Assembly (NCBI RefSeq): GCF_029023725.1
Contig: NZ_CP119075.1
Location: 367,501-431,500 of the forward strand
DNA: 64,000 nucleotides
Source: Synoicihabitans lomoniglobus
GTDB lineage: Bacteria; Verrucomicrobiota; Verrucomicrobiia; Opitutales; Opitutaceae
Direction of reading: 5' to 3'
Shown: in pieces, positions 1 through 64,000 of the stretch
Position numbering within the stretch: the first letter of the stretch is position 1
Layout: every line of letters starts with the position of its first letter
Program-made: the position numbers and the translations under genes
Notes under the pieces: generated by a model
The model's database searches: none
What the model saw: only the letters and a program-made list of their open reading frames with translations
What the model was told of the DNA's origin: nothing

Positions 1-394
1 CGACTTCGACGTATTTGAGCAACTCGGGCTCGACAGTGAATTGGCTTTGGTGATGGGAAAGGTAGCCGCCTTGAGGAGCGCCATCGATGGACACGTGGAG
101 GAGTTTGTCCTCGATGCCGCGCACGTAGATTTTTTCGGCGACCCCGATTCCACCGCCGACGCGGACGGAGGGATCCTGGGAAAACACGTCCTCAAGATCG
201 ACCGGTTGCAGGCGGTCGAGTTCGTCGGACGTGACGGTGATCAATTTTTGAGCGCCGAAGGCGTAGGTTTCACCCGTGACGATGACTGGCGCGAGATCGA
301 CGATATCGTCCTCGCTGGGAGCGGTTGTTTGGGCGAAGGCCGCGCTGGGAGCGAGCGTAGCTAGAGCGGTGAAAAAATAGGGTTTCAGGTTCAT
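1..394 (-). CDS. TonB-dependent receptor, N-terminal part (cut by window edge)
   Basis: Outer-membrane active-transport receptor; only the first ~131 residues lie in the window. I read it from the ATG at 394 on the minus strand. It opens with a signal peptide (about residues 1-22, ending SAAFA), then a TonB-box-like stretch (DLAPVIVTGE) and the plug domain with the hallmark KIYVRGIEDKLLHVSIDGA (conserved IRG..D...VDG pattern) and VEPELLKYVEV. A GGYLSHHQ segment resembles plugs of haem or metal receptors, but that is only suggestive. It begins 8 bases after the stop of the PepSY gene and is the last visible member of an iron-uptake gene run on this strand. Substrate cannot be settled without the barrel. 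Confidence 0.85.
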   Translation of the reverse strand, partial: MNLKPYFFTALATLAPSAAFAQTTAPSEDDIVDLAPVIVTGETYAFGAQKLITVTSDELDRLQPVDLEDVFSQDPSVRVGGGIGVAEKIYVRGIEDKLLHVSIDGAPQGGYLSHHQSQFTVEPELLKYVEV

Positions 395-402
395 GGGAGA
401 AA

Positions 403-1539
403 TCAAACAGCCGTGGGTTTACGGCCGGGAAAGAAACGTCGCCAACTGAGGGCGAAGCCGGTGTAGACGAGGAAACACCCCCCGATGCAGCCGATGGCGG
501 CGATGAGTTGACCGCCCCAGCCGAGAGCTTGACCGGTGTGCAGGAAGCGTGACCACGTGCGAAGCTGGCGCCCCGTGCTGAGATCACCGAACTCGGAGCG
601 CTCGGTCACTTGGCCGGCGACGATGGTGAGCGAAGTGGAAGCGGTGCGCGGCCAGGTGCCGGGCACTTTGACGGTGGCGGACGCACGGGCGGAGACGGGG
701 AGACGTAAGCTGATTGATGTCCAATCCGGCTGATCGGTGGCGGCCGCCGCGTAGACTGAGTCGAGCGAAGGCGCGACGGCGCGGGCCGACCGGTCAGGCG
801 CGCCGTCGTCACCGGAGCGGGGGCCGGGAGGTCCGCGGCGGACGGGTGGTTCCTCGCCGACAGCGGTGTAGATCAAGTTACCCGCCCAACGGTAGGAAAT
901 CACCATGCCGGTGACGGCCATGACGGTGATGGGAATGAGTAACCAGAAGCCGAATACATTGTGCCAATTCCAGTCCCGGGCTTTGCCAGTGGAAGATCTC
1001 ACAAACCAGAGCGAACGCTTGAGGCCCTTGAGGCGCCACTTGCGCGGCCACCACAAGTAGAGGCCGGTCACGGCCAGCACGACGAAGGCGGTGTTGCTGG
1101 CACCGGTGATGGCTTTGCCCACGGCGCGGCTGTCGCCTTCGCGGCCGAGCCAGCGGTGCCACGCGACCATGGTGTGCATGAAATCGTGCATGCCGGTGGA
1201 GGCCGGCTGACGGACTTCCCCGGTGTAGGGGTTTACATAATACGCCTCACCGCGTCCGATCGCGAAGGTGACCGCGGCGGCGGGGTCGGCACTGACGGTG
1301 ATAGCGCTGGGCTTTTTGTCCGGATGAGCGGCGGTGAACGCGGTGCTGAGTTGATCGAGCGTCAGATGTTCGGATCCGGCGGGGAACTCGACGCGCCGGG
1401 CGTCGCGTTCGGCCCAGGCCACGATCTCGTCCTCGAAGGCGATGATCGTGCCGGTGAACGACATGACGAAAATGATGAGGCCGGCGACAAGACCGGCGAC
1501 GAGGTGGGTCCAGAAGAGGATTTGGCGGAACGTATTCAC
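403..1539 (-). CDS. PepSY-associated transmembrane protein
   Basis: Inner-membrane protein of the PepSY-TM family, commonly found with siderophore receptors and thought to take part in iron reduction or release. Four membrane segments are visible: near the N-terminus (ILFWTHLVAGLVAGLIIF), about residue 150 (FVVLAVTGLYLWW), about 200 (LLIPITVMAVTGMVISY) and near the C-terminus (CIGGCFLVYTGFALSW). A periplasmic region carries the PepSY-like part and the histidine cluster MHDFMHTMVAWHRW. The GTG at 1539 overlaps the TGA of the upstream gene (GTGA), so I prefer it; a GTG at 1566 in the same frame would add nine residues. It lies between a TPR-like gene and a TonB receptor, which supports an iron role. 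Confidence 0.85.
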   Translation of the reverse strand: MNTFRQILFWTHLVAGLVAGLIIFVMSFTGTIIAFEDEIVAWAERDARRVEFPAGSEHLTLDQLSTAFTAAHPDKKPSAITVSADPAAAVTFAIGRGEAYYVNPYTGEVRQPASTGMHDFMHTMVAWHRWLGREGDSRAVGKAITGASNTAFVVLAVTGLYLWWPRKWRLKGLKRSLWFVRSSTGKARDWNWHNVFGFWLLIPITVMAVTGMVISYRWAGNLIYTAVGEEPPVRRGPPGPRSGDDGAPDRSARAVAPSLDSVYAAAATDQPDWTSISLRLPVSARASATVKVPGTWPRTASTSLTIVAGQVTERSEFGDLSTGRQLRTWSRFLHTGQALGWGGQLIAAIGCIGGCFLVYTGFALSWRRFFPGRKPTAV

Positions 1540-2585
1540 GATGAGAGCGGAGAGGCGTGCAGCCACGGCATGGGTTGGCCGAGTTCGTGGCGAAGGGCGG
1601 CGATGTTGTGACTGGCGGTTTCGTCGGCTTGAAACACGCGGGGGCGATCCAGTTCATCGCGCAACTGGCGCAGGACCGCGGCGGCGATTTGTTGATACAT
1701 CGGCTGACGCGCGAAGGGGGCCGGACCGGTGACGGGGTCGAGGGCGTCACGGAGATATTCGAGCAAGAACTGTGGTTGGTAGGCGGCGTAGGTGCGGGCA
1801 CCAAATTCGAACAGTTGCGCGGCGAGGCGGGAGGCGGTGGGGTGAGGCCGGTGGCACCAATTCACGGCCAGGGCCAGGGCGGCTTCGAGGGTGTCGGTGA
1901 AGTCCGCGAGGGAGTTGGAATCGAGATCGCGTTCGCGCAGCAGCAGTTCGAGCCGGCTGATCTCGAGGGAAAGGGTGGCGGCGATGCTGTCGCGGGCGGC
2001 GCGGGCGGACAACGCATCGTGCATGGCGGCGAGTTGATCCAGAGCGTCGGGTGGAACGGCCGCTTGCTCAAGTTGGAGTTGAATCAGGTTGATGGTGGCA
2101 CCGGCCGCGTTGCGGGTGGCGCTGAAATCGCCATCCGGAACGAGGGGGGCAAGTTCGGTGCGAGCGAGGGCGTAGTCGGCGATGGCGGCGCGAATCAATC
2201 CGTGGCGCTGGTGGGCCCCTCCCCGGTTGAGGAGCGCGGCGCCGATGGTGTTCAGCACTCCCGGTTGGTGGCGGATGGTGCGAAAGGCGGCGAGGGCGGT
2301 ATCGTAGGCGTCGAGAGCGGATTCACAGTCCTGACTCTCGCCCAGTTGTTGCAGGATGTTGCCGCGATTCATCCACGCCAGTCCCAGTTGCCGCAGATTG
2401 TCGGGATCACCGGTGGCGGCATCGCAGAAATTGCGGGCGCGATCGTAGCAATCGAGGGCGGCGACCAGGTCACCGTGCTGGCCGGAGGCGGCGAGCAGGT
2501 GACCACGCTCCAGCCACTCGCGCGCGCTGTCCGTGGCCGAGGAGGGCACGGCAGGGGATGAAAGTGACACGGAAGACGTTGGCAT
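1536..2585 (-). CDS. Tetratricopeptide-like protein of unknown function
   Basis: A 349-residue, Ala/Leu-rich helical protein. Repeated motifs such as AREWLERGHLLAASG, LGLAWMNRGNILQQLGE and IGAALLNRGGAHQRHG have the spacing and small-residue pattern of TPR helices, so a protein-binding role is likely. I see no signal peptide or catalytic motif. The frame stays open upstream to 2858, but that would overlap the dioxygenase gene; the ATG at 2585 (MPTSSVSLSS) is the sensible start. It is embedded in an iron-acquisition gene run between a PKHD dioxygenase and a PepSY protein and overlaps the latter by four bases, so translation is probably coupled. Specific function not recognised. Confidence 0.75.
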   Translation of the reverse strand: MPTSSVSLSSPAVPSSATDSAREWLERGHLLAASGQHGDLVAALDCYDRARNFCDAATGDPDNLRQLGLAWMNRGNILQQLGESQDCESALDAYDTALAAFRTIRHQPGVLNTIGAALLNRGGAHQRHGLIRAAIADYALARTELAPLVPDGDFSATRNAAGATINLIQLQLEQAAVPPDALDQLAAMHDALSARAARDSIAATLSLEISRLELLLRERDLDSNSLADFTDTLEAALALAVNWCHRPHPTASRLAAQLFEFGARTYAAYQPQFLLEYLRDALDPVTGPAPFARQPMYQQIAAAVLRQLRDELDRPRVFQADETASHNIAALRHELGQPMPWLHASPLSS

Positions 2586-2686
2586 GGTTCTCACGCTTTC
2601 AACTGTGCTCGTTATCGGCGGGACAGAGCGGGGCGTGAACGGTCGGGCCGGGGGCACATGGCGAAGAAGTGAACGATGGGGCGGAG

Positions 2687-3367
2687 TCACATTTCGGCCC
2701 ACTGACGAAGCAGGTTGTGATAGACTCCGGTCAATTGAACGACGGACGGATGGGTCGCCATTTCCTTGCCGAAGCGTTGGATGGCGACGTCGAGATCGAA
2801 GAGGGTCGAGCGCTGTTGGTCGGAACGGATCATGGACTGCAGCCAGAAGAACGAGCACAGGCGGGTGCCGCGTGTGACGGGGGTGACGCGATGCAGGCTG
2901 GTGGACGGATAGAGCACCATTTGACCGGCGGGGAGTTTTACGGATTTGGAACCGTAGGTGTCTTCGATGATCAGTTCGCCGCCGTCGTATTCATCGGGTT
3001 CGGAGAAGAAGAATGTGCACGACAAGTCGGTGCGGAGGCGCTGGCCGGTGCCGGGAATGGTGCGGATCGAACCGTCGACGTGGGTGCCAAACGTCTGGCC
3101 CCCGGCGTAGCGGTTGAACATCGGGGGCAGGATGTTGAGCGGCAGCGCGGCCGACATGAACATCGGGTTTTGGCTGAGGGCCTGCAGCAGGACGTTGCCG
3201 ACCTCGACCGCGACCGGGTGTTCGGCCGGAAGTTGTTCGTTATTTTTAACGAGGGCTCCCTGGTGGCCGGCGGAGGCCTTGCCGTCGACCCAGTCGGCGG
3301 CTTCGAGCTGCGCCCGGCAGGTGGCGAGGGTCTCGGGTGTGATGATGTCGGTGACGGAAAGAATCAT
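2687..3367 (-). CDS. PKHD-type Fe(II)/2-oxoglutarate dioxygenase (PiuC/YbiX family)
   Basis: Double-stranded beta-helix hydroxylase of the PiuC/YbiX family, typically linked to TonB siderophore receptors. The 226 residues from the ATG at 3367 match the usual family length. The iron ligands appear as HVD in [14 protein letters not shown] and the distal histidine in [17 protein letters not shown], whose arginine would bind 2-oxoglutarate; [14 protein letters not shown] is the family's conserved central block. The frame extends upstream to 3493, but without family similarity. It sits 144 bases downstream of a catecholate-type receptor on the same strand, the arrangement usual for this family. 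The natural substrate is not established even for characterised relatives. Confidence 0.92.
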
Positions 3368-3511
3368 GCGAAGAAAAGAAGAGGACGGCTTGGGCCGGTG
3401 AATGGGAATGTCGGGCGCAAAGCCCGACCCGCGCCTCACGGGCGGTGGTCTGACTTTACGCCCGACATGGCGTCTCGCGTGCAACGGAGGCACGCGAGTC
3501 TGCGGAACGGC
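3368..3511 (-). other. Hairpin-containing spacer between receptor and dioxygenase genes
   Basis: This spacer holds two inverted repeats. At about 3474-3498 the arms CTCGCGTGC and GCACGCGAG pair over a 7-base loop just after the receptor stop. At about 3411-3429 the arms GTCGGGC and GCCCGAC pair over GCAAA. Neither is followed by a clear T-run on the minus strand, so they may slow transcription or protect the receptor transcript's 3' end rather than act as intrinsic terminators. Confidence 0.45.
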
Positions 3512-5683
3512 TTAGAACGTGTAGTAGGCGGACAGGATGAACTGGCGGCCCTGGCCGGGGATGTGGTGACCACCACCGACGCGATCGATGTAGGTTTCGT
3601 CGGCGAGGTTGGTGGCGTTGAGGCGCAGCGTGAGTTGCTCGTTGAAGGCGTAGCTGGCCATGGCGTTGAAGAGCCAGTAGGAGGGAATGGTTTCAGCCGC
3701 CTCGGCGGTGTTACGCGGGACGCTGTCCATATACTGCGTGCCGCCGCCGATGGTGATGCCGCCGGGCAGGGCGTAGGTGGACCAGAAGTTGAACGTCTTG
3801 CGCGGCGTGAGACCGAGTTCAACGCCTTCGAGACCGGCGGTGTTGGAGGCCTCGACTTCGCTGTCCATGTAGGCAAAGCCGGCAAAGACATCCCAACCGC
3901 GGGTGATGCGGCCGGCAGCGCTGAGTTCGACGCCGCTGACGCTTTCCTCGCCGTCGAGCACGATGGGCGGATCATTGGGATCGATGCCGGGCGTGCGGGC
4001 GTTGGTCTTGACGGTGCGGAAGAGCGAGGCGCCGAGCGACAGGCGGCTTTCCATGGTGTCCCACTTCACGCCGAGTTCGTAGCTGTCGGTTTGTTCGGGA
4101 TCGACGTCGCTGAGATCGGTGCGACGGGAGGCGAGGCTGAGGCCTTCGGCGGACGGGTTGAAGGCGTTGGCGTAGCCGACGTAGAAGCTGCTGTTGGTGG
4201 TCGGCTTGTAGATGAAGCCGAGACGGCCGCTAATCTCGGCATCGGTGCGACCGTAGGACGTCTTCGCGCCGGTGTCATCGACGGTGTCGTAGTCGGCGGT
4301 GAAGTGGTCGTAGCGGGCACCAGCGAAGACCTGCCATTGCTGGCCGGCGAAGACGTTGTCGAAGGCGTAGAGCGAGATGGTTTCACCGCTGCCCTCGTTG
4401 TAGGCGCCGTTGCGGGTGATGTTGCCGTTGTAGGGATCGTCGGGGTTGGGATTGTAGACGTCGGTCTCCGGGAAAACGGTGGCGGGATCTTCCACGCGGG
4501 TGTAGTTGATCTCGTTCTCGCGGGAGTATTCCACGCCGGCGCTGAGGGCGTGGTTGATGTCACCGGTCTTCAGATCGGCGGCGAGGTGGGTTTGATTGGA
4601 GAACACCTCGTCGGTCTGATCGCGGGACTTCCAGTCGTTGCGGCGAATGGTGTCGGTGGTGCCGGAAAGCAGACGGGGCGATGTGGTGACGGAGTCGCGG
4701 TAGGTGCGACCGTAGCGGGTGAGGTTGCGCAGGGAGAAACCGTCGCCTTGATGCTCGACGGTGACGGTCGCGAGATCTTGTTCGATCTTCTCGAAGTCAC
4801 GCGCCTTGAGACCATACCAGTTGGAGAACGGGACGACCGGATCGTAGGAGTAGGTCTGGCGGGGCATGCCGTAGTCGGGCACGTTGTCCTGCTCCAGGTG
4901 TTGGTAGGCAAAGGTGACCTTGGTGGGTTTGGACAACCCGAGGGCGAAGGACGGGGCGACGCCCCAGGAGGTGTTCTCCACGACATCGCGACCGGGAACG
5001 CCGGCGTCGTGCCACATGAGGTTGACGCGTGCGGCTTGGTCCTCGTTGAGCGGCTGATTGATGTCGAGCGTGGCGCGCTTGTAGGAGTCGGTGCCGACGG
5101 CGACGGAGGCGGTCTGGCGCTCGAGACCGTGAGGTGACTTGGAAACGAGGTTCACCGAGCCGCCGGTGGAACCGCGACCGGCGGTGGCGGAAGTCGGTCC
5201 CTTGGCCACCTCGACTTGTTCGAGGTTGAAGGAATCGCGGGCGTAGCCACCGAGATCGCGGACGCCGTCGACAAACATGTCGGTGCGGGCGCTGAAACCG
5301 CGGATGGTCATCTGGTCACCGGCAGGGGTGCCGCCTTCACCGGCCTGGAACGTGATGCCGGGAGAGTTGCGCAGGATATCGCGCAGGGAGGAGGCGGCCT
5401 GTTCCTCCATGATGCGTTGGGAGATGACGGTGACCGTCTGCGGCGTGTCGAGCAGCGGCGCGTTGAACTTGGGCGAAGCGAGCTGGCGGACGCGCTCGCC
5501 TTCGACGGTTTGTTGTTCGAGCTCGACGACGTCGTCATCGGCGGCGGAAGGCGTGGTCGCGGTGGTTTGGGCCGTGGCGGCAACCGTGGCGATGCTATTG
5601 GCGACGAGGAGCGCGGCAAACGGCGTGCTACGGCGCGGCGCTTGGTTGGAGAACGAGGCGGAAGGAGCGATCGTGGATTTCAT
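3512..5683 (-). CDS. TonB-dependent catecholate-siderophore receptor (Fiu/CirA-like)
   Basis: Outer-membrane receptor of 723 residues that would import ferric siderophores using energy from TonB. The ATG at 5683 (MKSTIAPSAS) gives a signal peptide ending near ATVAATA. Then come the plug (DTPQTVTVISQRIMEEQ, LRNSPGITFQAGEGG, DQMTIRGFSARTDMFVDG, LEQVEVAKGPTSATAGRG) and a 22-strand-type barrel ending in the canonical aromatic terminus SAYYTF. RGFSARTDMFVDGVRD and the GPTSATAGRGSTGGSVN block are characteristic of the Fiu/FhuE-type siderophore receptors. It lies downstream of a Fur-family gene and upstream of a PKHD dioxygenase, consistent with iron-limited expression. The long frame upstream to 6106 is an extension through the spacer, not protein. 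Confidence 0.93.
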   Translation of the reverse strand: MKSTIAPSASFSNQAPRRSTPFAALLVANSIATVAATAQTTATTPSAADDDVVELEQQTVEGERVRQLASPKFNAPLLDTPQTVTVISQRIMEEQAASSLRDILRNSPGITFQAGEGGTPAGDQMTIRGFSARTDMFVDGVRDLGGYARDSFNLEQVEVAKGPTSATAGRGSTGGSVNLVSKSPHGLERQTASVAVGTDSYKRATLDINQPLNEDQAARVNLMWHDAGVPGRDVVENTSWGVAPSFALGLSKPTKVTFAYQHLEQDNVPDYGMPRQTYSYDPVVPFSNWYGLKARDFEKIEQDLATVTVEHQGDGFSLRNLTRYGRTYRDSVTTSPRLLSGTTDTIRRNDWKSRDQTDEVFSNQTHLAADLKTGDINHALSAGVEYSRENEINYTRVEDPATVFPETDVYNPNPDDPYNGNITRNGAYNEGSGETISLYAFDNVFAGQQWQVFAGARYDHFTADYDTVDDTGAKTSYGRTDAEISGRLGFIYKPTTNSSFYVGYANAFNPSAEGLSLASRRTDLSDVDPEQTDSYELGVKWDTMESRLSLGASLFRTVKTNARTPGIDPNDPPIVLDGEESVSGVELSAAGRITRGWDVFAGFAYMDSEVEASNTAGLEGVELGLTPRKTFNFWSTYALPGGITIGGGTQYMDSVPRNTAEAAETIPSYWLFNAMASYAFNEQLTLRLNATNLADETYIDRVGGGHHIPGQGRQFILSAYYTF

Positions 5684-5730
5684 GGCGGGACAGATTAAGG
5701 AAATGGTAGGAAAAAGAGGGAGGGACGGAT

Positions 5731-5756
5731 GCCGCCGGGTGACCAAACCCGGCGGC
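5731..5756 (-). terminator. GC-rich hairpin after the Fur-family gene
   Basis: Arms GCCGCCGGGT and ACCCGGCGGC are perfect over 10 bp with a short loop. Read on the minus strand the hairpin follows the Fur gene stop and is followed by a pyrimidine-rich run containing CCCTCTTTTTCC. It could be a weak terminator or attenuator between the regulator and the receptor gene. Confidence 0.5.
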
Positions 5757-5816
5757 GAACTGACCGTTGTGACCGATCCGCGTGAGCGGCGGATCGAAAG
5801 TGAAAAGATCGATGAA

Positions 5817-6326
5817 TCAGGGCTGGGTGGAATCGCGGTTGGCACGGTCGCAGTGACCGGTGGCGCGGAAGGACTCGCAGTCGGCTTCGATGCGCAGATC
5901 GAGTTTGCGCGGATTGAAGCCGGCCTGTTTGGCGGCAAAGCCCTCGCGCATGACGAGGCAGGAGTTGTCGAGCGGGTGCAGTTCGCCGCAGTCTCGGCAA
6001 ACGAGGGTGGCGGCGCTGGCGACCTTGCCCACGAGTTCGGGCGAAACCACGGCGTAGCAACGCTCGTCGTGGGCCCCGCGACTTTCGTGGAGCAGGCCGA
6101 ACGCACAAAGGTCGCTCAAGGTGCGATAGATCGAGGCGAGGGAGATGCCGCGATCCACGGCGCGGGCGAGCGGATGGAGCTGCTCGGCGGTAAACAAGGC
6201 CGGCCGCTCCGCGACGACTTTGCAGATCACATCACGCACCTGGGTCCGGCGGCTGCCACGCTGATGCCAGTGTTGATTGGCGGCGGCAGTGAAGCTCTCG
6301 ACGGGCTGGGTGGCAGGAACGGACAT
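5817..6326 (-). CDS. Fur-family metal-responsive transcriptional regulator
   Basis: A 169-residue winged-helix repressor of the Fur superfamily. The DNA-binding half shows TQVRDVICKVV, FTAEQLHPLAR and the recognition-helix block ISLASIYRTLSDLCAFGLL; the C-terminal half has the CxxC pair in TLVCRDCGELH. The HHDH metal motif usual before CxxC in Fur and Zur is missing here; the sequence reads GKVASAATLVCRDC. A second Cys cluster occurs near the C-terminus (DCESF, GHCDRAN). The ATG at 6326 is preferred; a TTG at 6344 overlapping the previous stop is possible. Position directly upstream of a siderophore receptor argues for iron control, but Zur- or Mur-like specificity cannot be excluded. Confidence 0.88.
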   Translation of the reverse strand: MSVPATQPVESFTAAANQHWHQRGSRRTQVRDVICKVVAERPALFTAEQLHPLARAVDRGISLASIYRTLSDLCAFGLLHESRGAHDERCYAVVSPELVGKVASAATLVCRDCGELHPLDNSCLVMREGFAAKQAGFNPRKLDLRIEADCESFRATGHCDRANRDSTQP

Positions 6327-6340
6327 GGGATGATCGGCGT

Positions 6341-6739
6341 TCAAGCGGCGGTAGCCGGGCGGAAGCGAAACTGCAGAGCGACGGCGGGGGCTCCGGCGCG
6401 GTAGTCACGATCCTCGAGGATCGTATTGATGGTGCGCTGGCAGCAGGATTCGAGGTCCGTGGCGGTGCTCAAATCGAGCGGCATGGTTTCGAGCACATCG
6501 CCGGAGTCGCGGGTGGCTGCGATCTCGATGCGTGCCTCCAACCACCGACGAAGGGAAGTCAGACGAGGAACCGCGACCGACGGGGCGGCGGCGAGGAGTT
6601 TGAAATAGCACATCACGCACCGGCCGGGGTGAGGCTGGGCGGAGGCGGCGGCACGCAGATCCAGAATCGTGTCGGCCTCTTTCGACAGAGGAGACGCGAT
6701 CTCAATAAGCAGCTGATCAATCTCAATAATGTGACTCAT
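6341..6739 (-). CDS. Small protein of unknown function upstream of the Fur-family gene
   Basis: A 132-residue protein I do not recognise. It has four cysteines (PGRCVMCYFK, DLESCCQRT) that could bind metal or form disulphides, an N-terminal helix (IIEIDQLLIEIASPL) and no signal peptide. I use the ATG at 6739 (MSHIIEI); an in-frame TTG lies at 6763. The gene ends within the Fur gene's 5' end, so the two are probably co-transcribed, and its start codon overlaps a Fur-box-like sequence. By position it may be an accessory to metal regulation, but nothing in the sequence proves it. Confidence 0.6.
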   Translation of the reverse strand: MSHIIEIDQLLIEIASPLSKEADTILDLRAAASAQPHPGRCVMCYFKLLAAAPSVAVPRLTSLRRWLEARIEIAATRDSGDVLETMPLDLSTATDLESCCQRTINTILEDRDYRAGAPAVALQFRFRPATAA

Positions 6740-6743
6740 TCTC
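6725..6743 (-). promoter_or_regulatory. Fur-box-like sequence at the operon start
   Basis: On the minus strand GAGAATGAGTCACATTATT matches 13 of 19 positions of the classical Fur box (GATAATGATAATCATTATC) by my count. It overlaps the ATG at 6739. A perfect inverted copy of its left part, GAGAATGAG, lies on the plus strand at 6765-6773, pairing with CTCATTCTC at 6735-6743. Confidence 0.4.
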
Positions 6744-6793
6744 AAAAACTGATGCGAAGCCAAAGAGAATGAGACGCTGTATCAAGAGTTAAT

Positions 6794-6808
6794 TGCGACA
6801 GTGTCGCA
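6794..6808. promoter_or_regulatory. 7-1-7 palindrome, candidate operator of the Fur-family regulator
   Basis: TGCGACA-G-TGTCGCA is a perfect 7-1-7 inverted repeat, the geometry of Fur-family operators, located about 55 bases upstream of the first gene of the iron block. The bases differ from the classical Fur consensus. The neighbouring TTGATAC on the minus strand (about 6778-6784) could be part of a promoter, which would put the palindrome over it or next to it. Function is inferred from geometry and position only. Confidence 0.4.
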
Positions 6809-6924
6809 GGAGATTCGCTAAGTCGCCGTTATTGAACGAGATCGAATCTCAAAAAACGCGTATTAGGAGCATGCCGAGAGCAATAACGTGGAGTGGCGTT
6901 CGGCCACGTTTCGGCATCCAGACA

Positions 6925-6953
6925 CAAAAAAACCGCCCGAAGGCGGTCTTTTT
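6925..6953 (-). terminator. Intrinsic terminator (usable in both directions)
   Basis: Stem ACCGCC / GGCGGT with loop CGAA, flanked by seven A on the left and CTTTTT on the right. On the minus strand it follows the small Cys-rich gene ending at 7003 and is followed by a run of T, the standard form of a rho-independent terminator. Confidence 0.85.
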
Positions 6954-7002
6954 CTCCATCGACGAACGATCGATCGTGGCGCGTCGTTCGCCGGGTGGGT
7001 CC

Positions 7003-7197
7003 TCAGGCGGAGTATTCGCCACACCAGTCGGTGGCGGCGACGGCGGGGAAGCGTGATTCAAATTTCACGTTCTCATCGACTTGGAACGTAACAATTTGCG
7101 GAGCGCGTCGGTGGCATTCGCCGTTGCCGTCGGCGGCAGCTTTGAAGTGAGTGCAGGTCGCGCAGGCTTTGGTTTCGGTTGTGGTCTCAGTTTGCAT
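7003..7197 (-). CDS. Small Cys-rich protein, putative metal- or Fe-S-binding
   Basis: A 64-residue protein beginning at the ATG at 7197, preceded by a good ribosome site (GGAGG about seven bases upstream). It contains CATCTHF, GECHRRAP and TDWCGEYS, a four-to-five cysteine pattern seen in small putative metal-binding or high-potential-iron-like proteins. No signal peptide is present. It is a single-gene unit closed by a strong intrinsic terminator and read away from the CobW GTPase gene across a 217-base divergent spacer. Given the adjacent metallochaperone and iron genes, metal handling is a reasonable guess; I cannot assign a function. Confidence 0.75.
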   Translation of the reverse strand: MQTETTTETKACATCTHFKAAADGNGECHRRAPQIVTFQVDENVKFESRFPAVAATDWCGEYSA

Positions 7198-7414
7198 GGA
7201 TCGGTCCTCCAACGGTTAAGGTTTCGCTAACGTTGCGCCCAACATGGGGGATGCACGGGTGATCGCAAGTGTGCTCACGGACGCGCATGCACTTGTTGTT
7301 GATATTCACTCGCAATGGTTTGGCGGGCGCGAGACGGCGAGGGGGCGGACTCCGATCGCGCTGACCCGGGCAGCGGGTTGACTTGGCGGTGACGGCCCGG
7401 TCATCACTTTCGCC

Positions 7415-8644
7415 GTGGAATCGAAGCACGAGCGACCCGGGGTGACGATATTGAGCGGCTTTTTAGGCGCGGGTAAAACGACGATGTTGCGGCATGTGCT
7501 CGCGCAGGCGGAGGGGCGTCGGTGGGCGGCTGTGGTCAATGATGTGGCGGCGATGAACATCGATGGCGCGATGGTGGAAACGGTGAATTCGGGCGCGGAG
7601 GTGGTGCAGTTGGAGAACGGCTGCGTGTGCTGCTCAAACCGCGACGACTTGGGCGAATCACTGGCGCGTTTGGCGGCGGAGGGATCGTTTGATCACATTT
7701 TCGTGGAGGCGTCGGGGGTGGCGGAGCCGCGGGCGTTGGCGCAGTTGTTTGTGCAGAAAAACCCGTTTGGACGTTCGCTGGGAGATTTCACGGCCCTGGC
7801 CAATCTGGTGACGGTGGTGGATGTGGCGGTATTGGCCGAGCAAGTGCGCGACATGCGCGAAGGCACCTCGGCGGCGAATAATCCGGCGGTGATGCCGGGA
7901 GCGCCGCGACCGCTGGTGGAACTGATGTTGGAACAGATCGAATGTGCTGACCTGGTGGTGCTCAATCAATGCGACCGGGCGGCGGCCGATGATCGCGTCG
8001 CGGTGTCGGCATTGGTGACGGGGTTGAATGCGCGGGCGCAGATCATCGAGACCGAGCGGGGGCAGGTGCCGAGCGAGGTGTTGGTGGATCGGGTCCGTTT
8101 TGATGCGATGGAAACTTTGGGTGGCGCGGCCTGGATCAAGACGCTCAACGCCGTGGCGGACGGCGTGGTCGCGAACGGCGTGGGGGGAGCGAACGAGCCG
8201 GGAGCGCGAGCGAGCTCGCGGCCTACGGTGGTGCGGTCGGTGCCGACGGACGGGCCGGCGCGGCACGAGGCTCGGTTTGGGCTGCGCAGTTTTGTTTATC
8301 AGGCGCGGCGACCGTTTCGGCGCGACGACCTCAAGGCGCTGGTCGAATCGGGTTTGCCCGGACTCGTGCGCGCGAAGGGTTTTTTGTGGTTAGCGGAAGC
8401 GCCCGACGAGATGGGGTTTCTGTCCGTGGCCGGAGGTATCAGCCGATGGGATACGCTCAACCCGTGGTGGGCGGCGATGATCGAAGCGGGGCGGGCGACG
8501 CGGGACGATCTGCCGCCGGGGGTGCGGGCGGCGTGGGTCGAGCCGAAGGGAGACCGGCGCCAGGAGCTGGTGTTCATCGGAGTGGCACTCGATGAACCCG
8601 CGATACGGGCGAAACTCGACGCGGCGCTGGTGCCGGCGGATTGA
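7415..8644 (+). CDS. CobW/COG0523-family GTPase (putative metallochaperone)
   Basis: G3E-class GTPase thought to deliver or allocate metal, often zinc, using GTP. Domains in order: P-loop GFLGAGKTT (about residues 15-23), the CxCC metal motif NGCVCCS (about 70), Walker-B-like IFVEASGVAEP (about 95), guanine motif VVLNQCDR (about 183), and a CobW_C domain from about residue 285 (LRSFVYQARRPFRRDDLKALVE). The GTG at 7415 places the P-loop close to the N-terminus as usual. No His-rich tail is present, unlike the second CobW protein at 16775. It is divergent from the small Cys-rich gene. The metal is not determinable from sequence. Confidence 0.9.
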   Translation: MESKHERPGVTILSGFLGAGKTTMLRHVLAQAEGRRWAAVVNDVAAMNIDGAMVETVNSGAEVVQLENGCVCCSNRDDLGESLARLAAEGSFDHIFVEASGVAEPRALAQLFVQKNPFGRSLGDFTALANLVTVVDVAVLAEQVRDMREGTSAANNPAVMPGAPRPLVELMLEQIECADLVVLNQCDRAAADDRVAVSALVTGLNARAQIIETERGQVPSEVLVDRVRFDAMETLGGAAWIKTLNAVADGVVANGVGGANEPGARASSRPTVVRSVPTDGPARHEARFGLRSFVYQARRPFRRDDLKALVESGLPGLVRAKGFLWLAEAPDEMGFLSVAGGISRWDTLNPWWAAMIEAGRATRDDLPPGVRAAWVEPKGDRRQELVFIGVALDEPAIRAKLDAALVPAD

Positions 8645-8669
8645 GTTCCGATGTCCCTTCCGATCCCGC

Positions 8670-9569
8670 CTAAGCGTAGCGCCGTTTAAGGTCGTCGTAA
8701 GGGAAATTCTTGCCGGGGCAGACGGTGTGGCTCTTGTCCACCCACTTGTGCACGGTCACTTTTACGCCGCGGCGGGTGTGGCTGGTGCGCAGGAAATCGA
8801 TGAGTTCGTGCATGGCCTGGGTTTGGCGGGCGGTGGGGCGGTGGTTCTCCATGTTGCCCACCAGGCAGATGCCGATGCCGTGGTCGTTGACCTCGCTGCT
8901 GCGCACGTGGCCGCCGCGCAGTTGTTTTTCCCAGCGTGGTCCCACCTCGATCTCGCCGTCGCCGGAGTCTTTGCCGTTGCCGATGACAAAATGATAGGCG
9001 AGCCCGTTCTCCATGCCGCGACGCAGATGGGCTTTGCCGTAGACCTCGGCGTTGCCCGCTTCGATCGCGCTGTGGTGGCACACGATGTAGCGCCAATTGT
9101 TGCGCCGGACGCGGATCTTTTTGGTGGCGGCGATGACCGGGCCGAGCAGGGAAGTGCCGCCGGAGGAAAGGGGGGGCAGGGAGATTTCCTGGCCGACCTG
9201 AATCGTGTCCGACTTGAGGGAGTTCAGCCGCTTGAGGGTCGATACCTTGGTGCCGTATTGGGTGGCGATCCCGCTGAGGGTATCGCCTTTGACGACGACG
9301 TGCACGGTGGCACCACTGGCGGTGGGGAGGGCGGTGGCGGAGGTGGGGATGGTCAGTTTTTGCCCGACCTTGATGAGTTCGGACCGCAGCTTGTTGGTGC
9401 TTTTGAGCGCCTTGACCGTGGTGCCGTAGCGGGTGGCAATGCTGCTGAGGGTGTCGCCCTTGGTGACGAGGTGCACGTGGGCTTGTGCCGCCCAGACATC
9501 AAGCGGCGCCGCCCACAGTGCGAGGGCAGACCACATCGATTTTTTTAAGAATTCTCGCCGGGGCTCCAC
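8670..9569 (-). CDS. Tat-exported LysM N-acetylmuramoyl-L-alanine amidase
   Basis: Peptidoglycan hydrolase of 299 residues. The N-terminus has a twin-arginine signal (RREFLKKSMWSALALWA). Two LysM domains follow at about residues 33-75 (VTKGDTLSSIATRYGTTVKA) and 90-132 (VVKGDTLSGIATQYGTKVST). The C-terminal amidase_2/PGRP domain has the zinc residues in YIVCHHSAIEAGN and HTVCPGKNFPYDDL, with AYHFVIGNG in between. It would bind glycan strands through LysM and cut the peptide from muramic acid in the periplasm. The start is GTG at 9569. It is convergent with the CobW gene and downstream of a small gene on the same strand. Confidence 0.92.
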   Translation of the reverse strand: MEPRREFLKKSMWSALALWAAPLDVWAAQAHVHLVTKGDTLSSIATRYGTTVKALKSTNKLRSELIKVGQKLTIPTSATALPTASGATVHVVVKGDTLSGIATQYGTKVSTLKRLNSLKSDTIQVGQEISLPPLSSGGTSLLGPVIAATKKIRVRRNNWRYIVCHHSAIEAGNAEVYGKAHLRRGMENGLAYHFVIGNGKDSGDGEIEVGPRWEKQLRGGHVRSSEVNDHGIGICLVGNMENHRPTARQTQAMHELIDFLRTSHTRRGVKVTVHKWVDKSHTVCPGKNFPYDDLKRRYA

Positions 9570-9590
9570 GTTCGAAGAGTAGCAATGCCG

Positions 9591-9869
9591 TCAAGTCGGC
9601 GACTGCGCAAGCGCCTGCTCAACAATGAACCGCACAATGGCGTAGCGCTGGCGGGTGAGTTTCCAGCGCCGGGTGGAGCCATCGGCCCCAAAAACCGCGA
9701 TGGTGGATTCGACGAGGGGGCAGCCGGGATCGACGCAGGCGGATTCCATGACCGTCACGACGTCGTCATCCCCGAGATCGAGGATTTCGGCGGTCCATCG
9801 TTTGATGGCCTGGGTATGGGAAACGTCGATACCGCTGCGGGCGTCGTCGGCCGGGATGAGAGTGTGCAT
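9591..9869 (-). CDS. Small conserved-looking protein with a Cys-x4-CP motif
   Basis: A 92-residue protein starting at the ATG at 9869. Its core reads VMESACVDPGCPLVESTIAVF, with two cysteines five apart followed by proline, an Asp/Glu patch before it (LDLGDDDVVTV) and a basic stretch after it (STRRWKLTRQRY). It has no signal peptide. The larger frame open to 10784 is antisense-like overlap with the FG-GAP gene and is not used. I believe similar short proteins exist in other bacteria, but I cannot name a family or function. Metal binding or a redox thiol pair is possible. Confidence 0.65.
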   Translation of the reverse strand: MHTLIPADDARSGIDVSHTQAIKRWTAEILDLGDDDVVTVMESACVDPGCPLVESTIAVFGADGSTRRWKLTRQRYAIVRFIVEQALAQSPT

Positions 9870-9889
9870 CGACGGCGACGGTGGGGAGA

Positions 9890-12703
9890 TCAGGGCACTT
9901 CGTAAACCTCGACGAGGGCGATGCCGGTGGATTGGTTTTGGCCGCTGACCACAGCGGTGTAACCGCCGGGGGGAAGTTCGATGACGAGGGCGGCGTCGAG
10001 GCTGGTCGCGCTGCTCAGGGCGAACGCGCCGGTGCGGGCGAACGCGGCGCTGAGGGCCGGACTGCCGCCCCAGTTGTCGTTGGTCGCCACCGGGGTGCTC
10101 GATCCCAGCGGGATGATGGAGAGCACGGGATCGGCCAACGTGCCTCCGACCCCGTAGGTGCCGAGCGTCGGGCCCACGGCGCGAATCAGCAACTTGCGGG
10201 GCACGTTGCCATTGACTGAAAACCCGGCGACGAGCACGTCGGCCCCGGTGCCCACGCGGGTGCGGGCGGAGAGGTTGACCAGGCGTGTTTCCGCCGTGGC
10301 GTCGAGCGCGTAGACTTCCACGAGTGCGACGCCACCACCGCGGGTGACTTGAGCGGTGTAGGGACCGGCTCCCGGCTCGAACACGACGGCGGCGTCGGCG
10401 CTGGTATCGGCCGCCAACGGAAAAGCGCCGACGGAGGAAAAGGCCGTGCGTAGGTCGGTGGTGCCGCCCCAATTGTCGTTGGTTGCGACGGTGGCCCCGC
10501 CCAAGGGGGCGATTTGCACGGCTGGATCCGTCAGCACGCCGGGAACGCCGAACTCGCTCAGGGTCGGTCCGATCGCCCGCACGAGGAGCGGGGTGGTGCC
10601 GTTGCCGCTCAGGGCGAATCCCGCGGTGAGGGTGTCGTCGCCGGTGCCGGCCCGGGTGCGCACGGAAAGGTTGACCAGACGACCGGGATTTTCCGCGGTG
10701 GTGAGGAAGGGGGTGAGTTGCAGGTTTCCGGTGGAACGGAACACGTCGATTGACTGGCTGTTTACGCCCACGAGATCGATCCATCCGTCGCCGTCCGCAT
10801 CAAAGGCGTGCAGGGACTGTTCGAATGCGCCCGGGTAAGCTTCGGATGCATCGACAAACGTGGCCGCGCCGCGGTTGAGCAGGATGGTGCGGGTGAACGG
10901 TGCCCCAGTGGAAGTGTAGGCACCCTGAAAAACCAGATCGAGACGACCGTCGCGATCGAGATCGGCGAGGCGCACCCAGACGATCCATTGGTCGATCGGA
11001 TCGAACGTGAGGTTGAGCCGGTCGCTCGCGTCGTAGAACGTGCCGTCGCCGCGGTTGAGCAGCAACTGCACCCCCGGGTAGGCGTAGCCGGAAATCACGG
11101 TGCCGTCGGACAAGGTGGCCGAGCCGCCGGTCTCGGAAAGGATGAGGTCGGGAGCTCCGTCGCCGTTGAGGTCACCGCTGGTGATGGCCACGACGACGGC
11201 GGTGGGTTCGAGATGTTTAGGCGGCAGGACGAAACGGGAGTCGCGGGCAAAGGTGCCGGTGCCGTCGTTGATCAAGACTTCGTTGCTCGCGGTCTGGTCT
11301 CCGCCGAGCAAGAGGTCGACGACCCCGTCCGCGTTGAGGTCCAGCAACAACGATGACGTGTAGACCGAACCGGCGGCGCGGTTGGCGATGTCGGCGGGGA
11401 GTCGATTGGGCGCGTTTGTGAAATTACCCGCGCCGTCGTTGAGATAGATCCGGGGTCCGCCGGTGCCGCCACCGATGTTGGCGAGATAGAGGTCGGGATC
11501 GCCGTCGCCGTCGATATCGCCCACCGCCACGTTGTGGGTGAAGCCGATGTGGGCGGGCAACCGGGTGGCGGTTTCGTCGCGGAGACGGCCGTCGGCGGTG
11601 CCGACGAGCAGTTGGGATTGTTCGCCCGGAAACGGAGGGATGTCGGTGCCGTGACCAACGATGAGCAGGTCGTCGATGGCGTCACCGGTAAGGTCGCCGA
11701 CCCACCAATGGCGGGCGACGGTCATGGTGACGTTGCCGAGCACGGCGTCGGTGACCTCGTGGAATGTGCCGCCGTCGTTGCGATACGCTCGCAACCGTCG
11801 ACGGGTTTCGGGATAGGTGGCCGGATAGGCCGAGTGCGTGGTGATGAAGTCGGCATCGCCGTCATGGTCGAAGTCGATGGCGATGGCATCGCCCAAGTCA
11901 TCGGATTCCGCCGGGGGGAGCGGGGAGCGGGCCAAGGCGAAGAACGGTCCGTGCTCGATCACAGTGGAGCGGGCCCACGTGCCACCCGAGGTGAGGGAGT
12001 GGTTTTGGCCACTGATGTCGGCGGCGGTCGTGCCGGTCGATTCGTCCAACGGCCAGGCGGCGACCAGGCCGTTGCGATCGGAGGGCAGGGACTCGCCGAG
12101 GGCGGCGTTAATCTGAGCGGTGGTGCGGGCGACACTCCAGAAGCGGATCTGGCGGGCAAATCCCTTCAACCTGGCATAGTTGGTGTCGCCGTTGGCGAGG
12201 TAGGCGACGCCCACGCTGAACGGGACCTGAGGCTCGACGGGAGGCGCGCCGTTGACGCTGCCGGAGGCGACTTCCACGCCGTTTTGATAGAGTCGGCTGG
12301 TGTCGCCGGCGATGACCGCCGCGAGGTGAACCCAGGTGTTGAGGGGGAAATCGACCGGGGAGTTGATTTGCCGAAAGGAGCCCGTGACGCCGGTCGAATA
12401 GGAGAAAACCGGGCGTTGTCCCTGATCATCCAGCAGCAGTGCGCAGCTCACATAGGGATCGTTGCCCGCGGCGGCGAGACCGCGGCCCATGATCCAGGCA
12501 TAGGGTTGCGGAGCGGTGACGTAGAACCAGCCCTCCATGGTGAGCGTATCGCCCGGGGCGAAACCGCTGCCATCGGTCGAGCGCAGGGGGGCGGAGGTGA
12601 CGTCGGCCACGAAGGCCTGCGTTGGCGGGGTGGGTTGACCGGAGGCGGCGGTGGCGAGGATGAGTCCTACGAGGAGAAAAAAACGCATTCGCATCGGCGC
12701 CAT
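9890..12703 (-). CDS. Large secreted LamG / FG-GAP repeat protein
   Basis: A 937-residue exported protein. A signal peptide (MRMRFFLLVGLILATAASG) is followed by a LamG/concanavalin-like domain (about 30-235; LTMEGWFYV, WVHLAAVIAGDTSRLYQNG). Then come six or more FG-GAP/VCBS calcium-binding repeats (about 265-640), each with a DxDxDGD-type loop such as DFDHDGDADF, DIDGDGDPDL, DLNADGVVDL and DADGDGWIDL. Two tandem ~120-residue C-terminal repeats contain LVRAIGPTL/LIRAVGPTL and ATNDNWGG. This layout suggests a surface or secreted adhesin or carbohydrate-binding protein with a propeller-like body. No catalytic motif is visible. ATGs at 12694 and 12688 are alternative starts. Confidence 0.9.
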   Translation of the reverse strand: MAPMRMRFFLLVGLILATAASGQPTPPTQAFVADVTSAPLRSTDGSGFAPGDTLTMEGWFYVTAPQPYAWIMGRGLAAAGNDPYVSCALLLDDQGQRPVFSYSTGVTGSFRQINSPVDFPLNTWVHLAAVIAGDTSRLYQNGVEVASGSVNGAPPVEPQVPFSVGVAYLANGDTNYARLKGFARQIRFWSVARTTAQINAALGESLPSDRNGLVAAWPLDESTGTTAADISGQNHSLTSGGTWARSTVIEHGPFFALARSPLPPAESDDLGDAIAIDFDHDGDADFITTHSAYPATYPETRRRLRAYRNDGGTFHEVTDAVLGNVTMTVARHWWVGDLTGDAIDDLLIVGHGTDIPPFPGEQSQLLVGTADGRLRDETATRLPAHIGFTHNVAVGDIDGDGDPDLYLANIGGGTGGPRIYLNDGAGNFTNAPNRLPADIANRAAGSVYTSSLLLDLNADGVVDLLLGGDQTASNEVLINDGTGTFARDSRFVLPPKHLEPTAVVVAITSGDLNGDGAPDLILSETGGSATLSDGTVISGYAYPGVQLLLNRGDGTFYDASDRLNLTFDPIDQWIVWVRLADLDRDGRLDLVFQGAYTSTGAPFTRTILLNRGAATFVDASEAYPGAFEQSLHAFDADGDGWIDLVGVNSQSIDVFRSTGNLQLTPFLTTAENPGRLVNLSVRTRAGTGDDTLTAGFALSGNGTTPLLVRAIGPTLSEFGVPGVLTDPAVQIAPLGGATVATNDNWGGTTDLRTAFSSVGAFPLAADTSADAAVVFEPGAGPYTAQVTRGGGVALVEVYALDATAETRLVNLSARTRVGTGADVLVAGFSVNGNVPRKLLIRAVGPTLGTYGVGGTLADPVLSIIPLGSSTPVATNDNWGGSPALSAAFARTGAFALSSATSLDAALVIELPPGGYTAVVSGQNQSTGIALVEVYEVP

Positions 12704-12768
12704 ATTTTGATGGTGCCCGGCGTGCTCAAACCAAAAGCAGTAGGGAAAAATCGTATTCGGTTTTTGGA

Positions 12769-13773
12769 TCAGGTTTGGACCTGAAGCACGTAAACGATGC
12801 CCTGAACGTTGCCGATGGCGAGGTGGGTGTCACCGGGTGACCAGGCGAGTTTGGTGGCGGGATTCGGCAGTTTGACCTTGGCGCGAAGGGGTTGGCGACG
12901 GTCGGGGCTCCAGAGCATGACGGCGCCGTCGGCGGCGGCGGTGGCGAGCAGTCCATGGTGGTGCTGGAAAGCCACGGCGGTGATGCGTCCGTCGTGCGGC
13001 AGCATGGCGGGCTCGCGACCCTCGGGGCCGGCACCCTGGCAATCCCACACACAGCCTTCGCGACCGCCGCCGGTGGCGAGCCAGCGACCGGTGTGGTCGA
13101 AGGAGAGCTCCTTCACCTTGGTCTCGTAGCCGCTCATGTGAAACTCCTGTTTCTCGTCGGGCAGCCACAGATGAACGGACGGGTCCTGGTTGCCCGAGAC
13201 CAACCAGCGGTTGTCGGGTGACCACACGAGCGAGTGGATGCCGTTGGCGTAGGGAAACTCGGTTTGGGCGACGTAGTCGTCGGCGTCCCACAACACGACG
13301 CCACCGAAGTAGGCGGAGGCGACGCAGCCTCCGGCGGGTTGCCAGGCCACGGCGCAGATGGTTTTGGGGGCGGGGGCAAAGGTGTGTTGGGTGGTGCCGT
13401 CGGGACCCAGCAGCGAGAGGGTGCGACCGGCGGCGGCGGCGACGGCGGTCCCATCGGGGCGCCATGCGAGATGATCAACCCAGCCGGAGCCCAAATCGAC
13501 GGAGACGGTGGGTTGACCGGCGACGGTGTCCCAGAGTTTTACCGCGCCGTCTTGCCCGCCGGTGGCGAGCAACGGTTGGCTCGGGTGCCAAGCGATGACG
13601 TTGGTGCCGTCTTCGTGGCCGGGAACTTCGTGGGTGATGGCACCGTCGCTGAGTTGAAACAACGTGACGGGTCCGTCGGCGGAAGCGGCGGCGAGGATCG
13701 TGCCATCGGCCGACCACGTCAGGTCGATCACGTAGTCGTCGAGCGAGGCCGCCCAGTGTTTGGTCAACTGCAT
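12769..13773 (-). CDS. WD40 repeat protein, seven-bladed propeller
   Basis: A 334-residue WD40 protein spanning essentially one beta-propeller. Repeats end in typical WD-like dipeptides: TWSADG, KLWDTV, LAWRPDG, VLWDAD, VHLWLPD, GCVWDCQ, VMLWSPD. GH-like starts such as VPGHEDGTNVIAWHPSQP are also seen. There is no signal peptide, so it is probably a cytoplasmic scaffold. It begins at the ATG at 13773 and lies 65 bases upstream of the FG-GAP gene. A fused effector domain is absent, so the partner is unknown. Confidence 0.9.
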   Translation of the reverse strand: MQLTKHWAASLDDYVIDLTWSADGTILAAASADGPVTLFQLSDGAITHEVPGHEDGTNVIAWHPSQPLLATGGQDGAVKLWDTVAGQPTVSVDLGSGWVDHLAWRPDGTAVAAAAGRTLSLLGPDGTTQHTFAPAPKTICAVAWQPAGGCVASAYFGGVVLWDADDYVAQTEFPYANGIHSLVWSPDNRWLVSGNQDPSVHLWLPDEKQEFHMSGYETKVKELSFDHTGRWLATGGGREGCVWDCQGAGPEGREPAMLPHDGRITAVAFQHHHGLLATAAADGAVMLWSPDRRQPLRAKVKLPNPATKLAWSPGDTHLAIGNVQGIVYVLQVQT

Positions 13774-13826
13774 GGGGGCAAGAGAGCGCGGGGACCGATG
13801 ACGCGCAAGAGGACAGTCGCGACTAA

Positions 13827-14783
13827 TCAGGCGCGGTCGGCGTCGCGGTAGGCGGCGATGACGGCGCGTTCGCCGTCGGCGCCGGGCTGGGCGTTGCCGT
13901 GTTCCATGCCGACCACGCCGGCGAAACCCCGGGCTTTGAGGTGACGGAAGACATTGCGGTAGTTGATCTCGCCGGTGCCGGGCTCCTTGCGGCCGGGGTT
14001 GTCACCACATTGGAAATACGCGATCTCGTCCCAGCAGTGATCGATGTTGGGGATGAGATTTCCCTCGGTGATCTGTTGATGGTAGATGTCGAAGAGGATC
14101 TTGCAGGAAGGACTGTTGACGGCCTTGCACACCGCGTAGGCTTGGTCGGAACGTTGCAACCAGACGCCGCCGTGATTGGCGTGCCAATTGAGCGGCTCCA
14201 GCACCATGGTGAGGTCGTGGGGTTCGAGGATGGCGGCGCAGCGGCGGAGAAGGTCGATGGCGTGGGCCGTCTGGTAACCCGCGGCGAGGCGGGCACCGCC
14301 GTAGCGATTCCACGATCCGGTTTTATCTGTTTGTTGATCGACGGAACCGGGCACGACGGTGAACCACCGGGCTCCGCAACGTTGGGCGACCTCGACGGCA
14401 TGGCGGACGCGGTCAAGCACCTCCGCTTGTTTCTCCGCGTGAGGCACGGTGAAAGTGGGTTCGTCAAAATTGGCGTAGGCGACGAACACGCCCATCTGCA
14501 TGCCGCGATTGGCGAGGGTTCGGCCGATGGCCTCCTGTTGGGCGGGCGGACGACCCGCCATGCCGTTGTCCTCCCACGCGGTGAATCCCTGGTCGGCGGC
14601 GAACTTGATTTGATCAACGACGTCGTCGCCCGCGATCGCCTTGAACATGCCGGGGTGGGGCGCGTAACCCAATTCGAATGGGGCGGCGCGGGGGGCAGAC
14701 TGGGCGAGCAGACGGGATGGTCCGGTCAAAAAGGCGGCGGCTCCGGCGGCGAGGAACGATTGGGTGAAATGGCGACGATTCAT
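13827..14783 (-). CDS. Tat-exported TIM-barrel protein, hydroxypyruvate isomerase-like
   Basis: Sugar-phosphate-isomerase/xylose-isomerase-like TIM barrel of 318 residues. The N-terminus MNRRHFTQSFLAAGAAAFLTG is a twin-arginine signal peptide. The barrel has metal-ligand acids in MVLEPLNWHANHGG (Glu), CKILFDIYHQQITEGNL (Asp, His) and GVVGMEHGN (Glu), and a DNGM block. This matches hydroxypyruvate isomerase/Hyi-type proteins, several of which in Verrucomicrobiota and Planctomycetota are exported. It would interconvert a small keto or hydroxy sugar acid in the periplasm, but the substrate is unknown. Adjacent genes on this strand (WD40, FG-GAP) give no pathway clue. Confidence 0.85.
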   Translation of the reverse strand: MNRRHFTQSFLAAGAAAFLTGPSRLLAQSAPRAAPFELGYAPHPGMFKAIAGDDVVDQIKFAADQGFTAWEDNGMAGRPPAQQEAIGRTLANRGMQMGVFVAYANFDEPTFTVPHAEKQAEVLDRVRHAVEVAQRCGARWFTVVPGSVDQQTDKTGSWNRYGGARLAAGYQTAHAIDLLRRCAAILEPHDLTMVLEPLNWHANHGGVWLQRSDQAYAVCKAVNSPSCKILFDIYHQQITEGNLIPNIDHCWDEIAYFQCGDNPGRKEPGTGEINYRNVFRHLKARGFAGVVGMEHGNAQPGADGERAVIAAYRDADRA

Positions 14784-15166
14784 GGGGTGGAAAGTTGCGG
14801 CTTAGACGAACGAAGGCGGGGGAATCAGCGAGCATTCCCCGGGGGTAACCGAACGAGGACGTGGGGTAAGCTGCGAAGCTCGTGGGAGGCCGCTGCGGTC
14901 GGACGGAATCGGGTCTGGGGGTTAGCCGCAAGAGCGACGGAGGGGAGCTGCTCAGACGGACACAGGTATAATCACCTAAGACAATGAACAATAATAGGTT
15001 AGACAGGTATAGGGTTTTAAGGAATTGTATGGAGCATGCGACGAACCCGGGCGAACTCCTTCCAACCAGCAGAATCTTTGGATTTATTGTTCAACTGGGG
15101 GGCGGTCGCGACCGATGGACGGGAGACAGAGTTACGCGTGTTTGAGCGCATGAAGGAGTCGGCACC
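14784..15166. other. 383-base gene-free divergent spacer
   Basis: This spacer separates the minus-strand isomerase gene from the plus-strand cyclase gene, so it should hold two promoters. The left part is G+C-rich; the middle (about 14960-15030) is markedly A+T-rich and contains TATAAT at about 14972-14977 and TTATTG/AATAATAGG stretches. I could not find a convincing -35 partner. A ribosome site (AAGGAG) precedes the ATG at 15167. No tRNA, small ORF or repeat was recognised. Confidence 0.5.
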
Positions 15167-16759
15167 ATGATCCCTTCGATTCTAATGCAACCCTCCATGA
15201 GTCAGATCGGCGAAATCAACTACGCACTTGCCCGGTGGAGGCACCGGGTGCGCATTCCGCTCAACCAGATAATTGGTTACGCGGAGCTGCTGATCGAGAC
15301 GATCGACTTCAACGTGGCGGAGGATTTGTTGTCGCATCTGCACGACATACGAGCGTCGGGCGCGGAAATTTCCGGACATTTTCAACAGATGTGGCCCGGG
15401 TGGTCGAAGCAGGAGGATTTGGCCGGCTTTGAAGCATTTTCGATCGATGTCTGTCACCCGATGGAAGCGCTGGAGTGGGCTTGCGAGCAGTGTGTCGAGG
15501 TGAGTCCGAGGCTCGGCAAAGTTCCGCTGGCCAAAGATCTCACGCGCATAGCGGAAGCGGTCGCCCGGTTGCGGGTGGCGTTGCAGTCCTTTGATGTCGA
15601 TGACCCGCTCAAAGCGGAGGAGGCCGAGTCGGAATTGATGAGCTTTCGCTATGACTTTGCGTCGTTGCCGCCGATCGCGACCAACAACCATCATGACGGG
15701 GCGCGGCTGCTCGTGGTCGACGATGATCGCATCAACCGCGAAGTGATCGGCCGCCGCTTGGAGAAGATGGGGTTCGAAGTGGTGAAGGCGCCGAGCGGAG
15801 TGGAGGCGCTCGAACTCCTCGAAACGGAGGCGATCGATTTGATCATGCTCGACATCATGATGCCCGAAATGGACGGGTTTGCCACGCTCGACCGGATCAA
15901 GGCCGACGAGCGGTGCAAGCATCTGCCGGTCATCATGCTCACCGCGATCGATGATGCGGAGAGCATTGCGCGCTGTCTCTCGGCGGGGGCGGAAGACTAC
16001 GTGCCCAAGCCCTTTGACTCGATCGTATTGCGGGCCCGCCTCGATGCTTCGCTCGATCGCAAGTCACTGCGGGAAAAGGAGCAAAATTATGTGTCCCGCA
16101 TTCGGATTGAGAAAGGCAAAACCGAGCAGCTTTTGCAGAGCATTCTGCCGGCGGCGATCGTGACGCGGCTCAAGGCCGGGGAGCGCAGCATCGTGGATCA
16201 TGTTCCGGAGGCGACGGTCCTTTTTGCGGACATCGTCGGATTCACCACCATCGCCAAACAGCTGGATCCGGAATCGACGGTGACGTTGCTCAACGCGCTG
16301 TTCAGCTCCTTCGACCGGTTGGTGGAGGTGCACGGGTTGGAGAAGATCAAGACGATTGGAGACGCCTATATGGCCGTGGCGGGCGTGCCCGACCCGGCGA
16401 CCGACCACGCGCGACGCGCGGCCGACATGGCGCTGGCGATTCAGGACGCGGTGGACGAATTCAATCAGCTTTATGAAGTGAAATGGTCGGTGCGGATCGG
16501 TCTGCACAGCGGACCCGTGATGGCGGGAATCATCGGCACGGGTAAATTTTCCTACGATCTCTGGGGCGACACCGTGAACGTGGCGAGCCGCCTGGAATCA
16601 CACGGCAAGGCGAACTGTATTCACATCTCGTCGGAAGCCCAGGCATTGTTGGGCCCCCGCTATGAAACGAGTGAACTCGGCCGTATGGAGTTGCGCAACC
16701 GGGGTCGCGTCATGGTCCACCGTTTGCTCCGCAAACGGGCGGTGAATGCCACCCCGTGA
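15167..16759 (+). CDS. DHp-like / receiver / class III adenylate cyclase protein
   Basis: A 530-residue signalling protein. Residues 15-150 resemble a histidine-kinase dimerisation domain (RHRVRIPLNQIIGYAELLIE), but no ATPase domain follows. A receiver domain occupies about 178-295 (LLVVDDDRINRE, LIMLDIMMPEMDG, VIMLTA, YVPKPFD). A class III cyclase fills about 345-520: metal Asp in LFADIVGFTTI and KTIGDAYMAVAG, and the adenine-selecting Lys (KIKTIGD) and Asp (YDLWGDTVN) of adenylate cyclases. It should make cAMP under control of receiver phosphorylation. The H-box Asp is replaced (HRVRIP instead of HDLRTP), so histidine function is doubtful. The start is supported by AAGGAG upstream. The same N-terminal layout recurs at 21098. 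Confidence 0.9.
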   Translation: MIPSILMQPSMSQIGEINYALARWRHRVRIPLNQIIGYAELLIETIDFNVAEDLLSHLHDIRASGAEISGHFQQMWPGWSKQEDLAGFEAFSIDVCHPMEALEWACEQCVEVSPRLGKVPLAKDLTRIAEAVARLRVALQSFDVDDPLKAEEAESELMSFRYDFASLPPIATNNHHDGARLLVVDDDRINREVIGRRLEKMGFEVVKAPSGVEALELLETEAIDLIMLDIMMPEMDGFATLDRIKADERCKHLPVIMLTAIDDAESIARCLSAGAEDYVPKPFDSIVLRARLDASLDRKSLREKEQNYVSRIRIEKGKTEQLLQSILPAAIVTRLKAGERSIVDHVPEATVLFADIVGFTTIAKQLDPESTVTLLNALFSSFDRLVEVHGLEKIKTIGDAYMAVAGVPDPATDHARRAADMALAIQDAVDEFNQLYEVKWSVRIGLHSGPVMAGIIGTGKFSYDLWGDTVNVASRLESHGKANCIHISSEAQALLGPRYETSELGRMELRNRGRVMVHRLLRKRAVNATP

Positions 16760-16774
16760 CGTGTCGTCGCAGGC

Positions 16775-18178
16775 CTAGGCCATGCACGCCTTGAAGCCCT
16801 CGGTGAGGGCGGCGCGGTCGAGGTCCTTGCCGATGAAAACGAGGGTGTTGGAGCGGGGCGTGTCGCCCCATTCGGACTCGAATTTGGCATCGAAGAGCAT
16901 GTGCACGCCTTGGAATACGAGGCGCTTGGGCGTGCCCTTCACACTGAGCACACCTTTGCTGCGATAGAGATCGTTGCCCTTGGTTTGGAGGAGCTTGCTG
17001 ATCCAGTCATTGAGCTTCTGCGGATCGAGGTCGCCGGGTGTGGTGATGCCGACGGAGGACACGTCTTCGTCGTGACTGTGGTTGTGCTCGTAGTCCTGCT
17101 GCCAGACGGGTTTCACATTGTTGCCGCCGACGGGGATGTGGAGCGGGTGCTCTCCGCAGCCTTCAAAGACGAGGTAGGTGCCGTCGGTGGGGATTTCGAG
17201 TTTATAGCGCCCGTTGCCATCATCGAGAATCAACCGTTGGAGGGTGGAACCAGGCACGATGGTTTCGCCTTCGGACACGCGGTTTTCCCAGTCTGAAAAG
17301 GAAACGACCGCGATGTCGCGGGCGGCGTCGACGACCCCTTGGTCGGTCGAAACGATGGGCATGACGACGACGTCCAATTCGTTTTCGGCGTGGTCGTGGT
17401 GATGGTGATGATGATCGTGGTCGCAACCGGCGTGATCGTGGCCGTCATCGTCGTCGACGTGACCGATGACAAGGTCGTGGGTGCCGGCCGGGAGCGGGTA
17501 GGCTCCGGCCCACTCGAAGGGGTAGGACGGTTCGAGAAATCGGGGATCGAGCTCGGTGGCGCGGGAGAGGTTGAAGGCGCCGAGATCGAGAACCTTGGCG
17601 AGCGGGACATCGCAGTTGGTGGTGCGTTCGACGCGAGCGGCGGCGTTGATGCCCTTGATGCGCTGCTCCAGCGCATCGAGGGCGGCGGGGTCGACGAGGT
17701 CGGATTTGTTGAGCAGGAGGACGTCGGCGAACGCGATCTGCTTCTTCACCTCGGGGGCGTCGTCGAAGTGTTGGGCGACGTGTTTGGCGTCGACGACGGT
17801 GACGATGCCGTCGATGCGGAAGTTGGCCTTGATCTCGTCGTCGGTGAAAAACGTTTGCGCCACGGGGCCGGGATCGGCGAGGCCGGTGGTCTCGATGAGA
17901 ATGCCGTCGAGGCGGTTTTTGCGCTTCATCAAGCGACCGAGCACGCGGATAAGATCACCGCGCACGCTGCAGCAAATGCAGCCGTTGTTCATCTCGAAGA
18001 GTTCCTCGTCACTTTGGATGACGAGTTGGTTGTCGACGGACACCTCGCCGAACTCGTTTTCGATGACGGCGAGTTTTTTGCCGTGTTGCTCCGTGAGGAT
18101 GCGATTGAGCAAGGTGGTCTTGCCGGCGCCGAGGAAGCCGGTGAGCACAGTGACGGGAATGGGAGCGGAGGCGGACAT
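16775..18178 (-). CDS. CobW-family GTPase with a large His-rich insert
   Basis: G3E GTPase/metallochaperone, 467 residues from the ATG at 18178. Motifs: P-loop [21 protein letters not shown], metal motif [24 protein letters not shown], and [10 protein letters not shown]. Between the GTPase and the CobW_C part is an insert of roughly 170 residues. It carries a dense His/Asp tract ([20 protein letters not shown]), then a beta-rich stretch ([20 protein letters not shown]) and a second metal-like EHNHSHDED. CobW_C follows ([20 protein letters not shown]). The histidines imply Zn, Ni or Co binding. Typical CobW proteins have about 320-400 residues, so the insert is a real departure. It is convergent with the cyclase gene, 15 bases away. 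Confidence 0.92.
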
Positions 18179-18348
18179 GTGGAGTTGAAATTCCCGATTC
18201 AATCCCGCCGGGTCAAGTAGGGGGACTAAGTAGTTTCCGGTCCCCGGCAGGACTTGTAGAATTTAAGAGGCTTTGATACATCAACTTACGCTAAGAAAAA
18301 CTCGTAGGTGCAACGAGTTCGCTTCTCTCCGTCTAATTCGAATTTCCT

Positions 18349-20685
18349 GTGTTTAAATCCCTCCCTTTTCGTTGGCGAATCACGATGCTTGTTACATCGG
18401 TTTCGCTGGTTTCACTCATTGCGGCGTTCGGTGGGTTCCTGTTTTGGGAGATTTTGCGATATCGGTCGGAGGTGGTGACTCGTCTGGATTCCACGCAGGC
18501 CATTTTGGTCGAGCGCATCACCACGATGCTGGCGAACAATCCGGAGGTTACGGATCTGCCGTTGGAAAGTTTGGCGGCGGATGAGACCATCACGGCGGCG
18601 GCGGTGTATTCCTTGGATGATCGGATCATCGATCGTTACGTCAAAAGCGGTTCCGAGGAATTTATCCCGCGGCCGTTTCGGCCCAACGTGGATCCCAATG
18701 CGGTGACCAGTTTTAAATACCTCTCCGCGGACGGTGAGCGTATCGGGATCATTTACCTCAAGGCGGACGTCTCGGGCATCGCGCAGGAGAAACTGGTCGA
18801 GCCGTTGCGCGGGATGGCGATCATCGGCTTGTTGAGCATGCTCGCGGGCATGATCGCGGCGCGGTTTCTGCAGCGGTCGATCACGCGACCGATCACCGAA
18901 CTGGGCCAGGTTTCCCGCCGGGTGGTGGACGAAAAAGATTATGGCGTGCGGGCGAACGTATCCGGCGTGCAGGGGGAAATTCGTGACTTGGTCAATGCGT
19001 TCAACGCCATGCTGGCCACGGTCGAAAAGGGCACGGCCGAGTTGGGGCGCGCGAAGAGCGATCTCGAGGATTCGAACCGCAATCTGGAGTCCAAAGTGCA
19101 GGAGCGCACCATAGAGTTGGAGCATGCCATGATCGCGGCCCGGGACGCCAATCAGGCGAAGAGCGCGTTCCTCGCGAAGATGAGTCATGAGCTGCGCACG
19201 CCGATGAACGCGATCATCGGTTATTCGGAGATTCTGCTGGAGGATGCCGAGGACGAGGAAGACGAAGACACGGCCGCCGATCTCAACAAGATCCTGAGTG
19301 CCGCGCGTCATTTGTTGGGTCTCATCAATGACGTGCTCGACCTTTCGAAAATCGAGGCCGGTCGCATGGACCTGTTCATCGAGGAGCAGGCGGTCGAGGG
19401 GTTGATGGAGCAGGTGCGTTCCACTGTCGCGCCGCTGGTCGCCAAGAAAGGCAACGAGTTCAGAGTCGAATACTGCTCCCAGATCGGGGTGATCCGCACC
19501 GATGCGACCAAGCTGCGTCAGATCCTGCTCAACCTTATCAGCAACGCGGCGAAGTTCACCGAAAACGGCATGGTCACATTGCGCGTTGATCGCGCCGGCA
19601 ACGGTGAGGCCGACCGGGTGCGCTTCTCGGTCATTGATACGGGAATCGGCATGTCGCCCGAGCAATGCGAGCGCGTGTTTGATGCGTTTGCCCAAGCTGA
19701 TTCATCGACCGCCAGCAAGTTTGGCGGCACGGGCTTGGGTCTTACCATTTCCCGCCAATTCTCCCGCCTGATGGGGGGCGAAATCAGTCTCTCCAGCGAA
19801 GTGGGTCAAGGCACCACATTCCTGCTCGATCTGCCGGCATCGGTCGACGGAAATGCCGCCGCAGCCACGGGCAGCACCGCCTACCGCGAAGCCGGCGAGT
19901 CCACCGTCAAATCGCAACGCGTGCATGCGGTCGCCCGGGTGCTGCTGGTGGCTGAGGAACTCAATTTCGCCGCGGGGGTGAAGGAGCAGTTGCCGGAGGA
20001 ACGTTTCGAGGTGCTCCACGCCCGCAGTCGCAAGGAAGGGCTTGAGCGCGCGCGGTCGGATCATCCCGACGTGATCCTGGTGGATGTGCTGATGGACTCC
20101 GGGGCTGGTGGCGAACTCGTCAATGACTTCAAGCGCGAACCCAAACTGGCGCACATCCCGGTGGTATTGCTCACGAAGGACGAGCAGGGATCACGTGCGG
20201 TGCTGGCAGTGGGGGCCGAGGAATACATCCCGAAGGACCATCTGGCTCAAGGACTCGCCGAGGCGCTGCGTCGCCATTCCAGCGAGGTCGGCAAAAAGCC
20301 GGTGCTGGTGGCGGAGGATGATGATACCATTCGCAACATGATCGGCCGCATGCTGTCCCGGGAGGGCTGGGAGGTCGTGCTCGCGCCCAATGGTCGTGCC
20401 GCCATGGATACAATGCAGGAACAGGTGCCGGCGCTCGTGTTGCTCGATTTGATGATGCCCGAACTCGATGGCTTCGGGGTGCTGCGGGAGATGCGGGCCA
20501 ACGACGCGCTGCGCGACATTCCGGTGGTGGTGCTCACCTCCCTCGACCTGACCGGCAGCGTGCGCCAATTGCTCAAACAACAAACCGATCGCGTCCTGCA
20601 AAAAGGCAGCTATTCCAAAGAGGAATTGCTCGCCGAAGTGCGGTCCGCCGTAAGCCTCGTCGGCGAGAAATCCGCCGACGATTGA
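18349..20685 (+). CDS. Hybrid sensor histidine kinase with two receiver domains
   Basis: A 778-residue membrane kinase. TM1 (about 12-35) and TM2 (about 158-178) bracket a ~120-residue periplasmic sensor. A HAMP domain (RSITRPITELGQVSRRV) and coiled coil follow, then HisKA with the phospho-His in AKMSHELRTPMNAIIGYS (about 280). The HATPase domain has LNLISNAAKFTENG, DTGIGM and GGTGLGLTIS. Two receivers close the protein: the first (about 530-640; VILVDVLMD, VVLLTKD) and the second (about 645-765; LVAEDDD, LVLLDLMMPELDG, VVVLTS). In the second, the usual conserved Lys is in VLQKGS. The GTG at 18349 gives a full TM1. Two small signalling genes follow on the same strand, suggesting a relay. Confidence 0.92.
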   Translation: MFKSLPFRWRITMLVTSVSLVSLIAAFGGFLFWEILRYRSEVVTRLDSTQAILVERITTMLANNPEVTDLPLESLAADETITAAAVYSLDDRIIDRYVKSGSEEFIPRPFRPNVDPNAVTSFKYLSADGERIGIIYLKADVSGIAQEKLVEPLRGMAIIGLLSMLAGMIAARFLQRSITRPITELGQVSRRVVDEKDYGVRANVSGVQGEIRDLVNAFNAMLATVEKGTAELGRAKSDLEDSNRNLESKVQERTIELEHAMIAARDANQAKSAFLAKMSHELRTPMNAIIGYSEILLEDAEDEEDEDTAADLNKILSAARHLLGLINDVLDLSKIEAGRMDLFIEEQAVEGLMEQVRSTVAPLVAKKGNEFRVEYCSQIGVIRTDATKLRQILLNLISNAAKFTENGMVTLRVDRAGNGEADRVRFSVIDTGIGMSPEQCERVFDAFAQADSSTASKFGGTGLGLTISRQFSRLMGGEISLSSEVGQGTTFLLDLPASVDGNAAAATGSTAYREAGESTVKSQRVHAVARVLLVAEELNFAAGVKEQLPEERFEVLHARSRKEGLERARSDHPDVILVDVLMDSGAGGELVNDFKREPKLAHIPVVLLTKDEQGSRAVLAVGAEEYIPKDHLAQGLAEALRRHSSEVGKKPVLVAEDDDTIRNMIGRMLSREGWEVVLAPNGRAAMDTMQEQVPALVLLDLMMPELDGFGVLREMRANDALRDIPVVVLTSLDLTGSVRQLLKQQTDRVLQKGSYSKEELLAEVRSAVSLVGEKSADD

Positions 20686-20723
20686 AATAGCCAAACCGGC
20701 GTCCCCACTAGTAAGAACTAGCC

Positions 20724-21101
20724 ATGCCCAAACTACTCCTCGTCGAAGACAATGAAATGAATCGCGACATGTTGAGCCGACGGCTCAAAAAGCGAGGCTT
20801 TGAAGTTGAACTGGCCGTTGATGGCATCGCCGGTGCAGAGATGGCGCTGGCCGGCGGGCACGACCTCATCCTGCTCGATATGAGCCTGCCGGGCATGACG
20901 GGTTGGGATGTGGCCCGGAAGCTGAAGGCCGATCCGGCCGTCGCCGCCGTGCCGATCATCGCCCTGACCGCGCACGCCATGGAATCCGACCGGCAACAGG
21001 CGCTGGAAGCGGGCTGCGATGAATTTGAAACCAAGCCCGTGAATCTGAAGGACCTGCTCGCCAAGGTGAATCGGCTGCTCGGGCTGGAGGCTGCTGAATG
21101 A
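20724..21101 (+). CDS. CheY-like single-domain response regulator
   Basis: A 125-residue stand-alone receiver domain: acidic pair LLVEDNEMNRD, phospho-Asp in LILLDMSLPGMTGWD, switch Thr in IIALTAHAM and Lys in FETKPVNLKDLL. No output domain is present, so it acts by protein contact or as a phosphate shuttle. It lies 38 bases after the hybrid kinase gene and its stop overlaps the next start by four bases (ATGA), so the three genes are probably one operon. The neighbouring kinase is the obvious phosphate donor. Confidence 0.93.
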   Translation: MPKLLLVEDNEMNRDMLSRRLKKRGFEVELAVDGIAGAEMALAGGHDLILLDMSLPGMTGWDVARKLKADPAVAAVPIIALTAHAMESDRQQALEAGCDEFETKPVNLKDLLAKVNRLLGLEAAE

Positions 21102-22060
21102 GCGAAACCACGGCGGAAGCGGACGGGACGGGTGACGGGGTGTCGGAACTGGCCAAACTGCGCCATGATCTTCGCACGCCGTTGAATCAGATTTTGGGTT
21201 ACAGCGAACTCATCGCTGAAACCGCCGAAGACGAAGACATCGCCGGGCTCGAAATCACCGCCATGGCGGTCAACAAGGCGGGCAATGATATGCTCGGCCT
21301 GCTCAACGATGCGATGAGTCCGTGGAAGATAGCGGCCGGCTCCTTCAGTCTGGTCGCATTACGTGAGGAAATGCAGGAACCGATCGGTCGCATCGATGAT
21401 CGCTTGGCCGAAGGTCTGCAGATCGCGAGTGGTGCGGATAACGAGGAGATCGCGGCGGACCTCGAAAAGATCTCCACCGCCGTGCAAAACCTGAATGTGC
21501 TTTTAGCCGAGGCGCGCGAACCGGTGGTGCCTCCCGCCGTCGCTCCGCGCACGGGCATGACGGTGCCTCCTTTTTCCGCCCGGGATCCGGCGTATGGCGT
21601 CGCGCAGGACTCCAAGTTGCTGCTGGTGGATGACGATGTGATCAATCGCGAGATGATGTCGCGACGGCTCAAACACATGGGCTTCAATGTGGTGCTGGCC
21701 GAGGATGGTTATCGGGCGCTCGAAGCCATGGCGGAGGAGGGTTTTGATTTGGTGCTGCTCGACATTATGATGCCCGGCATCGACGGCTTCCAGACGCTGG
21801 CAAAAATCAAAGAAAACGACGCGTGGGACAACATCCCCATCATCATGCTCACCGCCCTCGACGACGCGGAAAGCACGGGACGTTGCATTGCCGCGGGCGC
21901 CGAAGACTACGCGCCCAAACCTTTCAATACCACCGTGCTGCGGGCCCGCATTGGCTCCGCGTTGGAGAAACGCCGTCTCCGTGGGATGGAGGAAAAGTAT
22001 CTCGCTCGCATCAAGGAGCTGGAGCTCGAGTTGCAGAACTTCATCGGGGCCGCATCCTAA
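21098..22060 (+). CDS. DHp-like domain fused to a receiver, no ATPase domain
   Basis: A 320-residue protein. Residues 15-60 carry an intact H-box (LRHDLRTPLNQILGYSELI) of a histidine-kinase dimerisation domain, followed by a helical stretch to about 150. A receiver fills about 170-290: LLLVDDDVINREMMSRRL, LVLLDIMMPGIDG, IIMLTALDD, YAPKPFN. There is no N-box or G-box, so it cannot bind ATP as a kinase. It may serve as a histidine phosphotransfer protein plus receiver in a relay with the hybrid kinase and CheY-like protein upstream. It has the same order of domains as the front half of the cyclase at 15167. Confidence 0.88.
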   Translation: MSETTAEADGTGDGVSELAKLRHDLRTPLNQILGYSELIAETAEDEDIAGLEITAMAVNKAGNDMLGLLNDAMSPWKIAAGSFSLVALREEMQEPIGRIDDRLAEGLQIASGADNEEIAADLEKISTAVQNLNVLLAEAREPVVPPAVAPRTGMTVPPFSARDPAYGVAQDSKLLLVDDDVINREMMSRRLKHMGFNVVLAEDGYRALEAMAEEGFDLVLLDIMMPGIDGFQTLAKIKENDAWDNIPIIMLTALDDAESTGRCIAAGAEDYAPKPFNTTVLRARIGSALEKRRLRGMEEKYLARIKELELELQNFIGAAS

Positions 22061-22203
22061 CGGTTCGTGCGAGGTGCCCCGGCGGAGTCGAACGCCACCC
22101 GGACATTTCTAAAACCTTTCAATCCTGTAAGGTTCAGGAAAGGGAGCGGTAAGTCCGGTGTGTCATAGTGGGAGGTATTCCAACGGGAACCCTCTTTCAA
22201 AAA

Positions 22204-23718
22204 ATGAACACCTCCTACTCACGTCATCCGCAACGCGCCCGCGTTTTACGCTCATCCATGATCGTGCTGGCCGCCGCCGCCCTTGGTTGGACGGCCGCCG
22301 CCTTCGCCAACGACAGCGACACCAACGAAGTCGTCGTCAGCGTCGATCAGACCCCCATTGTGCGGGAGCTCGACAACGGGCCCCGAGTCAGTTTTTCCCC
22401 CATCGTCAAGCGCGTCGCTCCCGCCGTCGTGCAGGTGACAGTGACCGGCGAAACGCCCAAGATCACCGAGAGCGATCTGCCCAGCTTCTTCCGCGATCCG
22501 CGCATGCGCCGCTACTTTGGTCTCCCGGAGAATTTTGAAATCCCGCGCGGCCAGCCGCAACAGGGCGCAGGCTCGGGCGTGATCGTCAGTGCCGATGGCT
22601 ACATCCTCACCAACAATCACGTGGTGCAAAACGCCGCGGAGATCGAAGTCACGCTCGATGACGGTCGCGAACTCAAGGCCGAGGTCGTCGGCACCGATCC
22701 GGAATCCGATCTCGCCGTCATCAAGATCGATGCGTCGGACCTGCCGGCGCTCACGTTTGCCGACAGCGATACCATCGAGGTCGGCGACACCGTGCTCGCC
22801 GTGGGTAACCCGTTTGGTCTCGGCCAGACTGTCACCAGTGGCATGATCAGCGCGCTCGGTCGCGCCACCATGGGCCTTGCCTATGAAGACTTCATCCAGA
22901 CTGATGCCGCCATCAATCCCGGCAATTCCGGTGGCGCACTCGTCGATACCAATGGCCGTCTCGTCGGCATCAATACCGCCATCCTTTCACGCAGCGGTGG
23001 CTTCCAAGGCATCGGTTTTGCCATCCCGTCGAATCTCGCTCGCAACGTCATGCAGCAACTCGCCACCAATGGTAAGGTGGTGCGCGGCTACCTCGGGGTA
23101 TTTCCGAGTGACCTCACCCCGGCGATGGCCAAGCAGTTCGGTCTCGATGCCGATCAAACCGGCATTCTCATCGAAGAGGTTTCCGAAGATTCTCCCGCCG
23201 AAAAGGGCGGCATGCAGCACGGCGATATCATTACCCACATCAACGGGCGTTCCTATGAATCCACCCGCGCCTTTCGCATGGCGGTCGCCGACCTCAAACC
23301 CGGTGAAACCGCCGAAATCACGGTGATCCGCGATGGGGATGAAAAAGAACTGGAGATCACCTTGGGCAACCGTGACGGCTCCACCGCCCTCAATGGTGCG
23401 GTAAAACCCGCGGACGAAGGCACGCTCAATGGGGTGGCCGTGGCCGACATCACGCCACAGGCTCGTCGCCAATACGGCATCCAGAGCCGACTCACGGGCG
23501 CGCTCATCATCGAAGTCGATCCCGAGTCCGCCGCCGCCGAAGCGGGCCTGCGTCCCGGCGATGTGATTCTCGAAATCAATCGTGAACGGGTGCGCAGCGC
23601 CGAGGAGGCGGTGAAGCTCACCGAAGCGTCCACGCCCTCCATGCAGACTCTCGTCCGGGTGTGGAACGCCCGCCGCGGCGCCCGCTACATCCTCGTCGAC
23701 GAATCGTCCGACCGCTGA
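22204..23718 (+). CDS. Do/HtrA-family periplasmic serine protease
   Basis: DegP/HtrA-type protease-chaperone, 504 residues. A signal peptide (VLAAAALGWTAAAFA) leads to a trypsin-like domain with His in ILTNNHVVQNA, Asp in PESDLAVIKI and Ser in AAINPGNSGGALVD. Two PDZ domains follow (about 285-375 and 400-500; GILIEEVSEDSPAEKGGM, GALIIEVDPESAAAEAGL). It would degrade or refold damaged envelope proteins. The frame is open from 22168 with GTG, but the ATG at 22204 gives a proper signal peptide. It is followed by an intrinsic-terminator-like hairpin. Preceding genes are signalling proteins on the same strand, 143 bases away. Confidence 0.95.
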   Translation: MNTSYSRHPQRARVLRSSMIVLAAAALGWTAAAFANDSDTNEVVVSVDQTPIVRELDNGPRVSFSPIVKRVAPAVVQVTVTGETPKITESDLPSFFRDPRMRRYFGLPENFEIPRGQPQQGAGSGVIVSADGYILTNNHVVQNAAEIEVTLDDGRELKAEVVGTDPESDLAVIKIDASDLPALTFADSDTIEVGDTVLAVGNPFGLGQTVTSGMISALGRATMGLAYEDFIQTDAAINPGNSGGALVDTNGRLVGINTAILSRSGGFQGIGFAIPSNLARNVMQQLATNGKVVRGYLGVFPSDLTPAMAKQFGLDADQTGILIEEVSEDSPAEKGGMQHGDIITHINGRSYESTRAFRMAVADLKPGETAEITVIRDGDEKELEITLGNRDGSTALNGAVKPADEGTLNGVAVADITPQARRQYGIQSRLTGALIIEVDPESAAAEAGLRPGDVILEINRERVRSAEEAVKLTEASTPSMQTLVRVWNARRGARYILVDESSDR

Positions 23719-23833
23719 TCCGGCGGCTCTTTTCCTCTAACCGGCGCGGTGGAGCCCCGTGTGCCCGCCGCGTCGCGCAATCCCTCTCCCTTTTGTGTAG
23801 TTATGGTTGGTTAGTGTTATGATAAGTCAGTCG

Positions 23834-23896
23834 GCCCCGATCCCTCGAAGCTCCGCGTTGTGCGGACGCCTTCGAGCGGTCGGGGCGATTTTCTTT
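23834..23896 (+). terminator. Hairpin terminator after the Do protease gene
   Basis: Nested arms GCCCCGA...TCGGGGC and CTCGAAG...CTTCGAG form a long stem, followed by GATTTTCTTTCT. Position about 115 bases past the protease stop and before the OmpR-type regulator supports an intrinsic terminator. Confidence 0.75.
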
Positions 23897-23938
23897 CTAC
23901 GCCTTTCGGACTGACTCCCGCTCCATTTCCCCTGCAAC

Positions 23939-24619
23939 ATGGATTCCGTGCGTATACTCGTTGTCGAAGATGATGCCAAGATTGCCTCGTTTGTGGTCAA
24001 GGGACTGAAACAGGAAGGCTACGCCGTGGACCATGCTCCCGACGGCGACACCGGGCTGTCGTTGGCCACCACCACGTCCTACGACGCGGCCGTGGTCGAC
24101 GTGATGCTGCCGGGATTGGATGGACTTTCGCTGGTCAAGCGCCTGCGGCTCTCGTTCCCGGAGTTGCCGGTGTTGTTTTTAAGTGCGCGTTCCACGGTGG
24201 AGGATCGCGTGCGCGGTCTCCAGGCCGGGGGCGACGACTACCTCACGAAACCCTTTGCGTTTGCGGAACTCTCGGCCCGCGTGCAGGCGCTGCTGCGGCG
24301 GGCGACCCGCGCCCCGGAAACCACGAAACTCACGGTGGGGGATGTGACGTTGGACCTCGTCTCCCGCGTCGTCACCGTGGCGGGCGAGAGCATCGAACTG
24401 CAGCCCCGCGAATTCGCGTTGCTGGGTTATCTCATGCGCCATCCCAACCGGCCTGTCACCAAAACCATGATACTGGAGCACGTGTGGGACTACAGTTTTG
24501 ATCCGCAGACCAATGTCGTCGACGTGCTGGTGTCGCGGCTGCGCAGCAAGGTCGATCCCGATAAAACCCGCATCGAAACGGTCCGCGGGGTCGGTTACGT
24601 GATCCATGGGCGCGCTTAG
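23939..24619 (+). CDS. OmpR-family response regulator
   Basis: A 226-residue DNA-binding response regulator. The receiver (1-120) has LVVEDDAKIAS, phospho-Asp in AAVVDVMLPGLDGLS, and YLTKPFAFAEL. The winged-helix Trans_Reg_C domain (about 130-225) has FALLGYLMRHPNRPVTK and VDVLVSRLRSKVDPD ending TVRGVGYVIHG. Together with the histidine kinase that overlaps its end by 14 bases, it forms a two-component system. The layout resembles copper/silver (CusR/CopR) and related envelope-stress regulators, but the signal is not known. No target operators were identified. Confidence 0.93.
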   Translation: MDSVRILVVEDDAKIASFVVKGLKQEGYAVDHAPDGDTGLSLATTTSYDAAVVDVMLPGLDGLSLVKRLRLSFPELPVLFLSARSTVEDRVRGLQAGGDDYLTKPFAFAELSARVQALLRRATRAPETTKLTVGDVTLDLVSRVVTVAGESIELQPREFALLGYLMRHPNRPVTKTMILEHVWDYSFDPQTNVVDVLVSRLRSKVDPDKTRIETVRGVGYVIHGRA

Positions 24620-26057
24620 GCAAATCCGCCGCTCGCTGGCGCTGCGTTTCAGTCTGTGGTTTGCCGGGTGGTTCACCATCGGGTTTGTCGCGATCTTTGC
24701 GCTGTTATATTGGTTGCTCGGCCGGCAGATCGAGTCGCGCGATTACGAGGATCTGCAGCAACGGCTCCAACAATACGCCACGGTTTACGTGCAAAGCGGC
24801 GTGCGTGGGCTGCAGCGGCGTATCGCCGAGGACAGTCAGCAGCCGAATGTGCGTTCGTTGTTCCTGCGTCTCGTGGGCCCCGGGGGCAGTCAGGTGTGGG
24901 GCAAGATTCCGCCCGATTGGCTGCAGGAAGACCAGTCGGTCGTGGTGGTGCCGGACGGGTGGGGGCGGTGGCGCGAGCAAACCGTTTCACGGGTGCGCAT
25001 CACGCGTGATGCGCAGCGGGATCTGGCCATCGTTTCGCAAGCTTTGCCGGGCAATGTGCTCCTGCAAATCGGCCGTTCGACCGACAGCCGCGAGGCGTTG
25101 CTCGAGCCGCTGCGCAAGACCTTCGCCTGGGTGGCGGGTGCGGTGGTGTTGATGGGCTTCGGCGCCGGTTACTTCACGGCACGGCGCGCGACGCGTCCGC
25201 TGCGTGAAGTGGTGGAGACGGCGCGGAGTATTCTGGCGACCGGCAATCTCGATGCACGGGTGCCGTTGCCGCGAGCCAACGACGAAGTGGCGGAGTTGGT
25301 GCGACACTTCAACAGCGTGCTCGACAAGAACGCCGGTCTGCTGCGGGCGATGCGCGAAGCGTTGGACAACGTCGCGCATGATCTACGCACGCCGTTGGCG
25401 GGGTTGCGTCTCACGGCGGAGTCGGCGCTGCAACGTCGAGATGTCGATGCCGCCACCGGTGAGACCCTCGGAGACGTGATCGAGCGCAGTGACCAGGTGC
25501 TGGCGTTGTTGCGAGCCCTGATGGAAATTTCCGAAGCCGAGGCGGGCATGTTGAAGCTCAATCGCGTGTCCTGTGATCTGGGTGAGACGGCACGTCACGC
25601 GGCCGAATTATACGAAGAAGTGGCCGAAGCGGCCGGGGTGACGTTGACCATCGAAGCCATGCCGCCGGTGCCGGTGGTGGCCGATCCCACGCGTCTGCGT
25701 CAGGCGGTGGCCAACCTCGTCGACAATGCGATCAAATACACGCCGGCGGGCGGAGCGGTTCGCGTCAGCGCGGGATCGGGTGACGGCCGCACCTTCGTGC
25801 GGGTCACCGATAATGGTCCGGGCGTGCCCGTCGCGGAGCAGACCAAAGTGTGGGACCGCCTTTACCGTTGTGATCAAAGCCGGACGCAGTCGGGGCTCGG
25901 CCTCGGTTTGAGCATGGTGCGGGCGATCATGACCGCTCACGGTGGCGATGCGGAAGTGCACGACGCGCCCGGAGGCGGGGCGCGGTTTGAGTTGTGGTTG
26001 CCCGCGGTCGAGGTGCCGTTGTTGATGCCGGCGGAAACTTCTCACCCCGGAGATTGA
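24606..26057 (+). CDS. HAMP sensor histidine kinase, partner of the OmpR-type regulator
   Basis: A 483-residue inner-membrane kinase. TM1 at about 13-38 (WFTIGFVAIFALLYWLLG), a ~130-residue periplasmic sensor, TM2 at about 172-192 (VAGAVVLMGFGAGYFTARR) and HAMP (RATRPLREVVETARSI). HisKA has the phospho-His in NVAHDLRTPLAGLRL. The ATPase domain has AVANLVDNAIKYTPAGG, VTDNGPGVP and SGLGLGLSMVRAIM. The architecture matches the CusS/QseC-like group. The gene starts inside the regulator's last codons, so translation is coupled. The sensor domain gives no ligand clue. Confidence 0.93.
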   Translation: MGALRQIRRSLALRFSLWFAGWFTIGFVAIFALLYWLLGRQIESRDYEDLQQRLQQYATVYVQSGVRGLQRRIAEDSQQPNVRSLFLRLVGPGGSQVWGKIPPDWLQEDQSVVVVPDGWGRWREQTVSRVRITRDAQRDLAIVSQALPGNVLLQIGRSTDSREALLEPLRKTFAWVAGAVVLMGFGAGYFTARRATRPLREVVETARSILATGNLDARVPLPRANDEVAELVRHFNSVLDKNAGLLRAMREALDNVAHDLRTPLAGLRLTAESALQRRDVDAATGETLGDVIERSDQVLALLRALMEISEAEAGMLKLNRVSCDLGETARHAAELYEEVAEAAGVTLTIEAMPPVPVVADPTRLRQAVANLVDNAIKYTPAGGAVRVSAGSGDGRTFVRVTDNGPGVPVAEQTKVWDRLYRCDQSRTQSGLGLGLSMVRAIMTAHGGDAEVHDAPGGGARFELWLPAVEVPLLMPAETSHPGD

Positions 26058-26103
26058 GCTTTGGGGGAAGAAAAGACTGGCTGAGAGGCTCCGTCCTCCA
26101 CGC

Positions 26104-28110
26104 ATGCTCGATTCGATCCAAGTCATCATCCCCGCCCTCGATGAAGCATCGACCATTGGGGACGTGGTATCCGAACTGCGGGCACAAGGGCTGACGCGCA
26201 TTCGCGTGGTCGACAACGGCAGCTGCGATGCGACCGCGGACGTGGCCCGGGCGGCGGGCGCGGACGTGTTGTCCGAGCCGGTGGCCGGTTACGGTCAGGC
26301 CTGTTGGACGGGATATCAGCAGTTGGACGATGCGGTCGAGTGGGTGCTGTTTTGCGATGCCGATGGCAGTGATGACATTGGCGATGCGGCGCGTATGATC
26401 GCGGCAGCGGCGAAAGGGGCGGATTTTGTGTTGGGGGACCGACGAGCACGACCGGAAGCGCGGGCGGTCATGACCCCCGTGCAGCGTTTCGGCAACGGGT
26501 TGGCCACGACGTTGATGCGCTGGGGCTGGGGGCAGCGGTATGGCGACCTGGGACCGTTGCGGTTGATTCGTCGATCCCTGCTCGAACGCATCAACATGCG
26601 CGATCGCGGATTTGGTTGGACCATCGAGATGCAGGTTCGAGCGGTGGAGGAAGGGGCGCGAATCGTGGAGCTGCCGGTGGGTTACCAGCGACGGGGCGGG
26701 GGGCGTTCCAAAATTTCGGGCACGATCCGTGGGAGTGTCGCGGCGGGGACCATCATCCTCACCACCTTGGCTTCACTTTGGTCGGCGCGCGCTACACTCG
26801 GTGGAGTTTTGCGCTACAAGGCGGGCGGAGTCGTGCTGCTGGCGGGAGCGGTGATGATGGCGAGGTTCGGCGGTTTTGCCGCGGTGGGCACGGTGCCATG
26901 GTTTTTGTTCGCGGCGGCGGTGATGAGCCTGGGATGGGCGTGGGCGGGGCGACCGCCGCAGCTGCCGATCGCGTGGTTTTGGGCGGTAGCGGTGGGAGCG
27001 CGGGTGTTGTTGCTGCCCATGTATCCGGGTGACGATGTTTGGCGTTATCTGTGGGAAGGGCGGATGCAGTCGGCCGGATTTTCGCCGTATCTGCATTCCC
27101 CGGACGATCCGCTGTTGGTCACGTGGCGGGATGGCACCTGGCCGTTGATCAATCACGCAAATGCCTCGGCCATTTATCCGCCGATCGCGCAGCTGGTGCT
27201 GCGCATGATCGCGGCAATCTCCGTGTCGGTAGGGGCCATGAAGATCGCATTCGTGGTGGCGGACCTCGCAACGATCTGGCTGTTGGCCCGGCGGTTCGGC
27301 CGTGGTGCCACGCTCGTCTACGCTTGGAATCCCCTCGTGATTTACGTGGGGGCGGGTGGGGCGCACTACGAACCCGTGTTGATGCTCGCCCTGGTGGCGG
27401 GCTGGCTGGCGCTGCTCCCGCCCGTTTGTCACCCAATAGGTGACAAACGCGCTGAGGTGGAGGTGGAGGCGGTGGCCCCGGCGCGACGGTGGGCGGGAGC
27501 ATGGTGGCTGGGGGTGGCGGCGGGTCTGAAATGGATCACGGCGCCGTTGGTGGTTTGGTATGCCTGGTCGCGGGTGCGGGTGCAGGATTGGCGAGGAGCA
27601 GGGCTGTTCGGGTTGATCGCCGTCGCGCCGCTCGGTCTGGCGCTGTGGTGGTTCAAGTGGGACTTTGGCCGGATCGGACCCTTGGCACCCCAGGACTATG
27701 TGGCGTGGGCGCGGACCGCCGAACTGGTGCCGTGGTTGCTGGAGCAAGCGTGGTCGGCGAGTGCTTACCAAAACGGCCTGATTCTGGCGGTGTTCGCGCC
27801 GGTGTCGGTTTGGTTGTTTTTTCGGGCCCGCACGCTGACGCGCTTTGCGGAGTCCTTCCTGTTCGCGTTGCTCGTGTTTTCGCCATCGGTGCACGCGTGG
27901 TATTTTGTGTGGTTGGTGCCGCTGGCGGTGGCGACCCGCAACCTGGGCACCCTGCTGGTGAGTGTGAGTGGGTTCAGCTATTTTTGGTTGTGGGAGACTC
28001 AAGCTCGAACGGGGGAGTGGATCCACTCTCCGGTGGAGAAGGTGATACTCTGGGGACCGCTGCTCGCGGGTTATGCCTGGAGCCGCTGGCGGGAAGGAAA
28101 GACAGCATGA
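26104..28110 (+). CDS. GT2 glycosyltransferase fused to a multi-pass GT-C-like domain
   Basis: A 668-residue protein in two parts. Residues 1-235 form a dolichol-phosphate-mannose-synthase-like GT2 domain: VIIPALDEASTIGDVV, RVVDNGSCDAT, FCDADGSDD (the DxD-like metal site) and GFGWTIEMQVRA. Residues about 240-660 are a polytopic membrane domain with the acidic loop PGDDVWRYLWEGRM typical of GT87/GT-C polyprenol-phosphate-sugar transferases, and WNPLVIY. It could make a lipid-linked sugar and then use it on the other side of the membrane. A 25-base palindrome lies in frame within the codons for the loop PPVCHPIGDKRAEVE, looking like an insertion. Its stop overlaps the next start (ATGA). Confidence 0.85.
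   Translation: MLDSIQVIIPALDEASTIGDVVSELRAQGLTRIRVVDNGSCDATADVARAAGADVLSEPVAGYGQACWTGYQQLDDAVEWVLFCDADGSDDIGDAARMIAAAAKGADFVLGDRRARPEARAVMTPVQRFGNGLATTLMRWGWGQRYGDLGPLRLIRRSLLERINMRDRGFGWTIEMQVRAVEEGARIVELPVGYQRRGGGRSKISGTIRGSVAAGTIILTTLASLWSARATLGGVLRYKAGGVVLLAGAVMMARFGGFAAVGTVPWFLFAAAVMSLGWAWAGRPPQLPIAWFWAVAVGARVLLLPMYPGDDVWRYLWEGRMQSAGFSPYLHSPDDPLLVTWRDGTWPLINHANASAIYPPIAQLVLRMIAAISVSVGAMKIAFVVADLATIWLLARRFGRGATLVYAWNPLVIYVGAGGAHYEPVLMLALVAGWLALLPPVCHPIGDKRAEVEVEAVAPARRWAGAWWLGVAAGLKWITAPLVVWYAWSRVRVQDWRGAGLFGLIAVAPLGLALWWFKWDFGRIGPLAPQDYVAWARTAELVPWLLEQAWSASAYQNGLILAVFAPVSVWLFFRARTLTRFAESFLFALLVFSPSVHAWYFVWLVPLAVATRNLGTLLVSVSGFSYFWLWETQARTGEWIHSPVEKVILWGPLLAGYAWSRWREGKTA
27424..27448. repeat. 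Palindrome GTTTGTCACC-N5-GGTGACAAAC inside a coding region
   Basis: Perfect 10-5-10 inverted repeat located within the GT2/GT-C gene, encoding VCHPIGDKR in frame. A near copy occurs at 57653-57673 between genes, and a related ACC-N5-GGT palindrome lies at 55646-55668. Confidence 0.7.
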
Positions 28111-28709
28111 CGCCCACGGTTTTGATTTTTTTGAAAGCGCCGGTGGCCGGGGCAGTGAAGACCCGACTGGCGGTGGATGTGGGCGAAGCGGAGGCGTTGC
28201 GGATTTACCGCTGGCTGGCCGAGCGCCAATTGGCGGCGATTCCGTCGACCTGGCCGGTGGAAGTGCATTTCTCTCCGGCACCGGCGGCAGCGGAAATGAA
28301 GGCGTGGTTGGGAGAGGCGAAGGGCCGGACGTTTTGGCCGCAGGTCGAGGCCGGACTGGGCGAGCGGTTGCGTCATGCGATGGCGGGCGCGTTCGCGCGG
28401 TCGGCCGAGGCGGTGTTTCTGATCGGCGGCGATTGTCCGGGATTGAATGCGAAGGTCCTGAATCGGGCCCGGGACGCGTTGCGCGAGCACGATGTGGTGA
28501 TGGGCCCGGCGTGCGACGGCGGCTATTACCTGTTGGGGATGACGACCGCTCGACCGGAACTCCTGCATGATATCGCGTGGAGCTCTGACCGGGTGGCGTC
28601 GCAGACCCGCCAACGCGTCGAGGCGGCGGGACTTGCGCTGGCGGAACTGAATCCGTTGCGTGACGTCGATCGCTTGGCCGACTGGCGGGCGGTGGAACGC
28701 CGGGATTAG
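28107..28709 (+). CDS. DUF2064 / TIGR04282-family glycosyltransferase-like protein
   Basis: A 200-residue GT-A-fold protein of the DUF2064 group. Conserved features: VLIFLKAPVAGAVKTRLA at the N-terminus (nucleotide-binding loop), IGGDCPGLN (metal/nucleotide site), MGPACDGGYYLLGM and DIAWSSDRV. Family members are often called selenium- or radical-SAM-associated transferases; their reaction is uncharacterised, although the fold resembles nucleotidyltransferases. The ATG at 28107 overlaps the stop of the GT2/GT-C gene, so it is part of that operon. It probably helps supply or transfer the sugar used by the neighbouring membrane glycosyltransferases, but this is inference. Confidence 0.88.
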   Translation: MTPTVLIFLKAPVAGAVKTRLAVDVGEAEALRIYRWLAERQLAAIPSTWPVEVHFSPAPAAAEMKAWLGEAKGRTFWPQVEAGLGERLRHAMAGAFARSAEAVFLIGGDCPGLNAKVLNRARDALREHDVVMGPACDGGYYLLGMTTARPELLHDIAWSSDRVASQTRQRVEAAGLALAELNPLRDVDRLADWRAVERRD

Positions 28710-28731
28710 TCACCAGTTGCATTGAACTCTG

Positions 28732-30243
28732 GTGGAACTGAAGCTTCGTCTGCCCGTGGATTCCCGCCCCGCTAACATTTCACCGTTTTCCCGTCCGATC
28801 CCGTGGTGGCGGCAGCTGCGGTTTCGGGCGACGTTGGCCATGGTCAGTCTGTCGCTGCTGGTGGCGGGGGCGTTGTTTGTGACCAACTACGTGTTCGGTC
28901 GCTCGGAGCTGTTAAAACAGTTTCAGGAGCGGGTGGAAACGATTGCCGGCACGGGGGCGGTGGCGATCCAGGGGGACCTTTTGGAGAGTATCGAATTCCA
29001 GTTGGACTACCTGACGGATGAGTTTCAGGACTCCCGCGCGATTCTGGAGGAAATCAGGCAACGCAACCGGCTGAGTCACGAGGAGATCTATATTTTACGA
29101 CCGGTCAGCCGGGAGGATTTGTTTGAAACTGAGTTTGTGGTGATGACCGCCGAGGAGCCGTATATCGCGAATCGCTACCAAATCAGAGAGCAGAACCGCC
29201 AGGCCTACCTGCGCGCTTTGCAAAAGGGCGAAGTGACCTCGACCGGAATTTATGAGTCGGATGTCGGGGAGTGGATCAGTGCTTATTCCCCGATCAAAAA
29301 TCGGTTGGGGGAAATCATCGCGGTCTTGGAAGTCGATGCGCAGGTGCAGCGCTATGATCGCGCCTTGCGCGACAAGATATTGATCGAGGCCACGGTGACC
29401 GGACTCGCGCTGGCCATTGCGCTGATGGCCGTGCTCTTCCTGACCCGGCAATTGACCCGGGACATCGGCAAACTCGTCATGGCGATGAGGCGATTCGAGC
29501 GCGGAGAAACCAACGTGCAACTGCAGCTCGATTCGCGGGATGAAATCGCAGCGATGGCGGAGACATTTAACGGGATGGCCTATTCGGTGGGGGAAAAATT
29601 GAAGCTTCTGCCGTTTGTTTCCCAGTTCACGGCGCATGCGGTGGAGAAGAGTCGCTACGTGGAAAACTGGCTGGAGGGTCAGGAGCAGGAGGCCGCCATT
29701 TTGATCACCGACGTGCGAGGCTTCACGCGCTCGGCGGAAGACATGGCGCCGGATGAACTGCTGCGCCAACTCAACGAGTTGCTGGCACTGCAGACCGAGG
29801 TGGTGCTCGCCCACGGCGGCGACGTCGACAAGTTCATGGGGGACTCGGTGCTGGCGGTTTTCTCGGGCGGGGCGGACTGTTTGCAGCGGGCGGTGATGTG
29901 CGGGCGGGAACTGCTTTCCCGGGTGCAGCAACGCACGAACGAATGGCCGCAGAATTGGGCCTTGGGGGCCGCCGTTAATTATGGCCGCGTCGTCGTCGGA
30001 GCGGTCGGTTCTCAAGCGCGCCGCGACTACACCGTGATTGGCAACCCCGTGAACTCGGCGGCGCACCTGTGCGCGGCCGCCCGTCAATGGGAACTGCTGT
30101 TGCCACCGGGACTGTGGGAGCAGTTGCCGATGGAATTGAAAAATTTATTCCCCGAGGAGGTCGGCGTGCGAACCAAGCATGAACAGAACGATCGTCCCAT
30201 GCGTTCCCATCGCCGCAATGATGTAACCCAGACGCCGTGGTGA
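28732..30243 (+). CDS. Membrane-bound class III adenylate/guanylate cyclase with HAMP
   Basis: A 503-residue membrane cyclase. TM1 (about 38-60; ATLAMVSLSLLVAGALFVT), a periplasmic sensor of ~150 residues (YESDVGEWISAYSPIKN is dCache-like), TM2 (about 215-238), and HAMP (QLTRDIGKLVMAMRRF). The cyclase domain (about 315-460) has metal Asp in LITDVRGFTRSAEDM, KFMGDSVLAVFSGG and DYTVIGNPVNSAAHL; the Lys and Thr positions fit bacterial adenylate cyclases. It sits between two glycosyltransferase-type genes and its TGA overlaps the GTG of the next gene, so it is probably translated together with it. The GTG at 28732 is the only start before the membrane segment that fits. Confidence 0.9.
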   Translation: MELKLRLPVDSRPANISPFSRPIPWWRQLRFRATLAMVSLSLLVAGALFVTNYVFGRSELLKQFQERVETIAGTGAVAIQGDLLESIEFQLDYLTDEFQDSRAILEEIRQRNRLSHEEIYILRPVSREDLFETEFVVMTAEEPYIANRYQIREQNRQAYLRALQKGEVTSTGIYESDVGEWISAYSPIKNRLGEIIAVLEVDAQVQRYDRALRDKILIEATVTGLALAIALMAVLFLTRQLTRDIGKLVMAMRRFERGETNVQLQLDSRDEIAAMAETFNGMAYSVGEKLKLLPFVSQFTAHAVEKSRYVENWLEGQEQEAAILITDVRGFTRSAEDMAPDELLRQLNELLALQTEVVLAHGGDVDKFMGDSVLAVFSGGADCLQRAVMCGRELLSRVQQRTNEWPQNWALGAAVNYGRVVVGAVGSQARRDYTVIGNPVNSAAHLCAAARQWELLLPPGLWEQLPMELKNLFPEEVGVRTKHEQNDRPMRSHRRNDVTQTPW

Positions 30244-31520
30244 GCTGGTGGCGCAATCCCTTCCTGCGTGTGCATGTTGGCGGTGCGGTGGCGTGCGCTT
30301 TTTACGTGTGGCTGGCAACGCAAGCGGATGTCGGAGAGGCGCGGGGAGGGTTGGCGCTGGCGTTGGTGGTGGGGTGGCTGATGACCGGTTGGGCCGCGGC
30401 GGCGACCAGTGAATCGCGGTCCCTGCGGCAGGCCGTCGTGGTGTGGGCGCTGGCGTTTCGGCTCGCCGGGGTGGGCACGGAGCCGACGTGGGAGGACGAC
30501 TATCACCGGTATCTTTGGGATGGATACCAAACCCTCACGACGGGGAATCCCTATGCGGAAGCCCCGGCCCATTTTTTTGGCCGGGACGACGGCATGCCGG
30601 TCGCGGTGGCCCGGCAGCTGGATGGGATCAATCATCCGCACTTGACCACGGTTTACAGTCCGGTGCCGCAAGCCGTCTTTGCGGCGGCGGCGGCGTTGGC
30701 GCCCGGAAGTTTTCTCGTATTGAAACTCCTGTTACTGCTGATCGAGGCGGTGGGGTGGTGGAGCTTGCGCCGCGTGCTGGGCTGGCGCGGCTGGGTGTTG
30801 GCCTGGTGGTGTCCGCTGGCGGTGACGGAGTTTGCCTTCGCCGGTCATCCCGAGGCGATCGGAGTGGCGACGATGGCGATGGCGTTGGCCATGTGGCAGC
30901 GGGGCCGGGCGGGGCGTTGCGGGGCCTGGGTGGCTTTGGCGACGGCGACCAAACCGCTGGGGGCGGTGATGGCACCGTTTGCGGTGGGTCGATTCGGCTG
31001 GGCCGCGATTGTCGGCGGTGTGACGGTGTGGGCCGCCTGCTACGTGCCCTGGTGGGCACAGGGCACGACGGCGGAGTGGCCGGCGCTGCGATTCATGGCC
31101 GGGTATTTTGAATATAACTCCACCGGCTACGCGTTGTTGGCGCTGGTATTGCCGACGAAGGCGGCGCATATGACGGCGGCGGCGCTGGTGGTGGGATTCG
31201 GCGGATGGACCTGGGTCAACTGGATGAGGGGTGATCGTGGGGGTTGGCCGCCTTACGCCTCAATTCTGGGAGTCGCGTTTCTGTGCGCTCCCGTGATGAA
31301 CCCCTGGTATGCGCTGTGGCTGCTCCCCATCATGACGGTGCGACCAACCGGGTGGGGCATCGGTGTTCTTTTGGCGGTGCCGTTGGCGTATACCCACGGT
31401 TGGGGCGATCCGGGAGGGGCGGGCACCAACTACACTCATCCGGCTTGGACGCGACCGTTGGAGATCGTGGTCGTGCTGGGAGCGATGTGGTGGGCGCGGC
31501 GGTGGCCGCGAACGGACTAG
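30237..31520 (+). CDS. Polytopic GT-C-like glycosyltransferase
   Basis: A 427-residue integral membrane protein with about ten hydrophobic segments. The acidic first-loop motif WEDDYHRYLWDGYQT is the same as DDVWRYLWEGRM in the fusion protein at 26104, and NPYAEAP and TVYSPVPQAVF match the following region, so the two are paralogous. This places it in the GT87/mannosyltransferase-like GT-C superfamily using polyprenyl-phosphate sugars. The start is GTG at 30237 or 30240; the latter forms a GTGA overlap with the cyclase stop. It is convergent with an outer-membrane protein gene whose 3' end overlaps by four bases. The acceptor is unknown. Confidence 0.8.
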   Translation: MVSWWRNPFLRVHVGGAVACAFYVWLATQADVGEARGGLALALVVGWLMTGWAAAATSESRSLRQAVVVWALAFRLAGVGTEPTWEDDYHRYLWDGYQTLTTGNPYAEAPAHFFGRDDGMPVAVARQLDGINHPHLTTVYSPVPQAVFAAAAALAPGSFLVLKLLLLLIEAVGWWSLRRVLGWRGWVLAWWCPLAVTEFAFAGHPEAIGVATMAMALAMWQRGRAGRCGAWVALATATKPLGAVMAPFAVGRFGWAAIVGGVTVWAACYVPWWAQGTTAEWPALRFMAGYFEYNSTGYALLALVLPTKAAHMTAAALVVGFGGWTWVNWMRGDRGGWPPYASILGVAFLCAPVMNPWYALWLLPIMTVRPTGWGIGVLLAVPLAYTHGWGDPGGAGTNYTHPAWTRPLEIVVVLGAMWWARRWPRTD

Positions 31521-32377
31521 AACGAGAAACTGGCCGCGGTCACCACGACGTTTTTCTTCGGAGTGTTTTCGCCGTCGAGTGTGCGGGCGTAGCCCAAGCT
31601 GAGGGTCGACGCCGGACGCCATGCCCAAGTCACTCCGACCTCGGCGGTCCGGTTTTTCTCCCGCACGTCCGTGAACCGATCGAGACTGAAGCCGGGGCCG
31701 AGGATATCGATGCCGCCGACGGATTGTTTCTCCCGCAAACCGGCGGACCAGGTGAATGCGCCGGTGATTTTGTAGGCGCCGAGACTGGCCTCCCATTCGT
31801 CGGGAGTGGAGGAGTTCAACCAGCGGTAGGCGAAGTCGCCGTAGAGCCCGGCGTTGGCGCCGAGGAAGATCTTGCCAAATTTGAAGCCGAGTTCCCAACC
31901 ATCGGCTCCATCGGAAACCGCGTTGAGGAAGCCGGTGTCGTAGTTGCCAGCGATGATGGCTCCCGCGCGCAGTGTAAGCGTCGGCATGCTTTCGTTGACG
32001 CTGGTGAATTCGTCCACCAACCGCCACGAGACGCCCAGGCGCGTGTCCATCGTGCCATCGCGTGTGTTGGTGTTGTCCTGGGTCAGCGTGTAGGGACCGA
32101 GCGGGCCGCCCTGGTAGTTGACGATCGAATACCCGACGGTGAGATCGACGGCGACATCGGTGGTCACGCCGTATTCGGCCTCCAGGGCCACGGAGGTCTG
32201 GGTGAGATTTCCGGGCAGAGTCGCCGCCGTGTCGTCGAACCAGAAATCGGTCGCCCATTGCACGGAGGCCACCGGCTGAAGATTACCCGTGCCGGGCGTG
32301 GGCAGATAGGCGGTGGAGGCGTTGAGCCCCGCGGTTACCAGCGTGCCGAGTAGTAGGGTGAGGTTGAAACGGTTCAT
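31517..32377 (-). CDS. Outer-membrane beta-barrel protein (porin/transporter-like)
   Basis: A 286-residue exported protein: signal peptide MNRFNLTLLLGTLVTAGLNA, then alternating beta strands with aromatic girdle residues and a terminal Phe (TAASFSF), the pattern of outer-membrane barrels. The motifs WATDFWFDD, VALEAEYGVTTDVAVDLTVG and LGVSWRLVDE are like the 'transporter'/DUF-type small porin families that model aromatic or hydrocarbon porins. No plug is present. It overlaps by four bases the small secreted protein upstream (ATGA), implying co-translation. The substrate is unknown. Confidence 0.75.
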   Translation of the reverse strand: MNRFNLTLLLGTLVTAGLNASTAYLPTPGTGNLQPVASVQWATDFWFDDTAATLPGNLTQTSVALEAEYGVTTDVAVDLTVGYSIVNYQGGPLGPYTLTQDNTNTRDGTMDTRLGVSWRLVDEFTSVNESMPTLTLRAGAIIAGNYDTGFLNAVSDGADGWELGFKFGKIFLGANAGLYGDFAYRWLNSSTPDEWEASLGAYKITGAFTWSAGLREKQSVGGIDILGPGFSLDRFTDVREKNRTAEVGVTWAWRPASTLSLGYARTLDGENTPKKNVVVTAASFSF

Positions 32378-32754
32378 GCCTTGCCCTCCGTGACGCGGAA
32401 GCGGAGGCGGAGATAGTAGAGCAACGCATCCACGCTTTCCTGGTTCAAATCCCGGGCGAGGGCGGGAACGTCGAGTTGCGATTGGGCGCGCTCAGGAATG
32501 TGCCCGACGACGGATTCGAGCCGTTCGCGAGTGTGGCTGATGCGGGTCGAATCAGGAGACGGCGTCGACTTAATCGACGCCCGACCGGTATAGATGGATT
32601 TGCCCAGGTTGTAGGCCACCGAGTCGATGCTCTGCGTGACATCCGACCGTAGCCGTGGCGGCGCGGGCGGATAAGTGCCCGAGGCCAGAACGACGGGAGT
32701 GCCCGTGAGCAGCCCCATCGCGATCAAAGTCGTGGTCCGTCGTAGCAACAGCAT
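32374..32754 (-). CDS. Small exported protein resembling a haem-less cytochrome c
   Basis: A 126-residue protein with a signal peptide (LIAMGLLTGTPVVLASG). The mature part has YNLGKSIYTGRASI and a C-terminal helix ESVDALLYYLRLRF, which remind me of the first and last helices of small cytochromes c (GKaiYxG..., al..YL...), but there is no CxxCH haem motif. It could be a cytochrome-fold protein that has lost haem, or something unrelated. The ATG at 32754 is used; an upstream extension to 32853 would overlap pyruvate kinase. It is coupled by a four-base overlap to the outer-membrane protein gene. Confidence 0.6.
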   Translation of the reverse strand: MLLLRRTTTLIAMGLLTGTPVVLASGTYPPAPPRLRSDVTQSIDSVAYNLGKSIYTGRASIKSTPSPDSTRISHTRERLESVVGHIPERAQSQLDVPALARDLNQESVDALLYYLRLRFRVTEGKA

Positions 32755-32849
32755 GGAGTTACAGGGAGTGCCCCGGCGTGAATCCGTCAACCGGAGGAGA
32801 CTACTTAGTGTTTCGGGAAGCGGAGTCTGATTCCGGTGGGCGTGAGATT

Positions 32850-34289
32850 TCAACGCACCGTGCGCAACTGCACGCTTTCCACAAAGCGGTCATGGGAAAG
32901 AATATCGGTCGCGACGATCAATTTGTCGCCGACTTGGACCCGACCTTCGCGACGCAGCAGCCGGATGGCGTTGTCGATGGTGTCGTTGGGGTCCGAGGCG
33001 AGCGGCATGACAAAGGGTTCCACGCCGCGCAACAGGCGCAGATGCCGCAGGGTTTGCACCGAATTGGTCATGGCAAAAATCGGGGCCCGGGCGGGCCGCA
33101 GCGCGGCGAGGGCGGCGGCCATGAAACCACGCCGGGTGAAGGTGAGGATGGCGCTGTTGGGCAGTTCGTTGGCGAGCACGACCGCGGACTGCAGCACTTT
33201 GACTTTTTCGCCGGTCAATAGGGCCGGCTCTTTGAATACGAGGTCACCTTCGGCTTCGATGCGACGGGCGACGCGATCGAGCGTATCGATGCATTCGAGC
33301 GGGTATTTGCCGATCGTGGTCTCACCGGAGAGCATCACACAATCGGCTTCTTCGTAGACGGCATTGGCCACGTCGGTGACTTCGGCGCGGGTGGGGACCG
33401 GCGATGAGATCATCGATTCGAGCATGTGCGTGGCGATGATCACGGCCCGGCCCCGGTCGAAGCAGGCGCGCACCGCCCGGCGCTGGATGACGGGGAGTTC
33501 CTCGATGGGACACTCAATGCCGAGATCGCCCCGTGCGACCATCAGCGCGTCGCATTCATGGATAATGTCGTCCAGATTGGTGATCGCTGACTGGTCCTCG
33601 ATCTTGGCGATGATGCGCGCCTTGGAGTTGTTGGACTTCAGAAAATCGCGCAGCGCCACGATGTCCTTGCCTTCGCGGACGAAGGACAGGGCGACGAAAT
33701 CGACTCCGGCCTCGATGCCGACCAGCGTGTCGCGCCGGTCTTTTTCGGTGAACGCGGGCAGGCTGACTTTCACCCCGGGGAGGTTGATGTGGCGACGGGA
33801 GGTGAGCTGACCGGTGATCAACACCTTGCAGCGGATGCGGCGGTCGATTTTCTCCAGCACCTCAAAGCGCATGAGGCCGTTGTCGACGAGGACGATGTCA
33901 CCAATGGCGATGTCGTTGACGAGGTTCTCGTAGTTGACGCCGACGGAGCGGACCTCCTCAGGGCTGTCCCCGGGTCCGCCGGGGCGCACGGTGAAATCGA
34001 AGGTCTCGCCGGCCATCAGTTCGATGGGGGCTTCGACGTCACCGGTGCGAATCTCCGGTCCCTTGATGTCCATCATGATCCCGATCTCACGACCGACTTT
34101 TTCGGAAACCTGGCGAATTCGCGCAACCATCTCGCGAACCCATTCGTGGCTGGCGTGCGCCATGTTCAAACGGGCGACGTCGGCGCCGCCGCGAATGAGT
34201 TTTTCGAGCATTTCCTCACTCGCCGTGGCGGGGCCGAGGGTGAAAATGATTTTGGTGCACCGGGTGCGTCGCGGGGCTGCTGCGGTCAT
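32850..34289 (-). CDS. pyk: Pyruvate kinase
   Basis: Glycolytic enzyme converting phosphoenolpyruvate and ADP to pyruvate and ATP; 479 residues, the usual length. Visible motifs: RCTKIIFTLGPAT (N-terminal substrate loop), ARLNMAH, MMDIKGPEIRTG, DFVALSFVREGKD, the signature IIAKIEDQSAITNLDDI with the catalytic Lys, VARGDLGIECP, IATHMLESMI and ADCVMLSGETTIGKYP. The C-terminal allosteric domain is complete to the end. Cytoplasmic. It is preceded by an MBL hydrolase gene in divergent-free, same-strand order at 34368 downstream numbering, with only short spacing, but no pathway link is evident. Confidence 0.97.
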   Translation of the reverse strand: MTAAAPRRTRCTKIIFTLGPATASEEMLEKLIRGGADVARLNMAHASHEWVREMVARIRQVSEKVGREIGIMMDIKGPEIRTGDVEAPIELMAGETFDFTVRPGGPGDSPEEVRSVGVNYENLVNDIAIGDIVLVDNGLMRFEVLEKIDRRIRCKVLITGQLTSRRHINLPGVKVSLPAFTEKDRRDTLVGIEAGVDFVALSFVREGKDIVALRDFLKSNNSKARIIAKIEDQSAITNLDDIIHECDALMVARGDLGIECPIEELPVIQRRAVRACFDRGRAVIIATHMLESMISSPVPTRAEVTDVANAVYEEADCVMLSGETTIGKYPLECIDTLDRVARRIEAEGDLVFKEPALLTGEKVKVLQSAVVLANELPNSAILTFTRRGFMAAALAALRPARAPIFAMTNSVQTLRHLRLLRGVEPFVMPLASDPNDTIDNAIRLLRREGRVQVGDKLIVATDILSHDRFVESVQLRTVR

Positions 34290-34367
34290 ATAAGGGTCAC
34301 ATCATGAATCCCCGGGGATCGCTCGCAATGGCCATTCCTCGTCTAACCGGTGACAATTGAGTATCCT

Positions 34368-35168
34368 TCAACCCAGTTCCAAAAACGGGGTGCCTTCGCC
34401 TGGTCCGACGATGGAAAAGGTGCAGCCGGTCAGTCGGGATCGGATCTCTGCCATGGCGGATTCCACGGCCGTGAGCGAATTGCAGTCACGGGAGAGGTGG
34501 GTGAGGCAAACGTGTCGCCAGTGCGGGCTCGCAATCTCGGTCAGGATTTCACGGCACCCATCGTTGGACAGGTGTCCATGCCGGCCGGAGATCCGCTGCT
34601 TGGTCGACCACGGTCGTTTGTGGTCGGCTTCGAGCAATTGCGCGCAGTGGTTGGATTCGATGGCGATGAAGTCGACCTCGCGGATGCGTTCCCGAACATG
34701 ACGCGGGATGTGTCCCAGATCGGTCAACCACGCCAGTGAGCGCCGAGGCGCAAACAGGTCGTCCGCGTTCCCGGTGGTGAAGACAAAGCCCACGGGTTCC
34801 TGGGCGTCGTGCGGGACCGCGAAGGCGTCGACTTCCAAGTCACGGTAGCGAAAGCGCGAGCCGGTTTGAAACACCTGCCAGGTCGGCCGCACGGCGAGTT
34901 TGGTCTGCACGGCGCGGGCGGTCGGGGCGTTGGCAAACAAGGTCAGGTGCGCGTGCTTCTTGGTGATGGTGTTGAGCCCAGCCGTGTGATCCCCGTGCTC
35001 GTGGGTCACGAAAATTGCGTCGATGTCCTCCATACGGGTATCGGCTTCCCGGAGCAGCTGGGTGAGTTTGCGCCCGGAAAATCCCGCGTCGATGAGCACC
35101 CGCGCCGATTCCGTCTCCACGAGGGCGGCATTGCCCGAGCTGCCACTGCCAAGAATCCGAATACGCAT
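34368..35168 (-). CDS. MBL-fold metallo-hydrolase (YycJ-like)
   Basis: A 266-residue metallo-beta-lactamase-fold hydrolase. It starts at MRIRILGSGSSGNAALVE (ATG at 35168), and carries the metal site THEHGDHTAGL with downstream His and Asp in SNHCAQLL and LTHLSRDC. This is the YycJ/WalJ-type family, seen with WalRK in Firmicutes and also as stand-alone proteins elsewhere; a nuclease or phosphodiesterase activity is likely. A longer frame reaches 35210 but adds nothing conserved. It is upstream of pyruvate kinase on the same strand, 78 bases away. Confidence 0.9.
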   Translation of the reverse strand: MRIRILGSGSSGNAALVETESARVLIDAGFSGRKLTQLLREADTRMEDIDAIFVTHEHGDHTAGLNTITKKHAHLTLFANAPTARAVQTKLAVRPTWQVFQTGSRFRYRDLEVDAFAVPHDAQEPVGFVFTTGNADDLFAPRRSLAWLTDLGHIPRHVRERIREVDFIAIESNHCAQLLEADHKRPWSTKQRISGRHGHLSNDGCREILTEIASPHWRHVCLTHLSRDCNSLTAVESAMAEIRSRLTGCTFSIVGPGEGTPFLELG

Positions 35169-35315
35169 CGCCATCAAGGTGGCATGATGGCGAGGCGGGA
35201 GGAGTCGCAAGGGTTTTTGCGAGTCGGACTGACCGGGCGCTTGAGGATCGACGAGAATCTGCCGTTCGTGGCAGGCTTAGGCTTCACCCCCATTCCGCAC
35301 CTCGCCCCAAATTAA

Positions 35316-36293
35316 ATGAAGACATCGACCCTGCTGAAACCCTGGAGCAGTCTATTTCTCGCGACGTTTTGCCTAGTCGCCTCCCCACAGGCCGAACCGT
35401 TTACGGTCAAAGAGGATGCGGACACGCTCACGATCCGGCGCGGCACGCAGGAGGTGTTGGTTTACCGCAAAACCGCGCTGCCGCTGCCTAAAGGGGTGAA
35501 TCCCGTCTTCGCCCGCACCGGTTACATACACCCGCTGAAAACCCCGGCGGGCGGAGTGGTGACCAGCGTTTATGCGCCGGACCACTACCACCATCTCGGA
35601 CTCTGGCACGCCTGGGTAAAGACCCATCACGGAGCGCGGGAATTGGATTTTTGGAATATCGGCGGTAAGACGGCGGGGATGCGCTATGACCAGACGATGG
35701 CCCAAAGCGAAGGTGCGGATTCGGCGGGTTTTACGGTGGCGCAAAGTCAATACGCCTGCGACCCCGCGACCGGGGAACCGGCCGAAACTATTCTGGATGA
35801 GCAATTGACCGTGACCGTCCAGGATGCCGGCGACGCCTATCTGGTGGACTACGATTTTACCCAAACCAACGTGACCACCGCTCCGCTGGAACTCGCCGCC
35901 TATCGCTACGGTGGAGGCATCGCCTACCGCGGTCCCTTGCATTGGAACAAGGACAACAGCCGGATTCTGACCTCGGCAGGACACCGTCGCGCCGATGGAC
36001 ACGCGACGCGGGCGCGCTGGGTGGAAATGTCGGGCGACCTGGACACGGGCCGCGGTGGCGTGGTGATTCTTTGCCACGAGCGTAATCAGGACGCGCCCCA
36101 ACACGTGCGCCTTTGGGACGACGGGAAAGTGTTTTTCAACTACGTGCCGGCGCAGGAACACGCTTTTTCGGTCGCCCCGGGCGAAACGGTGCGCGCGCGG
36201 TATCGGGTGGTGGCGTTCGACGGCGAACTCCCCGTCGAACGAATCGATGCGCTGTGGAAGGCGTATGTGCAGGATTCGGCGACGCTTCATTGA
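35316..36293 (+). CDS. Exported PmoA-type DUF6807 protein
   Basis: A 325-residue protein with a signal peptide (LFLATFCLVASPQA). Motifs: GYIHPLKTPAGGVVTSVYAPDHYHHLGLWHAW... (the conserved His-rich HYHHLGLWHAW), RGPLHWNKDNSRIL and GGVVILCHERNQDAPQ. This is the family annotated 'methane oxygenase PmoA' / DUF6807, abundant in Planctomycetota and Verrucomicrobiota and unrelated to true particulate methane monooxygenase. It is probably a glycan-active enzyme or binding protein; the fold is beta-sandwich-like. It is 34 bases upstream of the pterin synthase gene on the same strand, but a functional link is not obvious. Confidence 0.9.
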   Translation: MKTSTLLKPWSSLFLATFCLVASPQAEPFTVKEDADTLTIRRGTQEVLVYRKTALPLPKGVNPVFARTGYIHPLKTPAGGVVTSVYAPDHYHHLGLWHAWVKTHHGARELDFWNIGGKTAGMRYDQTMAQSEGADSAGFTVAQSQYACDPATGEPAETILDEQLTVTVQDAGDAYLVDYDFTQTNVTTAPLELAAYRYGGGIAYRGPLHWNKDNSRILTSAGHRRADGHATRARWVEMSGDLDTGRGGVVILCHERNQDAPQHVRLWDDGKVFFNYVPAQEHAFSVAPGETVRARYRVVAFDGELPVERIDALWKAYVQDSATLH

Positions 36294-36327
36294 CGACAGG
36301 CATCAAGCGCCCATTTTGCGGTTCCGC

Positions 36328-36798
36328 ATGGCTTCCGCTGCTCGAAAATTCTCCGCTCCTCGTGTCCTGTCCGGCACGGTCTACGTGACCCGACAGGTGC
36401 ATTTCAACGCGGCCCACCGTTTGCACAATCCGGCCAAGAGCGCGGCGTGGAACCGGACCACCTTCGGGCCCTGCAACAACGCCAAGTGGCACGGCCACAA
36501 CTATGAACTCGAAGTCACGGTCGCGGGCGAACCGGATCCCGACACCGGGTATGTGATCGATTTGGGGGCGCTTAAAACGATTCTCGAAGAACGCATTCTC
36601 CGCGACTGCGATCACCGCAATCTCAACGAAGAGGTGAAGTGGCTGCGCGGCATAATCCCGTCAGCGGAAAACCTCGCCATCGCGTTCTGGACCCGGATTG
36701 CCCCCGTGCTCCCGAGCGGACGGTTGCACCGTGTGCGTCTGCTCGAAACTCCCCGCAACTTTGTCGACTATTACGGACCCGATGGAGGGCCTCGATAG
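36328..36798 (+). CDS. 6-pyruvoyl-tetrahydropterin synthase / QueD family
   Basis: A 156-residue T-fold enzyme. Zinc ligands: His30 (FNAAHRL), His55 and His57 (WHGHNYE). The active-site Cys49 lies in FGPCNNAKWHGHNY, so the motif is C-x5-HGH, the spacing of eukaryote-type 6-pyruvoyl-tetrahydropterin synthases rather than C-x3-HGH of most bacterial QueD enzymes. ILRDCDHRNLNE holds a conserved Asp-His, and SAENLAIAFW a Glu. It would act on dihydroneopterin triphosphate made by the adjacent FolE2. The ATG at 36328 is chosen; the upstream frame overlaps the previous gene. Confidence 0.9.
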   Translation: MASAARKFSAPRVLSGTVYVTRQVHFNAAHRLHNPAKSAAWNRTTFGPCNNAKWHGHNYELEVTVAGEPDPDTGYVIDLGALKTILEERILRDCDHRNLNEEVKWLRGIIPSAENLAIAFWTRIAPVLPSGRLHRVRLLETPRNFVDYYGPDGGPR

Positions 36799-36893
36799 CG
36801 ATTTAATCTCCACCCAATTCGGCCAGCTAACCCTGCGTGCGCGGGGCTACGGTTATCGTTCCAACCGCCTGGCCGCAACCGCGTAAAAACGAC

Positions 36894-37874
36894 ATGTCCC
36901 AACCCACCACCAAGAAGATGTATCTGCATGCCGCCTTCGGCGCGCCGCCGCAGATCAAGCGCCGCTATGATGCGTCATTCAAGATGACGCCCGGTTACAA
37001 AGCCTCGCTGCCCGACATGATGGAGGCCGAGGAGGCCATCCAGGGCGCGGCCGTGCCCATTCAGCAAGTGGGCGTATCGAATTTTAAACTACCGCTGAAG
37101 TTCAAGACCAAGGCGGGCGTGATCCATACGCTCGAAACGAGTGTCACCGGCAGTGTTTCGCTGAAAGCGACGCTCAAGGGCATCAACATGAGCCGCATCG
37201 TCCGGTCGTTTTACGAGCACGAGGACGACGTGTTCACCCTCGCGTTGCTGAAACGTATTTTGGCCAAATACCGCCGCAAGGTCGAGGCGCTCAATGCGCG
37301 GATTAAGCTCAGCTTTTCCTATCCCATGAAACAGCCGTCGCTGCGCAGCGGATTGGAAGGGTGGCAGTATTACGACGTGTCCTACGAGGCGGTGATGCGG
37401 GCGGATGGCAGCTACCGGCAGTTCATCGAGTTTGATTTTGTCTACTCGTCCGCCTGCCCGTGCAGTGCCGAACTGAGCGAGCACGCCCGGGACACCCGCG
37501 GCGTCTACGCCATCCCGCACAACCAGCGCTCCAAGGCGCGGGTCAAGGTCGAAGTCGCAGCCGGTAAACGCCTCGCGATCGAGGACCTGCAACAACACTG
37601 CGCGAACGCCTTGAAAACCGAGACGCAGGTGATGGTGAAGCGCGAGGACGAGCAGGCGTTTGCCGAGCTTAATGGGGCGCACATCAAGTTCGTCGAAGAC
37701 GCCGCCCGCTTGCTCTACGCCGAACTCGATGCGGACAAGCGAATCGTCGACTTCCAAGTCGCCTGTTCCCACTTGGAGTCGCTGCATTCGCACGACGCCG
37801 TGAGCGTGATCTGCAAAGGCGTCCCCGGTGGCTTCGCCGCCGACTTTATGGAGTTTCGCGATCTGGTGTGTTAG
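36894..37874 (+). CDS. folE2: GTP cyclohydrolase IB
   Basis: FolE2 (type IB GTP cyclohydrolase) makes dihydroneopterin triphosphate from GTP, for folate, queuosine or biopterin. The 326-residue length fits from [11 protein letters not shown]. Visible: [12 protein letters not shown] near 60-70, [19 protein letters not shown] with conserved Cys188/Cys190, [14 protein letters not shown] and [12 protein letters not shown] at the C-terminal end. Unlike FolE it can use metals other than zinc. It starts 95 bases after the PTPS-family gene. Its last 29 bases overlap, in opposite orientation, the 3' end of the TonB_C gene. Confidence 0.95.
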
Positions 37875-39330
37875 TCACCGATTTGCTGGGTCTGAACACG
37901 ACTGGAATAATCGCGTAGGCATCGACTGGTTTCCCGTCCCGACGCGGAACTTCGAAGCGCCAATTGGCCACAGCTTGAACGGCGGTGAAGCCGAGTTCCG
38001 GGTCTGAGCCGGCCAAGAGTTGCGGAACTCGCACCACGCCTTCGCGGTCGACCACCACGGTGATCCGGACTTCGATGCCTTCCGGCGGTAGCAGACGACC
38101 CGTGGGGACCAAAGGAGGCGGGGACAGGATCAACTTTGCGGGTGCATCCAGTGCTGAGAACGGCACGATTTTCTCGGGTGATTTCGACCGCAGGCTCAGT
38201 ATGCGGTTGGTGCGTTCCGTTACGGGCGCATGACTGCGTTTGCCGCGATTGAAATCGAACTCCAATTCCAACCAAGCCGGGGATGGGTTGCCTCCGCGTT
38301 GCGCGGGCTGAAAGTCGCAGGCATTCACGGCGGCAACGGCGGCCATGGCCAGGTCTTCATCAGCGTCGCCCTTGGCCTCCGCTTGCTCGACCCGTCCTTG
38401 GGCATTGACCAGAAACGACACCACCACGTGGCCGGTGCGCTTTTCTTCCAGGGCGGCACGGGGATAGACCGGCGGGTAGTAGTTCCGGATCATGGGTGGT
38501 GTTTCCCAATGATAAATATCGGCCAAGGAGCGCGGAAATGCTCGGGGCTTGGGGGGAGTCCAACCATGGTTCAATAGAGATTTTCCGTTGGCGGCGAACC
38601 ACACGGGAGTCGATATGGATATGGTTACTTTCCGACCGTCCTTTTCGGCGGGCTTGAACTTCCATCGCTCGACCGTGGCCAAAGCAGCGTCGTCGAACCC
38701 CGGGTGACTCGACGCCGAAATATGAGCGCCCTCCGCCTTGCCCGCTTCATTCACATCGAGGGAGACGACCACTTTGGCCCGGGAGCCGAACCGTTTGAGT
38801 TCCGCGGGATAACGGGGGGCTTTTTTTCTCGTTACCGTCGGCGGCACATCAAATTTTTCCGACCGATTCTCCGGAGGAGGAGTGATGTTGAAATGCAACG
38901 GAATCTGCATGCGAGAATTCACCTTTTGACTATTGACCATGCCGGGCCGGAATTTCCACTTACTCACGGCGTCCACTGCCGCTGCCCCGAACTCTGGATG
39001 GGTCGTGCGAACAACATACGCATCTGTCACTTCCCCCGAACTTCTCACGATGAATCCCACGACCGCATTTCCTGTGATGTTGGCCCTTCTTAATTTAAAA
39101 GGGTAAAATGGTTTCGGTTGGAATCGTGGCACCGGCGGCGACGTGAGTTCGTTTAGATCATATAGCTCCTTGAGCATGGCCGGATCGATCTCCGCGATCG
39201 CGGAAGCTCCCACGGGGACTGGCGCTTCGGGCTCTTCCGACTTCGTGGCCTCGATCGCGTGCAAGGGTCCCATGACCACGATCGCGAGTAATACCATGAT
39301 GATTCTCATCCATGTCTGGGAGGGATCCAT
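37846..39330 (-). CDS. Periplasmic protein with four TonB_C-type domains
   Basis: About 494 residues. A signal peptide ([18 protein letters not shown]) comes first. Four repeats then follow, each with the TonB C-terminal pattern YP..L.......G.VVV.F.V...G.V..A.......P.....A..AV..W.F.P: about 70-150 ([24 protein letters not shown]), 165-245 ([25 protein letters not shown]), 290-370 ([16 protein letters not shown]) and 410-490 ([23 protein letters not shown]). There is no Pro-rich spacer or anchor as in a true TonB. It may bind partners through these domains. The start is ambiguous: ATGs at 39330 and 39309. Confidence 0.75.
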
Positions 39331-39598
39331 CGTGTTACCGATGAGGGAGAAAGCGTGTCGCGAAAGGCACATGGTTTGGGGACGGTAGGGTGATGCAGCC
39401 ATGGGACGAAATGAATGGGGCTTCGGACGAATCAGGCGAGGAATTGGCACGCGGGTGGTGGAACCGAATCGAGCGGACTGAGAGTGTTAGGTTTAGATAA
39501 TCCCCGACGAATGTCACTGGCGGTTTCTCCAAACTCTCAGGGGGCAGGAGGTTTTATGAGCTTTCGTGATTCGGTCGATCGGGTCATCCTCCTGTCCT

Positions 39599-40309
39599 AT
39601 GGCTAAACCAGTTGTTCTTATCACCGGCGCGTCTCAAGGCATTGGGGCGGAGATTGCCAGGACCTTCGCCAAACAGTTGAAGGGCGTGCGATTGGCCTTG
39701 GTGGCGCGCAACGAAAAGAACCTCACGAAAACGGCCAAGGCGTGCGCCAAACTGGGTGCCACCGTGGCGACGTTTCTCTGCGATGTGACCGATGAGACGG
39801 CGGTTGACGCCATGGCGGCGGCGGTCACGAAGCGCTTCAAAGGCGTGGATGTGCTGATCAACAACGCGGGCCGGTTCTACCCAACGGAGTTTCTGGCCAT
39901 GAGCGTGGCCGACTTCGACGGCCTGATCGCGGCGAACTTGCGCAGTCTGTTCTTGGTGTCGCGCGCCATTGTGCCGGCGATGGTGAAGCGTGGGCGCGGT
40001 GATGTATTCAACATGAGTTCGATCGCGGGCCAAAACCCATATCCCGGCGGTGCCGGCTACTGTGCGGCGAAGTTCGGCGTGACGGGATTGTCGAAAGTCA
40101 TGCGCGAAGAGTTGAAGGATAAAGGCGTGCGCGTATGCACCGTCTACCCGGGAGCCACGATGTCACCTTCGTGGGAAGGCAGCGGAGCGGATTGGACCAA
40201 GATGATGCCCACGGCCGACGTGGCGCGCGCGTTCTACGATATTTACCAACTGTCCCGCAAAACGGTGGTCGAGGACATCGTCCTGCGTCCGCAGGGCGGG
40301 GATCTCTAG
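39599..40309 (+). CDS. Short-chain dehydrogenase resembling sepiapterin reductase
   Basis: A 236-residue classical SDR: NAD(P)-binding GASQGIGAE (residues 10-18), NNAG near 88-91, catalytic Ser in NMSSIAGQ (140/141), and YCAAK (Tyr154, Lys158). Its C-terminal end SRKTVVEDIVLRPQGGDL closely resembles, as I recall it, the end of the Chlorobium tepidum sepiapterin reductase. That enzyme reduces 6-pyruvoyl-tetrahydropterin or sepiapterin in biopterin synthesis. PTPS-family and FolE2 genes lie 1.7 kb upstream on the same strand, which supports the guess. The start is ATG 39599. Confidence 0.8.
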   Translation: MAKPVVLITGASQGIGAEIARTFAKQLKGVRLALVARNEKNLTKTAKACAKLGATVATFLCDVTDETAVDAMAAAVTKRFKGVDVLINNAGRFYPTEFLAMSVADFDGLIAANLRSLFLVSRAIVPAMVKRGRGDVFNMSSIAGQNPYPGGAGYCAAKFGVTGLSKVMREELKDKGVRVCTVYPGATMSPSWEGSGADWTKMMPTADVARAFYDIYQLSRKTVVEDIVLRPQGGDL

Positions 40310-40337
40310 CCTTCAGAAGGGCGGAGGAGTTCCTTTT

Positions 40338-41003
40338 CTAGTAGGGAGTTTTTGAGGATGGAAATGGCTCTATGGAGATGATTTTTCCAACTTTGGCCAA
40401 CTCGCTCAAGATCTTGTCAGATAGGGCAATGCGCTCATGAATATGGACGAGATGTCTTTCGAGTCGTTCTCGTAATTCGATGGGATTGGTTTGATCCGAA
40501 TTATGGGGTTTTTCGTCCAAGGCTGACAGTGATTGTTGGACAGCCCCAAGATGCACCAAGGCGGACTCTTTTCGTGAAAGCGTATCACGTCGCACCCGTT
40601 CGACCTGATTCGCTTGGAGAATTTGGTAACTCTCGATGAGTGAATCGAAGGTGGCTTGATCGCCGTGCTTCAGCTGAAAGTGGTATGCTTCGACATAGTC
40701 GTCTCCGAGCTCGGAAACTCGAAGCGTTCGAACGTTTAGTCCCGTGTCTATTTTCCTGATCTCTCGCTCTGTTTTTGTGGGATTTTGCGACGAATAATAG
40801 ATCCAGAACTCTTCCGAATGAAGGATTTGGCGTAGTTCCATTTGTTCTGGATAGGATAATACTCCTATGTCGACCGCCGCATTCCGCCGCTCCCAACTGA
40901 TTTGTGGGATATAAGCGGTTACGGTGGCTTCAGCACTTGGCTGACGGTTGCACGATGTATTGCAGATCAGGATGAGGACGAAGCTGATCCTGAGGTATTT
41001 CAT
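40338..41003 (-). CDS. Putative lipoprotein of unknown function, A+T-rich
   Basis: A 221-residue protein with a lipoprotein signal (FVLILICNTSC; the Cys at about 18 would be lipidated). The rest is mostly helical and charged with heptad-like stretches (LSRKESALVHLGAVQQSL, ELRERLERHLVHIHERI). The N-terminal beta-like ATVTAYIPQISW and the long coiled middle recall periplasmic chain-length determinants, but the membrane anchors of that family are missing. The gene is visibly richer in A+T than its neighbours, so it may be a recent arrival. It is last in a minus-strand run from MscS; 25 bases separate it from the kinase fusion gene. Confidence 0.65.
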   Translation of the reverse strand: MKYLRISFVLILICNTSCNRQPSAEATVTAYIPQISWERRNAAVDIGVLSYPEQMELRQILHSEEFWIYYSSQNPTKTEREIRKIDTGLNVRTLRVSELGDDYVEAYHFQLKHGDQATFDSLIESYQILQANQVERVRRDTLSRKESALVHLGAVQQSLSALDEKPHNSDQTNPIELRERLERHLVHIHERIALSDKILSELAKVGKIISIEPFPSSKTPY

Positions 41004-41028
41004 CCGTCGGAAAGCTGACGAAGAGGCT

Positions 41029-44000
41029 CTACCAATCGCAGAGGCTCGCGATGTAGTCGGCGCTGCCGTCGCGTTGCCAGCCGTCGAGTTGGGCTTGGTC
41101 CTTGAGCTGTTGACCGCGCTGGCGCGGCACCACGGCGAAAACGTTTTTCACATCAGAGAGGCCAGTCATGTCGCCCCAGAGTTTTTCGAACTGGGTCACC
41201 GGATAAACGTCTTCCTGGCCGTGGCCCCAGCGTTTTTTAACTTCTTTGATGGTGACGTAGGTCGGGAGTCGGGACGCGATACGGCGCACGGCCGCGTTGG
41301 TTTTGTTGGTGTCGCCAAGGTCGGCACGGGTGAGACCGAAGAACGTTAGCAGGCGGTCGACGTCGATCCAACAGGTGTTGGCATTGTAGTAGGTGAGACG
41401 CGATTCGTCTTCCTCCTGCGGGAGAGCGAGTCCTTCCACCAATCGCATCTTGCCGTCGACGCGGGCGAGTCCGCCGCCGTGGTCTTCGATGCGTTTGGTG
41501 ATCATCTCCCAACCCAGGGTGGCACCCGCAGCGTTGAACCAGCCCAACATGGCGGGATCAGCGGTCGCCCCGAGCGTATCGATGTTGTGAACCATCAGCG
41601 TGCGCAGGTTGGGCTGTTGGGCAATGAGCGCGGCGAGCGTGCCGTTTTTGAGCAGATTGGGGATCTCGAACCAATGGCCGACAGGGTGCAGGCACTGGCC
41701 GGGCAGATTGTCGGTGTAGTCGGCTCCTTCGCCGGTCGCACGCGCCCAGCCGGTCAGCGCGGCGCGCACGCTGTCGCGCATTTTCTCCTTCTGCTCGTCG
41801 AGTTTTTGCTGGGCCGTTTCCTCCCAGGCAAACTGCAGGTCGCGCACCGTGGGCACGAGGCGCAGGCCGATGGAGCGGCCGGGAGATAACCATACTTCAC
41901 GCTCCCACGCGTTGCCGTAGTGGGCACGCAGATACGTTTCGGTCGGGGCGTGGGTGAGGTAGCTCGTGGTGAAAACGTGCGGAATGGTGGCTCCGTGCGC
42001 GTGAGCCACCCGGCGGGTTTTCGCCAGATGCACATCGATGAAACTCCGGTGCTGGCCGTCGAATTTGGCGAAGGGATGCAGCCCTTTGACGACGCCTGCG
42101 CCTTGCGTCCACCGACTGCCGACGCCGGCGGCATAGGTGACCACGGCGAGCTCGCCCCGCGCGATGGCGGCGGCCCCGGTGGCGCGGTGGGTTTCGTTCT
42201 CGACGGTGCCGTCGAACAATGTCCCCGGGGTGACGTCTTCGATCTGGGCGGTGGGGGGCAGCCGGTTGAGCGCCATGCCGATGCGTCCGTCGCGCAGATC
42301 GGCGCGGATTTGCTCGTGTTGCTGGCGATCAAAGCCGTTGGCGTTGAGCAGCTCCTCCAACGTGTTTTCCTGACCTTGATCGTCCTCGATGGAGGGGAGC
42401 AACCGGTCGAGCAGACCGGGCAGGGCGGCGCCGAACTCCGGCTGATGCTGGGCGGCGCGGGTGAATTGGGTGAGGTCGATCTGCTCGCGATTGGTCAACT
42501 CCCGGGCTTCCCGTCGCAGGATGTCGGGCGTGACCTGACGGTAGTAGGCGACGGGCAGCAGGGCGTCGTCACCGGAAAGTAAATACGACGTGGAACCGTT
42601 TTCGTTGATGTGGAAATCGTAGACCACGGGGTCCATGGCGAACGGCAGTGACGATTCCAGATCGCGTTTGGCGGCGAGCATGATTTGGAGCAAACGATCC
42701 TGCGCCTCGGCGCGACGGGCCGGGGCAAAGATGAAGCCCATGCCACCTCCAGACATGCCGCCGAGCATCCAAAAGCCCCAGAAATCTTCGCCAAATTCGG
42801 CGCGAACTTCGCTGATCAGGCGTTCGGTGTAGCGGTTGCTGACCCACGGGATGATGGTCTGCAGCGGCCCGGTGAAGTTGGCGGTGAGTTCCGCACCGAG
42901 GGTTTTGATATCGCCGGTGGAGAGGGCCTCCAGAATGCGGTCCAGCGTGGCGACCGTGGACTGGCGGGCGTTCCAGGCGGCGGCGCTGCGCAGCAGGTAT
43001 TTCTCCGTGGCCATCTCGAGGATCGGGCCGACGTTTTGCGCCATGCCGCCGTGCACGAGCACGAGGGAATCCTGCAAGGCCTGACGGGCGGAAGCCGGAA
43101 TACGATCGGGACCCAGCAATGTGTGGCGGGGCAGCAGGGTCCCGCGGCTTATGCCGTATTCGGCGTCGGCGTCGGTGGCGGGGGCTCCTTCGATCAGTTT
43201 GATGCCCGGCCAAAGTCCACCCGAGTCCTGCCAACCGCCGCCGGAGCCGCCAATCCATTCGCCGAGAATGGCGCGGGCGGCGACGATGCGGCGCTCGTTT
43301 TCGGTCATCGGACCGGTGAGGTCGGCGATCTGGTGGGTTGCGCGCATGCAGGCCGCGATGAGGGCACCGAGGAGATTGGTTGAAACGGCGAGGCGGGAGC
43401 CTTTGGGAATGCCGTTCACGCTGGAGACGAGTTCAAAGCCCCGGCCCTGGCCGAAGACGCGGCCGAGCAGATCGGCCAGGCTGGCGCCCGAGCGCTCGAT
43501 CCCGGGAGGCACGATGCCGGCGGCGATGACGGCGGCTTTGAGCAGACCGAGATAGTCCCGACCGAAGTCGAACACCTCGTCCAAGTCGCTGATGCAGACG
43601 GAGGCTTCCAAATCGACGGAAGCGAGGCGAAGCACGGGTTCGTCGATCACGCGGAAGTAGGCCTCGACCGGCGGGCGGGTGGAGGCGTCGCGGCCGTGCA
43701 CGCCGAGGTCGATCGATACGTTGAGCACGCGGGCGCCCTCGGGGTAGTCCATGCCGAGGAAGAAGATGTCGCTCCACGCGCAGTGGGTGAGATCCATGCG
43801 CACGGCGGTGCGTTCCTGCAGGAGGGGAAACGGGGCGCGAGTCGAATCGCGCTGCACCAACTCGCGGCGCACTTTGAGCGGTTGGTCGAGCGGATGACCG
43901 AGGCGAAACATCCACGCGTTGCCCCGCGTGGAGCGCACGGTGCGTCGGACCTGGTCGGCCAACGTCTGGAATGCGAGCGCGTGGTAGCCCGCGGCGAGAG

Positions 44001-44346
44001 CGCTGCTGAGGGATTCGCTGGGGCCGGCGTCGGTTTGTTGCCGGCGAAGGCGGGTCAAAGCTTCCTCGAAGTGCCGTTCCAGCAGGTGCCGAAATGCATC
44101 GTAGGGCACGCGGCCGGATCGCGGCAGTTCCGTGCGGGTCGGCAGGTGATAGCGGTGAATGGCGCTGAGAAAAAACAACGCGCGCACCCGATGGTAGAGA
44201 TTGGGTTCGTCGTGGCGGTAGGATTCCAGTTCCTCACACGCTGCGAGCAGCGCGACGACGGAACGGCCTTCGCACCATTGATCAAGGGCCAGGTTGCGCG
44301 TCGCCTCATCGGCGCCGTTAATGATGTCGGTGATGCCGAGGCTCAT
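41029..44346 (-). CDS. GHMP-kinase-like / UDPGP-type nucleotidyltransferase fusion
   Basis: A 1105-residue two-part protein. The N-terminal part is GHMP-kinase-like, of the fucose-kinase type: RMDLTHCAWSDIFFLG (motif 1), GIPKGSRLAVSTNLLGAL (motif 2, with two of the usual glycines changed), SGGGWQDSGG and GGMSGGGMGFIFAP (motif 3). The C-terminal part from about 760 is a UDP-glucose-pyrophosphorylase-type transferase: VVTYAAGVGSRWTQGAGVVKG, then LMVHNIDTLGATADP. Such kinase-nucleotidyltransferase pairing would turn a free sugar into a nucleotide sugar, as FKP does for fucose. The sugar is unknown. The ATG at 44346 follows the GalU-like gene by four bases. Confidence 0.8.
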   Translation of the reverse strand: MSLGITDIINGADEATRNLALDQWCEGRSVVALLAACEELESYRHDEPNLYHRVRALFFLSAIHRYHLPTRTELPRSGRVPYDAFRHLLERHFEEALTRLRRQQTDAGPSESLSSALAAGYHALAFQTLADQVRRTVRSTRGNAWMFRLGHPLDQPLKVRRELVQRDSTRAPFPLLQERTAVRMDLTHCAWSDIFFLGMDYPEGARVLNVSIDLGVHGRDASTRPPVEAYFRVIDEPVLRLASVDLEASVCISDLDEVFDFGRDYLGLLKAAVIAAGIVPPGIERSGASLADLLGRVFGQGRGFELVSSVNGIPKGSRLAVSTNLLGALIAACMRATHQIADLTGPMTENERRIVAARAILGEWIGGSGGGWQDSGGLWPGIKLIEGAPATDADAEYGISRGTLLPRHTLLGPDRIPASARQALQDSLVLVHGGMAQNVGPILEMATEKYLLRSAAAWNARQSTVATLDRILEALSTGDIKTLGAELTANFTGPLQTIIPWVSNRYTERLISEVRAEFGEDFWGFWMLGGMSGGGMGFIFAPARRAEAQDRLLQIMLAAKRDLESSLPFAMDPVVYDFHINENGSTSYLLSGDDALLPVAYYRQVTPDILRREARELTNREQIDLTQFTRAAQHQPEFGAALPGLLDRLLPSIEDDQGQENTLEELLNANGFDRQQHEQIRADLRDGRIGMALNRLPPTAQIEDVTPGTLFDGTVENETHRATGAAAIARGELAVVTYAAGVGSRWTQGAGVVKGLHPFAKFDGQHRSFIDVHLAKTRRVAHAHGATIPHVFTTSYLTHAPTETYLRAHYGNAWEREVWLSPGRSIGLRLVPTVRDLQFAWEETAQQKLDEQKEKMRDSVRAALTGWARATGEGADYTDNLPGQCLHPVGHWFEIPNLLKNGTLAALIAQQPNLRTLMVHNIDTLGATADPAMLGWFNAAGATLGWEMITKRIEDHGGGLARVDGKMRLVEGLALPQEEDESRLTYYNANTCWIDVDRLLTFFGLTRADLGDTNKTNAAVRRIASRLPTYVTIKEVKKRWGHGQEDVYPVTQFEKLWGDMTGLSDVKNVFAVVPRQRGQQLKDQAQLDGWQRDGSADYIASLCDW

Positions 44347-44350
44347 GGCA

Positions 44351-45193
44351 TCAACGACCGGTTTGCGCGAGGAGCTCGACGATCTGCGTGAGCACGAGGT
44401 CGCGGTCACGGCCGCCGAGCGACAACGCGAGTTGTGCGTTGAGCAGGCCGTAGTCGGCGCCGATATCGTAGCGGCGCCCCGCGATGTTCAGCGCGAGGTA
44501 GCGGCGGCGGGAGGCAAGGGCGTGGAGCGCGGGCGAAAGGCCGAGCGGGGCGTCGGGCGCGGCTTGTTGCGCGGCCTCGAGCAGGGAAAAAATCTCGGCG
44601 TCGAGCACGTGCAGGCCGAAGAAACACAGATAAAAGCCGGCGCGCATGCCAGGCACGATCAACTCCTGTTCGGCGATCGTGGGCGTGGGCTTTTCCAGGA
44701 CGGATTCGATCTGATAAAGCGGGGTGTCGCCGCCGAGCAGTTTGCCGCCGATCGCGCCGTAGGATGTGATTTGATTTTCCCGCGTCGGCTGCACGGCGGA
44801 TACCGGAGTTTTTTCGGCGGCGGCGATATCGAGCAACTGCCGGGCGCACGTGGCGGTGGTGTCGCTGAGATGGAGGTGATCGCCGACCAGGTGCAGAAAC
44901 GGTTGGTCACCGATGGCGTCCCGCGCGCAGAGAATGGCGTCGCCGTAGCCGCGCGGAGTGGATTGTTCGGCAAACGTGACCCGGGAGCGCAGATCGCCCG
45001 CCGCTTCGGCGTAGGCCGCTTGATCACCGGGGCAGATGACGACCACGAATTCCTCGATGCCGGCGCCGGCGGCTTCGCGGAGCACGATTTCCAAGGCGGA
45101 CCGCCCGACGCCGTCGCGATCGATGAGGGTTTGGAGAGGGAGAGTGCGTTGGCGGGGATTGGCCGCCGTGACGAGCGCGTGTCGGACGTTCAT
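44351..45193 (-). CDS. GalU-like nucleotidyltransferase with degenerate GxGTR loop
   Basis: A 280-residue protein with the overall pattern of UTP-glucose-1-phosphate uridylyltransferase: STPRGYGDAILCARDAIG, LHLVGDHLHLSDT (the DD-like metal site), SYGAIGGKLL, VLEKPTP and GRRYDIGADYGLLNAQLA. The N-terminal nucleotide loop, normally AAGLGTRFLPATKAIPKE, reads AANPRQRTLPLQTLIDRD here, so G-x-G-T is lost although R-x-L-P remains. Activity may be reduced or regulatory. It lies directly upstream of the kinase/UDPGP fusion, so both probably act on the same sugar. Cytoplasmic. Confidence 0.8.
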   Translation of the reverse strand: MNVRHALVTAANPRQRTLPLQTLIDRDGVGRSALEIVLREAAGAGIEEFVVVICPGDQAAYAEAAGDLRSRVTFAEQSTPRGYGDAILCARDAIGDQPFLHLVGDHLHLSDTTATCARQLLDIAAAEKTPVSAVQPTRENQITSYGAIGGKLLGGDTPLYQIESVLEKPTPTIAEQELIVPGMRAGFYLCFFGLHVLDAEIFSLLEAAQQAAPDAPLGLSPALHALASRRRYLALNIAGRRYDIGADYGLLNAQLALSLGGRDRDLVLTQIVELLAQTGR

Positions 45194-45258
45194 GGGATCG
45201 GGGTTACCTCACCGGCGGAGCGGAAGGCATTCAATCCCAATTGCGTGCGCCGCTGCGA

Positions 45259-45957
45259 CTACTTGGTGGTGCGCGGCGCGATCGTGGCGGGATCGGGCAC
45301 GGATTTGGCGGCGAAATCTTCGCTGGCCGGCGTCTCTTCCGTCTTGGGTTTGTCGGGATCGGGCGCGGGCGGTGCCGACAACCTCGCGGGCTCGGGACTG
45401 TTCAACTGCTGAGCGAGTGATATCTGGTGAGTGCTTTGGCGCCGTTTGAGCACTTTCTGGAAGAAGAGATTGTTGGGCACGCGCCATTGCGAGCCGTCGT
45501 GACTGAGCAGGGTGGTGAAGAAGAAATTAATATCGATCACGCGACCAGTCACGTTTTCGGAGGGCAGTTCGATGTCATCCCCCACGCTGTAAGGTCGCAG
45601 GATCACCAACAAAATCGTGGCCGAGGTATGGCTCAACAAACTCCACACGGCGACAAAACCGATCGCGACCATGGCGAGCACGGTGGAGATCATGGCCCAC
45701 AGTCCGCCGAGTTCGAAGCCGAACACGCCGAGGACCAGAATCGCCGTGATGATCCGCACGATCCAGCGAATCACATTGCGCGCGGGCACGACATCGTCCG
45801 GGGACAGGTGGGAGCGTTTGGTCAGGAGGCTGAGCATACGGCCCAGCACCATGTTGAGCAACATGCCGCCCAGGATGACCGCGGCGGCCACGGGCAGCGC
45901 GGCCATGAGGCCGGGAAGATAGGTCGAAATTTCGTTCCAGAGTTGGTCGAAGGTCAT
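45259..45957 (-). CDS. MscS-family mechanosensitive ion channel
   Basis: A 232-residue small-conductance mechanosensitive channel. Three hydrophobic segments (about 15-38, 60-82, 87-110; the last is the pore helix AMVAIGFVAVWSLLSHTSATILLVI) precede the MscS beta domain (RPYSVGDDIELP, TGRVIDINFFFTTLLSHDG, WRVPNNLFFQKVL). The C-terminal ~60 residues are Pro/Glu-rich (PAPDPDKPKTEETPA), and the usual C-terminal alpha/beta domain is missing, so it is a short form. It would release osmolytes after osmotic downshift. It heads the minus-strand run with nucleotide-sugar genes; a functional link is not clear. Confidence 0.9.
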   Translation of the reverse strand: MTFDQLWNEISTYLPGLMAALPVAAAVILGGMLLNMVLGRMLSLLTKRSHLSPDDVVPARNVIRWIVRIITAILVLGVFGFELGGLWAMISTVLAMVAIGFVAVWSLLSHTSATILLVILRPYSVGDDIELPSENVTGRVIDINFFFTTLLSHDGSQWRVPNNLFFQKVLKRRQSTHQISLAQQLNSPEPARLSAPPAPDPDKPKTEETPASEDFAAKSVPDPATIAPRTTK

Positions 45958-46034
45958 AGTGGCTTGGTTTGCAGCCCATCGCGTGCCGGATGTCTACATC
46001 CGACTGCGGTAACTGCGGCGGTTGAATTTCAGGT

Positions 46035-46907
46035 TCAGTAAGCCGGGGTGGCGCCGCGTTGGCTGGCCACCCATTCGCCGTGACGACAAGCGCTGGCGAG
46101 GCTTTCGGCGGGGGATTTCTCTCCCGCGAGGAGGTGGGAAAGCAGGCGGGCGAGAAACGCGTCGCCAGCTCCCACGGTATCCGCGACCTCAACTTCCCGG
46201 CCGGGTTCCCAGTGCCAGTGGCCGTTGATCAAAAGTCCGGCCCCGCGCTCGGCGGCGGTGATGCAGATCATGGGGCACTGGCGGTCGGCGGCAATGGCTC
46301 GTGCCATGGCTTCTTCGGCACCGGGTTGTTCGTCACAGGTGCCGAGGGCGAGGCGGGCGGCTTCGCTGGCGTTGAGTTTAAGCAGGTCGACGCCCGCGGC
46401 GAGTTTTCGCACCAAGTCGAGATCGTCGTGAGGAGCGCGGAGGTTGACGTCGAAGACACGCCACGCGTGATCGGGCAGCACGGTGAACAGGCGCGCCAGG
46501 GCGGATTGATTGAATGGCGTGCGCTGGGCGAGGGAGCCGAACACGATCGCGCGAGCCTCGACGGCGGCGCGGGTGGCGTCTTCGCCGACGGTGATTTGGT
46601 CCCAGGCGACGCTGGTGGTGATGTCGTAACTCGCATCGCCCCGCTCACCGAGGGCGGCGATGACCGTGCCGGTGGGCAGGCCTTGGTGCGTCTCGATCAG
46701 ACTGGTATCCAGGTTCCAATGCTTCAGTCGTCGCAGGAGTTCGCCGCCAAGCGTATCCCGACCGAGGCCGGAGATAAGCCGCACATCGGTATTCAATTGG
46801 TGGAGATGGTAGCCGACGTTGAAGGGAGCGCCCCCGGCAAACAGACCGGCGGGGAGAAAGTCCCAGAGGATTTCACCGAAACAGAGGATGGTCGGACGTT
46901 CAGGCAT
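46035..46907 (-). CDS. PfkB-family carbohydrate kinase, probable fructokinase
   Basis: A 290-residue ribokinase-fold kinase. N-terminal FGEILWDFLPAG, GGAPFNVGYHLHQL (PfkB signature 1 region), GRDTLGGELLRRL, and signature 2 VADTVGAGDAFLARLLS with the catalytic Asp. GGAPFNVGYHL is the fructokinase pattern. It would phosphorylate fructose, which the neighbouring sucrose-type genes could release. The ATG at 46907 is used. It follows the phosphatase/glycosidase fusion gene on the same strand after 136 bases. Confidence 0.88.
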   Translation of the reverse strand: MPERPTILCFGEILWDFLPAGLFAGGAPFNVGYHLHQLNTDVRLISGLGRDTLGGELLRRLKHWNLDTSLIETHQGLPTGTVIAALGERGDASYDITTSVAWDQITVGEDATRAAVEARAIVFGSLAQRTPFNQSALARLFTVLPDHAWRVFDVNLRAPHDDLDLVRKLAAGVDLLKLNASEAARLALGTCDEQPGAEEAMARAIAADRQCPMICITAAERGAGLLINGHWHWEPGREVEVADTVGAGDAFLARLLSHLLAGEKSPAESLASACRHGEWVASQRGATPAY

Positions 46908-47043
46908 GGTGGAGTCGAGTCGAAGGGATGGGGGTAGGGAAGTGAGGCGAGCTGAAGACGTTGGATGCAAAACCGCGGGCGAAGTTCAATTCCCGCCACG
47001 GTTCCACTTTACTCGGTTTTACGGATAGCGCATCCGCGATGGC

Positions 47044-49146
47044 TCAATCGCCACCGTGATCGGGGTCGGCTTCGACCTCCTGACAAGCGCGAATGAAGCA
47101 CGCGGCGGACCAGGCTTGATACGCTTTACCCATGGGTCGGCCCGTCTGGCCGTGGACCCATTCGTTGAACTCCCACTCGCGATCGCGACCGAGGCGGTTG
47201 ACCTCGGCGAGACGATAAAGTTCGCGACACGCGACCTCATGCAAACCGAGGCGATGGATGAAGCGCACCCACATGCCGCCGACGAAGGGCCAGATGCCAC
47301 CGTTGTGATAGTGGTGCGGGAGATTGAGGAGATTGACGGTGTAGTAGGCGCGCCAATCGGGGTCGCCGGCTTGCACGACCGGGTAGAGATTGGAGACCGG
47401 ATGGGGTTCGTTGACCCCCACGCCCCACATGAAGCGGAACGCCTCCCGGGCGCGGTCGATGTCGAGGAGGTTGGTGAGAAAGGCCAGCACGTTGCCGAAG
47501 ACATCGCAGCGCCAGTTGAAGGCGAAGGGGGTGATCTCGGCCAACAGGTAGTGGGTGTCGCCCATGCTGAACTGGCGGTTGGCAAACGAGCGCGTGTCGT
47601 GGCCGGTGGTATCGGGATTGGTCGTGGGCCAGAACATGCTGAGGATCTTGCCGCGAATGTGCTGGGACCAGCGCAGGTAGTCGGCGGCGCGATCGTGGTC
47701 GCCGCGAAACTCGAGCAGATGCCCGTAGCACACGTTGGCGCGATACCAGAGGACTTCGTCGTAGAGCACGTTGTAACTGCGGCCAAACAAATCGGTCCAA
47801 TCCCCGGCCTCGGGAATTTCGAGCAAGCCGTCGTTGTTGCTGTCGTGGGCCGCCAGCCAGTCCATGGCGCGTTGCAAGGCGGCGGCGTGCCGGTCGAGAA
47901 AGGCGGTGTCGCCGGTGCGATCGACGAAGTTGTAGACCGCGATGATGAGCCACAGGCCCGAGTCGATGGCACAGATGTTGCCCACCCCGGAATAGTCGGG
48001 CACGCCGTCGTCGATGCGCACGTTGGCGGGAATCTGGCCCGTCGGGGAAATGGCCCCCAGCAACGTCTCCAACGTGCGGCGGGAACAATCGAGGATCTCG
48101 GGGTCGTCGACATCGAGACTGTTGATCACGGTGATCGCGCCGTCGCGGCCCCACACGGAACGGTAGTTGGCGTCGGTGCCGGTGACGGTGTTGTCGTGCA
48201 ACGAGCAGGCGGAAAATCCGATGGGCGTGATGTTGCGCTTCAACGCGTCGATGGCGCGTTCGTAGGCGGTGTGCACAAAGGCTTTTTCCTCATCGTTGAG
48301 ACCGCCGAGTTTGGTGCCGGTGAACAGCATCTTGAAATCGGTGGTCATCTTGGCGCGCGGGATGGCGGTCTCGTTGGCCGTGGGTGGGGCGCAGGCGACG
48401 CCGAAGTGACACAGTCCCTCGACCACGCCGTCGGCCATGATTTGGCGCGCGTGATGCAGATGGGGATGACCGACGGTGGCTTCGAGCAACTCCGGCTGGG
48501 CGTTTTGCACGACGATGCCTTTGACGCCGGGCACGAGGAACATGCTGCTGTCGTTGCCGGTATCGCCCGCGACGATGACCGATGACAACGGCATACCAAG
48601 GTGTTTGCACAACCAGCGCAGGGCACCGCCCTTGGTGGCCGCCTGCGGCAGGATATCCAAGTCACGCGCGCTGGAGTAAACGACAGTGACGTCGAGCCCG
48701 GTGGCCTGGACGAGTTGCTCGATCTCGGCGATGCGCTGGGCGGTGGCATCGTGCAGATACCAACTCGTCTTGTGGTCGTTTTGAAAGTGATCGGGTTGGG
48801 GCGAAGTGTCCTCGAGGTCCTGGAGGATGGCGTGGACCTTGGTGCGGTCCCAGTTGCGATTCAGTTCGTCGGACCAGGCGTCGAGTCGAGCGTCGCCCTT
48901 GACGTCAAAGATCTCGGTGCCAACGCCGCCGATGTAGAAGTCCGGGGACGGCAACAACTCGGCGGCGACCAACGACTGCATGTCGGCGACCAGTCGGCCG
49001 CTGTTAAAAACGAGACAAGGGCGTTCGGCATCGGTGAGCGTTTCCCACGCCGCGATGAAACGCTGGGTCGACTCCGGATTGCCGAGCAGGGTGCCGTCGA
49101 GATCGGAGCTGAAGAGTTGAATCGGTGAGTTAATGGATGCGGCCAT
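47044..49146 (-). CDS. Sucrose-phosphatase-like HAD fused to a GH100/GDE-like glycosidase
   Basis: A 700-residue fusion read as one continuous frame. Residues 1-265 are an HAD-IIB/sucrose-6-phosphate phosphatase domain: FSSDLDGTLLGNP (nucleophile Asp), VFNSGRLVADMQSL, GGALRWLCKHLGM and VAGDTGNDSSMF. Residues about 285-690 form an (alpha/alpha)6-barrel glycosidase: YRSVWGRDGAITVINSL, GNICAIDSGLWLIIAVYNF, EIPEAGDWTDLFGRSYNV and GGIWPFVGGMWVRF. This resembles neutral/alkaline invertases (GH100) and glycogen-debranching-type barrels. One protein may both make sucrose by dephosphorylation and split it. Between it and the GT4 gene at 51091 lies a symporter on the other strand. Confidence 0.85.
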   Translation of the reverse strand: MAASINSPIQLFSSDLDGTLLGNPESTQRFIAAWETLTDAERPCLVFNSGRLVADMQSLVAAELLPSPDFYIGGVGTEIFDVKGDARLDAWSDELNRNWDRTKVHAILQDLEDTSPQPDHFQNDHKTSWYLHDATAQRIAEIEQLVQATGLDVTVVYSSARDLDILPQAATKGGALRWLCKHLGMPLSSVIVAGDTGNDSSMFLVPGVKGIVVQNAQPELLEATVGHPHLHHARQIMADGVVEGLCHFGVACAPPTANETAIPRAKMTTDFKMLFTGTKLGGLNDEEKAFVHTAYERAIDALKRNITPIGFSACSLHDNTVTGTDANYRSVWGRDGAITVINSLDVDDPEILDCSRRTLETLLGAISPTGQIPANVRIDDGVPDYSGVGNICAIDSGLWLIIAVYNFVDRTGDTAFLDRHAAALQRAMDWLAAHDSNNDGLLEIPEAGDWTDLFGRSYNVLYDEVLWYRANVCYGHLLEFRGDHDRAADYLRWSQHIRGKILSMFWPTTNPDTTGHDTRSFANRQFSMGDTHYLLAEITPFAFNWRCDVFGNVLAFLTNLLDIDRAREAFRFMWGVGVNEPHPVSNLYPVVQAGDPDWRAYYTVNLLNLPHHYHNGGIWPFVGGMWVRFIHRLGLHEVACRELYRLAEVNRLGRDREWEFNEWVHGQTGRPMGKAYQAWSAACFIRACQEVEADPDHGGD

Positions 49147-49325
49147 GAGTGAAGCGGACCCGCGAAGCTGGGATCGGTGCGAGTTGAAAGGCGGGGCGAG
49201 CAGGGTGAATGCCGGAGAGGGCCCGTGAAACGTCTCAACAAAGATTTACCCGGTGGCGGGGTCAAGGAAGGGACCGGGTTCCGCGCGGCGCGGGCGGCGT
49301 TTGACACCTTTGATAGGGTCGATGG

Positions 49326-51032
49326 GTGCACCCGATTGATACGGCCATTGTAGGACTTTATCTGCTGTCGTTGCTCGTGGCGGGCGTGTGGCTGGCCCGC
49401 CGCGCCGGTCAGGGCGCGGATGATTATTTTCTGGGGGGACGCCGGTTGCCGTGGTGGGCGCTCGGGTCCTCGGGCATGTCGAGCAATCTCGATGTGGCGG
49501 GCACGATGACGATTGTCGCGCTGGTCACGCTTTACGGGCTGCAGGGATTTTGGATCGAGATGCGGGGCGGGGTGGTGCTGCCGATCGCGGTGTTTCTCGC
49601 CTTCATGGGCAAGTGGCACCGGCGCTCCGAAGTGATGACCACGGCCGAATGGATGCTGTTGCGTTTCGGCGACGGGCGCGGCGGGCGCGCGGCCCGATGG
49701 ACGGCGGCGTTGACCTATGTGATTCTGACGGTGGCCATGATCGTATTCTTCCTGTCGGCGGGCGGGCGATTTCTCGCAGAGTTTCTACCGTATTCAGAAA
49801 CTCAATGCGCGGTGGGCGTGGCGCTCATTGCCTTTCTCTACACGACGGCGAGTGGTTTGCACGGCGTGATCTGGACCGATGTCGTGCAGTCGGTCCTGAT
49901 CGGAGGAGCGGCGATTTATGTGGCGGTGACGGCGGCAGGGCTGGTCACGCCGACATTGTTGGCGGGCTGGCCGGCGGCGGAGTTGAACACCTTCTGGCCG
50001 CAAAGCGGCGACGGAGCGATGGAGCCTTACGTGCCCTTTTATGCGTTTCTCGCCATATGGATCAGCAAAGGCGTGCTGGAAGGACTGGGGGGCAGTGGAG
50101 GCTCGGCGTATATGGCGCAGCGGTTTTATGCGGCGAGCGATGAGCAGGACTGCGGCAAGATCGCGATGTTGTGGACGGTGCTCTTTGCCGCGCGTTGGCC
50201 GATGGTGTTGGGCTTTGCCATCATCGCGATGCAGCTCGGTGTGACCGTGGACTCGTTCGCGGCGGCGGAGGGAGTGTTGCCGACGGTGTTGCAATCGACC
50301 TATTTCCCCGCTGGGGTGCGCGGACTGATTCTCGCGGCGATGTTGGCGGCGGCGATGTCGACCTTTGACAGCACGCTCAACGCGGGGGCGTCCTACGTGG
50401 TGCGCGATCTGTTTCAGCCGTGGTTTCCCCGGGCGGCGGAGCGGCAATTGGTGTGGGCCGGTTATGGGGCTTCCGCGGTGCTGGTGGCGATGGGACTGGG
50501 GTTGTCGCTATGGTTGGGCGGCACGGTGTTGGGCGTCTGGATCGGCATCGTCATGCTGCTGTTTCCGGCGTTTTTGGTGCCGTTCGCGTTGCGGTGGTAT
50601 TGGTCGCGGTTCAACGGTCCGGGGTTTGCGGCCGGTATCGCGGGCGGATTTGCCACGGCGTTGTTTTTCTCGCTCATCGACCCGGCCGGATGGAACGAAG
50701 CGACCCGGTTTTTGGCGATTTCCGTGGTCTCAGCGGTGGCGGCGATTGCCGTCGCGCTGAATTCGGCCCCCGTGGATCCGGACCAGTTGCGACGATTTTA
50801 CGAGCAAGTCCGGCCCTTCGGCTGGTGGCCGCGGGCCTGGCGGCAACCCGACAAGGTCGAGCATCGGGCTGATGTCGCACGGCTGCTGCAGGCGCTGGTA
50901 TGGCAGATCACCACGTTTCTCCTGCCGATGGGCATGGTGTTGGGTATGTGGGTCGAAGTGGCGGTGGCCGCCGTCGTGTGGATCGTCCTGGCGGTGCGGT
51001 TGTGGCCGGATAGCAAACGACCGCAGGCGTAA
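49326..51032 (+). CDS. Sodium:solute symporter (SSS family)
   Basis: A 568-residue inner-membrane transporter with about 13-14 hydrophobic segments. N-terminal LYLLSLLVAGVWLARRAG and DYFLGGRRLPWWALGSSGMSS are the SSS family start, GLHGVIWTDVVQS and LAAAMSTFDSTLNAGASYVVRDL the conserved core segments (TM6, TM9 with the Ser/Thr of the second sodium site). It would import a small organic solute with Na+. It lies between, and opposite to, the sucrose-type genes, so a sugar or related substrate is plausible. The start is GTG at 49326; the spacer to 49146 is 179 bases and divergent. Confidence 0.92.
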   Translation: MHPIDTAIVGLYLLSLLVAGVWLARRAGQGADDYFLGGRRLPWWALGSSGMSSNLDVAGTMTIVALVTLYGLQGFWIEMRGGVVLPIAVFLAFMGKWHRRSEVMTTAEWMLLRFGDGRGGRAARWTAALTYVILTVAMIVFFLSAGGRFLAEFLPYSETQCAVGVALIAFLYTTASGLHGVIWTDVVQSVLIGGAAIYVAVTAAGLVTPTLLAGWPAAELNTFWPQSGDGAMEPYVPFYAFLAIWISKGVLEGLGGSGGSAYMAQRFYAASDEQDCGKIAMLWTVLFAARWPMVLGFAIIAMQLGVTVDSFAAAEGVLPTVLQSTYFPAGVRGLILAAMLAAAMSTFDSTLNAGASYVVRDLFQPWFPRAAERQLVWAGYGASAVLVAMGLGLSLWLGGTVLGVWIGIVMLLFPAFLVPFALRWYWSRFNGPGFAAGIAGGFATALFFSLIDPAGWNEATRFLAISVVSAVAAIAVALNSAPVDPDQLRRFYEQVRPFGWWPRAWRQPDKVEHRADVARLLQALVWQITTFLLPMGMVLGMWVEVAVAAVVWIVLAVRLWPDSKRPQA

Positions 51033-51090
51033 AACACTCGCGGCCGGAAAAGTTTGGCACCGCCCGCGAAGACGGCGTGGTGTTGCTCAA

Positions 51091-52428
51091 TTAATCGCCA
51101 TCGTGCCAGGGCTCGTCCCAATCATCCTCGTCAATGGCATGGGGACTCGGACGACCTTCGACGAGGCCGATGAGTTGTTGAGCGATCCCGGTCCAAGTGA
51201 AGAGGCTGCGAGCCTTGTGGGCCCCCATACGTTTCATGCGATTGCGTAATTTGGGATAATTCAGCGGTTTCATCATGGTAATGCCGAGATCCTCCGGGTC
51301 GAAGGTGTCGGCATAGAGGCCGTGGCGGCCGTAACTGATGGCACGGAACAAACCGCCGTGGACCGTCACGACCGTCGGGGTCCCGCAGGCCATGGCTTCG
51401 ATCGCGGTCATGCCGAATGGTTCGTAGCGGCTGCTGAGCACGAACAAATCGGCCGCGCGGTAATAGTCGGGCAAGTCCTCATCGCTGATGAAGCTGCCAA
51501 ACTTGACGCGTTTTTCGAGGCCGTGGGATTTCACCTGGGCCTTGATGCCGGCGAGAATCTCGCGTTCCTGCTTGTCCATTTTTTTGCCACCGACGGCGAG
51601 GCGCAGGATGGCGTCGGGGACACGTTTGGCCGTCACTGCAAACGCGTCCACCAGCAGGTCGTAACCCTTGTTGGTGGCGAGACGACCGAGGGCGACGATG
51701 GTCGGTTTCTTGAAGCCGAGGCGTTTGCGGATGGCCTCGCGTGATGCTTCGCCCACGGGAAAGAAACGGTTGTCGTCATAACCGGGCGGAATCATGGCAA
51801 CGCGGCGACGAGGCACCTCGTAGTCTCTGATGATCATGTCGTGCTGCGGCGGCGTGGTCGCGAGCACCATGTCACAATGGCTGTAGAGCAGGGTCTCCTC
51901 GCGGATGCGGGTGGTGAAGTTGAACTCCTGGTCGAAGTCCGCTTTCTTGTCCGGGTAATCGGTCTCCATCTGCGCACGCTTCCAGAAGCCGAGCGAATGG
52001 GGCGTGTGCACGTGGGTGACCCGAAGGGTGTCGGCAAGACGTTGTCCCGCGATGCCCGCATCCCAGTAGTGGCTGTTGATGAATTCGTATTTGAGTTTGT
52101 GCCGCTTGATGTAACGCAACGCGTGCTCTCCCCATTCCATGAGGTGTTCGTGCAGGTATTCCTTGGGGATGAAATCCTTGCCTCCGCAGGGCATGCGAAT
52201 GACGCGGACTCTGCCGCTCACGGTATCAATCTGGGGCTGGCCTTCGAAACGACGGGTCCAAATATCAACGTCGTAGCCGAGCTGCCCGAGCTTCTTGGCG
52301 AGTTCGAGCACGTAAACCACCTGGCCTCCGGTATCGGCGGCGCCCAGCGGCGGGTTGGCGGCCACGTAGCCATGAGTGGACACCATCGCGATGCGAGGGC
52401 GTTTAGGATCTACTGTTATCGCGGACAT
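51091..52428 (-). CDS. GT4 glycosyltransferase, sucrose-phosphate-synthase-like
   Basis: A 445-residue GT-B-fold retaining glycosyltransferase. The N-terminal GAADTGGQVVYVLELAKKL is the acceptor-binding loop of sucrose-phosphate synthases and relatives. INSHYWDAGIAG and HTPHSLGFWK follow. The donor half has ALGRLATNKGYDLLVDAF and YEPFGMTAIEAMACGTPT (E-x7-E catalytic motif). The product is probably sucrose-6-phosphate or a similar fructose disaccharide phosphate; mannosylfructose-phosphate synthase is an alternative. A phosphatase-glycosidase fusion and a fructokinase follow downstream on this strand, across the symporter. Confidence 0.88.
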   Translation of the reverse strand: MSAITVDPKRPRIAMVSTHGYVAANPPLGAADTGGQVVYVLELAKKLGQLGYDVDIWTRRFEGQPQIDTVSGRVRVIRMPCGGKDFIPKEYLHEHLMEWGEHALRYIKRHKLKYEFINSHYWDAGIAGQRLADTLRVTHVHTPHSLGFWKRAQMETDYPDKKADFDQEFNFTTRIREETLLYSHCDMVLATTPPQHDMIIRDYEVPRRRVAMIPPGYDDNRFFPVGEASREAIRKRLGFKKPTIVALGRLATNKGYDLLVDAFAVTAKRVPDAILRLAVGGKKMDKQEREILAGIKAQVKSHGLEKRVKFGSFISDEDLPDYYRAADLFVLSSRYEPFGMTAIEAMACGTPTVVTVHGGLFRAISYGRHGLYADTFDPEDLGITMMKPLNYPKLRNRMKRMGAHKARSLFTWTGIAQQLIGLVEGRPSPHAIDEDDWDEPWHDGD

Positions 52429-52572
52429 TCCGCAAGAATGCCAAAAACCGGTGCAAACGCCAGTCGCGGAAGGAATTCATGTCGATTGACGCCCTTTTGT
52501 AACGGTTTGGTGCGGAGTCTGCTCAGAGTTTGTCATGAATTGCTTTATTAGTGGACCCAACCGGGAGGTATC

Positions 52573-53625
52573 GTGAGCAAACGAAAAATTCGGATCGGGT
52601 TCATCGGCACCGGAGGCATCGCGCTGAGTGCACACGTGCCGGGATGGCAGTCACTGAAGGACGTCGAGATCGTGGCCGTGGCAGATGTCCGCGAGACTGC
52701 CGCCCAAGGTTTCGTCGCCGCAACGGGGGGGCGCGTTCAAGTCTTTAAAGACTACCGGGAGATGCTCGAACTCGACCTGGATGCGGTCGACATTTGCACG
52801 CCCAACAAGATTCATACGCCGGCCGTGCTCGCCTCGCTCAAGGCGGGCAAACATGTGCTGTGCGAGAAGCCTCTGGCGACCACCACGAAGGACATCCGCA
52901 AGATGGGCGAGCTGGCCGACAAGCTCGGGCTGACGCTCATGTCCTGTCAGCATATGCGCTGGCGTCCGCAGTCACTCGCCTTGCGCGACTGGATTCACAA
53001 CGGCGGACTCGGCGAGGTGTATCACGCCCGCGTGCGAGCGATGCGGAGAGCCAAACTACCGCCACGCCCCGGTTTCATTTACGAGGAACTTTCGGGGGGC
53101 GGACCCTGCATGGACATCGGGGTGCACGCCCTCGATTCGACGATGTGGATGATGGATTTTCCGAAGCCCGTGCGCGTGTCGGGCACCACCAAAGTTAATT
53201 TTGCCAAGGGACGAAAAATTCCCGGCCAATGGGGCGAGTGGGATCGCAAGGGCTTTAACGTGGAGGACTTCGCCGCCGCCTTCGTGCACTTCGAAAACGA
53301 CGCGACCCTCATGCTTGAGACCGCCTGGTTGGGGCATCAGGAGGAGGACGAGGACATGAGTTTCCAGCTCTTTGGTCAGCGCGGCGGCGTGAAATGGCCG
53401 AGCGCGGAATTTGCCTCCGTGCAAGGGCGGACCTTTACGCAAGGCACCCTGAAGAACCCGGACATGCTGGCGGCTCCGCACACGGAGGCCATTCGCGCTT
53501 TTCACCAGTGTTTCACGCGCAAAAAACCGTCGCTGGTGCCGTGGACTGAGACGATTCAGGTGATCGCGATTTTGGAAGCGGTTTACGCGTCGCAGAAAAA
53601 AGGCCGCGAAATCACGCTTAAGTAA
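52573..53625 (+). CDS. Gfo/Idh/MocA-family oxidoreductase
   Basis: A 350-residue NAD(P)-dependent sugar or inositol dehydrogenase. Rossmann start KIRIGFIGTGGIALSAHVPG, then DAVDICTPNKIHTPAV, HVLCEKPLATT (EKP motif with the catalytic Lys), and GGGPCMDIGVHALDSTMWM with conserved Asp and His. GGGAGGT-type site (GGGAGG) precedes the GTG at 52573. The next gene is a paralogous oxidoreductase 11 bases downstream, so the pair is an operon. Substrate unknown. Confidence 0.92.
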   Translation: MSKRKIRIGFIGTGGIALSAHVPGWQSLKDVEIVAVADVRETAAQGFVAATGGRVQVFKDYREMLELDLDAVDICTPNKIHTPAVLASLKAGKHVLCEKPLATTTKDIRKMGELADKLGLTLMSCQHMRWRPQSLALRDWIHNGGLGEVYHARVRAMRRAKLPPRPGFIYEELSGGGPCMDIGVHALDSTMWMMDFPKPVRVSGTTKVNFAKGRKIPGQWGEWDRKGFNVEDFAAAFVHFENDATLMLETAWLGHQEEDEDMSFQLFGQRGGVKWPSAEFASVQGRTFTQGTLKNPDMLAAPHTEAIRAFHQCFTRKKPSLVPWTETIQVIAILEAVYASQKKGREITLK

Positions 53626-53636
53626 ACCCGATCTCC

Positions 53637-54638
53637 ATGGCTCGTATCGCTTTTCTCTCCACCGCCCACATCCATACCAAGGCGTTCATCGAGATCCTGG
53701 CCTCGACGAACGACGGTCGCGAAGCAGCGGTGATTTGGGACGACGTGTCCGAACGCGGCCAACGTTATGCCGAGATGGCGGGCTGTCCGTTTGAGCCCGA
53801 CATGGACAAGGTGCTGGCCGACGCCTCGATCGATGGGTTCATCATCTGTTGTGAGAACACGCGTCACCTGCCGCTCCTACGGTCGACGTTGCCGGTGGGA
53901 AAACCCGTGTTCTGCGAAAAGCCGCTTGTTACTTCCACTCGTGAGCTCACGGATTTGCGGGAGCTGGTCGCGGCCTATCCGCAGACTGTTCTCTTTGGCG
54001 GATATTTCCAGTTTTACGACGCGGCGTTGCAGAGTGCCAAGGAACTGATTCTCAGCGGCGGGTTGGGCAAGGTGACGCGAGCCAGTTATCGCAATGCGCA
54101 TCACGCGGCCTACGGGCGGTGGTTTGATTCACCGGATCTGGCGTGGTTTGCGAATCCCGCACTCGCAGGAGGTGGCGGTTTTTTTGACATGGGCACGCAT
54201 GCGTTTCACGCGCTGCGCTCGATCTTTGGTCAGGCCGAAAGTGTCTGGGCCGACATCGGCAACGAAAGCGGAGAATATCCCGCCTGCGACGACTATGGTG
54301 TCGCACACCTCAAATTTGGCGGCGGCGTGAAGGCGACGGTCGAAGCGGGCTGGACCTTCACGGGCGGTCGCCTCGGTTTAGAAGTCATTGGCTCGGAGAA
54401 AAGCCTGTGGCACGACGGTGAAAAGTATGTCGTCGCCAAGGCGCGGGAGAAGCCGGAGCCGTTGGAACTCACCATGCCGGCCCGACCCTTTCGGGTGGAA
54501 CGCATGCTCGCCGTGATTCGTGGCGAACTCAGCCACGATGAACTCTACTGGGACCTCGAAGCCTCCATGGACATCGTCGCCTGGATGGAAGCCGCCTACA
54601 CCTCGGCCGGCAGCGGTCGCTGGGAATCGATCGGGTAA
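53637..54638 (+). CDS. Gfo/Idh/MocA-family oxidoreductase (second of pair)
   Basis: A 333-residue relative of the preceding gene. N-terminus RIAFLSTAHIHTKAFIEILA lacks the clear G-x-G-x-x-G loop and starts with a His-containing variant, while VFCEKPLVTS keeps the EKP lysine, and GGGFFDMGTHAFHALRSIFG keeps the Asp-His catalytic block. The altered dinucleotide loop suggests changed cofactor use or weak catalysis. It is 11 bases after the first oxidoreductase gene and convergent with a methyltransferase gene. Substrate unknown. Confidence 0.88.
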   Translation: MARIAFLSTAHIHTKAFIEILASTNDGREAAVIWDDVSERGQRYAEMAGCPFEPDMDKVLADASIDGFIICCENTRHLPLLRSTLPVGKPVFCEKPLVTSTRELTDLRELVAAYPQTVLFGGYFQFYDAALQSAKELILSGGLGKVTRASYRNAHHAAYGRWFDSPDLAWFANPALAGGGGFFDMGTHAFHALRSIFGQAESVWADIGNESGEYPACDDYGVAHLKFGGGVKATVEAGWTFTGGRLGLEVIGSEKSLWHDGEKYVVAKAREKPEPLELTMPARPFRVERMLAVIRGELSHDELYWDLEASMDIVAWMEAAYTSAGSGRWESIG

Positions 54639-54661
54639 AGATAGCCGGGGCGGTCGCAGCC

Positions 54662-55510
54662 TTATCCGACCGAGCGACCTTCGCGAAAACCGCACGTGTC
54701 AAAATGGTGGGCGCCTGATGTAAAATCCCCGGCGGCGACGGCCGCAGCCACATCTGGATATCGTGTGAGATAATGGTTCTCCGGGAACACGCTAAGCACG
54801 GCGACGGATTGGCCGAAGCCGACCACGCCTTCGAGCCGTCGTCCGTCCTCGCAGTCGACAGGCTCCAGGATGGGAATCCAATGGTCCGTGCCGTCGCGAA
54901 TTTGTTCCTCTCTTAAACCGAGAGCGCGAGTCAGTCGGCGAATGGTGTCCTTGGTGGTAAACTTGTTGAGCACCCGGTCGGGGCGGGTGTCTTCCACCGT
55001 TTTTTGGAAAATGATCCAGTGCGTGTCGCAGTCGAAATCGAGAAACGAAAACACGATTCTTCCATCCGGTCGGAGCGCGCGACGAGCGGCGGCGAGGAAC
55101 CGGTAAATGTCTTCGTCGAGGAGGTGGGTGAAAACAGAGAAAAAGGTAACGAAGTCGGCGGTGTGCTCCGGCACCGGAATTTCGATGTCCGTGGTCCGGG
55201 CAAACGTCCAATCGCGGCGCTCACAACGGTCCCGGGCGAACCGCAGGGCTTCTTCCAAAATGTCGGTGCCGATGAACTTGCCGGTCAAGTAGTCGCGCAA
55301 CCCATACGGGAGCCGACCGCTGCCCGTTCCCACATCGACCAATGTGTCGGTGGGTTTGAGTCCCAGGTGGATAAGCAGGGACTTCTCCAACATGCTGACT
55401 TCTTCAAACTGACCGCCCACCACCAATTCGATGGCGCGATCATAGCCGTGCTCTTCGATCATACGGTCGAGTTGGGACTGATAGGTCGAGAGGTAGTCGG
55501 GGAGCGGCAT
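54662..55510 (-). CDS. SAM-dependent methyltransferase with C-terminal repeat
   Basis: A class I methyltransferase of about 282 residues. Motif I DTLVDVGTGSGRLPYGL and the acidic residue at GTDILEEALRFA, then FVTFFSVFTHLLDEDIY (motif IV region) and ALRPDGRIVFSFLDFDC. The tail YLTRYPDVAAAVAAGDFTSG is a short repeat often attached to secreted or glycan-related proteins. The ATG at 55510 (MPLPDYLSTY) is preferred over the GTG at 55618. It lies convergent with the oxidoreductases. A perfect 11-1-11 palindrome lies just upstream. Confidence 0.82.
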   Translation of the reverse strand: MPLPDYLSTYQSQLDRMIEEHGYDRAIELVVGGQFEEVSMLEKSLLIHLGLKPTDTLVDVGTGSGRLPYGLRDYLTGKFIGTDILEEALRFARDRCERRDWTFARTTDIEIPVPEHTADFVTFFSVFTHLLDEDIYRFLAAARRALRPDGRIVFSFLDFDCDTHWIIFQKTVEDTRPDRVLNKFTTKDTIRRLTRALGLREEQIRDGTDHWIPILEPVDCEDGRRLEGVVGFGQSVAVLSVFPENHYLTRYPDVAAAVAAGDFTSGAHHFDTCGFREGRSVG

Positions 55511-55645
55511 CGAATCGGACGCAGGATGTTCGATATCCCGACAATCGATATCGACGGACCCACCCTTCCGACCCCGAAAAACATGCAGGCTCAACCGGTC
55601 TGACTTGCCAACGCTCACTGTCGCAACGTCCGGCAGGCTCCGGAA

Positions 55646-55668
55646 GTGTAACCATTATGGTTACACTG
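55646..55668. repeat. Perfect palindrome AGTGTAACCAT-T-ATGGTTACACT
   Basis: An 11-1-11 inverted repeat between the methyltransferase and ruvB genes. It has the layout arm-ACC-N5-GGT-arm, shared with the palindromes at 27424 and 57653, though the arm bases differ. It has no T-run and so is not an obvious terminator; a dispersed repeat or an operator are both possible. Confidence 0.6.
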
Positions 55669-55721
55669 GCGCGGCTGCGATCTCGACTAATGGGTCGTAG
55701 CGGGACAGACGAACGCGACCG

Positions 55722-56756
<1,035 letters not shown>

Positions 56757-56820
56757 GGCGGCCAAGTAAGAGGGATGAAATCTGAAGTAAGAAGCGCGAA
56801 CTGACGTCCGGTGAAAACGA

Positions 56821-57210
56821 TCAAGGCAGGTCGTTGAGCACGGTCAGGCCGGGCACTTTATTGAAGTGACGGTCGAACGTCAGCACCGCAGCCCCGTGAT
56901 CGAGAGCGCAAGCCGCGATGGCAATGTCCGTCGCGGGGATGACATCACCATGGCGGTCTAGCTCCCAGGCCAGCGCAGCGGCGTGTTGCCACGTGCGAGG
57001 CGTCAGGTTGAGGAAGTGCATGGTGGAGAAGCGTTGGTCGTAACGCTGCCGATGAGTCGGAACGCTGCGGCCGCGCAAAACCTCGACCCAGACCAAACCA
57101 TTGATCGCGAAATCGACGTCCGAATAGAGGTCGAATGATGCAAAAGCGTCCTCTCGTAGCTGGCTGAAACGAATGAAAAAACTGCTGTCGACGAGAATGA
57201 GCGGATTCAC
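56821..57210 (-). CDS. vapC: VapC-family PIN-domain toxin
   Basis: A 129-residue PIN-domain ribonuclease. Catalytic acids: Asp8 (ILVDSSFFI), Glu in VWVEVLRG, Asp in PATDIAIAA and Asp in LTFDRHF. The GTG at 57210 overlaps the antitoxin's stop by four bases. VapC toxins cleave tRNA or rRNA when antitoxin is lost. All four acids are present, so it should be active. Confidence 0.92.
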   Translation of the reverse strand: MNPLILVDSSFFIRFSQLREDAFASFDLYSDVDFAINGLVWVEVLRGRSVPTHRQRYDQRFSTMHFLNLTPRTWQHAAALAWELDRHGDVIPATDIAIAACALDHGAAVLTFDRHFNKVPGLTVLNDLP

Positions 57211-57551
57211 TTTGACGGGTAATTTCCGGTGTCCTCGTCGGTCGCTTCAGGCACTTGCCGATCATCGGCCTCCGCCGCTAATTGGCGACGGGACCTGAGT
57301 CGGTTGATGCAACGCTGCACGGCATCCTCGTCGATATCGGGTGGATCAATGGCGTCCGATGGCTGTGGCGCGGAATCCTTTACCCAATCTTCATGGGTGG
57401 GCCAGAGGGGAGTGCGAAACAGTTTTCGCTGTTTGTGGCGGCGGGCGAGATCGCGCAGAGCCATCTCTACAGCGGCGGTCTTCGTCTTCGCCCCGGTCAG
57501 ATCCATGACTTCGGCCAAGACGTCTTCGTCGATATGCATCGTCATCTTCAT
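57207..57551 (-). CDS. vapB: VapB-family antitoxin
   Basis: A 114-residue antitoxin. The N-terminal MKMTMHIDEDVLAEVM followed by KTKTAAVEMALRDLARR is the ribbon-helix-helix/VapB pattern of type II antitoxins; the acidic C-terminal tail would wrap the toxin. It lies just upstream of VapC with a four-base overlap, and two TATGG-N8-CCATA boxes lie upstream, as expected for an autoregulated pair. Confidence 0.88.
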   Translation of the reverse strand: MKMTMHIDEDVLAEVMDLTGAKTKTAAVEMALRDLARRHKQRKLFRTPLWPTHEDWVKDSAPQPSDAIDPPDIDEDAVQRCINRLRSRRQLAAEADDRQVPEATDEDTGNYPSK

Positions 57552-57563
57552 GATGCATTATGA

Positions 57564-57614
57564 GTATGGTTTCTAAACCATACCGTCAAGGCAGATATGG
57601 CATGCGAGCCATAC
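57564..57614 (-). promoter_or_regulatory. Two TATGG-N8-CCATA boxes, candidate VapBC operator
   Basis: Box 1 at 57564-57583 reads GTATGG-TTTCTAAA-CCATAC; box 2 at 57595-57614 reads ATATGG-CATGCGAG-CCATAC. The spacing is identical and the centres are 31 bases apart, about three helix turns. They lie upstream of the antitoxin start, as expected for binding of VapB dimers. Confidence 0.65.
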
Positions 57615-57652
57615 TGTAGTTTAAATAACACCACATAAGCAATATAGGCAAC

Positions 57653-57673
57653 TTGTCACCTAATGGGTGACAA
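57653..57673. repeat. Palindrome TTGTCACC-N5-GGTGACAA between genes
   Basis: Near-copy of the 25-base palindrome at 27424-27448, with 8-base perfect arms and a 5-base centre (TAATG). It lies between the vapBC upstream region and the end of the murA gene, 11 bases from the murA stop. Confidence 0.65.
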
Positions 57674-57684
57674 ACTGCGGGGGG

Positions 57685-58977
57685 TTACTGCCACTCCAGG
57701 CGGGCGCCGAGGGAGTTGAGGTTTTCGACGAAGCGGGGGTGGGCGCGTTTGATGATTTCGGCGTGGCGGACAACGCTCTCGCCCGGGATTGAGGCGGCGA
57801 CCATGGCGAGGGCGACGGCGGCGCGGATCACGTAAGGCGAGTCGACGACGGCGGGGCGCAGGGGGCGTCCGCCGAAGACGATGAGGCGATGGGGGTCGCT
57901 CACCACGGCGTGGGCACCGAATTTCGCCAACTCGGGAATCCAGGAAAACCCGTTTTCATAGACCTTGTTCCAGAAGTGAATCGTGCCGGTTGCGTGGGTG
58001 CTGAGCGCGATCATGAGCGGGAGTAGGTCGACCGAGAAATAGGGCCACGGCGCGGCTTCGATTTTGGGCAGCAGATTGACGGTGTGGGGCTGCTCAATCT
58101 GGAGCGATTGGTTGCGCTCCACGATGGCGGTATCGCCGTCATGGGTGACGATGACGCCGAGGCGGGCGAAAGCGCGGGCGATGAGGTCGAAGTGTTGGGG
58201 CACGGAGTTTTCGATCCGCACCTCACCACCGGTAATGGCACCAAGGGCCAGGAAGGTGACGACTTCGTGGTAGTCGGTGCCGATAGTGATGTCGGCGCCG
58301 TGCAGTGAATCCACGCCGGTGATTTCGAGTCGGCTCGTGCCGATGCCGGTGATGTTGGCCCCCATGGCGACAAGGGCGGTGCAGAGGTCCTGCACGTGCG
58401 GTTCGCTGGCGGCGTTAATGAGGGTGGACGGGCCGTCGGCGAGGGCGGCGGCCATGGCGAAGTTTTCCGTAACGGTGACCGACATGTAGTCGAGCCACTT
58501 GCGCGTGCCGGTGAAGCGTTGGCCGGGCAAGGCGATGGTCAGCGGTTCGGTCCCGGAGATGTCGGCTCCGAGAGCGGCCAGGATATCGAGGTGGGGATCG
58601 ATTTCACGGACACCGAGGGAGCAGCCCTTGGTGTTGGACCGCACTGTGATCTTGCCGAGGCGGTGGAGCAGTGCCGGGTAAAGCAACACGGTGGACCGCA
58701 TGTCCTGCGGCAGTTCGTGATTGGCCAGGGCCGGGGAGAAATTGGCGTGATCGATCTTCATCACGCCGGCGGCGCGATCCCACGCGATGCTTGAGCCCTG
58801 AGTGGTGAAGAAGTTGACCAGTTTGTTGAGGTCGGTGATGTCCGGGACGTTGCGCAGCGTGACCGGTTCAGCGGTCAGGAGGGTGGCGCAGAAGACGGGC
58901 AACACGGAGTTTTTGTTGCCGGAGGGAGTGATGGTGCCGCTCAGCGGATTACCGCCTTGGACGATGAGATCGGACAT
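57685..58977 (-). CDS. murA: UDP-N-acetylglucosamine 1-carboxyvinyltransferase
   Basis: First committed step of peptidoglycan synthesis: adds enolpyruvate to UDP-GlcNAc. 430 residues. SGNKNSVLPVF has the catalytic Lys/Asn; the loop Cys is at 119 in NTKGCSLGVREIDPHLD, which corresponds to Cys115 of the E. coli enzyme, so fosfomycin would be expected to react. GTDYHEVVTFLALGAITGG is the domain-2 Asp region. The gene runs on the minus strand with its own 5' region (149 bases before the RG-rich gene's end). The identity is clear though the sequence is divergent from the proteobacterial form. Confidence 0.95.
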   Translation of the reverse strand: MSDLIVQGGNPLSGTITPSGNKNSVLPVFCATLLTAEPVTLRNVPDITDLNKLVNFFTTQGSSIAWDRAAGVMKIDHANFSPALANHELPQDMRSTVLLYPALLHRLGKITVRSNTKGCSLGVREIDPHLDILAALGADISGTEPLTIALPGQRFTGTRKWLDYMSVTVTENFAMAAALADGPSTLINAASEPHVQDLCTALVAMGANITGIGTSRLEITGVDSLHGADITIGTDYHEVVTFLALGAITGGEVRIENSVPQHFDLIARAFARLGVIVTHDGDTAIVERNQSLQIEQPHTVNLLPKIEAAPWPYFSVDLLPLMIALSTHATGTIHFWNKVYENGFSWIPELAKFGAHAVVSDPHRLIVFGGRPLRPAVVDSPYVIRAAVALAMVAASIPGESVVRHAEIIKRAHPRFVENLNSLGARLEWQ

Positions 58978-59057
58978 GGGGAAAGAGTGAAGGAGGAGAG
59001 ACGGCGAAGGAAATGCGGAAAGGCGATGGCGGCGATGCTGTTCCCGGGGCGGAAGCC

Positions 59058-59090
59058 AAAAAAAGGCGCCCGTCGGAGAGACGGACGCCT
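59058..59090 (-). terminator. Intrinsic terminator after the RG-rich gene
   Basis: On the minus strand AGGCGTCCGTC-TCTCC-GACGGGCGCCT forms a stem (one mismatch), followed by seven T. It lies 37 bases past the stop of the RG-rich gene. Confidence 0.88.
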
Positions 59091-59126
59091 GAGAAGTGCG
59101 TTTGGGCCGGTGGGCCTTGGCAAGGG

Positions 59127-60338
59127 TTAACTCGATGCGGAATCGCCGCCGCCGGAGCCGCCTTCGCTGCGGCGTCCCCGGTTGCTGCCACCGCGACCAC
59201 CGCGACGACGACGACGGCGATTGCCGCCGCCTTCCCCACCACCTTGGCCTTCGCCACCGCGTTCACCGCGAGGGCGCGAGTCATGGGACTCGGGGTTGGC
59301 ACCGTTGGAACGACCGCGACCACGACCGTTGCCGGAACCATTGCCGCTGCCACCGCCGTTACCCCGACCGCGACCACGGCCGCGACCGCGTCCACCACCG
59401 GAGCGATTGCCGCGCGAGCGTTCGCCGGAGCGGGAATCGGATTTGCCGCCTTCGGTTTTGGTGGGCTCGGAGGAACCGCCGATGAGGTTCTTCAGCCAGC
59501 CGAAGAAACCGCCCGAGCTCTTGCTCGATTCGAGTTTGGGTTTCGGCACATCGACCTCGACGTCCTTGGGGGCGCGGGGGCGGCGTTCGCCTTGATCGCG
59601 ATTGCCGCGGCCTTCACCGCGGGGCTTGCGCTCACGACGACCACCTTCGCGGTTGCCGCGAGGTTCGCGCGCGGGGCGTGCGCCGTCGCCTTCGCCGCGA
59701 CGATTGCTCGGCTTGAAAGCCGGACGTTCATCGGAAGTGGCGGGTTCGGGAAACGACGGGGTCTCCCAGCTTTCGGTCGATTGATTCACGCGTTTGGGCG
59801 GAAGGATATCGAGTTCAGCTTTTTCATCCGGAGCAGGATCCTCCGGGGCCTCTACCTGGGCGGGAGCTTCTACCTTGGCCGGAGCGGCTTTGGCTTTGGG
59901 CTTGGGCGCGGGCTTGGACTTGGCGGCGGGTTGAGCTTCGGGAGCCCAGGATTCCTCGGAAGCCTTGAGGGGCTCCGGGTTTGACGGAGCGACCTCGGCG
60001 GCGGCAGGCGCGGCCGGGGTCGGCGTTTCGACCGGAGCGGGGGCAGCTGCCTCGGGGGCGGCGGCCGGCTCGGGAGCGAACGGGTTTACGTATTCGGACT
60101 CGACCGTCACAACTTGGACGGCGGTCGGCTTGTAGTCGCTCTGAGGAGCGGTGCTGCTGGGAGCCGGGGTCGATGACTTCGGCTTGCGTTTGCCGCGCGC
60201 GAGACCGGTGCCGCGGCTGGTGCCGAACGCAAAAGCGGGTTCGGCAGCAGGGGTGGTCGTCGGTGCGCTGGTCGTCTCGGCGGGAGCTGCGGCCTCGGGG
60301 GCGGCGCTCTCGGAACCGGACGTGTTATTATCTGACAT
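59127..60338 (-). CDS. Intrinsically disordered RG-rich protein
   Basis: A 403-residue low-complexity protein. The first ~200 residues are Ala/Pro/Glu-rich (APEAAAPAETTSAPTT), and the last ~200 are dominated by Arg, Gly and Asn (GGRGRGRGRGRGNGGG, GNRRRRRRGGRGG). Inside the RG part is a short hydrophobic segment, SGGFFGWLKNLIGG, which may be an amphipathic helix. RG tracts bind RNA and can drive condensate formation, so an RNA-associated role is likely, but no folded domain is seen. Ends in an efficient terminator. It is divergent from the dUTPase gene. Confidence 0.85.
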   Translation of the reverse strand: MSDNNTSGSESAAPEAAAPAETTSAPTTTPAAEPAFAFGTSRGTGLARGKRKPKSSTPAPSSTAPQSDYKPTAVQVVTVESEYVNPFAPEPAAAPEAAAPAPVETPTPAAPAAAEVAPSNPEPLKASEESWAPEAQPAAKSKPAPKPKAKAAPAKVEAPAQVEAPEDPAPDEKAELDILPPKRVNQSTESWETPSFPEPATSDERPAFKPSNRRGEGDGARPAREPRGNREGGRRERKPRGEGRGNRDQGERRPRAPKDVEVDVPKPKLESSKSSGGFFGWLKNLIGGSSEPTKTEGGKSDSRSGERSRGNRSGGGRGRGRGRGRGNGGGSGNGSGNGRGRGRSNGANPESHDSRPRGERGGEGQGGGEGGGNRRRRRRGGRGGSNRGRRSEGGSGGGDSASS

Positions 60339-60552
60339 GTTCTTGTTTATGTTTAGGTTAACACGCGCTCACTCAGAGAGAGGAGCTGCGTGACAGTTGC
60401 CCCGGGCGGAGGCCGAACGGGCGCTCAACGCGGGCAACAACCCGGCAACTTCGGTGCAAACCACTGGCAGGGCAATTCCTTTTTCGGGGCGGTGGAACGT
60501 GCTCGTGAGTTGTCACTTGCGCTCCCCGGCCGCACGAACAGCCTGCGTTGCC

Positions 60553-60924
60553 ATGGACAAGCTCGAAGAGATTTTCACCATGCAGGAAGCGCTCAACGCC
60601 CGGATCGGGGTCCAATTGCCGCCGCCGTCGGATGAGGAAAAAGCCAAGTGGATCCTCAACTACACCCGCGCGATGCAGCAGGAAACGGCGGAGTTGATCG
60701 ACAGTGTGCCGTGGAAGTGGTGGGCGAAATACCAGAAGTTCGACGAACAAAACGCCAAGGTGGAGGTGGTGGACCTGTTCCACTTTCTCGTGTCGTTGGC
60801 GCAGACTTTGGGCATGACCGCGGAGGATGTTTACCAGGCGTATTTGAAGAAAAACGCGGTGAATCATCAGCGTCAGGAATCGGGCTATGTCAAAAAGGAC
60901 GAGGACGATTCGAAGCACATTTAG
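60553..60924 (+). CDS. Dimeric (all-alpha) dUTPase
   Basis: A 123-residue all-alpha NTP pyrophosphohydrolase, dUTPase type. From MDKLEEIFTMQEALN, the metal-binding acids are in MQQETAELIDSVPWKWW and AKVEVVDLFHFLVSLAQ, with the tail NHQRQESGYVKKDEDD that binds substrate. It would hydrolyse dUTP to dUMP and keep uracil out of DNA. The ATG at 60553 is chosen; the longer frame to 60397 is unsupported. It is divergent from the RG-rich gene and followed by a hairpin. Confidence 0.9.
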   Translation: MDKLEEIFTMQEALNARIGVQLPPPSDEEKAKWILNYTRAMQQETAELIDSVPWKWWAKYQKFDEQNAKVEVVDLFHFLVSLAQTLGMTAEDVYQAYLKKNAVNHQRQESGYVKKDEDDSKHI

Positions 60925-60990
60925 CCGGGGCGGAGGCCCGGCTAAGTATCAAGTAACAAGGGCCAAGTATCAAAGAGGGGAGAAGCGAAG
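60922..60990 (+). repeat. Hairpin and AAGTATCAA direct repeat after the dUTPase gene
   Basis: TAGCCGGG-GCGGAGG-CCCGGCTA forms an 8-bp stem at about 60922-60944. It is followed by two copies of AAGTATCAA (about 60943-60951 and 60964-60972) around AGTAACAAGGGCC. No T-run, so terminator function is uncertain. Confidence 0.4.
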
Positions 60991-60992
60991 CA

Positions 60993-61472
60993 ATGAAGCG
61001 GGTGGGTGATCGGTTGGATCTCTCGTTTGAGATCAAGGTGGTGCGGGGGACCGATGCGTCGCCGGAGACGGTGCGGTTTACGGATCTGTTGACCGGCCCG
61101 ACGGTGGTTTCGGTTTACATGCGCAATAATACGGGTTCATGCGACAAGCAGAACGACGCGTTGGTGGCGGATTGGGCGGAAATCAACGCGGCGGGTTTTA
61201 ACGTCGTTGGTGTGTCGCGCGATACGGGTGGATCGCACATCCGATATGCGGCCAAGAAAGGCATCGGCTATCCTCTCGTCAGCGATCCCGAGGATTTGTT
61301 CGCCACGGCGGCCGACGCCGTGATCGACAAAAAGATGTATGGCCGTGTGTTTCGCGGTCCCTTGCGGTCGGCCTGGGTGCTCGATGCTTCCGGTAAAATT
61401 CTCGCCATCATCGAGAAGGTGGACGCGAAGACGCATGGCGCGCAGGTGCTCGCGGCCGTGTCGGCGCTTTAA
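60993..61472 (+). CDS. Peroxiredoxin (AhpC/TSA family, Bcp-like)
   Basis: A 159-residue thioredoxin-fold protein. The peroxidatic Cys lies in YMRNNTGSCDKQNDAL, corresponding to the T-x-x-C motif of peroxiredoxins. Other features: VVGVSRDTGGSHIRYAAKKG and FPL-like YPLVSDPEDLF, then FRGPLRSAWVLDASGKIL. No resolving Cys is visible, so it is a 1-Cys type that relies on an external thiol. It would reduce peroxides in the cytoplasm. The start is ATG 60993; the next gene begins 71 bases downstream. Confidence 0.88.
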   Translation: MKRVGDRLDLSFEIKVVRGTDASPETVRFTDLLTGPTVVSVYMRNNTGSCDKQNDALVADWAEINAAGFNVVGVSRDTGGSHIRYAAKKGIGYPLVSDPEDLFATAADAVIDKKMYGRVFRGPLRSAWVLDASGKILAIIEKVDAKTHGAQVLAAVSAL

Positions 61473-61542
61473 CCGGCGATTCACAAAAGCGACGTGTCGC
61501 ATGGCTTGCCCGCGAGAAGGGCAGTGAGTTAGCGTGAGGGTC

Positions 61543-64000
61543 GTGAAGACTCCGACCATCAAGGATATCCGTGCCGCCGCCGCCGCTCGTCGGTCCCGGC
61601 GGGAGCGTCAGCGCCGCTGGTTGATCGGCCTCGGAGTCGGGGTCGTGGTCGTGGGGGTTCTGGCGGTGTTTGTGCTGCCGCCCTGGGTGAGGAGCCAAGT
61701 GGAGACGCGTTTGGGCGCTGCCTTGCGGCGGCCGGTGACGGTGGAGCGTGTGTCGCTCAATTTGTTCACGCTGACGGCGACGTTGGAACAGGTCGCGATT
61801 GCCGAAACCGATGGCTCGTTGTTCGCTCGATGGGATCGGTTGCTGGTCAACGGGGATGCATTGGCCTGGGTGCGAGGCATTCGCGGGTTTGACCGGATTG
61901 AGTTGGATGGCTTCGAGGGACGCGTGGGGCTCGATGCGGAGGGCGCCCTTAATTTTGCTGATTTGCTGGAGCGGAACGATGCGGAGGAAGCGACGGAAAC
62001 GGGGCGGTTGAAGTTGGCGATCGACGCGTTGGTGGTGCGCGAGGCCAAATTGAATTTCAGGGATGCGAGCCGGTCGGTGCCGTTTGCCACGACCCTGGGC
62101 CCCATGAGTTTTACGTTGGAGGGCTTTCGCACGGAGCACGATGCCGAGGCGCCGTATGAGTTCGTGGCGACCACCGAGGCGGGGGAGTCTTTGCGATGGA
62201 AAGGCCAACTCTCGGCGGTGCCGCTGCGTTCGGCCGGCTCGATCGAGATCAGTGGTCTGCATCTGGCCAAGTATGCCCCTTATTACGCTGATTTGATCGG
62301 CTTCCAAGTGAGGGAGGGACGGATGACGGTCGCGGGCGACTACACGACAAATCTGAGCGGAGACGCGCCGGAAGTGCGGTTGTCGAACGCGAAGGTGGAC
62401 GTGACCGCGTTGCAATTGGGCAAGTCGGGCGACGCGACTCCGGTGATGCGGGCGGAGCGCCTCGGAGCGGAGGGAATCAACTTTGATTTGGGTCGGCGCA
62501 CGGTTGAGGTCGCTCAGGTGAGTTGGACCGGAGGTGACCTCACGGCGACGCGCACGGCGGCGGGCATTGACTGGATCGATCTACTGGTCGGCCAGGGGGA
62601 GAGTGAAACCACAGCGGCGGGAGCGGAACCTTTCGGTGCCAAAATCAACGCGATTGCGATCGAGGGGGTGGACGTGCGGTGGGTCGACCAGAGCCTGCCG
62701 CTGCCGGTCGAGGTGAGGGTTTCGCCGCTGCGGCTGACGTTGGGAAAGGTCGATCTCACCCGGCTCGATACGGCGGTCGCGGTCGGACTGAGGGCCACGT
62801 TCGCGAGCGGGGGCGAAGTGCAGGTTTCGGGCGAGACGAGCCTGGTGCCGTTCAAGCCGGCTCTCTTGGTCAGTGTCACGGATCTGAATTTGGCGACGAT
62901 GGGTGGTTATGTGGCGGAAGCCACCGGATACAATCTGACCCAAGGTCGATTGAGCTTGGAAGGTCAACTCGGCGCGACGGACGAGGCCCTGGTCTGGCGG
63001 GGGCAAACGAATCTGGCGGGCGCGCGGCTGAGCAACGTCGACGGCGGGCCTTTGACCGGGTGGGAGAATTTGCAGGTCACCGGCATCGATCTCGTGACCG
63101 AGCCCATGACGGTCGAAGTTGCATCCGTGCGTTGGATACGACCGGACGTGACCGTGGTGATGGATGCCGCGGGCTCGACCAACTGGAGGGCGGGATTCCT
63201 CGCCACCCCGGAAATTGCGGTGCCGGTGGCGGCGGCGCCGACTGCCGTCGCGCCGGTGATTCGCGTGAACCGGGTGGAGTTGGTGGAGGCGCGCATCGAT
63301 TTTACGGATACGTCGTTGGCCGCCCCGGTGAAACTGTCCCTCGAAGCGCTCTCGGGGGAATTGACCGGTCTTTCGTCCGTCGAAGTCGCCAAAGGGCGGG
63401 CCGACCTGCGCGGCAAGGTCAACGGGTTGGCCCCCGTGGCGATTGCGGGCAATTTCAACCCGCTCGGTCGTCCGGCTTACACCGATGTGAAGATTGATTT
63501 TGATCGGATCGATCTGGTGCCGATCGATGGTTACATTGGCAAATATGCCGGTTATGCGCTGCAGCGGGGCCGCCTTTCCCTCGATATTGATTTCAAGCTG
63601 CAGGATCGCCAGGTGAGCAGTGAATCGGTGGCGACGCTCGACGACTTTACGTTGGGAGGGAAAGTCAAAAGCCCGGATGCCACCAGTCTGCCGGTGGGTC
63701 TCGCGGTCGCGTTGTTGAAGGATACCAAGGGGCAAATCGTAGTCGATGTGCCGGTCGCCGGCAGTCTGGATGATCCGGAGTTTCGCTTCGGCCGCGTGGT
63801 GTGGCGGGTGATTACGAATCTGTTGACCAAAGTGGCGACCTCACCGTTTGCGCTGCTGGGCTCGATGGTCGGGGGAGCGCAGGATGAAGAGCTGGATCGC
63901 CAGGAGTTCGTCGCGGGCGCGGCGAGTTTGACGGACGCTTCGATGGCCAAACTCGATACGCTGTCGCGCGCGCTCCGGGAACGGCCGGGGCTGGTGCTCG
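61543..64000 (+). CDS. DUF748 / AsmA-like protein (runs off the window end)
   Basis: A large membrane-anchored protein; about 819 codons visible, no stop inside the window. I read it from GTG at 61543 (a GTG at 61534 is also in frame). A basic start (KDIRAAAAARRSRRERQRR) and one TM helix (WLIGLGVGVVVVGVLAVFV) precede AsmA-like beta repeats (VETRLGAALRRPVTVERV). The C-terminal RFGRVVWRVITNLLTKVAT, SPFALLGS, and IDFKLQDRQ are hallmarks of DUF748. These proteins are periplasmic and are suspected to move or bridge lipids to the outer membrane. It follows the peroxiredoxin on the same strand. Confidence 0.88.
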   Translation, partial: MKTPTIKDIRAAAAARRSRRERQRRWLIGLGVGVVVVGVLAVFVLPPWVRSQVETRLGAALRRPVTVERVSLNLFTLTATLEQVAIAETDGSLFARWDRLLVNGDALAWVRGIRGFDRIELDGFEGRVGLDAEGALNFADLLERNDAEEATETGRLKLAIDALVVREAKLNFRDASRSVPFATTLGPMSFTLEGFRTEHDAEAPYEFVATTEAGESLRWKGQLSAVPLRSAGSIEISGLHLAKYAPYYADLIGFQVREGRMTVAGDYTTNLSGDAPEVRLSNAKVDVTALQLGKSGDATPVMRAERLGAEGINFDLGRRTVEVAQVSWTGGDLTATRTAAGIDWIDLLVGQGESETTAAGAEPFGAKINAIAIEGVDVRWVDQSLPLPVEVRVSPLRLTLGKVDLTRLDTAVAVGLRATFASGGEVQVSGETSLVPFKPALLVSVTDLNLATMGGYVAEATGYNLTQGRLSLEGQLGATDEALVWRGQTNLAGARLSNVDGGPLTGWENLQVTGIDLVTEPMTVEVASVRWIRPDVTVVMDAAGSTNWRAGFLATPEIAVPVAAAPTAVAPVIRVNRVELVEARIDFTDTSLAAPVKLSLEALSGELTGLSSVEVAKGRADLRGKVNGLAPVAIAGNFNPLGRPAYTDVKIDFDRIDLVPIDGYIGKYAGYALQRGRLSLDIDFKLQDRQVSSESVATLDDFTLGGKVKSPDATSLPVGLAVALLKDTKGQIVVDVPVAGSLDDPEFRFGRVVWRVITNLLTKVATSPFALLGSMVGGAQDEELDRQEFVAGAASLTDASMAKLDTLSRALRERPGLVL

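Follow-up and report, generated by a model that had tools for sequence, protein, structure and literature searches.

A predicted sucrose turnover module centered on a phosphatase-glycosidase fusion protein in Synoicihabitans lomoniglobus and its relatives

We analyzed a 64,000-nucleotide stretch of the Synoicihabitans lomoniglobus genome (contig NZ_CP119075.1, positions 367,501 to 431,500 of the forward strand; hereinafter the window, with positions numbered from its first letter). At 47044..49146 on the minus strand lies a single frame of 700 aa, running from ATG to stop, that combines an SPP-type HAD phosphatase with a GH100-like (α/α)6 glycosidase (assigned from the frame, Pfam, the PDB and a structural model). 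The HAD-IIB/S6PP domain occupies residues 10-249 (48400..49119, minus strand; Pfam, residue counts and fold) and the glycosidase domain, hereinafter the GH part, about residues 282-696 (47059..48303, minus strand; Pfam, profile and fold). The original prediction of one uninterrupted two-domain frame is borne out, as is its placement of an SPS-like GT4 glycosyltransferase, the fusion, and a PfkB kinase on one strand around a symporter. The GT4 (445 aa; 51091..52428, minus strand), recognized from models, PDB matches, residues, and adjacency in relatives, is not contiguous with the fusion because an SSF-family sodium:solute symporter (49326..51032; Pfam), an optional part of the locus, separates them on the plus strand. 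On the other side of the fusion are minus-strand genes for a fructokinase-like PfkB-family sugar kinase (46035..46907; Pfam, models and a start check), a loosely linked short MscS-type mechanosensitive channel protein (45259..45957; Pfam), and a GalU-like nucleotidyltransferase (44351..45193; models), which is linked by local synteny only and might supply NDP-glucose. The listed kinase frame begins with a TTG at 46970, probably too early, and the in-frame ATG at 46907 is the more likely start. A scan between the fusion and its neighbors returned 0 promoter-like sites (vs 1.3 in shuffles) and 7 terminator-like sites (vs 6.1 in shuffles), and a search of the same genome at 1e-3 recovered no second copy of the fusion.

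The N-terminal part had been read as an SPP-like HAD-IIB domain, and the Pfam domain search agrees: S6PP matches residues 10-249 (228.2 bits, cut-off 20.3; e-value 1.6e-67). The score for the SPP subfamily model TIGR01482 passed its cut-off (108.8 vs 107.15) and that for the SPP equivalog model TIGR01485 did not reach it (169.8 vs 183.65). A sequence search of the PDB placed the Synechocystis sucrose phosphatase slr0953 (1s2o) nearest to this part (7.1e-33), and the same structure superposes on it with a Z-score of 29.6 over 241 aligned positions (VIA-align 2). Conservation was counted over 46 aligned rows, of which 42, including the window, extend into the HAD part and 4 comprise the GH part alone. 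Among the HAD catalytic residues, D15 and D17 are invariant across the 41 rows that have a letter at these positions, and the other four (K172, D195, N198 and D199) are identical in 42/42. The window domain is hence like slr0953 in domain, fold, and catalytic residues, at 31% identity; unlike that free-standing enzyme, it is fused to a glycosidase and falls under the equivalog cut-off. In Dinoroseobacter, an SPP-type HAD adjoins ggpS; members of this HAD family thus probably act on other sugar phosphates as well, without a fixed link to sucrose.

For the C-terminal part, two Pfam models scored above their cut-offs, upholding the GH100-like (α/α)6 assignment: Glyco_hydro_100 (59.9 bits vs 23.6; e-value 2.5e-16; best stretch 531-687) and GDE_C (42.4 bits vs 21; e-value 5.7e-11; 328-686), with GDE_C spanning more of the domain than Glyco_hydro_100 does. 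GH100 enzymes are its nearest relatives in sequence and in fold. The nearest PDB entry by sequence is the Anabaena alkaline invertase InvA (5goo; 1.4e-12), and a profile of 29 GH domains matched InvB (9.1e-19), InvA (2.1e-18), and Arabidopsis CINV1 (6.8e-16). In the fold comparison with VIA-align 2, InvA again leads (Z 32.4, rmsd 3.1, 350 aligned), followed by dextran dextrinase (31.0), InvB (31.0), and amylo-1,6-glucosidase (28.2); the best row outside GH100 thus reaches 31.0, and we do not take these Z-scores as ground for excluding families. Separately, PDB entries titled 'Glycosidase' (5z3a and kin) also lie near this part in fold, with Z-scores of about 30.

Six residues of the GH part (R334, D335, D449, W450, D452, and E662) are identical in 46/46 rows. 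In the printed alignments, with positions assigned by hand, D452 (codon 47791..47793, minus strand) and E662 (codon 47161..47163, minus strand) align with the catalytic Asp and Glu of InvA and InvB, given for InvA as D188 and E414 in the available part of PMC6995568. The InvA match near the catalytic Asp is weak alone (4.6 and 18.2 bits); with InvB, both acids fall within one aligned stretch of 64.2 bits. Both acids of the barrel, whose retention had been proposed as a check, are therefore kept, and, given these acids and the GH100 match in sequence and fold, the part does not look like an unrelated or non-catalytic barrel. A dead domain was considered and rejected for the aligned rows, in which the catalytic residues are kept. 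A three-residue stretch that contains Arg430 in InvB, a residue that most Solanum members are reported to retain (PMC6995568), is absent from 29/29 GH rows. By its acids and fold, then, the predicted domain resembles a GH100 enzyme with one GH100 feature missing. Compared with InvA and InvB of Anabaena and CINV1 of Arabidopsis, which provide its best fold and sequence matches and aligned catalytic Asp and Glu, it shares about 20% identity, lacks the Arg430 stretch of InvB and, unlike any of them, is fused to a HAD domain; sucrose is its predicted substrate.

An AlphaFold2 model of the fusion, built from 46 rows, has a mean pLDDT of 84.5 and a pTM of 0.87; pLDDT drops below 50 at residues 451-458 and over most of 508-545, so that the loop bearing D452 is of low model confidence. 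Foldseek with this model returned 1s2o first and InvA next.

One similarity scan of genome contigs yielded 60 related loci, of which 48 span both domains; the frame is uninterrupted in 46 of these 48 and broken in L002 and L054, both metagenome contigs. This rules out an artefactual or chance frame and establishes that the fusion recurs in relatives. The records nearest to the window fusion are from Opitutaceae (L030 and L002). By record titles, spanning loci occur in five phyla: Verrucomicrobiota, Planctomycetota (L022, L027), Acidobacteriota (L024), Chloroflexota (L033, L034, L036, L039), and Spirochaetota (L035, L038), where single taxon labels may be wrong because most records are metagenome bins. 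The GH part stands alone in two Planctomycetota loci (L051, L053) and two archaeal ones (L060, L061), and GH-only relatives in Deinococcus lie next to other sugar genes. Five loci end at a contig edge (L043, L046, L048, L055, L059), and three others (L056, L057, L058) are fusion fragments within a contig. Of 288 Verrucomicrobiota genomes searched at 1e-20, 44 gave a match and 23 carry the whole fusion. A frame split in related genomes would have spoken against a genuine fusion; apart from the two broken frames among the 48, such a split appeared in just 2/288 genomes (G251 and G178; loci L062 and L063), where HAD, GT4, and GH are encoded by three consecutive genes on one strand.

Further variants carry lone or extra HAD domains: a lone HAD (47%) ahead of a canonical SPS-SPP (G274, L064), an extra GT4-HAD pair lacking the GH part in a genome that also has the fusion (G143; L065, L068), and an extra lone HAD between the GT4 and the fusion (L015). 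In the GH tree, one change separates 9 separate from 54 fused rows (support 90/89; a count as low in 0/500 shuffles), consistent with a single predicted fusion event, with moderate support and long branches for the far rows. The HAD tree nests the lone HADs of L015, L064, and L065 among fused ones; probable loss of the GH part in these three suggests that it is dispensable in some lineages; a long row, L076, also falls among the fused HADs, in an unsure position. The GT4s of Chloroflexota cluster, though not firmly (84/75), with GT4s from Paracoccus and the unfused operons, whereas their GH parts fall among the fused ones, and because the two trees place them differently, the partner genes may have been reshuffled.

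The GT4 is the most constant partner of the fusion. Across the 38 fusion loci flanked on either side by 1.6 kb or more, a GT4 adjoins the fusion on the same strand in 33 and is present on the locus in 37. The adjacent gene lies within 0.9 kb before the fusion in 30 loci and within 0.6 kb after it in three, all from Chloroflexota (L034, L036, L039). As in the window, it is across an SSF symporter from the fusion in L002, L012, and L037; in L015 it is separated by the extra HAD and a response regulator; and L004 lacks a GT4 on the locus. The HAD/fusion match (1e-20) and an SPS-like match (1e-40) occur in the same 44/288 Verrucomicrobiota genomes (lists compared by eye). Among the 23 genomes with the whole fusion, 20 have a divergent GT4 (177-220 bits against a cut-off of 576), situated at most 2.1 kb away in 18 and on a different contig in G119 and G275. 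A canonical SPS takes its place as the neighbor in the other three (G243, 615 bits; G254, 609; G066, 599; TIGR02472), following the fusion match on its strand at a distance of 1-53 bases, in a frame of 729-741 aa; these three have no second SPS-like match at 1e-40. The canonical SPS thus sits after the fusion and the divergent GT4 mostly before it. The fusion of G254 (L069) was read through and is intact, with a double TGA end.

The window GT4 is itself of the divergent kind: it scores 214.9 with TIGR02472 (cut-off 576, not reached), about equal to the 212.5 obtained with an MshA model, and in the PDB it matches MshA with 171 bits and Thermosynechococcus (T.) elongatus SPS with 169. Residues were counted over 46 GT4 rows, made up of the window sequence and 45 locus rows (including L072) that exceed 350 bits and 380 residues, to the exclusion of shorter or more distant ones; Q36, K89, H144, R174, E336, and E344 are identical in all 46. 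Mapped by hand onto T. elongatus SPS, with chain numbers running three ahead of those in the paper, the places of Q51, R105 (as K), H158, R178, R249, E331, and E339 are kept in 46/46 rows, several of them being common to MshA, and R253 is replaced by N in 46/46; a K at the R105 place is also found in H. orenii SPS. The conserved residues match sites that, in the part of PMC7264703 available, hold fructose or phosphate or are needed for activity: H158 and E331 are required for activity, and R105 and R178 bind the phosphate of sucrose 6-phosphate (PMC7264703). The motifs GGQ and H-S-x-G (HSLG) are as in SPS; MshA has GGM and HTLA.

The other neighbors are less regular. A PfkB gene lies within 0.4 kb after the fusion in 15/43 loci with room for it, an SSF gene within 3.5 kb upstream in 5/40, and an MscS-type channel gene within 6 kb of the GH part in 10/56, seven of which share the window arrangement and are mostly close relatives. 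Turning to enzymes that use sucrose, we found that in 5/19 canonical-SPS genomes that lack the fusion (G004, G035, G081, G130, G159) a sucrose phosphorylase scoring over cut-off is the next match, beside the SPS-SPP; it is therefore not unusual for a sucrose-using enzyme to neighbor the sucrose makers. The window's own genome has no sucrose phosphorylase match at 1e-40 and no GH32 match at 1e-10. Among the 23 fusion genomes, a phosphorylase over cut-off is encoded elsewhere in two (G143, G181) and a GH32 match is present in five (G010, G018, G119, G243, G254), so sucrose may have users other than the GH domain there. Paracoccus TOH has a glycosidase-HAD-GT4 run, whose glycosidase was considered as a GH32 enzyme and rejected (Pfam GH32N just 24.6 vs 22.1 bits; no NCBIfam match at 0.01; best PDB row an anhydrogalactosidase, E 0.027); with its GH32 identity marginal, this run is not counted as support for sucrose.

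Taken together, we favor, with a probability of roughly 0.6, a reading of the fusion as a two-enzyme protein of a sucrose turnover module, for which we infer the substrate, activities, regulation, and osmotic role. The GT4 would join glucose from a nucleotide-activated donor to fructose 6-phosphate, giving sucrose 6-phosphate, and the HAD domain would dephosphorylate this to sucrose, to serve as a compatible solute or reserve. Once the cell had no further use for the sucrose, the GH domain would hydrolyze it by an inverting attack involving D452 and E662, and the PfkB fructokinase, where present, would return fructose to fructose 6-phosphate. The pathway is well supported, with the substrate as a prediction; sucrose is indicated both by the three genomes in which a canonical SPS adjoins the fusion and by the phosphorylase beside SPS-SPP in 5/19. 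The MscS channel neighbors, together with a planctomycete described in the available text as using sucrose as an osmolyte (PMC3694870), weakly suggest an osmotic role; no SPS or SPP terms were found in that text.

The pairing of the last step of sucrose making with its cleavage had been expected to be futile unless the two parts acted at different times or on different substrates. As a pairing of domains this stands, and the futility concern is weaker than claimed, as there is a one-operon precedent: in Synechococcus PCC 7002, spsA-sppA-frkA-amsA brings sucrose-making and sucrose-using enzymes together, and the part of the source at hand describes the sucrose level as a balance of making and using (PMC11046441). 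That operon is like the window locus in uniting a synthase, a phosphatase, a fructokinase, and a sucrose-consuming enzyme; it differs in comprising four separate genes with an amylosucrase (PMC11046441), whereas the window has a hydrolase-type domain fused to the phosphatase. A bolder version of our reading, which we hold only tentatively and think doubtful as a whole, is a two-headed sucrose switch whose oppositely regulated halves would set the pool size, and which would have arisen once and passed between phyla. PFK-2/FBPase-2 is the model for one polypeptide with opposed, oppositely regulated halves.

Several other readings assign the same genes differently. The GT4 and HAD might make sucrose while the GH part acts on an alpha-glucan end or an oligosaccharide, feeding or clearing sugar for sucrose making; the GDE_C match over the whole domain (42.4 bits), the missing Arg430, the nearness in fold of dextran dextrinase and amylo-1,6-glucosidase (Z 31.0 and 28.2), and the sugar-gene surroundings of the Deinococcus relatives all lend themselves to it, but GH100 is the top match in both sequence and fold, and sucrose phosphorylase fills the neighboring place in 5/19 fusion-free canonical-SPS genomes, which makes this division of labor rather unlikely. 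We consider it unlikely, too, that the module serves the synthesis and breakdown of a different hexosyl fructoside such as mannosylfructose, known from Agrobacterium, using GDP-mannose for the GT4 and a matching HAD and GH part. Such a product would accord with a GT4 far under the SPS cut-off, with residues for fructose 6-phosphate that suit any enzyme with that acceptor, and with a HAD family that probably serves other sugar phosphates; it sits poorly with the 3/23 fusion genomes in which a canonical SPS is the neighbor and the divergent GT4 is absent, and with a GH part nearest to enzymes named sucrose invertases.

Two readings remain. Were the GH domain a transferase building larger sucrose-based oligosaccharides, there would be a parallel in a cyanobacterial gene next to SPS that leads to glucosylsucroses, as far as the available part of PMC9909042 describes it; that enzyme, however, is a glycosyltransferase using UDP-glucose and not a GH, and the acid pair of GH100 hydrolases is kept here, so we give this proposal very little weight. 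An MshA-like inositol glycosyltransferase in the GT4 position, with a thiol precursor in place of sucrose as the product, would explain why the MshA model and PDB scores about equal those for SPS, yet its partner HAD is SPP-like, its motifs are the GGQ and HSLG of SPS and not those of MshA, and a canonical SPS neighbors the fusion in three genomes; this strikes us as scarcely credible. We accordingly retain the sucrose turnover module as the preferred reading.

Two-domain SPS-SPP (GTD-PHD) proteins are known, with a dead phosphatase part in some, in the portion of PMC4390843 available. Like the window protein, they fuse an SPP-type domain to an enzyme of the sucrose pathway, and in three genomes an SPS frame of 729-741 aa is itself the neighbor of the present fusion; they join the phosphatase to the synthase (PMC4390843), whereas here it is joined to a presumed cleaving enzyme. 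A literature search over open-licence papers, of partial coverage and hence weak evidence of absence, found no SPP-glycosidase fusion, and as far as that search reached, the union of phosphatase and hydrolase on one chain is new. Known sucrose fusions join two successive making steps, at least in the part of PMC4390843 available; here the phosphatase would meet the enzyme that destroys its product, with both active sites kept across records of five phyla. If both halves are active, the protein would be a compact natural case of how a make-and-break pair avoids idling. The GH domain could explain sucrose use in the window genome, which is without GH32 or sucrose phosphorylase matches, and the reading offers a testable function for proteins of many uncultured bacteria.

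Two further genes lie beside the module on the reverse strand of the window. A 1126-aa frame (window 41029-44409, -) combines a fucokinase/GHMP-like stretch (NF009948, residues 199-578) with a UDPGP stretch (residues 909-1021), and a frame of this type is likewise close to the module in the Opitutaceae loci L002 and L030, in the latter in pieces, and in L059, a locus cut at a contig end. The other gene encodes a short MscS-type channel protein (window 45259-45957, -), which gives a single match in its own genome at 1e-4; 10 of 56 loci have such a protein close to the module, with the arrangement differing between them.

Genes related to parts of the module also occur in other settings. On the Deinococcus plasmids L073 and L074 we found glycosidase-only relatives (about 36%), whose annotation names the glycoside hydrolase 100 family. 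They lie among genes for sugar uptake or sugar breakdown, and the displayed stretches contain no annotated SPS-like gene. An SPP-type HAD adjoins ggpS on Dinoroseobacter shibae pDSHI02 (L076, 5974-8255) and is perhaps an SPP-type glucosylglycerol-phosphate phosphatase. In genome G275, which carries the fusion as well, a HAD (35%) adjoins a very divergent GT4 scoring 76.9 bits against the SPS model (L066, 5845-8047). Finally, on a Paracoccus sp. TOH plasmid (L072, 4674-8266) three consecutive genes encode first a 514-aa protein scoring barely above the cut-off for GH32N, then an SPP-type HAD, and last a GT4 with 45% identity to that of the window; this run is perhaps the same module with a different glycosidase.
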